Virus record (IMG/VR): IMGVR_UViG_3300046006_000631
Location: 1 to 38,625 of that record
Length of the DNA: 38,625 nt
Origin: a virus
Strand: one strand, 5' to 3'
Shown here: positions 1-38,625 of the stretch, one piece after another
Layout of the letters: each line of letters begins with the position of its first letter
How positions within the stretch are numbered: position 1 is the stretch's first letter
Translations under genes and position numbers: made by a program
Notes under the pieces: generated by a model
Seen by the model: the letters and a program-made list of their open reading frames with translations, nothing else
What the model was told of the DNA's origin: nothing
Database searches by the model: none

Positions 1-126
1 TTAGCCCCAGAGACGGACGGCAGTGATAGGACGGATAGCTGCGAAGCCATACAGAACGTCAATACGGCAGGGGAGGCGGTCGTTGTTGATGTCGTACTGA
101 CGCACGATACGCAACGAAATACCGTT
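1..126. repeat. Direct terminal repeat, left copy (circle closure)
   Basis: Bases 1-126 are identical to 38499-38624. The next base differs (A at 127, G at 38625). The repeat lies in the 3' end of the coat gene. A length near 127 is what a k-mer assembler leaves when a contig closes on itself, so this is more likely circle closure or circular permutation than a biological terminal repeat. Confidence 0.93.
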
Positions 127-1203
127 ATGGACTTGGCGTGAAGCCATATCCACGCCCTGTGGCAACAACAAGTCAGCCGTAGCAAACGAAATCGCATCTT
201 TGTGATAGATCAAGTTTTGCGGGTAGCCAACAGTCGCTGAACCAAACATCGTCACAACAGCACCAGCTTGTGGGAATGTAAGCACAGTAGCCAATGCGTT
301 TCCAGCAGTGTACAGAGCAGGACTGATGCTCAGTGTGGCTGAGGAAGAACCAGTTGCCGCAGCAGTCACGGTGAACTGTTGGAGGCTACCTGTCGATTGA
401 CGTGTCTGTGGGTTAACAGCGAACACACCAGCGATGGTGAAGATGTCGCCCACGTTCCATGTCTTGCTTGAACCAGTGAAACTGATTGCGAGTGTTGACT
501 GACCTTCAGTTGCGACAGTTGTAGTCACAGTGATGGCAGTACCCCAATCGCCGTTTGTGTGGTTGCTAATTGACTGAGACATATTGATCTCGTCTAGACC
601 CAAAATGCCTTCACCCATCATGCCGTTCTTGAACTGGCGGCTGATAGTGCCGGTTGGGTTAAAGAGACCCTTCATGCCTTCAACCAGACCGGCGTTGGCA
701 GCAGGGTTAACCGTTGCGTAGCGCTGATCCATTGGGGTGGCAAATTCGTTGAGCTTCTGGTTAGCTTGCAACAGAACCAAGGAAGTCGCAGGCGTAGTGC
801 CTGGTGTGCCGACTGCGTTAGCAATGCCTTTGTACGAAGTCGCAACGTCGGCGTCAACCGAAGATGCCAACTGCGAAACGCGAGGCTTCAAGACACGCTC
901 TGCGAAGTCATCCAACTGCATTGTCAGTTCGGCAGAGGTGAAGTTAACACCAATGTGCTTCTGGCTGGAGACTGTCAGCGTTGTGAACTGTTCGTTGTCG
1001 GCCTGAACTTGCAGGGCGGCACCGTCAGTCACCAGCGCACGATCGGGCAGGCGGATACGGAGAGTTGAACCAATCTTGGCGCCTTCAACAGCGAAGGAGT
1101 CGTCATATTGGCGGTTGACGTTACGTGTGAGCACAAGATTGTTCTCAAGGATTTCAAGAGACTTTCGTGTGATCATGTCAATGGTAAGAAGGCTATTAGC
1201 CAT
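1..1203 (-). CDS. Major capsid (coat) protein, P22 gp5-like
   Basis: This 400-residue protein forms the icosahedral head shell. The N-terminus (MANSLLTIDMITRKSLEILE) and the overall layout follow the P22 coat family (P22 gp5 has 430 residues). It has an HK97-type fold with an inserted beta-rich domain, here roughly residues 205-290, containing GDIFTIAGVFAVNPQTRQ, a stretch typical of that insertion domain. It ends PITAVRLWG. The start at 1203 has a good ribosome site (AGGAAATTATC before ATG). Scaffold lies 20 bases upstream, as expected for a procapsid pair. A hairpin follows across the circle junction. The family call is strong; the insertion-domain boundaries are estimated. Confidence 0.93.
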   Translation of the reverse strand: MANSLLTIDMITRKSLEILENNLVLTRNVNRQYDDSFAVEGAKIGSTLRIRLPDRALVTDGAALQVQADNEQFTTLTVSSQKHIGVNFTSAELTMQLDDFAERVLKPRVSQLASSVDADVATSYKGIANAVGTPGTTPATSLVLLQANQKLNEFATPMDQRYATVNPAANAGLVEGMKGLFNPTGTISRQFKNGMMGEGILGLDEINMSQSISNHTNGDWGTAITVTTTVATEGQSTLAISFTGSSKTWNVGDIFTIAGVFAVNPQTRQSTGSLQQFTVTAAATGSSSATLSISPALYTAGNALATVLTFPQAGAVVTMFGSATVGYPQNLIYHKDAISFATADLLLPQGVDMASRQVHNGISLRIVRQYDINNDRLPCRIDVLYGFAAIRPITAVRLWG

Positions 1204-1223
1204 GATAATTTCCTAAAAGTAAG

Positions 1224-1997
1224 TTAGCGGTTGCGTAGCGCTTCCTGCTTTTTAACCTGACGTTGCCGTTCAGCTTCGATCCAATCTGAGGTGCTCATTG
1301 TTTTAATTGAGCGTGGGTCAGTCGTATCGTATGCGGGCGAACCCGAGCTTCTGGCAGTGAGAGGACTAATAGGCGTTGGCGCGTTAGATGTTTTCTTAAC
1401 TGGCGGATCAGAGGCTAATTTAGCTTCCAACTTACCAATTTCCTTAGCCTGCAAGATTGGCGATAGGCGGGCGATGCGTTCAGCTTCTTTCGGATTAGCG
1501 CCTAAGTGGTAAGCCACTTCGGGACCAATATCAGATGATTGAATCGACTGAGCCATCACATCAGTGATTGGAAGGTTTGGGTTATAGGCGACTTGTTCAA
1601 AGTCGTCATACTTCTCCCGTGCCTTTTCCTCTCTGTCGTGATACGACTCTAGGAGTTCCGTCCTTTGCTTATTCTGCTCTCGTTGTGCCAAAAGTTGTTC
1701 GGCTCTTTGCGTTGCAAGTGCATCTACATACGCATCGGTCGATTCAAACTGTTCTGGCGCTACGGGAGTAGCTGGCTGCACAGGTGGTTGCGCTCTTTGA
1801 GCCTGCTCTCTTTCCCACTTACGTTGCTCTCTTGCGAGCCGTTTTCCAATGGCTGCGTCCAGTTCTTCCTGACTAAAGGATTTGGCTGGCTGCTGGTCTT
1901 GGTCTACTTCCGGCGTTTGAACTTCAGATACTGGGGCTACCGTAGCTTCCAGTTCCGGCGCGGGATTTACTTCCGCTTGGCTTACTTCTTCTGACAT
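1224..1997 (-). CDS. Scaffolding protein
   Basis: The 257-residue product is highly charged and low in hydrophobic core, as scaffolds are. An acidic, proline-rich N-terminal tail is followed by FSQEELDAAIGKRLAREQRK, then long Gln/Glu/Arg-rich helices (about residues 60-140), and a basic C-terminal helix (about 238-257, ending QVKKQEALRNR). In P22 the basic C-terminal helix-turn-helix binds coat protein, and the same is inferred here. It sits directly upstream of the coat gene in the late operon. It should occupy the procapsid interior and leave before or during packaging. No protease gene was seen nearby, so recycling rather than cleavage is likely. Confidence 0.85.
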   Translation of the reverse strand: MSEEVSQAEVNPAPELEATVAPVSEVQTPEVDQDQQPAKSFSQEELDAAIGKRLAREQRKWEREQAQRAQPPVQPATPVAPEQFESTDAYVDALATQRAEQLLAQREQNKQRTELLESYHDREEKAREKYDDFEQVAYNPNLPITDVMAQSIQSSDIGPEVAYHLGANPKEAERIARLSPILQAKEIGKLEAKLASDPPVKKTSNAPTPISPLTARSSGSPAYDTTDPRSIKTMSTSDWIEAERQRQVKKQEALRNR

Positions 1998-2016
1998 TTT
2001 TGTTTCCTAAGAAACC

Positions 2017-2032
2017 CTGGTGGGCGCACCAG
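2017..2032 (-). other. Intercistronic hairpin upstream of scaffold
   Basis: CTGGTG and CACCAG form a perfect 6-bp stem with a 4-base loop in the 59-base gap between the tail-fibre gene and scaffold. There is no clear T-run on the minus strand, so it may be a weak attenuator or an RNA-stability element rather than a full terminator. Confidence 0.4.
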
Positions 2033-2056
2033 TACGGTTAATATACAATATTTTAC

Positions 2057-3670
2057 TTAGTTTGTGCTTTTTAATGCAGCTACATCAGCCTGTAATTGAA
2101 CAATCATTGCTTGTTGCTCTTGAATTGCTGCCGTTAAAGTAGCAACTAGGAATGATGTATCTACGCCTTGAGGACGAATATTGCCATTTTCATCAACGGC
2201 ATCTTTTGTTCCTGTTACGCAATCAGGCACAACCTCTTGCAACTCATGGGCGATAAAACCTTGTCCTGCCACGCCATCCACTTTCCATGTGTAGGTAACG
2301 GGCTTGAGGGCTGCTACTTTAGCAAGCGCCCCTATCATGGGCAATACGTTTTCTTTTAAGCGATAATCCGAAGTCGTGTTGTATGAAACCGTTGATGTAG
2401 TCTGGGTAATAGTGCCGCTTACGCCATCAGCAATATTTAAAAATCTAATTGCGTTGTAGGTAAATACTGTTGATTCTGCTTTTAAAGTAATTCCGTGACC
2501 AGAATTAGGAACGTAACTTACAGAAACGCTAGACCCTATTCCAGCAATTGGAGTGCTTCTGCTAAGTAATATTCCGTCAGTGCCACTAACACTCATTCGC
2601 TCAATGCCACCGGTAAAAAATGACATTGTATTATTTGCGTCAAGGTACTCAATACGTCCTTTAAAAGCTGTGCCCGATGTTGAAAAATCAATAAGTCCAC
2701 CAGTGACTTCGTTTAAACGAATAAAACTGTACCCACCATCTGTTCCTAAAAGCACTCCATTTCCAGTTGGATTAAAACTGTTAAACGTCCCTTCAACATG
2801 AAGCGGAGCACTGGGCGTAGCGGTACCAATTCCCACGTTACCAGAAGAGTTAATACGCACACGTTCGGTTGGTGTACTAGCACCGTCAGCAGTAGTAGAA
2901 AACACCATGCGTCCAGGCATATCGTTTAGCCCAGGTGTTCCGTCTACTGCTACGTCAATAGTTGCGGCGATTGGATTTAAAGACGTGCCATCTGCACCCG
3001 CCCAATACATTGATCCCAAATTGTCGTTAGCTTGAACCGTTGTAACGCTTCCCGCCGTTGTGCCTCTTGACTTGCCAAATACTATACGTGCGGAATTAGA
3101 ATCATTTCTATTTAAAACAGTAGTAAATGCAGCAAGGTCAGTAGCTTTTAATTCGTTAAAAATTTGAGATGATGTTGTATTTTGAAAACTGTTGCCGACA
3201 CTTCTTGTAGAAGTTGCACCAACAAGTACATTGCCCGAAACAACCGCAGACTCTGCGCTAACCGCACGTCCAGCAGTCAGGTTAGCAACAGAGACTTTAA
3301 CTGTTGATCCACTCTGAACGATAGATAAAATCTCAGAACCCGTTAATGGTGTGGTCGCTGCATCTAAAGCGGAAACAGGAGGTATGGCAAAAATGTTGTC
3401 ATACGTTGCAATGAGTACGTTATTGGCATCATTAAGAACAAACTTATATGATTGGTCTGTAAGCCAAATCTCGCCACCAGGCACACGCCCTGCCGAATCC
3501 AAGATTATCGGATTGGTATGGGCGACGTTACCAGCAATAGTTGTGTAGCTAGTTTGCGGTGTTGTAGTCCCGCCAGCATAGGTAAATAGTTTGCCACCGG
3601 TTAAAGGAACGCCGTTGTTGTCGAAAAACTGGGCAGCAGCGCCGCCTACCGGAGATAAAAAGACAGACAT
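2057..3670 (-). CDS. Tail fibre/spike with C-terminal S74 intramolecular chaperone
   Basis: This 537-residue receptor-binding protein has three parts. Residues 1-95 (FFDNNGVPLTGGKLFTYAGG, then PIILDSAGRVPGGEIWL) resemble the P22/T7-type head-binding domain of short-tail spikes. The middle is a beta-rich shaft, with NVGIGTATPSAPLHVEG typical of fibre repeats. The end (about 430-537) is a peptidase S74 chaperone: SDYRLKENV carries the Ser434/Lys439 pair, spaced as the Ser-Lys dyad of known S74 domains, followed by GFIAHELQEVVP and a C-terminal coiled coil. In the family this domain trimerises the fibre and then cleaves itself off. The gene lies between portal and scaffold, which is unusual for a P22-like order. 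Confidence 0.9.
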   Translation of the reverse strand: MSVFLSPVGGAAAQFFDNNGVPLTGGKLFTYAGGTTTPQTSYTTIAGNVAHTNPIILDSAGRVPGGEIWLTDQSYKFVLNDANNVLIATYDNIFAIPPVSALDAATTPLTGSEILSIVQSGSTVKVSVANLTAGRAVSAESAVVSGNVLVGATSTRSVGNSFQNTTSSQIFNELKATDLAAFTTVLNRNDSNSARIVFGKSRGTTAGSVTTVQANDNLGSMYWAGADGTSLNPIAATIDVAVDGTPGLNDMPGRMVFSTTADGASTPTERVRINSSGNVGIGTATPSAPLHVEGTFNSFNPTGNGVLLGTDGGYSFIRLNEVTGGLIDFSTSGTAFKGRIEYLDANNTMSFFTGGIERMSVSGTDGILLSRSTPIAGIGSSVSVSYVPNSGHGITLKAESTVFTYNAIRFLNIADGVSGTITQTTSTVSYNTTSDYRLKENVLPMIGALAKVAALKPVTYTWKVDGVAGQGFIAHELQEVVPDCVTGTKDAVDENGNIRPQGVDTSFLVATLTAAIQEQQAMIVQLQADVAALKSTN

Positions 3671-3696
3671 AACGTGATTCCTTGTTAAAAACTTAA

Positions 3697-4002
3697 TTAC
3701 ATGTAGTAACTAATGTTTAATGTAGCACCAGCAGCTTGTTCAATAAACTGAATGTTGATCAAGTCACCATCGTATTGCAATGGGATGCCAACAGCTAAAG
3801 TCATACCAATCAAAGCGGTGGGGGCTGTTTTGTCATCACGCCAGCGAACAGCTTGACTTTCAGCAATAATCAGCGCAAAGACAGGTTTGGCGTTTAGACC
3901 ATCTGGTGTTTGAACAGGCACAGTAAGATTAGTTGCGCTGCTTAAAGATGTAATTTGCTGGTAGCCCATACAGGTCGTAACAGCTTTTAGATTTGCTGAC
4001 AT
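3697..4002 (-). CDS. Hypothetical small structural protein
   Basis: A 101-residue beta-rich protein of unknown function. It includes AVRWRDDKTAPTALIGMTL, a pattern I associate with small virion-associated phage proteins, and no signal peptide or membrane segment. It is separated by one base from the end of the 889-residue adhesin gene upstream and by 26 bases from the tail-fibre gene downstream. This places it in the adhesin cassette, where it could be an adaptor or assembly factor. Function is inferred from position only. Confidence 0.6.
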   Translation of the reverse strand: MSANLKAVTTCMGYQQITSLSSATNLTVPVQTPDGLNAKPVFALIIAESQAVRWRDDKTAPTALIGMTLAVGIPLQYDGDLINIQFIEQAAGATLNISYYM

Positions 4003-4003
4003 A

Positions 4004-6673
4004 TTAAAATCTCCGGTATTCAGTAAACGATCTTAAACTAATTGGGTTTTCTTGCCCAGATGCTGGCGGTAAAACATTAAATATCCACCCTGTATTATTG
4101 CCGCTATCTGTTGAATCTAATGCGTACCAAGTGTTTGTTGGTGTAGCGGCGCTGTTAATAATATCTAAATAATTTACAACTACAAGAGACGTTTCTAACA
4201 AAGTAAATTGCGTTCCAGGGGAACTAGAGTTCAGCGTCACTAAATTGCCCGCCGTACCGTTTACGTTAAAATTGCTGAAAGTTGTGGTTGTAGACGCTGG
4301 GAATGTAATCGTAGTGGGCTGCACGGTGTTAGTCATGTTGGCAAAAGTATTCGCACCAGTAATAAAAAGCGTTCCAGCACCGCCCTGATTTAGCGTGTAC
4401 GGGTAAACACCACCGCCACCAGCGAAGGTCTTAGCAGTTGCGAAGTCCATGCTGATCGTGCCTGTGCCACTAAGTGTTAGCCCAGTAGTCGTTACTGTAT
4501 AGCCGCCACCGTTAACCGCAATCTTCCCGTTAGTACCTAGATTTATAGTGCGGGTATTGGAGTTAGAGGAACTAAATATTCCCGTAGTAAATACCTTACC
4601 GTTGACGTTAAGTGCGCCGTTGGTCAGCGTAAATGTGCGGGTAGAACCCATCGTCAGGTTGTCTTGCAACTGGACAGTACCGCCTACTCCGTTTTGAGTA
4701 ACGGGGTTGTCTATTGTTTTTCCTGCTGTAGTAATCTGCTGTGTGCCTGATGTAGCTGCAAATGTAATTATGTTTCCACCAGCAGTTAAAGTCATTCCTG
4801 TGCTTAAAGTATAGTTGCCATAAATAGTTCTAGCAGTACCCCCGATTGTTCCAGCAAAACCTGTGAAATTCACAGACATATACGCATTATTAGTTGACTC
4901 ACTAAGTGTGTATGTACCTGTAGTAAAATTAAAGTTTAAAGCCTGCGCCTCAGTCATTGCAGCAGTTTGTATACTAGTTGCGGTGGCTGAGTTGTTTGAA
5001 ATATTAACGGTTGGCGTACCTGTGCGACTAAAGTTTGTAGATGTAGCGGTAGTCCAAACAGTTCCAGTTCCAGTTGTTGTGATGTTTCCAGTACCAAACG
5101 CTATGACTCTTGTGTTTGTATTGGTCGAGCTAAATGTAAGACAAGTCAATGTCCTGTTGCCGCTAGATAAGTCTAGCGTCCCGCTAGTCAATGTAACCGC
5201 AGCAGAGCAAGTTGTATTCTCTGCTAGCTGTAGCGTTCCGGTTGGGGAGTCTATAGTAATAGGTGGTGTGAACGTAGCGGTATTGGTATCTAAAATCTGT
5301 GTAGTGCCTTGACCGTTAAATACCCAAGCGGCTGTACCAGTCATTGTGACAGCAGAAGATAGCGTTACGTTTTTGTAAATGATTGCTTGAAAAGAACCGC
5401 TGGCAAATGTCATTGGTAGAGTTCTAGTAGAAATATCTAGTTCTCCAAACCAATAGACAGCAAGTGAAACAGAAATTGAAGCGGCTGAGTCAAGACCTGT
5501 GTTTTCAATAATTACTTTGTCTTGCGCTAGTGGAAAGTTATTTGCATCAACAGCACCACCAGACGATAATGCCCAAGCGGTAGCCGTCCAAACACCACCC
5601 GCAGCAAGATTCCAATAAACGTCTTTAGCTGCGGTAAATGTAATGCCGCTGTTACCTAGTCCGTTACCAAGCCGAGTGCCTGTCCATGTGCCAACAGAAC
5701 CAGCAGTTGCAATGTTTCTAAAGTCAACATCCGCTAATGTGGCAAGCGTTCCGTTAAGAGTAATTGTGCGCTGCGTTCCAATGATGTCGGACTGTACCTG
5801 TAGTCTGCGAACAGAAGTATTTGCTGCACCTAGAGTTAGCGTTCCAGATACAGTTTGGTTTGCGCCTAAAGAAAAACCTCTTATCGAAGTAGCACTCCTG
5901 CTTGTTTGGTTTAAATCATTAAATGTATTTGCGCCAGAAATGGTTGTGTTTCCAGCACTAGCACTTGTAAACGATACATTGTAGAAAGTCTGACCGCCAC
6001 CAGCAAATGCTGGACTAGTTCCAGAACAAGTAATCTGTGAAGTATTAGCGTTAAATGTAAGCCCTGCTGTTTGTGAAAAAGTAATAGCGGAAGAATTAGA
6101 TAATGTTACGGTAGAAGAACCTAAGTTAATTACTTGTGTTCCTACTGTAGTAACCCTGAAAATTCCGCCAGTTATATTAAAATTACCAGTATTAAATGTT
6201 CCATTAGCAATTTCTAACGGATTATTGCTACCATAAGTCAACGCCGAACCTAAAGTCCAACCACCACCAACACCATTAAAAACTATGGCAGCACTAGCCA
6301 AAGAAACACCATTAGTTGTAATGGTTTTGCCTGTAGTGGTTGATCTAAAGGTTATTGTCGCATTAGCAATAGCTGACCAAGTAAGCCCCGTTGCTGGCAA
6401 AGTCAATGAACCATGACAGCTAATAGCTGCCGTAGCGCCCAAGGAGAATGTGACATTACCTGATAATGGACCAGCAACCGTCAAGTCCTCACAAACAGCG
6501 TTCGTGCCTACGGTGACTGTATATAGTGTTGCGTTAGACAGCGAATCAAAGATTACATTATCAGCAGACGTAGGGGCAGAAGCACCGCCAGCACCACCAG
6601 AAGTCGCAGACCAGTTTGTAGTTGTGGTTGCATCCCAAGTACCCGCACCGCCTACCCAATAGCGATCAGCCAT
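4004..6673 (-). CDS. Giant repetitive beta-helix adhesin or tail protein
   Basis: An 889-residue protein dominated by Thr, Ser, Gly and Asn in short beta repeats (for example TLTSGTLDLSSGNRTL and TRTINLGTNGKI), as in beta-helical adhesins. It starts with an entry module (residues 4-66: YWVGGAGTWD then SADNVIFDSLSN) that recurs near 352-418 (VYWNLAAGGVW then QDKVIIEN). A second paired module containing AGGG and GANTF appears near 223-255 and again near 755-790. The whole architecture is therefore duplicated. There is no signal peptide, as expected for a virion protein. Its place between portal and tail fibre suggests a host-surface-binding appendage; the receptor cannot be read from the sequence. 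It could instead be a head fibre. Confidence 0.72.
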   Translation of the reverse strand: MADRYWVGGAGTWDATTTTNWSATSGGAGGASAPTSADNVIFDSLSNATLYTVTVGTNAVCEDLTVAGPLSGNVTFSLGATAAISCHGSLTLPATGLTWSAIANATITFRSTTTGKTITTNGVSLASAAIVFNGVGGGWTLGSALTYGSNNPLEIANGTFNTGNFNITGGIFRVTTVGTQVINLGSSTVTLSNSSAITFSQTAGLTFNANTSQITCSGTSPAFAGGGQTFYNVSFTSASAGNTTISGANTFNDLNQTSRSATSIRGFSLGANQTVSGTLTLGAANTSVRRLQVQSDIIGTQRTITLNGTLATLADVDFRNIATAGSVGTWTGTRLGNGLGNSGITFTAAKDVYWNLAAGGVWTATAWALSSGGAVDANNFPLAQDKVIIENTGLDSAASISVSLAVYWFGELDISTRTLPMTFASGSFQAIIYKNVTLSSAVTMTGTAAWVFNGQGTTQILDTNTATFTPPITIDSPTGTLQLAENTTCSAAVTLTSGTLDLSSGNRTLTCLTFSSTNTNTRVIAFGTGNITTTGTGTVWTTATSTNFSRTGTPTVNISNNSATATSIQTAAMTEAQALNFNFTTGTYTLSESTNNAYMSVNFTGFAGTIGGTARTIYGNYTLSTGMTLTAGGNIITFAATSGTQQITTAGKTIDNPVTQNGVGGTVQLQDNLTMGSTRTFTLTNGALNVNGKVFTTGIFSSSNSNTRTINLGTNGKIAVNGGGYTVTTTGLTLSGTGTISMDFATAKTFAGGGGVYPYTLNQGGAGTLFITGANTFANMTNTVQPTTITFPASTTTTFSNFNVNGTAGNLVTLNSSSPGTQFTLLETSLVVVNYLDIINSAATPTNTWYALDSTDSGNNTGWIFNVLPPASGQENPISLRSFTEYRRF

Positions 6674-6675
6674 AA

Positions 6676-6894
6676 TTATTCCTCCGCCGCTGGGTTAACA
6701 ATGTCGTACCAGACATTAAACCGATCAACCTCAATCGTGTTAATTTCTTGGGCAGAAAGAGAGTTGATGTATTCGGGTGTGCCGACAATTGCGTCTTTCA
6801 GCACATAGCCTTCATAAGACGCAACAAAATTAATCGACATTGAGCCGTTAGGATTGGTGATTGGTGGATCACTAACAATATCTGGGATTATCAT
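6676..6894 (-). CDS. Hypothetical protein, 72 residues
   Basis: A small acidic protein (MIIPDIVSDPPITNPNGSMS at the start, NPAAEE at the end) without transmembrane segments or a recognised domain. It overlaps the DUF5856-like gene upstream by 4 bases and ends 2 bases before the giant adhesin gene, so it is translationally linked to both. It may be an adaptor or chaperone for the adhesin, but this is inferred from position alone. Confidence 0.55.
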   Translation of the reverse strand: MIIPDIVSDPPITNPNGSMSINFVASYEGYVLKDAIVGTPEYINSLSAQEINTIEVDRFNVWYDIVNPAAEE

Positions 6895-7253
6895 GCTAAG
6901 AACCTTAGCTTATACAACGTGGATAAATACAACTCAATAATATTATCTATCAATTGTTGCATTGTGGAATCATCTTTGTCGCAGATTTTATAACGATTAG
7001 CTTCAATATCTTCTAATTGACCTTCTAAAAACTCAACTACATTTGTAGTTTTTTTAGCAGAACTCAAGGAAATTGGACCCATCAAGCCACTTCTGCCCTG
7101 ATAGGCTTCAGCAAAGTCATCTGCACGTTCAATGATATTCTCATAAAACTTTTGCAGGGCTTTGTGCTTAGAATAACTGCGAGTATTCAAATGTACAGAA
7201 TGTGCAACATCCCGTGCTAGAAACAACATACCTATAAAATCGCAAGCTTTCAT
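6891..7253 (-). CDS. DUF5856-like helical protein
   Basis: A 120-residue, mostly alpha-helical protein. The N-terminal stretch LARDVAHSVHLNTRSYSKH, followed by ALQKFY and ADDFAEAYQGRSG, matches my recollection of the DUF5856 family of phage proteins, which look like small ferritin/Dps-type helical bundles. The His/Asp/Glu spacing could bind metal, but this is not shown. It overlaps the portal gene (4 bases) and the next small gene (4 bases). Function in phages is unknown. Confidence 0.6.
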   Translation of the reverse strand: MKACDFIGMLFLARDVAHSVHLNTRSYSKHKALQKFYENIIERADDFAEAYQGRSGLMGPISLSSAKKTTNVVEFLEGQLEDIEANRYKICDKDDSTMQQLIDNIIELYLSTLYKLRFLA

Positions 7254-9400
7254 TGTTGTGGCTCCATTGGCATTTGTTCAGGCGGGGGCATCATCTGGTC
7301 AGGGGGCGGCATCATCTGTTCTTGTGGCATCTGAAACTCTTGACGCTGTGGCGCACCACCAATTAGATCACCCGTATCCAAGGCAGCAGCAATAGTGCCG
7401 CTCACAATGTCCTGAATCTGCTCAAAGGTCATGCCAGCTTGCACGGCAGAGATGCGCTTAGTCTCGGCATCAAACGCCTTGATCTGAGCCTCATAATCCG
7501 CACGTTGCTGCTCCTGAACCTCGACAGACTTAGACACATTCTGAAGCATACTCATCATCTGCTGCATCTCTTGGTTCATCGCATCCATCTGCATCTTAGC
7601 AGCCTGCATCTCAGGCGAGTCATCCCCACCTTCCATGAGCTTAGGATCAATGGTCTTGGCAAAGCGTTTAGACATCTCCTGCGCACCAGGCCAATCCATG
7701 TTCTTAATGAACAGATCGCCTGCAACCGCCCACAACTGGGGGTTGCCTTGCAAGAGCTGCGCCATCGCTTCCAGAGCTTCCTGACGCTTAGTCATGTAGC
7801 TTGGACCGGTGGTCACGCACACATCGTACTTACCCACACCAAGGTTGTAAATCTTCTCAAGCACAATGCCTTGTTGATCCACGATCTTATTGACCGGCAT
7901 CGGCTGATTAGGGTTTACCTTAACAATGTCTGTCTCGCCATCAATGCCAATAATACGAGCAATACGCTCGGTATCATAAATCTTAGGCACCAAGTCCACG
8001 ATCTGACGGGTAATGTAGCGCACAGCACGGGCTAAGTTATCCACATAGTGGTAAGTCCCGACATCCGCCTGACGCTCACGGGCTAAGATCGCCTTACCAG
8101 AACGCTCGTTAGAGGTTTGCCCTAGGCTTGAGTCATATTGCCCTGTGGTGCCTTTAATATCGTCGCTAGCACCCATCTTAGCTTGAATCAAACCTGTTTG
8201 GGGCAGCGGTGGGGGCGCGCGTTGTGGCAGAGGCAGTACACCACCCGCACCATCAGTCACATCGGGGTTGACTTCCAGATACGGCCAGTTGGTCGTGTTG
8301 GCGGTCTTCCATTGCATCTCGTAGCCTTCAAATTGACCACCATAGCCAATAAACGGGGCTTTGGGCGCCAAGGCTAACATCTCAGCCTCTTGGCTTGTCC
8401 AGTAGTTATACATGCGTTGCGCATCTTTGGCGTTACGCACAATACCAGAGACATAAATGCGACCATCAACTTCAAATTCGTTACCGACCACTCGCACCAC
8501 AGGAATAGAGGCACCCGCCCAATCTTGGGACTCAAGCACTTCAAAACCGTTAATCTTGCACCATTTGACCTTTTTAATGTCAACAGTTCTGGAGCGAATT
8601 GGCTTCATGCCAGTTGCTGCCATCTCTTGGTCTTCAACCGAGCCTTTCATCGCACTCACATTACCGTAGTACAGGTTGAGTGTCGCCTTCTCATGCTCGA
8701 TATAAAAGTATTCAGCAATCCTGACCGTATTCTCGCTCACCCACTGCGAGATAGAGGCGTCCCCAACACCTTGCGCCATCATCGACGATATTGGCTGCGC
8801 ATCAGGGAACTGACGCTCGTACTCTTCTTTGGTCAGGTCTTCAGTAATGAAACACCACTGCGCATCCGACCCACAAGGGTCTTGGATGGTGGGATCCATG
8901 TAGACTGAAAACGAATTACGAATGCGACCAATCTTAATGTCTTGATTAAAGGAGTTATCGTCGCAGTACTCAGTCAGCAGACGGATATAGCCCTCGCCAT
9001 AAGAGACTTGGTTCTCACACGCCGTGTCATACGCCACATCCGCATCAGAGATGTACTCAATGTGGCGAACTAGCCCGTCAAAGATTTCAGCCACTTCAAC
9101 GTCAGCCTTATCATCCACGGGAATTACCTTCCCACTTGGTCGATTTTGGCGTTGATCGTTAGTAACTTGTCTGACGTGCTGGGGGAGTTTGTTGATGGTA
9201 AGGCAGGGGCGGGCGTTGATGGTTTGACCTTGGACGGAGCCTCTGGTTTGAAGCACGTCGGCTGGCCATTGCCATGAGTTGTCCGGACTTCCGGCGTAGA
9301 ATCGCAAGTCATCTAGCTCATCCTCTCGGCTCTCAGAATACGCCGATACGGCCATTGTAAAGCGGCTTTTGGCAACCGAGATGATGTCTTTATCTTTCAT
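7250..9400 (-). CDS. Portal protein, P22 gp1-like
   Basis: This 716-residue protein is close in length to the P22 portal (725). It forms the dodecameric ring at the packaging vertex. Supporting stretches are the early QTINARPCLTINKLPQHVRQ and VTNDQRQNRPSGKVIPVDDK (residues about 50-90), the core LTEYCDDNSFNQDI, the stem-region FIGYGGQFEGYE, and the SNERSGKAILARERQADVGT segment, all typical of the P22 portal family. The C-terminus (about 600-716) is a long Gln/Met-rich helix ending in a Pro/Gln/Met tail, comparable to the P22 portal barrel. It overlaps the GroES-like gene upstream by 4 bases. Confidence 0.93.
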   Translation of the reverse strand: MKDKDIISVAKSRFTMAVSAYSESREDELDDLRFYAGSPDNSWQWPADVLQTRGSVQGQTINARPCLTINKLPQHVRQVTNDQRQNRPSGKVIPVDDKADVEVAEIFDGLVRHIEYISDADVAYDTACENQVSYGEGYIRLLTEYCDDNSFNQDIKIGRIRNSFSVYMDPTIQDPCGSDAQWCFITEDLTKEEYERQFPDAQPISSMMAQGVGDASISQWVSENTVRIAEYFYIEHEKATLNLYYGNVSAMKGSVEDQEMAATGMKPIRSRTVDIKKVKWCKINGFEVLESQDWAGASIPVVRVVGNEFEVDGRIYVSGIVRNAKDAQRMYNYWTSQEAEMLALAPKAPFIGYGGQFEGYEMQWKTANTTNWPYLEVNPDVTDGAGGVLPLPQRAPPPLPQTGLIQAKMGASDDIKGTTGQYDSSLGQTSNERSGKAILARERQADVGTYHYVDNLARAVRYITRQIVDLVPKIYDTERIARIIGIDGETDIVKVNPNQPMPVNKIVDQQGIVLEKIYNLGVGKYDVCVTTGPSYMTKRQEALEAMAQLLQGNPQLWAVAGDLFIKNMDWPGAQEMSKRFAKTIDPKLMEGGDDSPEMQAAKMQMDAMNQEMQQMMSMLQNVSKSVEVQEQQRADYEAQIKAFDAETKRISAVQAGMTFEQIQDIVSGTIAAALDTGDLIGGAPQRQEFQMPQEQMMPPPDQMMPPPEQMPMEPQQ

Positions 9401-9642
9401 ACCGTACCTATAACGTCTTTATCTTTCATGACGAGCAGACCATCATATGCTTGATCAATAGTGCCACTATACATGATGTGATCCCCCACCGATACCATTA
9501 GTGGGCGGTTCGATCCCTTCTTGCCTGGACCGACTGCAACCACCACACCCGTGCGCATCTCTTCTTCAGGCATGATAATGAGGCCAGATTGAACGAAGGG
9601 GTCGGGTTTGACCGCAATGTTATCGTTTAATAGTCGGATCAT
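9397..9642 (-). CDS. GroES-like co-chaperonin
   Basis: This 81-residue protein reads as a compact Cpn10. MIRLLNDNIAVKPD matches the conserved IRPLHDRVIVK start of GroES. SGLIIMP aligns with the mobile-loop tip GGIVL that docks on GroEL. TGVVVAVGPGK and VSVGDHIMY match the beta-barrel core, and LLVMKDKDVIGTV matches the C-terminal strand. The mobile loop is shorter than in E. coli GroES and the roof region is reduced. It likely modifies or replaces host GroES for folding coat or other virion proteins, as gp31 of T4 does. It is coupled by 4-base overlaps to the portal gene and to the 138-residue gene. Confidence 0.85.
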   Translation of the reverse strand: MIRLLNDNIAVKPDPFVQSGLIIMPEEEMRTGVVVAVGPGKKGSNRPLMVSVGDHIMYSGTIDQAYDGLLVMKDKDVIGTV

Positions 9643-10055
9643 TTAACACCCATATATTGACGCAATTGTTGAGCGTACTCTTGTTGTTCAGGCGTTGCAT
9701 TTAATGCGGATGGATCACCTGAGAGTATACGCGCAGCAAGCGTTTGTCGCATAGCGTCAGCATCTCCGCCACCATAACTTTTAAACGCTTCTGTTTGTTC
9801 AGGCGTTAAATCATAACGTGGCGGGTCAACATTACCTTTACGCATATGCACTCTAGCCGCTTCATTCATCATTACAGCTTGCTTTTCTTGGTCAGTCAAC
9901 GTGCTGTACGGATTAAGAATAACCATGTCATCGTCGGCTGCCATGCCGGTGGTCTTAGGGTTTTTCTTGAAATACTCTAACTCACCAGGATACAAGACGT
10001 CGCGTGTACCTATACCGTACACAGCTTTTGGAAATCCTTTGTCCATACCAGGCAT
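9639..10055 (-). CDS. Hypothetical protein next to GroES-like gene
   Basis: A 138-residue soluble protein with no recognised domain. The N-terminal half is Gly/Pro-containing and the C-terminal half is probably helical (LTPEQTEAFKSYGGGDADAM, then PEQQEYAQQLRQYMG). It overlaps the co-chaperonin gene by 4 bases and follows the 49-residue gene by 2 bases, so it belongs to the packaging operon. A role in portal or head assembly is only inferred. Confidence 0.65.
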   Translation of the reverse strand: MPGMDKGFPKAVYGIGTRDVLYPGELEYFKKNPKTTGMAADDDMVILNPYSTLTDQEKQAVMMNEAARVHMRKGNVDPPRYDLTPEQTEAFKSYGGGDADAMRQTLAARILSGDPSALNATPEQQEYAQQLRQYMGVK

Positions 10056-10057
10056 AG

Positions 10058-10207
10058 TTATTTCTTCTTAGCCGTCTTAGCTGATTGTTTAAAATCTTTA
10101 GCAGTGGGGGCGCCAGCAGAACCAGGTTTGCGCATTTTTTCTCCTGAGCCTTCTTTGATGCGTTCGCGCTTTGCTGCGATATTACTATATAAACCTGTTT
10201 TAGCCAT
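10058..10207 (-). CDS. Small basic protein, 49 residues
   Basis: MAKTGLYSNIAAKRERIKEG begins a very basic product ending AKTAKKK. The layout (MAKTGLYxNI, KRERI, SGEKMRKPGSxGAPT) is one I recognise from many short uncharacterised phage proteins near terminase genes. Basicity suggests nucleic-acid or capsid-interior binding. Its start lies inside the last codons of the HNH gene (8-base overlap) and its stop is 2 bases before the 138-residue gene. I read its translation directly from the bases. Confidence 0.75.
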   Translation of the reverse strand: MAKTGLYSNIAAKRERIKEGSGEKMRKPGSAGAPTAKDFKQSAKTAKKK

Positions 10208-10688
10208 GATTTGCAAATTCTCCATGATATTTGTTTCGTGCTTCTTGTGCTACAAGACCCGCCAGTTCTAAATCTTCAAAAGAACCAAAACATTTATATT
10301 TGTTGTTAACGCTCATTTGTACTTGCCACTTTTTTTTCCCTTTATGCCAAACCACACCTTTATGCCCTGATGTGTTATTTGCGCTTTTTCTTTTGTTTTG
10401 ATTGTTTCCAAATGATGTAGCAGAACGTAAATTTTCAATACAATTGTTTAATGTATTGCCGTCAATGTGATCAACTTGAACAGAAAAAAATCCGTGGTGC
10501 ATTAAAAATATAATCCTATGATTTCTATATTGTTTTCCGTTAATTTGTACGCGGTAATAGTTATTATTTAAAGTTCCAGCTTTTTGCCCAAGTCTAACTT
10601 TACCTTTATTTACCTTCCAATACAAAACACCATCACGGTACTCAAACAATTGCTTTACATAGTCTTGCGTTATAATTTCTTTAGTCAT
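10200..10688 (-). CDS. HNH homing endonuclease with AP2 domain
   Basis: This 162-residue protein has an HNH_3-type core (about residues 57-105: NHRIIF, then VDHIDGNTLNNCIENLR with the catalytic His-Asp and Asn residues, then NNQNKR). A C-terminal AP2 DNA-binding domain follows (about 107-158: SGHKGVVWHKGKKKWQVQM, then FGSFEDLELAGLVAQEA). It is visibly AT-richer than its neighbours, a sign of separate origin. Start 10688 has a clear AGGAG site. It sits between terL and the small basic gene and overlaps the latter's start by 8 bases. This looks like a free-standing homing element dropped into the packaging operon. No intron boundaries were seen. Confidence 0.88.
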   Translation of the reverse strand: MTKEIITQDYVKQLFEYRDGVLYWKVNKGKVRLGQKAGTLNNNYYRVQINGKQYRNHRIIFLMHHGFFSVQVDHIDGNTLNNCIENLRSATSFGNNQNKRKSANNTSGHKGVVWHKGKKKWQVQMSVNNKYKCFGSFEDLELAGLVAQEARNKYHGEFANHG

Positions 10689-10715
10689 TTTGAAACTCCT
10701 ATTTCATTATGATTA

Positions 10716-10750
10716 AAAATGCCTTTGAGTTGGTAGCTCTTAGGCATTTT
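10716..10750 (-). terminator. Hairpin terminator or attenuator after terL
   Basis: AAAATGCCT and AGGCATTTT form a 9-bp stem. On the minus strand it is followed by TTTTTAAT. It lies between the terL stop and the HNH gene. It may reduce transcription of the homing gene and downstream genes, or mark the edge of the inserted element. Confidence 0.6.
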
Positions 10751-10754
10751 GCTT

Positions 10755-12278
10755 TTACGACCCCATCCAGCTAGTTGCCATGCCTTGCGGCGAATAGTTT
10801 CTTACTTTAATTTTGTTACTACTTTCTCTATGCGCCACAGGAAATGCAAAGGTTACACATATCGCATCTGCCGCATCCGGTGAGGCTAGACCCCTCGCAC
10901 GCATATCCTTCTTAGACTCCAAAAAGATCGTACCCTTAGAATCCGGCTTCATTATAGGCGATATTAAATCAGTTTTTAGTATCCTGTCACTAGGAATCGA
11001 CGCAGTTTTCAACCAATTACGCATTTCTCCCCACATTTCAGCCCGTTTGTTGCCATACATCATCGGGTTTTTGCTCTTACTACCGAAATTCACACCCCGA
11101 ATCTTGTAGCGCTGCTCTTTGAGACGATCAACCACCCCGCCGCCCACGCCACCTTCATCAACCACCACCATCGCAGGGGCATACTCCTCAATACACTCAA
11201 TGACATGACCCACAACGGTCATCGTATCATCACCCTTGAACCGTTTAATCGCAATAATGTCCCGTCCTTGCCGGATGGCAATGACGGTGGAGTCCGAGCC
11301 AAAGCGTGCAGGGTCAACTCCCACGATAATGGGGGCAGAGTTGTCTTTGTACTTGTCCCGTTTCATCGCCTCATCGACGATTAATGACGATATAAACTGA
11401 TCATCACCCGCTGAAGGGAAGGAGCCATAGACTTCGACCGCCGCCTGACTTGAATCCGCACCATATTCCTCAATGATCTGCTCATAGACCGCCTTATCTG
11501 TTCCCTCGACTGTCCTTGCATCCACAATCTTAGTCTTCCAGAAGTCACGCTTAGAGTTAAAGCACTCAAAGAAGTAGCCAGTATTGCGACGAGGGTTAGA
11601 GAAAGACAACCAGAACCGATTCGGGGTGTTTTCGGTAAAAAAGCCCGAGGTCACCGCCCAAATAGAGTCATCAATACCAGATGCCTCATCAAAGATCACC
11701 ATCACGCCATCATAGTTGTGGACACCCGCATAAGAGTCAGGGTTCTCGGCTGACCACAATCTGCCTTCCACCGACCAGTAGCGCGTGCCTTTTTTTAAGT
11801 CGCGCTCAACCAGTTCAGTCAACCACTTAGCCGGCATGAGACGGGTAGCGCTCACCTCGAACCAGTGGGAGTTTAATGACATCGCCAACCACTTAGTAAT
11901 CTCTGCCCAGGTCACCGATCGAAGCTGAGACTCCGAGTTTGCCGAGATGATGGTGGTCGAGCCAATCCGTGTGGAGAGCATCCAGATGGTGAGCCATGAG
12001 ACGAGGGCAGACTTACCAATACCACGACCAGAACTTGTCGCCATACGAAGCGTATCAAAGTCTACCTTGCCGTTGTTTTGCTTGATGTGATCTTTGAGGG
12101 AGATGAGTACCTCCCGCTGCCATTTGCGTGGTCCGGTAAAGTTAGCCAAGGGCGTGCCTTGCACACCCCAAGGAAACGTGTAGAGGACAAAGGCTAACGG
12201 ATCATCCTTGATTGCGGGTGACCAGAGACGGCTCATTAGAGTCATCTCGTCTTGGGCTGTATATTGCGTCGTCTGCAT
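10755..12278 (-). CDS. terL: Terminase large subunit
   Basis: The 507-residue packaging motor has both expected domains. The ATPase has Walker A SSGRGIGKSALVSW (about residues 82-95) and Walker B VMVIFDEASG (about 191-200). The RNase H-like headful nuclease has acidic residues in IIVGVDPARFGSD (about 315-327), MVVVDEGGVGGG (about 370) and PDAADAICVTF (near 470). It converts ATP into DNA translocation at the portal and cuts the concatemer. Start 12278 has an AGAGG site 10 bases upstream. It overlaps the small terminase gene by 77 bases, longer than usual, so an internal start at Met12 or Met15 is possible. Confidence 0.95.
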   Translation of the reverse strand: MQTTQYTAQDEMTLMSRLWSPAIKDDPLAFVLYTFPWGVQGTPLANFTGPRKWQREVLISLKDHIKQNNGKVDFDTLRMATSSGRGIGKSALVSWLTIWMLSTRIGSTTIISANSESQLRSVTWAEITKWLAMSLNSHWFEVSATRLMPAKWLTELVERDLKKGTRYWSVEGRLWSAENPDSYAGVHNYDGVMVIFDEASGIDDSIWAVTSGFFTENTPNRFWLSFSNPRRNTGYFFECFNSKRDFWKTKIVDARTVEGTDKAVYEQIIEEYGADSSQAAVEVYGSFPSAGDDQFISSLIVDEAMKRDKYKDNSAPIIVGVDPARFGSDSTVIAIRQGRDIIAIKRFKGDDTMTVVGHVIECIEEYAPAMVVVDEGGVGGGVVDRLKEQRYKIRGVNFGSKSKNPMMYGNKRAEMWGEMRNWLKTASIPSDRILKTDLISPIMKPDSKGTIFLESKKDMRARGLASPDAADAICVTFAFPVAHRESSNKIKVRNYSPQGMATSWMGS

Positions 12279-12657
12279 CTATTGTGAGCCTCTGTTGAGC
12301 CTGCTCTAAAGCAGTGATGATACTGATCTGTTGCGTGACGTCGACCTGGACTTGCTGCTTGGCAACCCAATCGTGTTTGTGCTTTAGGAACTCTAGCGCC
12401 ATCTTAGCGTCGCCAGCTAAAGCAGCGTTACGCATGATTGTAGACATCTCAACCTCGGAGTCCGCGCGTCCCTTCTGTTCTGCAAGTTCCACTACTGGGT
12501 CAAGCTGCGTGAGTTGTCGATACTCTACAGGCAACATCCCTGCTGCAAACGCCAACGCGTCTCCGCGCAATCCTGCACGGGCAGCGTCGTAAATGCTGCG
12601 TAGCCGTGACTCGGTAGCTTTAACTTGACGAGGCGCGAATGGGAGCGATTCAAACAT
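12202..12657 (-). CDS. Terminase small subunit (putative)
   Basis: A 151-residue, largely helical protein directly upstream of and overlapping terL, the standard place for TerS. The segment DALAFAAGMLPVEYRQLTQL followed by KGRADSEVEMSTIMRNAALA and KMALEFLKHKHDWVAKQQ is the layout I recognise from TerS-type proteins. It would recognise the packaging-initiation site and feed DNA to TerL. I chose ATG 12657 over the in-frame TTG at 12663. A perfect TATAAT at 12664-12669 ends 6 bases before this ATG, and there is no Shine-Dalgarno sequence, so translation may be leaderless. Confidence 0.8.
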   Translation of the reverse strand: MFESLPFAPRQVKATESRLRSIYDAARAGLRGDALAFAAGMLPVEYRQLTQLDPVVELAEQKGRADSEVEMSTIMRNAALAGDAKMALEFLKHKHDWVAKQQVQVDVTQQISIITALEQAQQRLTIDADDAIYSPRRDDSNEPSLVTRNQG

Positions 12658-12663
12658 GAGCAA

Positions 12664-12669
12664 ATTATA
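12664..12669 (-). promoter_or_regulatory. Minus-strand -10 box for the late packaging operon
   Basis: TATAAT on the minus strand lies exactly 6 bases (TTGCTC) before the small terminase ATG. No good -35 box is present at 16-18 bases, so activation by a phage factor or by the nearby repeats is plausible. The predicted start of transcription falls at or next to the start codon. Confidence 0.5.
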
Positions 12670-12780
12670 TATGCTTTTTGTTGTAAATTGTATTGCAAAA
12701 AATTAAAAAAATTTCAAAGTTTTTGTGAGCAGTGCGCACACACATACCCCCAGCGCAAGGCCCTACCCCCCCCCTCTTGG

Positions 12781-12973
12781 CTAAGGAATGCTTTATGCTG
12801 CACTGCCGCAAGCCTGGGCTAAGGAATCCTTAAGGCTAAGGAAAACTTAGGAAGGAATGACGCTAAACATTCCTTAATGCCTGGACTAAGGAATATTTAG
12901 TTAAGTATTGCTTAGCCCAGGTTAAGGAATGCTTAGTCCAGGTTAAGGAATACTTAGGGCTAAGGAATCCTTG
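12781..12973. repeat. Cluster of CTAAG-GAATN-CTTAG dyad repeats
   Basis: Copies begin at 12781, 12819, 12836, 12886, 12901 (inverted form), 12922, 12943 and 12960. Weaker copies lie at 13032-13046 and 13071-13084. Each is a 15-base partial palindrome (CTAAG/CTTAG arms, 5-base centre, usually GAATN). Units 12922 and 12943 are 21 bases apart, two helical turns. AAGGAATG at 12852 and CATTCCTT at 12868 form an additional 8-bp hairpin. Such dyads fit a dimeric DNA-binding protein or an initiator. Confidence 0.75.
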
Positions 12974-13364
12974 TAAGTTATGTAGTCATTGTAGTCATGT
13001 TTTAAAAGTCTTTACACGCTCAGAATTCTTCCTAAACTAAACTTAGTTTTTACGCCAGTCCTTACGCGTCCTAAGAAATCCTTGTAAGTCATGTAAGTCA
13101 TGTAGTCATTGTTTTTAAATTGGGTTTGAAACGGCGCAGCTTTGATTACCGCTATTATCTAGTACTTATCTACTACGTTTTTTCAATATTGATATTAGAC
13201 TAATAATATAACTACATGACTTACATCCTTCAAGAGCCGCGTATTTATTGGCTGCGCTGTAAGTCATCCGATGACTACAAAATGACTTACATGACTGACA
13301 AATCGCTGCGAGGATTTGCGAGGATTGCGCTTGCAAGTGTAAAAGAATCCTGTACAATGACTAC
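12973..13364. repeat. GTA(A)GTCAT repeat family
   Basis: Forward copies are at 12973 (one mismatch), 12982, 12991, 13084, 13093, 13102 and 13259. Reverse copies (ATGACTTAC or ATGACTAC) are at 13216, 13271, 13282 and 13357. The copy at 13357-13364 overlaps the last bases of the early promoter -10 box, so these may be operators for the early operon. Confidence 0.7.
13331..13358 (+). promoter_or_regulatory. Early plus-strand promoter
   Basis: TTGCAA (13331-13336), a 16-base spacer and TACAAT (13353-13358) resemble a sigma-70 promoter (4/6 and 5/6 matches). The expected start is near 13365, giving a leader of about 59 bases before the first early gene. A GTAGTCAT-family repeat overlaps the -10 box. 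Confidence 0.5.
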
Positions 13365-13423
13365 ATAAATTTAGTTTTGTAGTTCACCAAGTAACACAAT
13401 CTTTTACACACTAGGGGTTAAAA

Positions 13424-13687
13424 ATGCTTACACTTATCACAAACGCGGTAAAAGTTTACCTTCACGACGATGGTACGATTCAAGACGCGCCCGAAAGCGG
13501 CGCCTTGTTCGGTGACATTGATGGCAATGTGCTGTTCAATTCGCTTGATGATTTCCTCGCGTCTAACGTTGTCACATCAATCCTTAGCGAAGACGGATAC
13601 AAATTCGCCGTGACTGATGACGGCGTGACAGACGGCGACATGTCTTTCGATTCCCTTCACTCAGCTATCGAGGCTTTGCAATCATGA
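13424..13687 (+). CDS. First early protein, very acidic, 87 residues
   Basis: An unknown soluble protein with 16 Asp/Glu, only 2 Lys and no Arg, so a net charge of about -14. Acidic residues are spread through the chain (LHDDG, FGDIDGN, LDDF, SEDG, VTDDGVTDGD). It has a Shine-Dalgarno site (AGGGG, 7 bases before ATG) and is the first gene after the early promoter. First-expressed, strongly acidic small proteins such as T7 Ocr can mimic DNA and block restriction enzymes. That role is a hypothesis here, since no sequence family was recognised. It overlaps the next gene by 4 bases. Confidence 0.7.
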   Translation: MLTLITNAVKVYLHDDGTIQDAPESGALFGDIDGNVLFNSLDDFLASNVVTSILSEDGYKFAVTDDGVTDGDMSFDSLHSAIEALQS

Positions 13688-13929
13688 AAATCACTTTAAA
13701 AGACTTTGCGACTGATGCGCCCGTGTTTACGTTAGCTTTAGAAACTGTAGAAATATGCGGGCAAGATGTTTACGTTTTTGTTGATCAACACGCTAGCTTT
13801 GCTGATGAATTCGAGCAAGCGCTTTATGGCCTGAACAATGGCGAACAATCCGGCGTTATTGCAGATAATTGGTCAGATGACTATCAAACCCCTATCAACC
13901 CTTACATGACATGGCGCTTTCAATCATGA
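13684..13929 (+). CDS. Early acidic protein, 81 residues
   Basis: Starts MKITLKDFATDAPVFTLALE. It is acidic, aromatic-rich near the end (NWSDDYQTPINPYMTWRF), and has no membrane segment. It overlaps both neighbours by 4 bases (ATGA type), so expression is coupled. Function unknown; counteracting host functions is a guess from position. Confidence 0.65.
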   Translation: MKITLKDFATDAPVFTLALETVEICGQDVYVFVDQHASFADEFEQALYGLNNGEQSGVIADNWSDDYQTPINPYMTWRFQS

Positions 13930-14189
13930 CTCATAAACTATTCTCAAATTACGACGGCGAGTTGCCAACCCTCGCGGGCTTTGTAGATGACTCTTGGCAG
14001 AATGATGTCTGTCCGTCAATGCTCAATGAGGCGCGCAATCTTAAGTTATGGGTTGATTATGTAGACGCTGATCGCCGCGAAGTTGGCGGCGCACGTTATA
14101 CGCTCTGCGAATATAACGCTAACGCTGATCAGTACGCGCCACTAATCGCAACAGAATTACTAACTGAAATTGAGGAATATTTAAAATGA
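13926..14189 (+). CDS. Early acidic protein, 87 residues
   Basis: I chose ATG 13926 (MTHKLFSNYDGELPTLAGFV), which gives an ATGA overlap with the previous stop, over the in-frame ATG at 13911. The protein is acidic (about 16 Asp/Glu to 7 Lys/Arg) and ends ELLTEIEEYLK, a likely amphipathic helix. No recognised domain. It is coupled to the following 21-residue gene by another 4-base overlap. Confidence 0.62.
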   Translation: MTHKLFSNYDGELPTLAGFVDDSWQNDVCPSMLNEARNLKLWVDYVDADRREVGGARYTLCEYNANADQYAPLIATELLTEIEEYLK

Positions 14190-14251
14190 TTCACGACACT
14201 ATTGCAGTTATTCTTTTTGGCGCATGTATTGTTACCGCTTGCTTTCTATAG
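14186..14251 (+). CDS. Possible 21-residue membrane microprotein
   Basis: ATG 14186 overlaps the previous stop (ATGA). The peptide MIHDTIAVILFGACIVTACF is almost wholly one hydrophobic segment. The coupled start and uniform hydrophobicity support a real membrane microprotein, but such a short frame could occur by chance. Confidence 0.4.
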   Translation: MIHDTIAVILFGACIVTACFL

Positions 14252-14290
14252 TCTGGCGTAAAAACCAAAATATCCTTAGGAGATTACAAA

Positions 14291-14620
14291 ATGATTCAGA
14301 CACTTAGACTTTCAGACTTCACCAACGCTTTCCGCAACTCAGACCGCGCAGATCAATTCTCATATGAGGCGCTCGAATTGATATTTGACTACATCGAGGA
14401 ATACGAACAAGATTCAGGCGAACAGATCGAGTTTGATTTGATCGCGCTTTGCTGCGAATGGGCGGAGGAGGATGCGGCAACGCTCGCGCAGTATTACAAC
14501 TTCGATGTCCAAGGTTTAGAGGGTTGGGCGCTATTAAATGAAGTTGTAGAGCGCATGGGGGACGCGACGCAAGTCGCGGGTGTAACGTCTAAGGGTACTG
14601 TTGTTTACGTTCAATTCTAA
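14291..14620 (+). CDS. Early acidic protein, 109 residues, widespread phage family
   Basis: The stretch SDFTNAFRNSDRADQFSYEA followed by LELIFDYIEEYEQDSGEQIE and LIALCCEWAE is one I recognise from many uncharacterised phage and mobile-element proteins. It carries about 22 Asp/Glu against 5 Lys/Arg. It has the best ribosome site of the early block (AGGAG, 8 bases before ATG) and follows a 39-base gap, so it may be the most strongly expressed member. The molecular role is unknown; its acidity makes a DNA-mimic or inhibitor role worth testing. Confidence 0.75.
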   Translation: MIQTLRLSDFTNAFRNSDRADQFSYEALELIFDYIEEYEQDSGEQIEFDLIALCCEWAEEDAATLAQYYNFDVQGLEGWALLNEVVERMGDATQVAGVTSKGTVVYVQF

Positions 14621-14631
14621 GGTGCTACAAA

Positions 14632-14829
14632 ATGAGATTTGCATTTATTCCTAAGGCTCAGTACACAATTGGGCAAATTATCGAAGTACAGGGGCGCAAA
14701 ATGCGCGTTGAAAGCTACACACATACAGGGCGCAATTTAATTGCTTGTACATTAGATAGTGCGCCTAAATTTGAGCGAATTGCTTGCATATGTACTGATT
14801 CGCCCGCCATTAAAGAGGTGACAGTATGA
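14632..14829 (+). CDS. Early hypothetical protein, 65 residues
   Basis: A small beta-rich protein (MRFAFIPKAQYTIGQIIEVQ, then GRKMRVESYTHTGRNLIACT). The pattern of an initial strand, GQ-x-IEVQGRKMRVESY and a conserved-looking core suggests a small SH3- or OB-like barrel, but this is only a structural guess. It has an AAGGTG ribosome site and overlaps the next gene by 4 bases. Confidence 0.6.
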   Translation: MRFAFIPKAQYTIGQIIEVQGRKMRVESYTHTGRNLIACTLDSAPKFERIACICTDSPAIKEVTV

Positions 14830-15065
14830 AAATGGATACTTACGAATATATAGTTGCTGATCATTGGGGCTCGGCCATTATCAATGGCGATTACACTGGT
14901 TTGAGCGATAGCGAAGAAATACAGCTAAATGAATGGTTAGACGCTAATCAGGAGGGCGGCGCTCATTGGGACATAGGCGATAGCCTAGGGTTCGATAAGT
15001 GCGAAATAAGCGGTTTGATGTCTGAGTGCGTCCAATTAATCCAACACGTTGTTTATAGGGGCTAA
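14826..15065 (+). CDS. Early acidic protein, 79 residues
   Basis: Starts MKMDTYEYIVADHWGSAIIN and contains GLSDSEEIQLNEWLDANQEG. It is acidic and soluble, without a recognised domain. A strong GAGGTGA ribosome site lies inside the previous gene's end, and the start overlaps that gene's stop. Function unknown. Confidence 0.65.
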   Translation: MKMDTYEYIVADHWGSAIINGDYTGLSDSEEIQLNEWLDANQEGGAHWDIGDSLGFDKCEISGLMSECVQLIQHVVYRG

Positions 15066-15068
15066 CAA

Positions 15069-15236
15069 ATGATACTAACAACGGACGTGACTGGCGCGCC
15101 AGTTTGGGCTTTTGTCATTAATGACATGGAAATAACGGACGCTTACACGTCCGAATGCGGGCGATTTGATGTTGACCCTAGTTACTACGGGTTAACCCAG
15201 GCAATGGCGGAAAAACTTAGGGATGCTAATAAATGA
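15069..15236 (+). CDS. Early hypothetical protein, 55 residues
   Basis: I translated this frame directly: it starts MILTTDVTGAPVWAFVINDM and ends LTQAMAEKLRDANK. It has an AGGGG ribosome site, lies 3 bases after the previous stop and overlaps the next gene by 4 bases. Unbroken gene-to-gene coupling makes it credible despite its size. No domain recognised. Confidence 0.6.
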   Translation: MILTTDVTGAPVWAFVINDMEITDAYTSECGRFDVDPSYYGLTQAMAEKLRDANK

Positions 15237-15469
15237 ATAATGCTTTGTTTTTAACTAATTGGGCGGCTGCGCCCAAACGCATACAGCGCGCGCTACACGA
15301 CTTCGCGCGCTTTCCTACAGCATCAAATAAAACATATTTAACGGGCTATATATCAGGCACTTATCAGGCGGGTTCGTTAGACTTTGACGCGGCGTATTGG
15401 GTTGCGTACATTAATTTATTAACTGAAAATTCACAAGCGCAAAACAACATTTTAAAGGCACTCAAATGA
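15233..15469 (+). CDS. Early hypothetical protein, 78 residues
   Basis: Starts MNNALFLTNWAAAPKRIQRA and contains YISGTYQAGSLDFDAAYWVAY. Unlike its neighbours it is near neutral or basic and probably helical. It is coupled by 4-base overlaps on both sides. No family recognised. Confidence 0.6.
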   Translation: MNNALFLTNWAAAPKRIQRALHDFARFPTASNKTYLTGYISGTYQAGSLDFDAAYWVAYINLLTENSQAQNNILKALK

Positions 15470-15660
15470 AAACTTATAGAGTTTATGGCGAGTACATCCA
15501 AAAGGTCTTTATAGACATCGTCGCGCCGGATGATGAAACGGCGCAAGAGATAGCGGCGTGCGACACTGACAATGCGGAATGGACGTTGATTGATACGCCT
15601 AACCTAGTTATAGACATTAACGAAATCGAATTTATTGGAGCAGGCCAAAATGACGCTTAA
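15466..15660 (+). CDS. Early acidic protein, 64 residues
   Basis: Starts MKTYRVYGEYIQKVFIDIVA and contains PDDETAQEIAACDTDNAEWT. The alternation of strands and helices (beta strand, DDETAQEIA helix, ending IDINEIEFIG) is typical of small ferredoxin-like phage proteins I have seen annotated as hypothetical. It is coupled upstream by a 4-base overlap and overlaps the following gene by 11 bases. Confidence 0.6.
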   Translation: MKTYRVYGEYIQKVFIDIVAPDDETAQEIAACDTDNAEWTLIDTPNLVIDINEIEFIGAGQNDA

Positions 15661-15874
15661 ATATACGAACGGACAACCAGTTGAGCGCGGCGATATTGTG
15701 CACCTAAAAAACACGGCGTACACGGTGCACGACTTCGATAAGTCGCACGGGTACGTGTACGTTAAGGCTATGGATGAACGCGCACACTTCAAACCCATTT
15801 TTCCTAGCCAGATCAAGGCGTATTGGGATAACGTGCACCCCATATTCGCGGAGGCGCTTAAATGCTACCCTTGA
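15650..15874 (+). CDS. Early hypothetical protein, 74 residues
   Basis: I chose ATG 15650 (MTLKYTNGQPVERGDIVHLK), with GGAG 9 bases upstream, rather than the in-frame TTG at 15635. The opening strand-turn-strand (GQPVERGDIVHLKNTAYTVHD) suggests a small KOW/SH3-like barrel, a structural guess only. It ends EALKCYP and overlaps the next tiny frame by 13 bases. Confidence 0.6.
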   Translation: MTLKYTNGQPVERGDIVHLKNTAYTVHDFDKSHGYVYVKAMDERAHFKPIFPSQIKAYWDNVHPIFAEALKCYP

Positions 15875-15921
15875 TTACGGGCGTAATAGTAGTGCTGATA
15901 ATCATAATCTTTGACATATAA
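15862..15921 (+). CDS. Possible 19-residue membrane microprotein
   Basis: MLPLITGVIVVLIIIIFDI is a single hydrophobic segment. A GGAGG-like site (GGAGGCGCTTAA) precedes the ATG. It is the last frame before the hairpin at 15925-15946. It resembles the 21-residue frame at 14186 in design. It could be a chance frame. Confidence 0.4.
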   Translation: MLPLITGVIVVLIIIIFDI

Positions 15922-15924
15922 CAA

Positions 15925-15946
15925 AAAGGGGCTTAACGCCCCTTTA
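15925..15946. terminator. Bidirectional hairpin terminator
   Basis: AAAGGGGC and GCCCCTTT form an 8-bp stem around TTAAC. On the minus strand it is followed by a 5-T run, so it ends the leftward replication operon well. On the plus strand it can end the early operon with a shorter T-run. It fills the gap between the converging genes. Confidence 0.8.
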
Positions 15947-15948
15947 TG

Positions 15949-18264
15949 CTATTTCACGATCTGTAGTGGCGGCGAAGTCGCGGGCAATTCCTCGACCATA
16001 CGCCGCAATTCGGACTTGGGGTACTTGGCAACCATCTCAGGCGCGGCGTATAGGTGTTTCTTAGTCGTGTATTCGCGACACATAACAAGCCCTAGATCAA
16101 CCCAACGCGCCTCTGCTAAGGCATGTATGAGCGCGGGCATGGGTACTCTTACGCCCGTGTTACTCATACGGGCGCAGAGTGCCTGGAATGGGCTAGAAAT
16201 TACACCTCTGCTAAATTCGCCCTTGCGCTCGATCAAATCATGGTAAATACTGGATTCCGCGCCGCTCATACCTTGTTCAATCATTGAGCGCTTAAACTCG
16301 GTTTCAAACGGTATGGCCTTGGGATTAAACTTGCTAACGTCCCGCGCGTATAGCCACGCAGCAACAGCAGATAACCCGCCCGCGTTATACCAAGCCCATA
16401 AACGGGCGCTTTCCTCCTCTGTCATTCTGGGGGCGTCCGACCATATACAAAACCATCGCCCATCATCAGAATCTAGCGTGATAGACAGCTTATCGTTACT
16501 GAACGCCACCACAAACAGTCTATTGATCATCTCATAAGGTTTCAATCCCTTTCTATTGATGCTTATCATGTCTGGCGGCGCGGCGATAATGGGCTTAAGC
16601 GCGTTAGCTAAGGCGCGGCGTTCCCTTGCGTCAGGCTCTTTCAATTCATTGAGCACTAGCACTTCCGTTTCTAACTGGTAGTGAAATTGCTGTTGCAATT
16701 GAACGGCGGCCATTAATTTGACGTTATCTTGACTATCGCCCTTGATACCCCAAAAGAACGGCGCCCAAAAGCTGTCCTTACCTGAGCGACTGCGCCCAGC
16801 ATGTAGGATTGCATGGTTTACCTTACCCTTGGGATTTTGCAACTTATAGGCCATGGCGTCCAATACATGATTGCGCTCGGCATCATGGGGTATCAAGCGC
16901 TCACCATGTATAAGCCAAGGGTTAACGTCTCCAAGCACAACAAGCGGCCTTAAATTGCGCCATTTGTTAGCGTAGACTAACCCGCCGCGCGACACTAGCA
17001 CGTCATCGCCCGCTGCAAAAGTAATGCCAGTTAGGGCGGGCGCGCCGTATTTCTGTCTAAGCTCATCAAACGATACGGACGCCTCCACACGGCGCTTGGT
17101 GTTGTGTGCGCTCTTGCAGTCTATATGCCGGAACAGCGCGTTAAATGATTGGCGCGAAATCTGGGTGCGCTCGTGCATGTCAAAATAAGCATCATCAGCT
17201 TGAAGATATGCAAAGCGGTCAAACCATCCGGCCTTCTCTACCCGTCCAACCTCTTTGCGCTCGACCTCGGCAATGATCTCAGCACCCCTATCTGGGAACG
17301 CCTCGGTAGGTGTCAACTTGGATAGCGCAGCGGTCATACTGGAGGCCAACAACTCCTCTCGCAGTCCAGGCGAGTGACGAGGGCCGCCCTGCTCCTCTAC
17401 CCACGCTAAAAATGACGCGCTATCAAAATCAATGCAATGCGAGTGCAGACAGCAAAACGCGCGGGTCAAGGGTAGATAGCGCCCCTCTGGGTTGCCGTCC
17501 GTATGCTGTTCAAAATTAGGACAGACAACGCCCATCCAACCTTGGTTATTCGGTTTAGATATGATCAAACTATTGACCGACAACCAACGCACGACATCGT
17601 CGTTACCATCGTCCATCAATCGGACTGCGCGAAGAGTTGCGGTGTCTGCGGCCTCTGGCGTGACATTGAACGCCTTGCAGATTTCTTCTAGCGTGTATTC
17701 GATCTTAGGGTCAAATTCAACCAACTTGGCGGCAAAATTATCGCGCCCAGGTTTCAAGTTGATCGACTCAGGCAGACGGAAATTACGCACGGCATTGGTC
17801 GCTCCAGGATCGGTGTAACCCGCCGCTGCAATCGCTTTGATGGCGGCGGTAAATTCGCCAGTTGTGGGTTGATCTGAGAACGTGTAGCCCCATTGGAACG
17901 ACCCTTTGGATGTCTCCATAATCCAAGTAGGCTGTAATGGAGGGATGTTCGGGGCTTTATCTGGATCACCCACATCGTCCAAGACCATGACCATCACATA
18001 CTCGGCTTTACTGACTGACGCGCTTGGATAGCCTTCAGTAAAGCGGTCAATAATAAAGGATGCTGTATTGCCATAAATCGCCCAATCGGGCTTGACTTTT
18101 TGAGTGGGCAGATAAGCAGGCCACGTCGCTTTGATCGCGCCGTTGGCGTGGAGTTGCATCGCGCCGTCTTTAAATTGTGGTTTTTGGCGAACAATTAGTG
18201 ATGTTTCACCCTGCATAGCAAGGCCAGATAGATATTGAATAAAATTTTGTTGTACACTCGACAA
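15949..18264 (-). CDS. Primase-helicase (RepB/AEP-like primase plus DUF5906-type helicase)
   Basis: The 771-residue replication protein reads as two parts. The N-terminal third resembles a RepB/AEP-type primase: VMVLDDVGDPD has the paired acidic residues and VRNFRLPESINLKPG resembles the family's RxPxSxNxK element. The C-terminal half has an SF3-like ATPase with Walker A HAGRSRSGKDSFWAPF and later ELKEPDARERR and KGLKPYEMINRLFVVAFSN, as in DUF5906/D5-type helicases. It should prime and unwind at the fork. I place the start at TTG 18264 because AAGGAG lies 7 bases upstream; an upstream GTG (18300) would lie within a hairpin. Confidence 0.8.
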   Translation of the reverse strand: MSSVQQNFIQYLSGLAMQGETSLIVRQKPQFKDGAMQLHANGAIKATWPAYLPTQKVKPDWAIYGNTASFIIDRFTEGYPSASVSKAEYVMVMVLDDVGDPDKAPNIPPLQPTWIMETSKGSFQWGYTFSDQPTTGEFTAAIKAIAAAGYTDPGATNAVRNFRLPESINLKPGRDNFAAKLVEFDPKIEYTLEEICKAFNVTPEAADTATLRAVRLMDDGNDDVVRWLSVNSLIISKPNNQGWMGVVCPNFEQHTDGNPEGRYLPLTRAFCCLHSHCIDFDSASFLAWVEEQGGPRHSPGLREELLASSMTAALSKLTPTEAFPDRGAEIIAEVERKEVGRVEKAGWFDRFAYLQADDAYFDMHERTQISRQSFNALFRHIDCKSAHNTKRRVEASVSFDELRQKYGAPALTGITFAAGDDVLVSRGGLVYANKWRNLRPLVVLGDVNPWLIHGERLIPHDAERNHVLDAMAYKLQNPKGKVNHAILHAGRSRSGKDSFWAPFFWGIKGDSQDNVKLMAAVQLQQQFHYQLETEVLVLNELKEPDARERRALANALKPIIAAPPDMISINRKGLKPYEMINRLFVVAFSNDKLSITLDSDDGRWFCIWSDAPRMTEEESARLWAWYNAGGLSAVAAWLYARDVSKFNPKAIPFETEFKRSMIEQGMSGAESSIYHDLIERKGEFSRGVISSPFQALCARMSNTGVRVPMPALIHALAEARWVDLGLVMCREYTTKKHLYAAPEMVAKYPKSELRRMVEELPATSPPLQIVK

Positions 18265-18287
18265 AGTAATTCTCCTTAGTTGTCTTG

Positions 18288-18316
18288 AGCCCACCCCCAC
18301 AGGTGGGCTTCTTTTT
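18288..18316 (+). terminator. Intrinsic terminator oriented against the operon
   Basis: AGCCCACC (18288-18295) and GGTGGGCT (18302-18309) form a perfect 8-bp stem followed on the plus strand by TCTTTTTT. The flanking genes are both on the minus strand. As a terminator it would stop plus-strand (antisense) transcription, while as a minus-strand hairpin it sits just upstream of the primase ribosome site. Confidence 0.65.
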
Positions 18317-20232
18317 TACTTACCATACCTCTGCATAATGGCGGCCTCGACCCCCAATGGCAGATCAGCGCACCATGCAGGCGGCGTACACATTACCAGT
18401 TCAATACGCGCTTTAACTTCTTCAGCTTCTGACGCGTCGCACTCCACAACGATTTCATCGTGGACATGCAATACGACATCGTCAAGTTTAGCCAGAGCTG
18501 CGCGTAGGACATCGTTCGCCGCAGCTTGAGTGATATTTTCGCAAGCAAGGCCTTTCCAAAGTCTAGCGCGCGGCCACTCTTTGGCATCTGCTGCGGGTTT
18601 CCAAGCGGCTTTGGCATATGTCACACCTTCTTCTTCCAATCGTGCGAACGGGTAGCATAGCACCCGACCTGAGGGGAGCGCATACCAGAGATGCGATCCA
18701 TCGAATAGATATGTTACTCGACCCGCAGTAAACTCGTAATTCTTATTTCGCATAGCGCGTGTGTATGCTGACTCAAGATCAGACCAGTACGAAACAGCCC
18801 ACGGATTAGCGCGCCGCCATGCGTCTACCATGCGTCTGGCATCCGACTCTGGTAGATGTATACCATACGCCCGACCCATCGCAGCAAACGCGCCAATGCC
18901 GCCCGCAAAGCCACAGGCCAACTCTTGCACCTTACCGATCTGGCGTTGATCTTTAGTGACCTCTTTCACGTTAAAGGTCGCAGCGGCGTTAATCTTGTAC
19001 ACGTCTTCACCCTTGGCAAACAAGTCTAACTTAGCCATGCCAGAGGTGCAGTTCGACAGCCACGGGTTCATACGCGCTTCAATACTCGACCAATCGGCAG
19101 CGATCAACACACGCCTAGGTGCAGCCATTAGGGCTGGTCTAAGCATTCCTCTAAGTACGTCCGTGACGCGTTTGCCAAACTTAGGAACAATGCTCTGTCC
19201 TCGTACCATGGCGTGTCTAACTTCATCCGGTTGAGTAGCACACCGACGAGTGAAGTTGTGGACTTGTGCCCCATAGCTTGAAGCTCTACCTGTAGCTGCG
19301 CCTCCTGCAAAGACAAACGCGCCTCTGACGCGATAATCTTCTGCATCTGCCAAGTCTGCAAGGCGGCTGAACTTCGCAACCGACGACGCCCAAAGGTCAT
19401 CGGCGCACTGGATAACCTCGGCGACGTCGGGCGCAAGGTCTTCGCAGGCGAGTAGGTTTGCCCTGACCGTTTTGTCGATTGAGTATTTACCATCTTCTAC
19501 CTCCATCAATTTAAGTTGTTCTGGCGTGACACGTTCGATGACCCACTCACGCATCTTGGGTGAGCGTACAGACTTAATCACGCCTTGTGTGACTTCGCTC
19601 ACGATCTGTTGTATCTCGTCTAATTCGACAGCCGCGTATTTGATTGCTGCATCGCACAACGGCACGTCTACCAAGACGCCACGATCGTTGATGCGTTCGT
19701 TGACATGGTAATCGTCTAACTCATTTTTTGACAGCGGGCGCAGGCCACTACTGATCGCCCGCATGGCACGGACATCCTGCTCACAATAGGCCACCATCTC
19801 GGACATCAAGTCGAGGGACGTGTTGAATGTACCATCGGCGCGCGGTATCGACAACAGACGGATCAGTTGCGCGCCTCTGTGGTCTTTCTTCATGCTTGCG
19901 CCTGCAAAGCGCCCCACGTCCTCAAGCGAACCTGGTGCGCAATTGGCGCGCGCTTGTGCTGCGGTGCAATAGAACTGCTCTAACTTAAAATCAATCTGTA
20001 AGACATACCAAAAAATCAAACGCTCAAAGGCTGCGTTGTGCGCACGGATCTCGCCAGTATGGTTTAGGATGCGCTCAGGTATCGCGCCAGACGTCCAAGT
20101 CTGCACGTCCTCATCGTCGAACGCAAACGACATACACAGCACTTCAGTTGTGCCGTCTTGGGCGTAGTTGTAGACGCCGTGCTTCTTTAGGTCGCAGCGG
20201 CTGCGCGTCTCAAAATCAAGCCAAAGAATCAT
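18316..20232 (-). CDS. DNA polymerase, family A
   Basis: This 638-residue replicative polymerase has an N-terminal 3'-5' exonuclease (Exo I MILWLDFETRS at residues 1-11, Asp-x-Glu; later IRAHNAAFERLIF and YCEQDVRAM). The polymerase domain has motif A LIAADWSSIEAR (about residue 375), motif B region RQIGKVQELACGFAGGIGAF (about 435) and motif C VVLHVHDEIVVEC with the His-Asp-Glu triplet near 600. I start at ATG 20232, where the exonuclease begins; the upstream extension to 20316 only reads the end of the neighbouring gene. It overlaps the PP-loop gene by 17 bases. Confidence 0.94.
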   Translation of the reverse strand: MILWLDFETRSRCDLKKHGVYNYAQDGTTEVLCMSFAFDDEDVQTWTSGAIPERILNHTGEIRAHNAAFERLIFWYVLQIDFKLEQFYCTAAQARANCAPGSLEDVGRFAGASMKKDHRGAQLIRLLSIPRADGTFNTSLDLMSEMVAYCEQDVRAMRAISSGLRPLSKNELDDYHVNERINDRGVLVDVPLCDAAIKYAAVELDEIQQIVSEVTQGVIKSVRSPKMREWVIERVTPEQLKLMEVEDGKYSIDKTVRANLLACEDLAPDVAEVIQCADDLWASSVAKFSRLADLADAEDYRVRGAFVFAGGAATGRASSYGAQVHNFTRRCATQPDEVRHAMVRGQSIVPKFGKRVTDVLRGMLRPALMAAPRRVLIAADWSSIEARMNPWLSNCTSGMAKLDLFAKGEDVYKINAAATFNVKEVTKDQRQIGKVQELACGFAGGIGAFAAMGRAYGIHLPESDARRMVDAWRRANPWAVSYWSDLESAYTRAMRNKNYEFTAGRVTYLFDGSHLWYALPSGRVLCYPFARLEEEGVTYAKAAWKPAADAKEWPRARLWKGLACENITQAAANDVLRAALAKLDDVVLHVHDEIVVECDASEAEEVKARIELVMCTPPAWCADLPLGVEAAIMQRYGK

Positions 20233-20983
20233 AGCGCGACACCGTTTCAAACTTTTCTTCTGGGGCAATGCAGATCGCGCCGCACTCGATGTCTGGCAGC
20301 GGCACGTTGCGTCCATAGTTGGGGTTTAGTTCATCCAAGAATATACGCTTGCGCTTACCATCGCCCGCGTAAGACTTGTTGATCGCTACACCCATCTTGC
20401 GCTCTTGCTTGGCCATGCGATCAAACGCATCAGGAAAATCTACACGGATTTTATTCCAGTAGCCTGCCTGACCTTTGACGCAACCAATGCAGTTGTTATT
20501 GTTGTACCCAAGTTTGTACATCTCAGGCAATTCAATGCCTGCCTCTTGAACAATACGGTAACAATCTTTTTTAGTAGTGTTCTCAAGAATCCACTCAACT
20601 TTAGTGTCTGAGTTCTGGTCTTCAAAGCGTTCAATGCGCTTGGCCTCATCTTTAGTCAGACCAAAGATATGCACGTCATCAGGGCGTTCGTATTGTTTGC
20701 GCACGTTCTTCTTTAACTCAGTCGTGCAGCGCGCGCCGCCTACGCCGATCAACCAGCCAGTCTTGTCAAACACATCAAAAATGTCTGTGTACTTAGCTGA
20801 CTTTAATAATTTAATTTCTTTGCCAATCCATTTAGCGACATCGTTTAGGAACCGCATATTGTCTGGGTGTTCGTATGCAAGCGTATCGCAATACAACACT
20901 TCACAATCTGGGTATTTATCGACAGCCATCTTAGCTGCCACGGCGCTTGCTGCGCCGCAGGAAAACCACACAAGTGTTCTCAT
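20216..20983 (-). CDS. PP-loop / PAPS reductase-like enzyme
   Basis: The 255-residue protein starts MRTLVWFSCGAASAVAAKMA, a PP-loop (pyrophosphatase) motif like the SGGKDS of PAPS reductases and DndC-type enzymes, here SCGAAS. Further family-like features are EVLYCDTLAYEHPDN, GARCTTELKK and a NNNNCIGCVKGQAGYWNKI segment with Cys-x-x-Cys. Several cysteines could hold a metal or cluster. It adenylates or activates a substrate with ATP; the substrate is unknown (sulfate, tRNA base or DNA). I chose ATG 20983 with AGGA upstream. It is embedded in the replication operon and overlaps the polymerase gene by 17 bases, hinting at a DNA-linked role. Confidence 0.8.
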   Translation of the reverse strand: MRTLVWFSCGAASAVAAKMAVDKYPDCEVLYCDTLAYEHPDNMRFLNDVAKWIGKEIKLLKSAKYTDIFDVFDKTGWLIGVGGARCTTELKKNVRKQYERPDDVHIFGLTKDEAKRIERFEDQNSDTKVEWILENTTKKDCYRIVQEAGIELPEMYKLGYNNNNCIGCVKGQAGYWNKIRVDFPDAFDRMAKQERKMGVAINKSYAGDGKRKRIFLDELNPNYGRNVPLPDIECGAICIAPEEKFETVSRYDSLA

Positions 20984-21099
20984 TATTTTGTCCTGTAGGC
21001 GGGGTGTCAATTTGGTCGTTAATACTTGTGCGTTGGAAGGCAAGAAAAACACGCACTTACGACATCCTTAAATGCTTGCCTAACCACCCCTGACCTTAC

Positions 21100-21735
21100 T
21101 TAGGTTGCTGCTACACGACGGCGACGTGCGGGCTGCGATGCTTCAGCATACTCTTCTTCAGTAGCCTTAGCTTCACCATCCATGCCTACCCACTCAACGA
21201 TTTCAAAAATCGGTGTGTAGATACGTCCATAGGACTTGTGCTGATAGTGTTCCTTTTTCAGTTTAACAACTGGTACAGGCTTACTCTGATCTGCATCAAC
21301 TTGGTTAGCGATGGCGACTGCCAAGGCTTGTACTGCGCGCTTACCACCAACGGATGTGACGGTGTAACGCGCTTCCATTCCCTCGTCTTCGCCGCTGATG
21401 CACTTAAGCGACATACCGACCTGGGTTTCCCATCCGCGTTTAGCGTTTGGGGGTGCAACATCAAGAGCTGGCAGCGGCTCTGATACCGACACCATCTTCT
21501 CGCCAAGCACTTCACCTTCGCCCCATGCAATATAGCCGTGCACGAAAGAGAAAGGATTGACTGCCCACTTAGCGCCATCTTCGGCTTCGGTTTGATCTGC
21601 ACCGAAGACCCAATGGCCTGTCTTGTCCATCTTAATAATGACGGAACCAACAGTGCCCACGTCTTGCTCAAGCGCGCGCAAGGAAGTGGCAAGGGATGTT
21701 ACGGGAGGGAGGTTTGCAATTGCGAATGTAGACAT
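21100..21735 (-). CDS. Candidate single-stranded DNA-binding protein
   Basis: A 211-residue protein with no family I can name. It has a beta-rich middle (GSVIIKMDKTGHWVFGADQT, then NPFSFVHGYIAWGEG), a helical or linker region near 130-160 and a basic C-terminal tail (QPARRRRVAAT). In many phages the gene between DUF2800 and the family A polymerase encodes DUF2815, an ssDNA-binding-type protein. This gene holds that position (1 base after DUF2800, upstream of PP-loop and polymerase). The call is therefore an inference from gene order. Confidence 0.5.
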   Translation of the reverse strand: MSTFAIANLPPVTSLATSLRALEQDVGTVGSVIIKMDKTGHWVFGADQTEAEDGAKWAVNPFSFVHGYIAWGEGEVLGEKMVSVSEPLPALDVAPPNAKRGWETQVGMSLKCISGEDEGMEARYTVTSVGGKRAVQALAVAIANQVDADQSKPVPVVKLKKEHYQHKSYGRIYTPIFEIVEWVGMDGEAKATEEEYAEASQPARRRRVAAT

Positions 21736-21736
21736 T

Positions 21737-22825
21737 TTAGATCACCTTAAGTTTATTAAGAACCTTTGCGAGGTTCAAGATTGCTGGGCGAGGATCATCC
21801 TCGTTTGCCAGCGTATTGCCCGTAGAAACCGATACAGCCAGTTCCTGCGGGAAATTCTTTTTGCCAACTAACTTCTCAGCTTGAGCGACAGATATTAGCT
21901 TACTTTCAAAAGCTTTGTCACCTAAAAATTTTATCGCGTCATCATCGTTGACCCACTGACGAGTACCGCGCTTGGCGACCAACTTGTATCCAGGCACCTT
22001 GACCTCGTTCTCAAGCATTGTAAAAGCCAACTCACGCACCGACTTAATAAATTCTTCTATCTTGTCGGCTTGCTGTAAATAGTGACCGATCTGTGTTGCG
22101 TCAATTGTTTGTAAGGATGTCTTAACAAAGCGATCGACTTCGCCTGTCATCTGTGGACACACAGGCTTGGCTGAGCACCAACGGCAATGATCGCCAGTCT
22201 TAAATGCTGCGTCATCTTTCTGTGATTGCTTAACGGCTGCAACCAACTCCATCTCAAATTCTTTAATTCGCGCGGGCGTTGTTAACCAAGTACGAATGAC
22301 AGGAGGCTGCACAATTACAATTTCAATTTCGTCTGCACCGTCAAACACCCATGCGGTGTCAGGCGTACGCATGGCCGCTGCTGCGTAGAACATCCCTTGC
22401 GCGTTATCTACTGCATCAACTGCCACACCATCACCAAACTTCCAATCTAAAACAACAGCTCTATTACCAATACGACCAAGCAAGTCAGCAGAGCCAAACA
22501 CCCCAGGTAATAGATCACCAAAGCCCACACGGGACTCGACAGCGTACTCAAGCGAACCATCAACGTCAACCACATCAAGCGCGGCAATTGCAGGAACAAT
22601 CTTTTCATCGTATAACTCCTGCGTGAGTGTGATGTCGTTGTACTTCATGCCAACAACATCTAACTTGCCTTCTAGGATAAGCGAGATAGCGTCGTGTAAG
22701 AGTGTGCCACGGTCAGCATGTACGCTTGAGGGCTTGGGCGGCATCTTAGCCACTAGCTTGACTGATGCGGGGCAACTGATGACCCGCTTTGCTGTTGAAC
22801 CACCGACTATTGAACTGTGTAGCAT
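21737..22825 (-). CDS. DUF2800 RecB/Cas4-like nuclease
   Basis: The 362-residue protein matches DUF2800, a PD-(D/E)XK family of phage replication modules. HADRGTLLHDAI gives the early His, GVFGSADLLGRIG the acidic residue, VVLDWKFGDGV the Asp-x-Lys, and AQGMFYAAAA the trailing Gln. CRWCSAKPVCPQM supplies cysteines of a probable iron-sulfur cluster, as in Cas4/AddB. I start at ATG 22825, with AAGGAG and a consensus promoter just upstream; the longer frame to 22849 would begin inside the -10 box. It probably processes DNA ends in recombination-dependent replication. Confidence 0.88.
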   Translation of the reverse strand: MLHSSIVGGSTAKRVISCPASVKLVAKMPPKPSSVHADRGTLLHDAISLILEGKLDVVGMKYNDITLTQELYDEKIVPAIAALDVVDVDGSLEYAVESRVGFGDLLPGVFGSADLLGRIGNRAVVLDWKFGDGVAVDAVDNAQGMFYAAAAMRTPDTAWVFDGADEIEIVIVQPPVIRTWLTTPARIKEFEMELVAAVKQSQKDDAAFKTGDHCRWCSAKPVCPQMTGEVDRFVKTSLQTIDATQIGHYLQQADKIEEFIKSVRELAFTMLENEVKVPGYKLVAKRGTRQWVNDDDAIKFLGDKAFESKLISVAQAEKLVGKKNFPQELAVSVSTGNTLANEDDPRPAILNLAKVLNKLKVI

Positions 22826-22847
22826 TAGTGTCTCCTTTAGAACTTTC

Positions 22848-22877
22848 ATTAGATCACATAAAATTAAATGTTGTCAA
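22848..22877 (-). promoter_or_regulatory. Leftward replication-operon promoter
   Basis: On the minus strand, TTGACA (22872-22877, consensus), an 18-base spacer and TCTAAT (22848-22853, 5/6) precede DUF2800. Predicted transcription starts near 22841, before the AAGGAG ribosome site at 22832-22837. Its -35 overlaps that of the rightward promoter. Confidence 0.7.
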
Positions 22878-22898
22878 ATAGTTTTTTCATGTTATATT
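22871..22898 (+). promoter_or_regulatory. Rightward promoter of the VRR-NUC operon
   Basis: TTGTCA (22871-22876), a 16-base spacer and TATATT (22893-22898). The ATG of the next gene starts 6 bases later, so the mRNA should begin at or next to the start codon and lack a leader. The -35 shares 5 bases with the leftward promoter. Confidence 0.6.
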
Positions 22899-22904
22899 TT
22901 GCAA

Positions 22905-23177
22905 ATGAAAGAAAAAGAGATCGAGGCTTATTTCGTATGGGCTATAGAGCGAATAGGTGGCAAAAGCTACAAGTTCACATCACCCGCACACAAAGGCGTG
23001 TCGGACAGGATAGCGTGTCTGCCAGACGGCAGGACGATATTCGTGGAACTCAAGACCAAGGGTGGGAGGCTTTCACCGTTGCAAAAGTTGTTCGCCGAAG
23101 AAATGAAAAGACTTAATCAACAGTACACGACACTATGGAGCAAGGAACAAATTGATGCGTATATTGATAGCCTGTGA
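22905..23177 (+). CDS. VRR-NUC domain nuclease
   Basis: The 90-residue protein is nearly a bare VRR-NUC domain (PD-(D/E)XK fold). GGKSYKFTSPAHKGVSDRIA carries the conserved GVSDR, and TIFVELKTKGGRLSPLQK carries the Glu-x-Lys and Pro-Leu-Gln elements. Family members act as structure-specific nucleases and are standard in phage replication modules, often beside an SNF2 helicase, as here. I start at ATG 22905 because the longer frame runs through the divergent promoters. No ribosome site is visible. It overlaps the methylase-like gene by 23 bases. Confidence 0.88.
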   Translation: MKEKEIEAYFVWAIERIGGKSYKFTSPAHKGVSDRIACLPDGRTIFVELKTKGGRLSPLQKLFAEEMKRLNQQYTTLWSKEQIDAYIDSL

Positions 23178-23745
23178 GTACAGCGGTACGGTACGCGACG
23201 CGTTTGCCGCTAAGGGGCATTACGCTATGTCTTGTGATTTGCTGCCCACTGATGCACCAGGACCGCACTATCAAGGCGATGTGTTTGACATCATCAACAA
23301 CGGTTGGGACATGATGATTGCGCATCCGCCTTGCACTTACCTGTCTGTGTCTGGTATGCACTGGACAGCGCGGGGCTTGCGTGACCCACAACTGACCGAA
23401 GACGCGCTAGATTTTGTGATGCGCTTGATGGCTGCACCCATTCCACGCATCGCGGTTGAGAACCCGATCAGCGTAATCTCTAGCCGCATCCGCAAGCCAG
23501 ATCAGATCATCAACCCGTGGCAGTTCGGGCATGACGCAAGCAAGCGCACTTGTTTGTGGTTAAAAAATTTACCTTTACTCACGCCTACCGACATTGTTGA
23601 GCCGCGTATCGTGAACGGTAAGAAGCGTTGGGCAAACCAAACCGATAGCGGGCAGAACCGTTTGCCCCCAAGCGAAGACCGTTGGAAAATCCGCAGCGAA
23701 ACATACACGGGGATCGCGCAAGCGATGGCAACACAATGGAACTAA
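23155..23745 (+). CDS. DNA cytosine methyltransferase-like protein
   Basis: This 196-residue protein starts MRILIACEYSGTVRDAFAAK, an AdoMet-site-like motif I, and has AHPPCTYLSVSG with the Pro-Cys of C5-methylase motif IV and VENPISVIS resembling the ENV motif VI. GQNRLPPSEDR and TYTGIAQAMA close the fold. It is much shorter than classical C5 methylases (300 or more) and lacks an obvious target-recognition domain, so specificity may come from a partner or be loose. It could protect phage DNA from restriction. ATG 23155 has AAGGAA upstream. Confidence 0.72.
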   Translation: MRILIACEYSGTVRDAFAAKGHYAMSCDLLPTDAPGPHYQGDVFDIINNGWDMMIAHPPCTYLSVSGMHWTARGLRDPQLTEDALDFVMRLMAAPIPRIAVENPISVISSRIRKPDQIINPWQFGHDASKRTCLWLKNLPLLTPTDIVEPRIVNGKKRWANQTDSGQNRLPPSEDRWKIRSETYTGIAQAMATQWN

Positions 23746-25067
23746 GACCCTATCAGAATGACGCGGCTAACTTTCTATACGAGAGTGATCGTGCGATGAT
23801 CTTGGCACCGGTGGGCGCAGGAAAGACTGCGATCACCTTGACCGCTATGAAGAACGCGCTTAACGATAAGATCGTGCGCCGCTTCTTAGTGTTAGCCCCT
23901 AAGCGCGTGTGTACGGATGTGTGGCCAGTTGAAATTAAAAAGTGGGCACCTAGTCTGTATATGCGTGTGGCTGTTGGCACACCCGCTGAACGCTTGTCTG
24001 CGCTCAGATCACACAGCGACCTCGTAGTCACCAACTACGACAACTTGCAATGGCTGTCCGAACAAGAGCTAAACTTTGACGCCATTGTGTTTGACGAACT
24101 GACACGACTTAAAAACTCATCAGGCGCGCGCTTTAAAGCGCTCAACAAAGTCATTGATAAGATGGGTGTGCGTTGGGGTTTGACCGGATCGTTTACCTCT
24201 AACGGCTTAGAAGACGTGTTCGGGCAATGTAAGATTGTTGACCAGAAGTTGTTAGGGCGCAGCAAAGGCGCGTTCATGCAACAGTACTTTGTGCTGATGA
24301 ACCCTGAATATGGCGAGTGGATGCCGCGCCCAGGATCGCTTAAGCGCGTGATGGATGTGATCCGCCCAGCCACTTATGTGTTAGAGCCTGGTGAGTACGC
24401 TGATAAGCTGCCGCCCTGTCACATGGTCGAGATGCGCTGCGACATGGTGATGACTGAGTACAACACCATGAAGAAAGACTTTGTAGTGCAGTTTGGTGAA
24501 AGTCAGATAGCCGCGATTAACGCAGCCGTCGTCACAGGCAAGCTGCAACAGATGGCGTCTGGCTTTGTCTACGACACGACAAGCGTGGCAAGTGACGCAC
24601 CAGGTAAGTTTGCGGTCACACAAACGCCTATCTGGTTTAGCAAGCATAAGTTCGATGCGCTAGATGATTTACTTCAGGAGAACCAACGTGCCAACACCAT
24701 CATCGCCTACAACTACAGAGAAGAACTTGCAGAACTCAAGCGCCGATACAAACACGCTGTCACCCTTGATGACGCGCGCGCTATCGAGCGCTGGAATAAG
24801 GGAGAGGTGGAGTTGCTTCTTGTCCACCCCAAGTCAGCAGGACACGGTCTTAACTTGCAACACGGCGGTTGCCGGATGGTCTTTCTGTCACTGCCTTGGA
24901 GTCTTGAGTTGTTCGAGCAGACTGTCGGACGACTGCACCGATCAGGACAGCAGCGCGACGTCTGGGTCTATGTAATGCTCACCAACAAAACTGTTGATGA
25001 GAAAATTTGGGGTGCGCTGCATGATAAGCGCGCCGTGTCTGACATCGCTATGGAGGCGTTGAAATGA
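23736..25067 (+). CDS. SNF2/SF2-type helicase
   Basis: The 443-residue protein has the superfamily 2 order: LRPYQNDAANF (Q-motif-like entry, residues 3-13), Walker A ILAPVGAGKTAIT (about 23-35), FLVLAPKRVCTDVWPVEIKKW (motif Ia region), VVTNYDN, motif II IVFDELTRLKNS (about 125-136), and the C-terminal SNF2 signature ETVGRLHRSGQQRDV-like segment (reads QTVGRLHRSGQQRDVWVY). It is a DNA translocase or helicase that probably works with VRR-NUC in replication or recombination. I start at ATG 23736, overlapping the previous stop by 10 bases. Confidence 0.9.
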   Translation: MELRPYQNDAANFLYESDRAMILAPVGAGKTAITLTAMKNALNDKIVRRFLVLAPKRVCTDVWPVEIKKWAPSLYMRVAVGTPAERLSALRSHSDLVVTNYDNLQWLSEQELNFDAIVFDELTRLKNSSGARFKALNKVIDKMGVRWGLTGSFTSNGLEDVFGQCKIVDQKLLGRSKGAFMQQYFVLMNPEYGEWMPRPGSLKRVMDVIRPATYVLEPGEYADKLPPCHMVEMRCDMVMTEYNTMKKDFVVQFGESQIAAINAAVVTGKLQQMASGFVYDTTSVASDAPGKFAVTQTPIWFSKHKFDALDDLLQENQRANTIIAYNYREELAELKRRYKHAVTLDDARAIERWNKGEVELLLVHPKSAGHGLNLQHGGCRMVFLSLPWSLELFEQTVGRLHRSGQQRDVWVYVMLTNKTVDEKIWGALHDKRAVSDIAMEALK

Positions 25068-25228
25068 AACGATTAGAACTTTGGAAAGCCAAACTTAAGG
25101 CTGCCAAAGCAGAACTTAAAATACACGGGCGCCACGCAAAAGCTGTCGTGCGCGCGCTTGGCAACACCCACCGAACTATTAATGATTTGGAGCAGAAAAT
25201 TGAAAACCACTTGGCGAAATCTAAATAG
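25064..25228 (+). CDS. Small basic helical protein, 54 residues
   Basis: Translated directly: MKRLELWKAKLKAAKAELKI at the start, then NDLEQKIENHLAKSK. It is almost all predicted helix, Lys-rich and probably coiled-coil. It overlaps the helicase stop (ATGA) and the following gene by 29 bases. No family recognised; a helicase partner is a guess. Confidence 0.6.
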   Translation: MKRLELWKAKLKAAKAELKIHGRHAKAVVRALGNTHRTINDLEQKIENHLAKSK

Positions 25229-25391
25229 CCGTCTGAGCAGCCTGTCGGAAGACGAGGTGTTTGCTCTACTGGCGGAAGAACTTAGCGGCCCACGCAGGGC
25301 GTCTATGCTCCTGCGTCTGCATCAGCGGGGCAACACCCTGCGCGTGATGCGCGAACGGATTGAGATACTGAAGGAGGCAAGAACGCCATGA
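25200..25391 (+). CDS. Small helical protein, 63 residues
   Basis: I chose TTG 25200 (MKTTWRNLNSRLSSLSEDEV) because GGAG lies 7 bases upstream, rather than the in-frame ATG at 25158 without such a site. The rest (VFALLAEELSGPRRASMLLR and ERIEILKEA) is helical and Arg/Glu-rich. It is coupled to the next gene by an ATGA overlap. Unknown function. Confidence 0.6.
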   Translation: MKTTWRNLNSRLSSLSEDEVFALLAEELSGPRRASMLLRLHQRGNTLRVMRERIEILKEARTP

Positions 25392-25570
25392 ACAAAGACA
25401 TTTTATTCAGTTTGTGGTACGACAGCCTAGAGGGCACTAAGACGCAGGGCTTTGCGTACAAAGCATGGTGCGCAGGGTGGGAGGCTGCAAAGAAGCCTAT
25501 CAAATGCGACTGCATCAGCCCAGAGCGATGCGAACTGTACGATCGTTGTATGAAGGGAGAGAAGGCATGA
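25388..25570 (+). CDS. Four-cysteine microprotein A, 60 residues
   Basis: Starts MNKDILFSLWYDSLEGTKTQ and includes AYKAWCAGWEAAKK. Residues near 40-56 hold CDCISPERCELYDRCMK, a CxC-x5-C-x5-C pattern that recurs with identical spacing in the protein at 26814-26999. Four closely spaced cysteines suggest a tiny zinc-binding knuckle. It is coupled at both ends by ATGA overlaps. Unknown function. Confidence 0.65.
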   Translation: MNKDILFSLWYDSLEGTKTQGFAYKAWCAGWEAAKKPIKCDCISPERCELYDRCMKGEKA

Positions 25571-26136
25571 ACACTGAAGAAATATTCCAACAAGTGATGG
25601 ATGAGAATTGCAAAGATCCGTTGCATCGCTTTGCCGAGCTAGTGCGCCAAGATGAGCGTGAGGCGTCTGATACATTAAAAAAGTTAGCAGGAGAAGCGTT
25701 AACAGCGCTAGAAAAATATAACCGGTATGAAATTAAAACTGATAGCTATGATCACAGCACAAATTTAATTTATGATTTAAGAGATGTTTTAAACCATAAG
25801 CGTATGCCTTTGCGTGAGCAATGGGACACATCCGACATGGCGCATCGGTCTGGTGGGTTGAGTGTTGAGCAAGAGCCTGAGCCTACTGCTTGGGTTACTG
25901 ATGACTTTGCAATAACTTACAGCGCTGAGGTAGCGCAGCGTTGGCGTGACAAAGGATGGAAAGTCGTACCTTTTTACACCGCACCACCAAAGCGAGAGTG
26001 GGTCGGGCTGACGGATGAGGAGATACATAAAATCATTGACGACTGCACCCCAAATGAAGCAGAGTTGGAAGAACTAAATGATTTTGCGAAAGCTATCTTT
26101 GCAGTTGAAGCCCAATTAAAGGAGCGCAACACATGA
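25567..26136 (+). CDS. Hypothetical accessory protein, 189 residues
   Basis: I start at ATG 25567 (MNTEEIFQQVMDENCKDPLH), which overlaps the previous stop, rather than the longer frame from 25465. The N-terminal half is helical. The C-terminal half contains AWVTDDFAITYSAEVAQRWR, then VVPFYTAPPKREWVGLTDEE, a module I recognise at the ends of many otherwise unrelated phage proteins. This points to a mosaic protein built from a variable head and a shared tail. Function unknown. Confidence 0.65.
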   Translation: MNTEEIFQQVMDENCKDPLHRFAELVRQDEREASDTLKKLAGEALTALEKYNRYEIKTDSYDHSTNLIYDLRDVLNHKRMPLREQWDTSDMAHRSGGLSVEQEPEPTAWVTDDFAITYSAEVAQRWRDKGWKVVPFYTAPPKREWVGLTDEEIHKIIDDCTPNEAELEELNDFAKAIFAVEAQLKERNT

Positions 26137-26504
26137 TCACCCCCAAACAAGAACAAGTGCTCGACATTCTGAAAAGCAAAAAAAGCATGACCGCTGCTGA
26201 GATTGCTAAAGAAATGAAGATGGTGGCCACTGCCATTGCAGCGCACCTACGACGCCTAGAAGAGGCCGGTCACATTTATGTGTCTGAGTGGCGAGGTGGT
26301 AAGTACGGCGTCCCTACAAAGGCATACAGGTACGGCAAAGGCGATTCTGTTGAGTTTGTTGGCAAACGTAAAGCACCAAACAAAAAGATTAAAGACACCG
26401 TAGTTACTGAGAAGATAGAGATTGACGCACCCCGACCAGACTATGCATCAGCATGGCTATTTCATCACCCAAGAGTAGAATTATTAGGGGCAAGGTATGA
26501 TTAA
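26133..26504 (+). CDS. Winged-helix DNA-binding protein
   Basis: The 123-residue protein opens with a winged-helix fold: ITPKQEQVLDILKSKKSMTA, then AEIAKEMKMVATAIAAHLRR (helix-turn-helix with recognition helix) and LEEAGHIYVSEWRGGKYG (wing), as in MarR/ArsR-type regulators. The C-terminal part is basic and then unstructured. It is the only clear transcription-factor-like protein in the window and a candidate ligand for the repeats at 12.8-13.4 kb. It overlaps DUF3310 by 8 bases. Confidence 0.75.
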   Translation: MITPKQEQVLDILKSKKSMTAAEIAKEMKMVATAIAAHLRRLEEAGHIYVSEWRGGKYGVPTKAYRYGKGDSVEFVGKRKAPNKKIKDTVVTEKIEIDAPRPDYASAWLFHHPRVELLGARYD

Positions 26505-26715
26505 AGATACAGTCAACCATCCGTCCCACTACAAAAGCCATGCGTCTGGCGTGGAGTGTATCCAGATTACCGAGCACATGAATTTTTGTTTGGGCAATGC
26601 TATCAAATATATTTGGCGCGCTGATCTCAAGCACAACGCTATTGAAGACTTAGAAAAGGCGGTATGGTATGTCAACAAAGAAATTGAAAGAAGAAAAAAA
26701 AATACAACCGTTTGA
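26497..26715 (+). CDS. DUF3310 protein
   Basis: The 72-residue protein shows the DUF3310 signature: VNHPSHYKSHASGVECIQIT, then NFCLGNAIKYIWRADLK and DLEKAVWYVNKEIE. The family is common in phages and has been annotated as nucleotide-kinase-like, though its activity is not established to my knowledge. It overlaps the winged-helix gene (8 bases) and the next small frame (47 bases). Confidence 0.88.
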   Translation: MIKDTVNHPSHYKSHASGVECIQITEHMNFCLGNAIKYIWRADLKHNAIEDLEKAVWYVNKEIERRKKNTTV

Positions 26716-26830
26716 ACAGGTTGCTTACAAACTGCCACCAGCACTCAAGTTAGCGGCAGAAAGAGCCAAGAAAGAACAACCAGATTTAATCGCCATCTCA
26801 GGGAGAGTACGCTATGTACACCACGAATAA
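26669..26830 (+). CDS. Small basic protein, 53 residues
   Basis: MSTKKLKEEKKIQPFEQVAY starts inside the DUF3310 gene in another frame, and the product ends DLIAISGRVRYVHHE. The gap between DUF3310 (26715) and the next gene (26814) would otherwise be empty, and this frame fills it. It is Lys-rich at the N-terminus. The start is plausible (no strong ribosome site), so confidence is moderate. Confidence 0.5.
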   Translation: MSTKKLKEEKKIQPFEQVAYKLPPALKLAAERAKKEQPDLIAISGRVRYVHHE

Positions 26831-26999
26831 AGATATATGCGTTTGCGAACACATTAATTTGTGTGAGGTAAACGACCGTTGCATGAAGAAGTTGCCATGC
26901 CCATTGGTTGACGACCCAACATTCGTCTACGTCCCAGCCGCCTCAACTGACGTCCAAAAGACATGGCGCAAGTTCGGCTGGGTGCCAGAGTTACGCTAG
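26814..26999 (+). CDS. Four-cysteine microprotein B, 61 residues
   Basis: Starts MYTTNKDICVCEHINLCEVN. CVCEHINLCEVNDRCMK repeats the CxC-x5-C-ExxDRCMK pattern of the protein at 25388-25570 with the same spacing. The C-terminal part ends TWRKFGWVPELR. A GGGAG site precedes the ATG. It is the last plus-strand gene and overlaps the endolysin end by 9 bases tail to tail. Confidence 0.65.
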   Translation: MYTTNKDICVCEHINLCEVNDRCMKKLPCPLVDDPTFVYVPAASTDVQKTWRKFGWVPELR

Positions 27000-27527
27000 C
27001 ATTGAAGTTGATTTAACTTTAACTTGCGCAACACGATTAAGCCAGCCTTTGCCGTATGTCTCAAACGTATTAAGACTGCGGTAAAAGGCTTCTTTACCTT
27101 CGCTAAACTTTTCAATCAACTCAACAGGGTCAGCCGCTAAGACAGCCGCCATTGAGATCGGGCCAAGTCCACCATCAGCAGGAACGCCAACAGCGTCTTG
27201 CAGGATTTTGATGGAGCGACCAGGACCGGCGTTGACACCCATGTCAAAAACCATGTAATCAATACCGCTTGGCAGTTCGTCGGCGCGCACTGCGTCCCAA
27301 TACTTCTTTTTGTACAACGGCTCGACATCAGCAGGCGTGAGTTTGCGCATCTGCTCATGCGTGACTTGATGTCCAGTATGCTGCTCCCAATTGAATTGGG
27401 TAACACCTAGCATGGTTGAGCCTTTACGCCCGTCTGGTAACTTGTTGCCGTCGTCACGCTCATCGTCACTAAAACCGCCTTCACTAGCCAACATCTGCTC
27501 AAACGCTTGCTTCCAATTGCTAATCAT
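26991..27527 (-). CDS. Endolysin, GH108 family
   Basis: The 178-residue lysozyme-type enzyme opens ISNWKQAFEQMLASEGGFSD; Glu16 in the SEGGFS motif is the catalytic Glu of GH108. TMLGVTQFNWEQ, VEPLYKKKYWDAVRADELPS and MVFDMGVNAGPGRSIKILQ follow the family, and the C-terminal part resembles its peptidoglycan-binding region (PG_binding_3). It cuts the glycan backbone of the cell wall. No signal peptide is present, so it needs a holin to cross the membrane. It overlaps the Rz-like gene by 4 bases. Confidence 0.93.
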   Translation of the reverse strand: MISNWKQAFEQMLASEGGFSDDERDDGNKLPDGRKGSTMLGVTQFNWEQHTGHQVTHEQMRKLTPADVEPLYKKKYWDAVRADELPSGIDYMVFDMGVNAGPGRSIKILQDAVGVPADGGLGPISMAAVLAADPVELIEKFSEGKEAFYRSLNTFETYGKGWLNRVAQVKVKSTSMLA

Positions 27528-27931
27528 TTAGAACGCTCCATGTTAAGTTTGACCCACTTTTGTAATGCAACTAACTTAGCTGTCTCTTCAGCACAAAGCC
27601 CAACAATGGCAGGGTCGTCGGCGGTTCCAGCAACGCTGGGGGAGGACTTGGAAACGGTGGACACTTGACCGCTACTGGTACCACACTGCTGCACCCGACC
27701 AGCATACTGGCGGCGCAGAGCAGCAATCCTAGTTTCATACTCATCCTTGACCCCTTCAGTTATGACTTCTGCAATCTCTACTGCGCTTTTGTTTGCAGCC
27801 TCAGCGGCTTCGCCAATAGCTTTGACTTCAGCGACGAACAACAGATGCTTGTCCCGCATACGATCATAGCCGCCCCAGTAGGCGAGGGCTAGAGCAATCG
27901 CAATAGCTGCGATTTTTAAATAAAGAATCAT
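27524..27931 (-). CDS. Inner-membrane spanin (Rz-like)
   Basis: The 135-residue protein has one N-terminal membrane segment (residues about 4-20, LKIAAIAIALALAYWGGY) and a long charged periplasmic helix (to about 85) suited to coiled coil, then a Ser/Pro-rich part and LCAEETAKLVALQKWVKL. This is the Rz layout. With its partner it fuses inner and outer membranes after the wall is cut. An Rz1-type lipoprotein is encoded inside it in another frame (27571-27744). It overlaps genes on both sides by 4 bases. Confidence 0.82.
   Translation of the reverse strand: MILYLKIAAIAIALALAYWGGYDRMRDKHLLFVAEVKAIGEAAEAANKSAVEIAEVITEGVKDEYETRIAALRRQYAGRVQQCGTSSGQVSTVSKSSPSVAGTADDPAIVGLCAEETAKLVALQKWVKLNMERSK
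27571..27744 (-). CDS. Outer-membrane spanin lipoprotein (Rz1-like), embedded in Rz
   Basis: Wholly inside the Rz-like gene in a shifted frame. The 57-residue peptide starts MSMKLGLLLCAASMLVGC: a charged start, a hydrophobic core and the lipobox LVGC with Cys18 as the lipidation site. The mature part is short and Pro-rich (CPPFPSPPPALLEPPTTL), the hallmark of Rz1. The AAGG before ATG 27744 serves as a ribosome site. Embedded Rz1 genes are well known in lambda-like phages. It should sit in the inner leaflet of the outer membrane and bind Rz. Confidence 0.85.
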   Translation of the reverse strand: MSMKLGLLLCAASMLVGCSSVVPVAVKCPPFPSPPPALLEPPTTLPLLGFVLKRQLS

Positions 27932-28539
27932 TTGACACTCGCTAACATTCGTGCAGCGATTGTGAGCATGGCTTTTGACCTCTCAAGATCAAGCGGCGCA
28001 TCTTTGTACATCACGGTAATCTGTCCAATGAAGCTGGTGTAGTCCGGCGGTATGCTTATACGGCATCCAAACGTACCACCTTGGTCTAGATACCAGATGC
28101 CAGCTTCAGACTGTGGAGTTGAGTAGAACCCGCATGGAGTTTGTCCTGCCATCAGATCAACAACATCAGCATTGTTTGCGTGGTTAGATGTAAACAGCCC
28201 AATGTTTTGACCTTCAAGATTCTTAGCTCTTTTACCGTCACGATTCTCAGCACGAACCATTACACGCTTATTAAATATTGTATCGACCGACATGATTGCT
28301 ACAGCAACAACATTCGGGTCTTTCATCAGCAATTGAATTGCATCGTCAAAACGGCTGCTGTTGAGCTTTGGTAAAGCATTAGACTTTTCGTAGACACCGA
28401 GCAGAAACGTCTTGTTGTCGTAAGCAAAATATCCAACGTAGCCAAGCACGCCAAGCAGTAGGACAACGATCAACTTAAAGGGTGAGTCAATATATGACAA
28501 CACACCCATCAGAGTGTTTTTATTTTCCGTTGACATCAT
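27928..28539 (-). CDS. Membrane-anchored lysis-cassette protein
   Basis: About 203 residues from ATG 28539 (or 28536). One membrane segment lies at about 20-42 (PFKLIVVLLLGVLGYVGYFA), followed by a soluble domain with VVAVAIMSVDTIFNKRVMVR, PCGFYSTPQSEAGIWYLDQG and CRISIPPDYTSFIGQITV. I do not recognise its family. Placed between holin candidate and Rz, it could be a lysis regulator (antiholin-like) or superinfection factor. The 66-base upstream extension overlaps the holin-like gene and was left out. Confidence 0.6.
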   Translation of the reverse strand: MMSTENKNTLMGVLSYIDSPFKLIVVLLLGVLGYVGYFAYDNKTFLLGVYEKSNALPKLNSSRFDDAIQLLMKDPNVVAVAIMSVDTIFNKRVMVRAENRDGKRAKNLEGQNIGLFTSNHANNADVVDLMAGQTPCGFYSTPQSEAGIWYLDQGGTFGCRISIPPDYTSFIGQITVMYKDAPLDLERSKAMLTIAARMLASVK

Positions 28540-28714
28540 CGTAGGTAGCAAAGCCAAAGTAGGACGCAAGTACTGCGCTGATAAACCCATAGAACGGTAA
28601 CGCAATCGCCCCTAGCGTGGGAGATTCTGTAGCTAGGATAAGCAGGGGAAACAGTAAACCAGCTAGCATGGATAGCCACGCCATCTTGCGCCTGTTTTTC
28701 CAACGGTCGATCAC
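28520..28714 (-). CDS. Holin candidate, 64 residues
   Basis: A small protein with a charged N-terminus (MIDRWKNRRKM) and two membrane segments (about residues 11-29 and 35-55), ending GFATYDDVNGK. Size, two helices and position above the endolysin and spanins fit a holin, which would form the lesions that release the endolysin. Overlaps its upstream neighbour by 4 bases and the downstream gene by about 20. Confidence 0.65.
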   Translation of the reverse strand: MIDRWKNRRKMAWLSMLAGLLFPLLILATESPTLGAIALPFYGFISAVLASYFGFATYDDVNGK

Positions 28715-28965
28715 TTGTCTACCTTTTGGTCGAGGCGATCAAAGAGTCGATCGAGTAACATTTCAACACGATCAAACCTCTTATCCATGTCTGCGCGAAA
28801 GCCATCGACCTCAGACTTCTTGACATAGTTCTCGCTCATGTGAAGGCGGATAGACGCAACGTCGTTCTTTAACTCTTTAACCGAGTCCCACAACTGACGG
28901 GCAAACCAGCCGCCCACGCCAATTGCTGTAACGACACCAAGGTTGATCATAAATTGAAAGTCCAT
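28711..28965 (-). CDS. Membrane-anchored coiled-coil protein, 84 residues
   Basis: From ATG 28965 (MDFQFMINLGVVTAIGVGGW) it has one N-terminal membrane segment, then LWDSVKELKNDVASIRLHMS, YVKKSEVDGFRADMDKRFDR and further amphipathic heptads to the end. This design recurs beside phage lysis genes and some members are annotated as holin-like. It may pair with the 64-residue protein in hole formation or its control. ATG 28965 is used because the longer frame to 29031 overlaps the ejection gene. Confidence 0.65.
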   Translation of the reverse strand: MDFQFMINLGVVTAIGVGGWFARQLWDSVKELKNDVASIRLHMSENYVKKSEVDGFRADMDKRFDRVEMLLDRLFDRLDQKVDK

Positions 28966-28966
28966 G

Positions 28967-31501
28967 CTACGGCACCAGTTTGTTAAGAATTTGATCGTCA
29001 TCCCCACGCAAAGCATTACGCTTTGCTGCACGGGTCTTTGGTCCTTGCACTTTGCGTGATGTGTCTGGACGCATCTGGCGCAATTGTTCCTCTAACAAAT
29101 CAATTGAACTCTTTACACGGCCACGGGATTCAGTTGCTTGGCGCAGCATTTCTGCGTTTTTAGCACTCTCTGCCCTTGCGCCCATAAGTTCAGGGCTACG
29201 CGCACGGCTTTCAATTTCCGCAAACGCTGCATCTTTTTGACGCGCCGTTTTTAGAGTGTCCTCAACCCAATTGCGATCCATCATTTTATCGGCAATTGCT
29301 CGGTCGTTCAACGCTTTAAAGCCTGGTGCCACTTCAGCCAAGTCTACGCGAGTCTTGTCAAAGGCGACCTTTTCGGCGGCGTCAAGCGCAAACTTCTGTC
29401 CGGATGATATCTTGTTGGTGGCTGACCGCAGCGTAGACGTATAGTTTTGAAACGTCTCAGGCGTAGCACCACGAATCCCTTGGCTTGCTGGAAGCAACTT
29501 ACCAGTAATTGGATCAACATCAAGTATCATTTCACGCGCTGTTGGTGCTCTTGATCTTGCCTCAGCAGCCAAGCCTTCAGCCTCCGCCATTTGAGCCATG
29601 CGGGTTCGACGTGCGTCTTCAGCACGAAGTCTGGCAACAACTTCTGGTGCTTCATCCAATCCGAGGCGTAACGCATTTACTGGTGCTTGCTGACCTTGTC
29701 CCATCGCTTGACGTGCGTCAGGTCTGTTTGGATCAAAAGGCATCCGCACAGTTTCATTGCTAGGCATTATAAAGTTAGGATCGTTGCGTGGGGCAGAAGG
29801 TAAAACTGTTAACTCACGCGACTCAACTGGGCGCAAAGCGTTAACCGGTTGTTGTGGACGGTAATCACGGGGTACGGCTCGACTTGATTGAAATTCTGGC
29901 GACGTCATTTTATTGGCGGCAACTCGGCGAAGAATTTCGCTTATGCCTGCACCAGCAGCAATTCCAAATGGGACGCCAGCAGGCCCCGCAGAAAGACCAA
30001 TAAGACCACCAATTGCGCCGCCTGGTCCTGCTCTAGTAAAAGCAGGCAGGAATCGTTTGTCACCAGCAGATAAAGCAGCAATTTCTGGGAAGTTAGACGC
30101 AATTTTACCTATATCAGCAACTACACCACTGACAGGTTCGCCTTTTGAAACTAATTTTCCAAATACATTTGGGTCAATTTGACCGGTTCCAAAATTAGTA
30201 GCTGACTCCATATCATAAGTTTGCGCCATTTTTGTTCTGGCGTTAACAAATGCTTCTCGCGCTTTTGCGTTTGGCAAATTGTTATCAATTAAACTTTCTA
30301 ATACTTTAGCTGCCCCAAGTTTTGCGTCAGCCATTGCTTTTGCATTAGGGTCTAGTGGACCAACAGCACGAAACACGTCTGATGCTTGTTGACGCATCTG
30401 ACGAATAGTGTCTAAAAGTTTAGTTCCATCGCCACCTTTTAACAGCCCTTCTTTTAAATTATCTAAGTACGCTCCAACTTGCGCTGCTTGACCATCATCA
30501 ACGTAAAGTTCTTTTGCGCGTAACTTGTCAAGTTTTGCCAAACTATCACTGTCAACAATAACTTGCTTAATGTCACGCACGGTTTCGTATGGACCGGCGA
30601 TATCATCCCTTGCACGAACTTTGTCGTATATCTTTGGGTCTGTAAGCGATACTTCATCACCAACACCCAAATCTTTTTTAACTATGTTTGTCCATTTTGG
30701 TCTGTTATCTTCTGATAAACGATTATCTAAATCAGCACTACCAATTAAACCTGTACGCGCACGATTTCTCAAGTTTGGATTAGACACAGCAGGATCAAGC
30801 GCAATGTTATATTTTTGCGCTAAATTTGTTGCATCAATTTGTGGACCACGCGCATAGCTTTCAGCAACCCGTGCTTCACCGGCTGCTTTAACTGAAGGTA
30901 TTTCACCAATTGCGCTTTTAAGATATCCGCCCTCAGTACGAGCAATATTGCCGGCTTGACGCACAGCAGCGGGAGCAAGTGCTGCCGCAGTCGCACCTTG
31001 CGAAAAAGGAATGGATTGAAGTGGCTCTGTTACTTCACCAATGGTTTGCATTGACGCTTGACCGCCACGGGTCTGGGGCTGGTATGTCAACGCTTGTTGA
31101 ACACGTCCAGCCAACTCTTGACCTTGGCGAACGCCTTCTTGCGTACCATATTGACCACCGGTAACCGAGCGACCAACACCAGCAAGCGCAGCAACAGGCG
31201 CTGCAATCATGCCAGTGCCAAGCGCAAGAGGGGTTTCAACAATTCCGCCCAACACGTCTTGCATACTTGGACGAGCGCTAGGTATTGCATCCGGTTGACG
31301 AATAACTTGACCTTGAGGCGTGACCTGTGGGACTGCGCTGCCGTAGCCCGTTGACGCAGCCGTACTTAAGCCAATTTTTGTATAAAAATCATTTTTAGGA
31401 AGGTCTGAGTAAAATTTGCTGTGCAAAGCGTCGGCCAACGCCGCATCAGGCATATCCGAATATTGTGGATACTTTTCGCGGATTTCAGCAATTGTCGCCA
31501 T
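28967..31501 (-). CDS. Large internal virion / DNA-ejection protein
   Basis: The 844-residue protein begins with the short module IREKYPQYSDMPDAALADAL (about 6-25) and FYSDLPKNDFYTKIG, which I recognise at the start of many internal virion proteins of podoviruses. A Gly/Ala-rich segment near 100-150 and 490-530 (PGGAIGGLIGLSAGPAGVPF) could insert in membranes, and the rest is helical. Such proteins leave the head first and form the DNA conduit through the envelope. It is last of three ejection-type genes; starts overlap by one base with the preceding stop. Confidence 0.78.
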   Translation of the reverse strand: MATIAEIREKYPQYSDMPDAALADALHSKFYSDLPKNDFYTKIGLSTAASTGYGSAVPQVTPQGQVIRQPDAIPSARPSMQDVLGGIVETPLALGTGMIAAPVAALAGVGRSVTGGQYGTQEGVRQGQELAGRVQQALTYQPQTRGGQASMQTIGEVTEPLQSIPFSQGATAAALAPAAVRQAGNIARTEGGYLKSAIGEIPSVKAAGEARVAESYARGPQIDATNLAQKYNIALDPAVSNPNLRNRARTGLIGSADLDNRLSEDNRPKWTNIVKKDLGVGDEVSLTDPKIYDKVRARDDIAGPYETVRDIKQVIVDSDSLAKLDKLRAKELYVDDGQAAQVGAYLDNLKEGLLKGGDGTKLLDTIRQMRQQASDVFRAVGPLDPNAKAMADAKLGAAKVLESLIDNNLPNAKAREAFVNARTKMAQTYDMESATNFGTGQIDPNVFGKLVSKGEPVSGVVADIGKIASNFPEIAALSAGDKRFLPAFTRAGPGGAIGGLIGLSAGPAGVPFGIAAGAGISEILRRVAANKMTSPEFQSSRAVPRDYRPQQPVNALRPVESRELTVLPSAPRNDPNFIMPSNETVRMPFDPNRPDARQAMGQGQQAPVNALRLGLDEAPEVVARLRAEDARRTRMAQMAEAEGLAAEARSRAPTAREMILDVDPITGKLLPASQGIRGATPETFQNYTSTLRSATNKISSGQKFALDAAEKVAFDKTRVDLAEVAPGFKALNDRAIADKMMDRNWVEDTLKTARQKDAAFAEIESRARSPELMGARAESAKNAEMLRQATESRGRVKSSIDLLEEQLRQMRPDTSRKVQGPKTRAAKRNALRGDDDQILNKLVP

Positions 31502-32919
31502 TATCTAATTCCCAATGGGTCTGAGGGGGCACCACCCGCACCGCCACCACCAACTTGATCTGACATTCCAAACTGATCTTTTCTTTCTTTCATTAACCGC
31601 AAAATTACTTTTGCTGCATCTTTTCTAGTTTCGTTTGGTAAACCTGAATCTGCAAGTTGACCCGCTGCCTCTTTATAAGATTGCGTATCTTTGTCAGATT
31701 GCGGGCCTTCAAATCGCGGAACCATTTTAAGCACCAAATCCGCAATTGGCGCAAGTGAAGCTGCTGCTTTTGCGCCTTCTGTAGCTTTACCAACAAACGC
31801 CGCAGAAGCATCGACCATTCGACCAAATCCGCTACCTGTTGATTTTTCAAGTAATCCACCAGGCTTTATAGCATCTGTAAGGTTTGAAATTGCGGTGTTA
31901 AGACTTCTAACGGTTTCCACTTTTCCTGCTGCTTGTTTTTCTGTAAACGCAGTTGCTGGCGTCATTCCTATAGCTTTATCTGCTGCAACTAATACAGGTT
32001 TGCCGTCTACCATTGCGGCAACAGGTGCGCGGAATGGCGGCTTGGGTTGAGCAAATGTTGGCCCTTGCGGTGCGTTAGGATTTAACGCATTTACATTTGG
32101 TGCTGCTGCGCTTTGGGGATTTAAAGCGTTAACACCACCTCCACCATCGACACCTAAAGGTTGAAACGCCGAAGTCGCTGAGTTAGGCGAAATTTCAACG
32201 CGCATTGGCATTGGTTGAACTTCTAATGGAATTAGCTGATCCCCACGCAATGGGCGGCGCGTTTGAATTTCTATGCGTTCTTTTGGGTTTTCTGGGTTTG
32301 GAATAGTGGTTGTAACAAGATCACCGCCATATTTTAGTTTGTCGTCGTATTGTTCACGCGCAAGCCTTGCATTCATCATTGGAGCAGCCGCACCAATATT
32401 GGCAACTTTTAACGCCCGCGCCTCATCCATTAAATTTTGTTGAAGTTTAGTCGAACCAAGCGCACTGGCTTGTTTAAGTTTTTCTAAGCCACCAGGTTGA
32501 TTTAGTTGAGCAATAATGCTTTCGCGCGATGGGCTGACACCTATAGATTTAAAATAAGCACCCGTTCTTCCTACATGATTACCGTCGTGCCATTTAAGAT
32601 AGTCTTCATTTGTATTTACGTCACCCAACGCATCTCGACGCAATTTAATATCGTTTGAAAGAACTTCCATTTCTGTTTTTTGCGTGGTGGCGCGTTTGCC
32701 CAACAACTCTGCAAACCCTTTGGCGTTGGCCATGTAACCACGACGTTGAAACTCAGGATCGTCAAAATTAGCGCCGCCTGCAAACAGGTTACGCATTTCT
32801 TCGCTACCCTGCATTTCTTGAACAGCACCTTTCAGCGCAAGCATCTGACCCATCTGACCCAACATATTGACGGGTTGTTGTTGCTGTACGCCTAATGCGA
32901 TATTTGGATTAATTGGCAT
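31501..32919 (-). CDS. DNA-ejection protein, 472 residues
   Basis: Largely helical, Gln/Ala-rich protein (start PINPNIALGVQQQQPVNMLG). The C-terminal PRFEGPQSDKDTQSYKEAAG, then LADSGLPNETRKDAAKVILR is a block I recognise from phage internal or injection proteins. A Pro/Asn-rich linker (about 250-310) separates the halves. It occupies the slot of P22 gp20/gp16-type proteins between the two other ejection genes. The exact counterpart is not certain. Confidence 0.75.
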   Translation of the reverse strand: MPINPNIALGVQQQQPVNMLGQMGQMLALKGAVQEMQGSEEMRNLFAGGANFDDPEFQRRGYMANAKGFAELLGKRATTQKTEMEVLSNDIKLRRDALGDVNTNEDYLKWHDGNHVGRTGAYFKSIGVSPSRESIIAQLNQPGGLEKLKQASALGSTKLQQNLMDEARALKVANIGAAAPMMNARLAREQYDDKLKYGGDLVTTTIPNPENPKERIEIQTRRPLRGDQLIPLEVQPMPMRVEISPNSATSAFQPLGVDGGGGVNALNPQSAAAPNVNALNPNAPQGPTFAQPKPPFRAPVAAMVDGKPVLVAADKAIGMTPATAFTEKQAAGKVETVRSLNTAISNLTDAIKPGGLLEKSTGSGFGRMVDASAAFVGKATEGAKAAASLAPIADLVLKMVPRFEGPQSDKDTQSYKEAAGQLADSGLPNETRKDAAKVILRLMKERKDQFGMSDQVGGGGAGGAPSDPLGIR

Positions 32920-32921
32920 TA

Positions 32922-33929
32922 TTATTCTCCAACAAAGCCACCGGCTGTTGAGCCGGTTACGCCATAATGTGTTCGCTGTTGCGGAAACACGCGATTCATC
33001 AATTGATTTTGATAATACTGATTTGAGATATTACCAATGGCGTTGCTAAACGCATTAGATTGCCCCATGTAACCAGACGCCCTTGCGTTAGCTGCGCCTT
33101 GATAAGCCTCGCCTGCTTGGTTAGCGTAGTTCATACCCATAGTGCCAAGCGTGTTGGCTGAAGATTGACCTACACCCGCTAATGATTGAAGCGGATTTAA
33201 CGTGCCTGCGCGCTCGGCTTGATAGCGGTTAAAAGCGTTTTGGTATTCCTGAGACGCCATGTCTTGACCGTAGCGCTGGATGCCTTTAAGCGTACCGCCG
33301 GACAACAAATTACCCCGTGCTGCCGCGCTGCTCTCAAGCCCTTTCATACCTTCTTTTAACCGGAACTGATAGCCTGGATCCATGCCCTTGGCAAACATCT
33401 CAGGCGTGTACTCCGCCGTAGCGTATTTGCCAAACATTGGGTCGTTGGCGTTGCCGCCAGACATTCTAAACTGTTCACGGTTAGGCGCAACTAAATTCGC
33501 ACGGGCTGCGTCAAAACCAGCTTGATCAAACGTGCCGCCAGTTGGCTCTCGATAAAATTGCTGATCAGATTCGCCGCCACCGCTTGTGTAAGACCCGCCA
33601 CCACCGCCACCAATAAAAAATTTAGATGGGTCTAAATTGGCTAAGTCAGCATTATATTTTTGCAACGCTTTGTTATAGGAGCTGTCGTCGTACTGACCTT
33701 CGCCACCCAAACCAAGATAAGTCAGCAGCCTATTTTGACCTTGCAGCCCGCCTTGACGAAACGGCTCTTGTAGCTCAACGCCTTTTAGGTATTGCTCATA
33801 TTGCAATTGAGCAGCGCGTTCAGCAGCGGCAGCTTGTGTGCTAGCGGCTTTACCTGCTGCGCTTGAACTCATAGCGGCACCAGCAAGAGTGGCGACGCCT
33901 CCAATAACTGATGCGGCTACGAATGTCAT
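32922..33929 (-). CDS. DNA-transfer / ejection protein, 335 residues
   Basis: Starts with an Ala/Gly-rich hydrophobic segment (residues about 4-28) that could insert in a membrane, then a helical part. The conserved core GLESSAAARGNLLSGGTLKG, then QEYQNAFNRYQAERAGTLNP marks a family annotated as DNA-transfer or ejection protein. A run of Gly residues near 105-118 (IGGGGGGSYTSGGG) is a flexible linker. It corresponds in place to P22 gp7. It overlaps the cupin gene by 4 bases. Confidence 0.8.
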   Translation of the reverse strand: MTFVAASVIGGVATLAGAAMSSSAAGKAASTQAAAAERAAQLQYEQYLKGVELQEPFRQGGLQGQNRLLTYLGLGGEGQYDDSSYNKALQKYNADLANLDPSKFFIGGGGGGSYTSGGGESDQQFYREPTGGTFDQAGFDAARANLVAPNREQFRMSGGNANDPMFGKYATAEYTPEMFAKGMDPGYQFRLKEGMKGLESSAAARGNLLSGGTLKGIQRYGQDMASQEYQNAFNRYQAERAGTLNPLQSLAGVGQSSANTLGTMGMNYANQAGEAYQGAANARASGYMGQSNAFSNAIGNISNQYYQNQLMNRVFPQQRTHYGVTGSTAGGFVGE

Positions 33930-34369
33930 GTCAATACCTCATTTTTAACTTTATTGCCAATTACAAACATACTGTTTGGGTCGGCTTCAACTAACTCATT
34001 TTCTGCGTCTTCAATTGTCGTGGCTTCTGCCACATGAAAAGTCATGCAAAGTGCGTCTGTTATTGCGTATACCGCCCGCTTAGTACCAGGTCGGCTTAAC
34101 AAAACTTTAGGCCCAGTTATAGTCTGAACGCCGTCATCTGTCGTCACACAAATTGTACCGGACACTACGACATAAAAATGCTCTTTTTTGTGTACTTTGC
34201 CAACTATTGTGCATCCTGCTGGACGCCATACTTGTCGGCAATACATACCGCCATGAAAGAAATGCTCAGTAGGAGGTTCGTATTGCGGCATTTTAGACAT
34301 TGCTGCCTGAAGTGCTTCCACCTGTTTTCTAACAGAAGGAGCTAAAACGCCGCTGTACGTTACGTCCAT
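33926..34369 (-). CDS. Cupin-like protein
   Basis: The 147-residue protein has a beta-barrel pattern: CTIVGKVHKKEHFYVVVSGT resembles cupin motif 1 (His and Glu and His around GKVHKKEHF), and GPKVLLSRPGTKRAVYAITD, CMTFHV resemble motif 2. An N-terminal FFHGGMYCRQVWRPAG adds possible metal ligands. Small cupins can be sugar- or metal-binding. In this place, between the fibre-like gene and the ejection genes, a virion or regulatory role is possible. The family is moderately sure, the job unknown. Confidence 0.7.
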   Translation of the reverse strand: MDVTYSGVLAPSVRKQVEALQAAMSKMPQYEPPTEHFFHGGMYCRQVWRPAGCTIVGKVHKKEHFYVVVSGTICVTTDDGVQTITGPKVLLSRPGTKRAVYAITDALCMTFHVAEATTIEDAENELVEADPNSMFVIGNKVKNEVLT

Positions 34370-35200
34370 TTAATTCAGCACCAAAAAGTTAACTCTGGTT
34401 TCAGCCGTGGCTGCCGCATTAGAGATTAAGGTAAAACTGCCGGCTCCAGGCACTGCTTTCATAACTCGCATTGTCGCATCATCTGTTGCAACTGTGGCTA
34501 AAATAACGCTTGAGGTTGTCACTAAACTATTGGTAACAACTAAACTAATGGCACCCGCAGCAAAGTTAACCGATCCAGCGGTTTTATTAATTGTTTGTGC
34601 ACCGGTAGTGCCCGCAGCGGTAATGGTCTTATCCACTACAATATCCGCTTTTGCAGTAAACACCGACCCGTCATAAGTCAAGTTTGCAGAAGATTGAAAC
34701 GCTGCTGTGCCATTTCCATAGGGGATTCGGCTAGCCGTTAATGTGGCAATCCCTGTCCCGCCTTGCGCAACAGACACTGTACCGCTAGTAATCTGTGACG
34801 CTGCGATCGCAATCGCCACATCACCCGCTACCGTCAATTGACCCTGAGCGTTGACTGTTACCGTGGTCACCGAAGACGCCGAGCCATACGATCCAGCAGT
34901 TACCCCTGTGTTGGATATGCCAACCGTAAGTGAGCCACTGCCATTGGTTCTAAACAGCCCTGCGCCTGCCGTTAGGTTTGCAACAGTATAAGTGCCGCTA
35001 GAGTTACCAATTAAGATTTGACCGTTTGCAGGAAGGGTGCCTGTACCTGTTCCACCGGAACCTACTGAAATAACGCCTGTGCCGTCGCCTACAATAGTGT
35101 TGATGTTATTAAAATATCGAAACCATTGCACCGAAACTAGCCCAGTGTTTGAGTCAACAACTGGAATCCGAGGCGCAGGGATTTGGGTAATATTAGCCAT
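34370..35200 (-). CDS. Fibre- or tail-needle-like structural protein
   Basis: A 276-residue protein with an N-terminal conserved-looking anchor (ANITQIPAPRIPVVDSNTGL then VSVQWFRYFNNINT) and a long Gly/Thr/Ser/Ala beta shaft (GTGVISVGSGGTGTGTLPAN, QITSGTVSVAQGGTGIATLT). It follows the gp10-like gene, the slot of the P22 tail needle gp26, and overlaps it by 8 bases. A homotrimeric needle or short fibre is likely; the choice cannot be made here. Confidence 0.65.
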   Translation of the reverse strand: MANITQIPAPRIPVVDSNTGLVSVQWFRYFNNINTIVGDGTGVISVGSGGTGTGTLPANGQILIGNSSGTYTVANLTAGAGLFRTNGSGSLTVGISNTGVTAGSYGSASSVTTVTVNAQGQLTVAGDVAIAIAASQITSGTVSVAQGGTGIATLTASRIPYGNGTAAFQSSANLTYDGSVFTAKADIVVDKTITAAGTTGAQTINKTAGSVNFAAGAISLVVTNSLVTTSSVILATVATDDATMRVMKAVPGAGSFTLISNAAATAETRVNFLVLN

Positions 35201-36635
35201 TTGTGCCGCTTAGAATCAACTCAGCGCCAATAATGTCAATCTTAACTGGATCGGTGCCTGACACCTCATAGACCCTGTCACGCAGCTTCTGAGTCATGCC
35301 TAGACGACGCCAGATGGCGCGTGTGCCGTACCCGCCAATTTGACCCATTGAAACCCAATGCTCATTTGACCAAGTGTGTCCGCCGTCATCAGAAAAGCGC
35401 AACATGACTTGAGGGTCAGAACCTTGACCAACAACAAGCCCAACACCCGTTTCGCAAACCAATTGAAGGCTATGCTGTGCGGTACGCTTTAGGTTGTTTT
35501 GACCAGTAGGAAGTGCACGCCATGAGCGCAGCCACTTCTGAGGACCGCCATTGTCAGCGTAAGTGGTCAAGTCTAAAGCGTAGATATTGCCGTTCTCAAA
35601 GTCACCAACAATAATTGTGCCTTCAAAATTACACTGGCAATTGCCTCTGTTGCGGGTAAAGAGATTGTCTAGCAGCCCTGCGCGTTCATGCCACCCCTGA
35701 GTGGCTACGTCGTAGACCCAAGTTTGGTTAGCAGAAGGAAAGTTCAGCACATAAAAAGCATGACCGTCTTGTTGGTAGGTGTACGCAACCGCATCAGACA
35801 TATCAGCGTATTGTTGGATTTGCCACTCAACTGCGTGGGTGCTAATGCGCTTACCGTTGTATCCTTCTGAGCGATAGACAATGCCCTCGCCTCGCGCATC
35901 TTGACCAAGCCAAAACACGCTGTTATCTAGCTTGGCAACAGAGAAAGCCGCAGCACAACCAAGTTCGTTAAACGCGCCTTGAATGCGTGTCAGGGGAAAG
36001 TCTGGCAAGCCTGCGTTGTACCAGACCTCGACTGAATCCGTGCCAAACAACCAAGCCTCACGATGATTGACGTTAATGGCCACTAAGCCGTCGGGAGAGC
36101 CTTCTGCGCTTGCAAAGGACAAGGGGTCAACCTGAGTGCCGTCAAGCAACTCAGTTACCCAGACTTTCTGGCTGTTTGGCTCGTTGTAGACGAAATAGCC
36201 ATCAAGGTAGCCAACTGTCACTGCACCGGTAAAGTCAGGGTCAGTAATCTCAGCAAAGCCGTTTGTAACTTCGTTGTAGATATACGATCGAGGATTACAC
36301 GCAATAAACAATTGTGTGCCGTTATCCGCAATGGATACTTGCCCTGTGCCAGAAATCGTGCCTAGTAGCGTAGGGGTGCCGGTTAGACTACTGAGCTTAT
36401 AAAACTCATTGCCTGATGCCACGTAGAAGTCCGAGCCGTTAGTCTGATGCGCCCACAACCCACGAATAGGTCCTGTGCCTACAGTTTGCAAAAACCTTAG
36501 CCCTGGCGCACGGTTCAGGAAAGCAGGCATCTGCCCGCCTTCAGGGACAATCTCAGGAAAGAGATTAATCATCCTGTTATCCGCTGCGTTAACGCTGCGC
36601 GCAACGTATGCGCTGCCAAGGATAGGTGTCTGCAT
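35193..36635 (-). CDS. Tail accessory factor, P22 gp10-like (packaged DNA stabilisation)
   Basis: The 480-residue protein matches the gp10 family (P22 gp10 has 472). It starts MQTPILGSAYVARSVNAADN and RMINLFPEIVP, and carries repeated blades (FYVASGNEFYKLSSLTGTPT, AWLFGTDSVEVWYN, YRSEGYNGKRISTHAVEW) of a beta-propeller-like fold. In P22 a hexamer closes the portal-gp4 channel after packaging and carries the spikes. It abuts the gp4-like gene by one base. Confidence 0.92.
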   Translation of the reverse strand: MQTPILGSAYVARSVNAADNRMINLFPEIVPEGGQMPAFLNRAPGLRFLQTVGTGPIRGLWAHQTNGSDFYVASGNEFYKLSSLTGTPTLLGTISGTGQVSIADNGTQLFIACNPRSYIYNEVTNGFAEITDPDFTGAVTVGYLDGYFVYNEPNSQKVWVTELLDGTQVDPLSFASAEGSPDGLVAINVNHREAWLFGTDSVEVWYNAGLPDFPLTRIQGAFNELGCAAAFSVAKLDNSVFWLGQDARGEGIVYRSEGYNGKRISTHAVEWQIQQYADMSDAVAYTYQQDGHAFYVLNFPSANQTWVYDVATQGWHERAGLLDNLFTRNRGNCQCNFEGTIIVGDFENGNIYALDLTTYADNGGPQKWLRSWRALPTGQNNLKRTAQHSLQLVCETGVGLVVGQGSDPQVMLRFSDDGGHTWSNEHWVSMGQIGGYGTRAIWRRLGMTQKLRDRVYEVSGTDPVKIDIIGAELILSGTNG

Positions 36636-37348
36636 TAGAAGTTACCGGCAAAGATGTTAAAGCGCTGACGCGTTCCAACAATCGAATAAGGAATCGACAT
36701 AATGTCATCTGGGTTGTTGATGCGCTTTAAGTTACGCTTAGAGGTCATCGCAACCCGCATGACTGTGGGCGATGGCTCAACACCAAACTCAGGCGCAAAC
36801 TCACAAGCTAAGTTGTACTTAAATGCACGCAGATAGCCTGGTGGGAACGCTAGGTTTGTCGCCAAGTTAGCTGGTGCTGTTATTGGCTTGACCGACACAA
36901 TGTGGAACTCCAGCACCTTGGTAGGTACTGGATAGACCGTCATTGTAATGTCTGGGTATTCCATGTTGACCCACATTACCTGTGGGTAGGTGGAGGTCAC
37001 GGTCTTGACAGCAATACCGTTGTATTGCTGCTGATTGATCAGTTTAAGACCGTAGGAAATGCCAGATGAAGCATCACGGAAGTATGTCGAGTCCTCAACC
37101 AAGATTGGGCGCTCACCTACAAAGTCGCCGGTTGGACCAAGGGTGCGTGAGATAGCATTAGGTGGCCAAGAAAAGACCTGATCTTGAGTCGCAAACACAG
37201 CCAATCGCTCTGTATTCCATGAGTCGATCATCTGGTTCAGCGCAACAAGTGCGTCTTGCGATGTAGCCGCAGAGGGCGTCTCACCTTCAGCCAACACGCC
37301 GAGTAAGCGCAAAGCGCCGTTGATCTGGTCATTGGCTGTTGTGGCCAT
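36635..37348 (-). CDS. Tail accessory factor, P22 gp4-like
   Basis: The 237-residue head-to-tail adaptor begins with the helical domain typical of gp4 (NDQINGALRLLGVLAEGETP then DALVALNQMIDSWNTERLAV), and ends with VMRVAMTSKRNLKRINNPDD and a C-terminal tail. It is longer than P22 gp4 (166) but gp4-type proteins of other phages are often this size. It plugs onto the portal as the first closure factor, followed by the gp10-like protein; the gene order agrees. Confidence 0.85.
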   Translation of the reverse strand: MATTANDQINGALRLLGVLAEGETPSAATSQDALVALNQMIDSWNTERLAVFATQDQVFSWPPNAISRTLGPTGDFVGERPILVEDSTYFRDASSGISYGLKLINQQQYNGIAVKTVTSTYPQVMWVNMEYPDITMTVYPVPTKVLEFHIVSVKPITAPANLATNLAFPPGYLRAFKYNLACEFAPEFGVEPSPTVMRVAMTSKRNLKRINNPDDIMSIPYSIVGTRQRFNIFAGNF

Positions 37349-37350
37349 GT

Positions 37351-37548
37351 TTACTCCGTAGTTTTACGACGACGTTTTAGCGTATTAACTGGCTCCGCTA
37401 CTGCAACTTCAGGCGTATCGGGATTGTACCGCACCCAGCCCTTTGTTTCATCATATTCGGCTTCCAACTCCATAGTAGCAATCTTGGTACCGTGGGTTGG
37501 ATGTTTTAGATAAATGTGCATTTGTAGATGGGGGTGTTTAGCCCCCAT
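37351..37548 (-). CDS. Hypothetical protein, 65 residues (start uncertain)
   Basis: Basic C-terminal tail (VNTLKRRRKTTE) after a beta-like start (MHIYLKHPTHGTKIATMELE). Start is unsure: ATG 37548 lies within a hairpin, and ATG 37521 would give 56 residues; neither has a clear ribosome site. It separates the capsid-accessory genes from the gp4-like gene. Could be a capsid-interior or assembly protein. Confidence 0.55.
   Translation of the reverse strand: MGAKHPHLQMHIYLKHPTHGTKIATMELEAEYDETKGWVRYNPDTPEVAVAEPVNTLKRRRKTTE
37528..37548 (-). other. Intercistronic hairpin
   Basis: ATGGGGG and CCCCCAT pair around a 7-base loop. No T-run follows on the minus strand, so it is likelier an mRNA-stability or translation-control element than a terminator. 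It overlaps the first start codon of the 65-residue gene. Confidence 0.5.
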
Positions 37549-37551
37549 TTG

Positions 37552-38010
37552 TTAAACGCAATGAATAATTGCAAAGTTAAGAACAACTGCTTCAGCAAGA
37601 GCGCCTCCACTAATGTTACGCAAAGTTACTGTTGCTGATCCTGCGCCCATGCTAGATACAAAAGCGTTGTAAGACGCTGATGTGCCGTTAGTAACAGTCA
37701 AAAGCAACACATCTTTAGCCGAAATGGTGCTATTAGTCAACGTAAACGTCACGTTAGTAGTAGCTCCCAAAGAAGCTGCGTTCATCGTGATTTGACCAGC
37801 AGAAGTGTTTAAAGTTACTCCCGTTGATTTACTAGTTAACTGAGTTACTGTACCTTGAGCGGCAGCAGCATAGCCAATCTCTACGTCTGCATAAACAGTC
37901 GTACCTTCAATTGTGCTAGGTGTTACAGCGCCAATAGGCGAGTTATCAATTGTAGCGCCTGATAAATCAGGGTCTGAGTAGGCTACTCCTACTGGTTTGG
38001 TATTAGGCAT
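37552..38010 (-). CDS. Beta-rich capsid-associated protein, 152 residues
   Basis: Starts MPNTKPVGVAYSDPDLSGAT and is rich in Thr, Ser, Ala and Val. VTQLTSKSTGVTLNTSAGQI, then TFTLTNSTISAKDVLLLTVT is a pattern I recognise from phage head-fibre or decoration proteins. AAAAGGAAATGTTATG provides a ribosome site. It lies between the 130- and 65-residue genes, with terminator-like hairpins on both sides. Decoration is inferred. Confidence 0.68.
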   Translation of the reverse strand: MPNTKPVGVAYSDPDLSGATIDNSPIGAVTPSTIEGTTVYADVEIGYAAAAQGTVTQLTSKSTGVTLNTSAGQITMNAASLGATTNVTFTLTNSTISAKDVLLLTVTNGTSASYNAFVSSMGAGSATVTLRNISGGALAEAVVLNFAIIHCV

Positions 38011-38027
38011 AACATTTCCTTTTAAAA

Positions 38028-38049
38028 AGAAGGCACCGAAGTGCCCTCT
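38028..38049 (-). terminator. Hairpin terminator with TTCG loop
   Basis: On the minus strand GAGGGCAC-TTCG-GTGCCTTC (one G-U pair) is followed by TTTTTAAAA. This is a good intrinsic terminator or partial attenuator after the 130-residue gene and before the 152-residue gene. Confidence 0.78.
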
Positions 38050-38054
38050 TTACG

Positions 38055-38447
38055 TTAGATGCGGTATGCAGTCCACGAACCATCGCCGGTCTTGCGCGCA
38101 CGGAAGTGAGCTGAAGTTACAGCAGATACAGCCGCCACACCAACGATAGTCCAACCAGTACCAACAACCAAAGTAATAGCATCAGATGCGTCGGTATTGA
38201 TGACGTAGAAGTCAAATGCAGAATTGACTTTTTGTGCGCTAGACATATCTGCTTCCAACAAAGCGACTGTTGGCAATGTTAAGTTGCCAGCGGTGCCGTT
38301 AAAAGTAAACAGACCATTTTGGAGTTGTGCAGCCGTTGCGGTTGCTGCGGCAGCCAATGCAGTAGGTGCGCCCTGAACAAACATAATTGCTTCGTCAGTT
38401 GCGCCTGCACCGATTTGATAACCGCCTGTGCCATTAGAAAGTGCCAT
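38055..38447 (-). CDS. Putative head decoration protein, 130 residues
   Basis: Starts MALSNGTGGYQIGAGATDEA and continues with an Ala-rich helix and DFYVINTDASDAITLVVGTG, WTIVGVAAVSAV, ending RARKTGDGSWTAYRI. The size, beta content and place directly downstream of the coat gene fit a head decoration or cement protein. Its start region (AGGAAATTTATCATGGC) closely copies that of the coat gene (AGGAAATTATCATGGC), suggesting matched high translation. No membrane segment. Confidence 0.7.
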   Translation of the reverse strand: MALSNGTGGYQIGAGATDEAIMFVQGAPTALAAAATATAAQLQNGLFTFNGTAGNLTLPTVALLEADMSSAQKVNSAFDFYVINTDASDAITLVVGTGWTIVGVAAVSAVTSAHFRARKTGDGSWTAYRI

Positions 38448-38475
38448 GATAAATTTCCTTTAAATAAATTACGAA

Positions 38476-38493
38476 TGGGGGCCGAAGCCCCCA
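38476..38493 (-). terminator. GC-rich hairpin after the coat gene
   Basis: TGGGGGC and GCCCCCA form a 7-bp stem with a TTCG loop on the minus strand. It lies 6 bases after the coat stop, which is reached across the circle junction. There is no long T-run after it, so it probably acts as a partial terminator or as a 3' end stabiliser of the coat mRNA. Confidence 0.65.
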
Positions 38494-38498
38494 CTGAT

Positions 38499-38624
38499 TT
38501 AGCCCCAGAGACGGACGGCAGTGATAGGACGGATAGCTGCGAAGCCATACAGAACGTCAATACGGCAGGGGAGGCGGTCGTTGTTGATGTCGTACTGACG
38601 CACGATACGCAACGAAATACCGTT
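38499..38624. repeat. Direct terminal repeat, right copy (circle closure)
   Basis: Identical to 1-126 base by base. It continues the coat gene 3' end, so the downstream hairpin and the 130-residue gene at 38055-38498 follow the coat stop directly in the circle. Confidence 0.93.
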
Positions 38625-38625
38625 G

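Follow-up and report, generated by a model that had tools for sequence, protein, structure and literature searches.

A lineage-restricted dyad array fused to iterons in the control region of a freshwater tailed phage, and its possible role as an accessory binding-site array

RESULTS

The phage and its relatives

The region between the divergent late and early operons of this freshwater tailed phage contains an array of 15-bp dyads that is conserved in its closest relatives and specific to this locus, and the dyad at its edge is fused at a fixed offset to a run of 9-bp iterons. Judged from its sequence, and with moderate confidence, we take the array to be a multi-copy set of accessory binding sites in a combined origin and divergent-promoter region.

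The window, by which we mean the whole 38,625-nucleotide stretch analyzed, is an IMG/VR viral record and a P22-like podovirus contig. Genes read in it include terL (large terminase; 10755-12278, minus strand, by homology searches), a family A polymerase, a DUF5906 primase/helicase-like protein, and a DUF2800/PD-(D/E)XK exonuclease. The terminase small subunit gene, terS (12202-12657, minus strand, with an ATG start at 12657), was assigned from its place before terL, which matches that of the annotated terS in OR003940.1, and from its homologs in relatives. P22-type portal, coat, and gp10 genes are present in the annotated relatives. Named relatives, with their TerL identities, are MW202483.1 (75%) and DSL-LC05 (OR003940; 67%), the latter placed in the proposed "Luchaoviridae" (PMC10611076). 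TerL and the P22-type head genes of both are homologous to those of the window, but both genomes lack the CTAAG dyads. Part of the relatives' contigs are closed, with terminal overlaps of 114 to 127 bases, and many are fragments; a 92.9-kb contig, the source of L246, was excluded from gene comparisons because it apparently joins a window-type phage to other phage DNA. The TerL relatives were binned chiefly with betaproteobacterial MAGs, Rhodoferax among them, binned phage contigs being weak host evidence, and the Rhodoferax phage P26218 differed in gene order. A GroES-type cochaperonin gene (PF00166; 9397-9642 in the window) lies between terL and portal and is found in nearly all array-bearing contigs, and a PAPS-reductase-like gene (20216-21052) sits inside the replication cluster.

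The dyad array

Mismatch searches and arm scoring located nine 15-bp sites with the consensus YTAAG-GAATN-YTTAR on the plus strand at 12781-12974, starting at 12781, 12819, 12836, 12863 (inverted), 12886, 12901 (inverted), 12922, 12943, and 12960. Some of them, read as inverted repeats, have extended half-sites, CCTGGRCTAAG/CTTAGYCCAGG (12881-12942 and also 12813-12833). Two further plus-strand dyads lie past 12973: an outlying one, CTAAACTAAACTTAG, at 13032-13046, from repeat and arm searches, and an iteron-fused one, CTAAGAAATCCTTGT, at 13071-13085, from a repeat search, which belongs to a 44-nt dyad-plus-iteron block 80% identical to 12960-13003. The cluster of at least eight dyads reported in a preliminary description of this DNA is therefore real and larger, with 11 sites. 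Its account of the surroundings was also accurate: sites at 12901, 12922, and 12943 are 21 bases apart, the adjacent tract is AT rich (12664-12735, 22% GC), and the array separates terS/terL, which run leftward, from an early operon running rightward from 13424.

Matches to CTAAGGAATNCTTAG with up to three mismatches numbered 20 in the window compared to 2.7 expected, and all except two fell within 12781-13085, so the motif is not scattered at random. When only the arms were scored, 7 CTAAG-N5-CTTAG sites with no more than one mismatch and 11 with no more than two were found at 12781-13085, whereas 2,000 dinucleotide shuffles of the control region gave means of 0.06 and 0.64 and maxima of 2 and 6, respectively. 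Among spacers of 0 to 12 bases, a spacer of 5 alone was enriched, and in most contigs CTAAG was not enriched outside the array (the window ratio was 1.21). The sites are out of helical phase with one another.

Alignment of the window with two relatives, L004 and L128, showed where the array varies: 8 of 90 arm columns, 10 of 45 spacer columns, and 25 of 62 columns of intersite DNA, gaps included. Variable columns were thus rarer in the arms than in the rest of the array (8/90 versus 35/107; Fisher P = 5e-5 for the three aligned relatives), which is the pattern expected of recognition sites.

A sister array with a shorter spacer

Relatives were surveyed by searching for TerL homologs and then inspecting the DNA upstream of terS. 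Close relatives have the motif at this same locus, so the objection that it might be missing there, raised in advance by the preliminary description, does not apply. However, the 15-bp array as seen in the window was limited to the closest relatives; more distant ones carried at the same place a sister array, CTCACTAAGTCTTAG, with identical arms and a 1-base spacer. The CTCACTAAGTCTTAG core was invariant in 155 of 155 spacer-1 sites from 32 distinct regions, a count that demanded exact arms only, not CTCA, and therefore left out degenerate copies; flanks and spacing varied. In the TerL tree, arrays occur in clade A (the window), clade B (the main spacer-1 clade), clade C (both types), clade D (a spacer-1 array plus one 15-mer), and clade E (one divergent locus). 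The other clades of the tree account for 54 array-less rows, and sister clades are without dyads, a distribution that may reflect gain and loss, or transfer. Dyad orientation is uniform in clade B, opposite in clade C, and mixed in clade D, which favors an element acting as duplex DNA over one acting as RNA. In clade D, a small early ORF has one dyad immediately 5′ of its start codon, an operator-like position that fits a regulator site.

A gene-blind scan for paired CTAAGTCTTAG, run over 2.9 million viral contigs, returned 48 stretches. Forty-six came from the phage family of the window, 45 of them with an adjoining terS confirmed by tblastn and the remaining one (L222) beginning within the array yet carrying the family iterons; L223 and L243 were unrelated. 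The corresponding scan for paired 15-mers gave four stretches, three from the same family, and an exact 15-mer search over viral contigs gave mostly lone, scattered matches. In whole contigs of the relatives examined, spacer-1 dyads were confined to the array. Keyword searches of the open-access literature found neither the CTAAGTCTTAG string nor the dyad array.

Other elements share the region in some relatives. Further palindromic repeats (TGCTGCACTGCACAATG, TTGTTGGACAACCAACAA, and CTGTATAAACATACAG) are interleaved with the dyads upstream of terS in L216, L233, L008, and L226, and the window retains a trace of them at 12795-12808. A separate tandem array (TTACACGAAGCTTACACGAA...) adjoins the dyads 200 to 310 bases upstream of terS in L251, and L074 has a tRNA-Thr gene (5301-5375) within the control region upstream of terS.

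Iterons and the dyad-iteron junction

Next to the array are 9-bp iterons. Sequence reading and repeat comparison identified TGTAAGTTA-TGTAGTCAT-TGTAGTCAT at 12972-12998 (plus strand), the first overlapping the final 3 bases of the dyad at 12960-12974, and a repeat search found TGTAAGTCA-TGTAAGTCA-TGTAGTCAT at 13083-13109 (plus strand), the first overlapping the dyad at 13071-13085. Inverted copies (13217-13225 and 13283-13300) and one direct copy (13258-13266) follow in a minus-strand group at 13208-13300, and between the two groups is an AT-rich stretch (13140-13230, 26% GC) that is a candidate unwinding element. Tandem 9-mers with inverted copies recur in most relatives, array bearing or array-less, and the 9-mer itself differs from phage to phage: TGTAAGTCA in the window and TGTAGGTCA, TGTAGGCAA, TGTGGACAA, TTTGGGTCA, TGTGAGTCA, and others in relatives.

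The 9-bp iterons around the AT-rich stretch are most likely the core origin, to judge by analogy. SaPI Rep and SCCmec Cch2 are initiator helicases that read iteron origins (PMC7581432), which makes the iterons better origin candidates than the dyads. As in those origins, the window has short tandem repeats, some copies of them inverted, close to an AT-rich candidate unwinding stretch, and a primase/helicase-like gene in the genome; unlike them, it has a separate, lineage-restricted dyad array beside the repeats. The DUF5906 protein (15949-18300, minus strand), picked out by its domain match and weak covariation, is a candidate iteron-binding initiator. Iteron distance correlated with primase distance (Mantel r = 0.40), and residues ∼610 to 690 were the sole segment clearly above the protein-wide trend (partial r = 0.30), a lead rather than proof. 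The primase, one of two dyad binders put forward in the preliminary description, is more plausible as a binder of the iterons than of the dyads. The skew minimum predicted there was absent, and cumulative skew tracks gene strand.

Where the array meets the iterons, the first iteron starts at the 13th base of the dyad, so that the right arm of this dyad reads CTTG[T/A] instead of CTTAG. This composite, with a fixed 12-base offset, was found in 19 of the 35 regions that have an array and in none of the 51 that lack one, counts that are less independent than they appear owing to shared descent. By clade, it was present in 3/3 regions of A, 15/23 of B, and 1/4 of C, with differing iteron sequences, and was missing from 8/23 clade B regions and from clades D and E; in four of the matches the first iteron unit is 10 bases rather than 9. 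The junction thus persists while both the dyad and the iteron sequences change, and this constant register between the last dyad and the first iteron makes the array and the iterons look coupled.

Promoters and the terS-proximal block

A promoter scan and comparison of relatives placed a candidate early promoter, TTGCAA-N16-TACAAT, at 13331-13358 (plus strand), where several relatives have a full TTGACA-N16-TACAAT. No promoter-like site was found within 12781-12974, and one candidate lies at 13011-13038. On the terS side, a block consisting of an A/T tract followed by GGCCCTACCCCCCCCC (12664-12774) is found in array-bearing and array-less relatives. In most of them it reads as an A-tract, ∼45 to 50 nt, and then GGCCCTACCCCCCC directly upstream of terS; in clades D and E the tract is GGGCCCTGGGGGGGG instead. 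It is a possible late-promoter or packaging element.

Candidate dyad-binding proteins

No gene tracked the array across all clades. The other binder put forward in the preliminary description, a winged-helix protein (26133-26504), is not supported, as its family was not detected in the closed array-bearing contigs G005, G006, and G007; among 42 related records it had one clear homolog (the L128 contig) and one weak one (G018). An unrelated winged-helix family encoded near the helicase in 8 clade B contigs was likewise not detected in those three contigs. A 73-residue early protein (15653-15874, plus strand) was singled out by co-occurrence with the array and a predicted SH3/Tudor-like barrel (pLDDT of 73; best PDB match, E = 0.025). 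In clades A to C it was present in 19 of 20 array-bearing contigs compared to 0 of 10 array-less ones, but it is absent from clade D, and it was not seen in the clade E locus, which is incomplete.

TerS is also an unlikely binder because its candidate recognition segment is nearly identical in the window, L251, and the array-less L037, and because L004 keeps its array although its TerS (2214-2654) lacks 24 residues of that segment, in frame. L004 also has a 279-amino-acid ORF between terS and terL.

DISCUSSION

The 15-mer dyads are probably read by a sequence-specific double-stranded DNA-binding protein acting as a dimer, because the 5-bp half-sites are 10 bp apart center to center, about one helical turn. 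Such a protein would coat the spacer from terS to the iterons, and the iteron-fused dyad would bring it against an iteron-bound initiator. It could then aid or restrain initiation as well as the late and early promoters on either side, the sign of the effect not being readable from sequence. Because the spacer changes from 5 to 1 between lineages, the two forms cannot simply be recognized in the same way by a single protein. A more specific version, which we put forward tentatively, is a two-component origin in which fast-diverging 9-bp iterons are held in fixed register to a conserved array for a second, possibly host, protein, with the spacer switched between 5 and 1 in sister lineages.

The preliminary description had offered an iteron origin or a dense operator array. 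An operator-type array and an origin neighborhood both agree with our results, but the choice of the dyads as the iterons was probably mistaken, because the 9-bp repeats next door persist in array-less relatives. Multiple copies, an AT-rich neighbor, and a control-region location are what dyads bound as origin iterons by a phage initiator would show. However, dyads are absent from 51 distinct control regions of homologous phages, the 9-bp repeats are retained without them in sister clades whose primase and polymerase are homologous, and there is no skew minimum, so that this reading is improbable. A purely transcriptional array, with which a phage or host regulator switches the late and early promoters and which has no part in replication, deserves more weight, though we consider it only a possibility. 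Its location between divergent operons, the clade D copy right before an early start codon, and a 10-bp half-site spacing suited to dimeric helix-turn-helix proteins all agree with it, whereas most dyads do not appear to lie on a recognizable promoter, the fixed iteron fusion suggests a link to the origin, and no regulator gene tracks the array.

Sites for packaging (pac or cos) are often close to terS, and the array is ∼120 to 320 bp from it. We nevertheless think it unlikely that the array is a pac site for the terminase small subunit: array-less relatives with near-identical candidate recognition segments in TerS package too, L004 retains the array despite its TerS deletion, and the block of the A-tract and GGCCC-C-tract is a better shared candidate. 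Because phages with strongly differing proteins share one identical spacer-1 site, the dyad binder may be a host protein. In line with this, CTCACTAAGTCTTAG is the same in clades that diverge by 30 to 50% in their own proteins, and no phage gene tracks it; yet paired sites were absent from ∼85,000 bacterial and archaeal reference genomes, and horizontal transfer of the array could yield the same pattern, which leaves titration or recruitment of a host DNA-binding protein as the array's purpose a slim prospect. Least probable by far are transcribed RNA hairpins of a leader or antitermination element. The predicted fold is stable (z = -5.5), but any palindrome array is expected to fold well, orientation flips among lineages, the spacer-1 form is limited to a 4-bp stem, and an Rfam search gave no credible match.

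Comparable site arrays are known in other phages. Repressor operators of the lambda, P22, and 434 type likewise lie between divergent operons and are dyads of ∼15 bp whose half-sites are spaced by one helical turn; here there are ∼11 copies instead of a few, and no cI-like repressor was found among the scanned genes. Mycobacteriophage stoperators, which are spread across the genome and bound by the immunity repressor, resemble the dyad array in that a single phage lineage carries numerous copies of a site that is short, asymmetric, and highly conserved (PMC9283540). In contrast to stoperators, the dyads are clustered at a single locus, and no lysogeny module was recognized.

The value of this region is that it is the compact control region of a widespread uncultured freshwater phage group and comes with natural variants of two repeat systems. 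Since the junction is fixed and the spacer has changed with the arms kept, these phages would allow a direct test of the coevolution of origin and transcription control, and the same variants would serve to test which protein reads the dyads and which the iterons.
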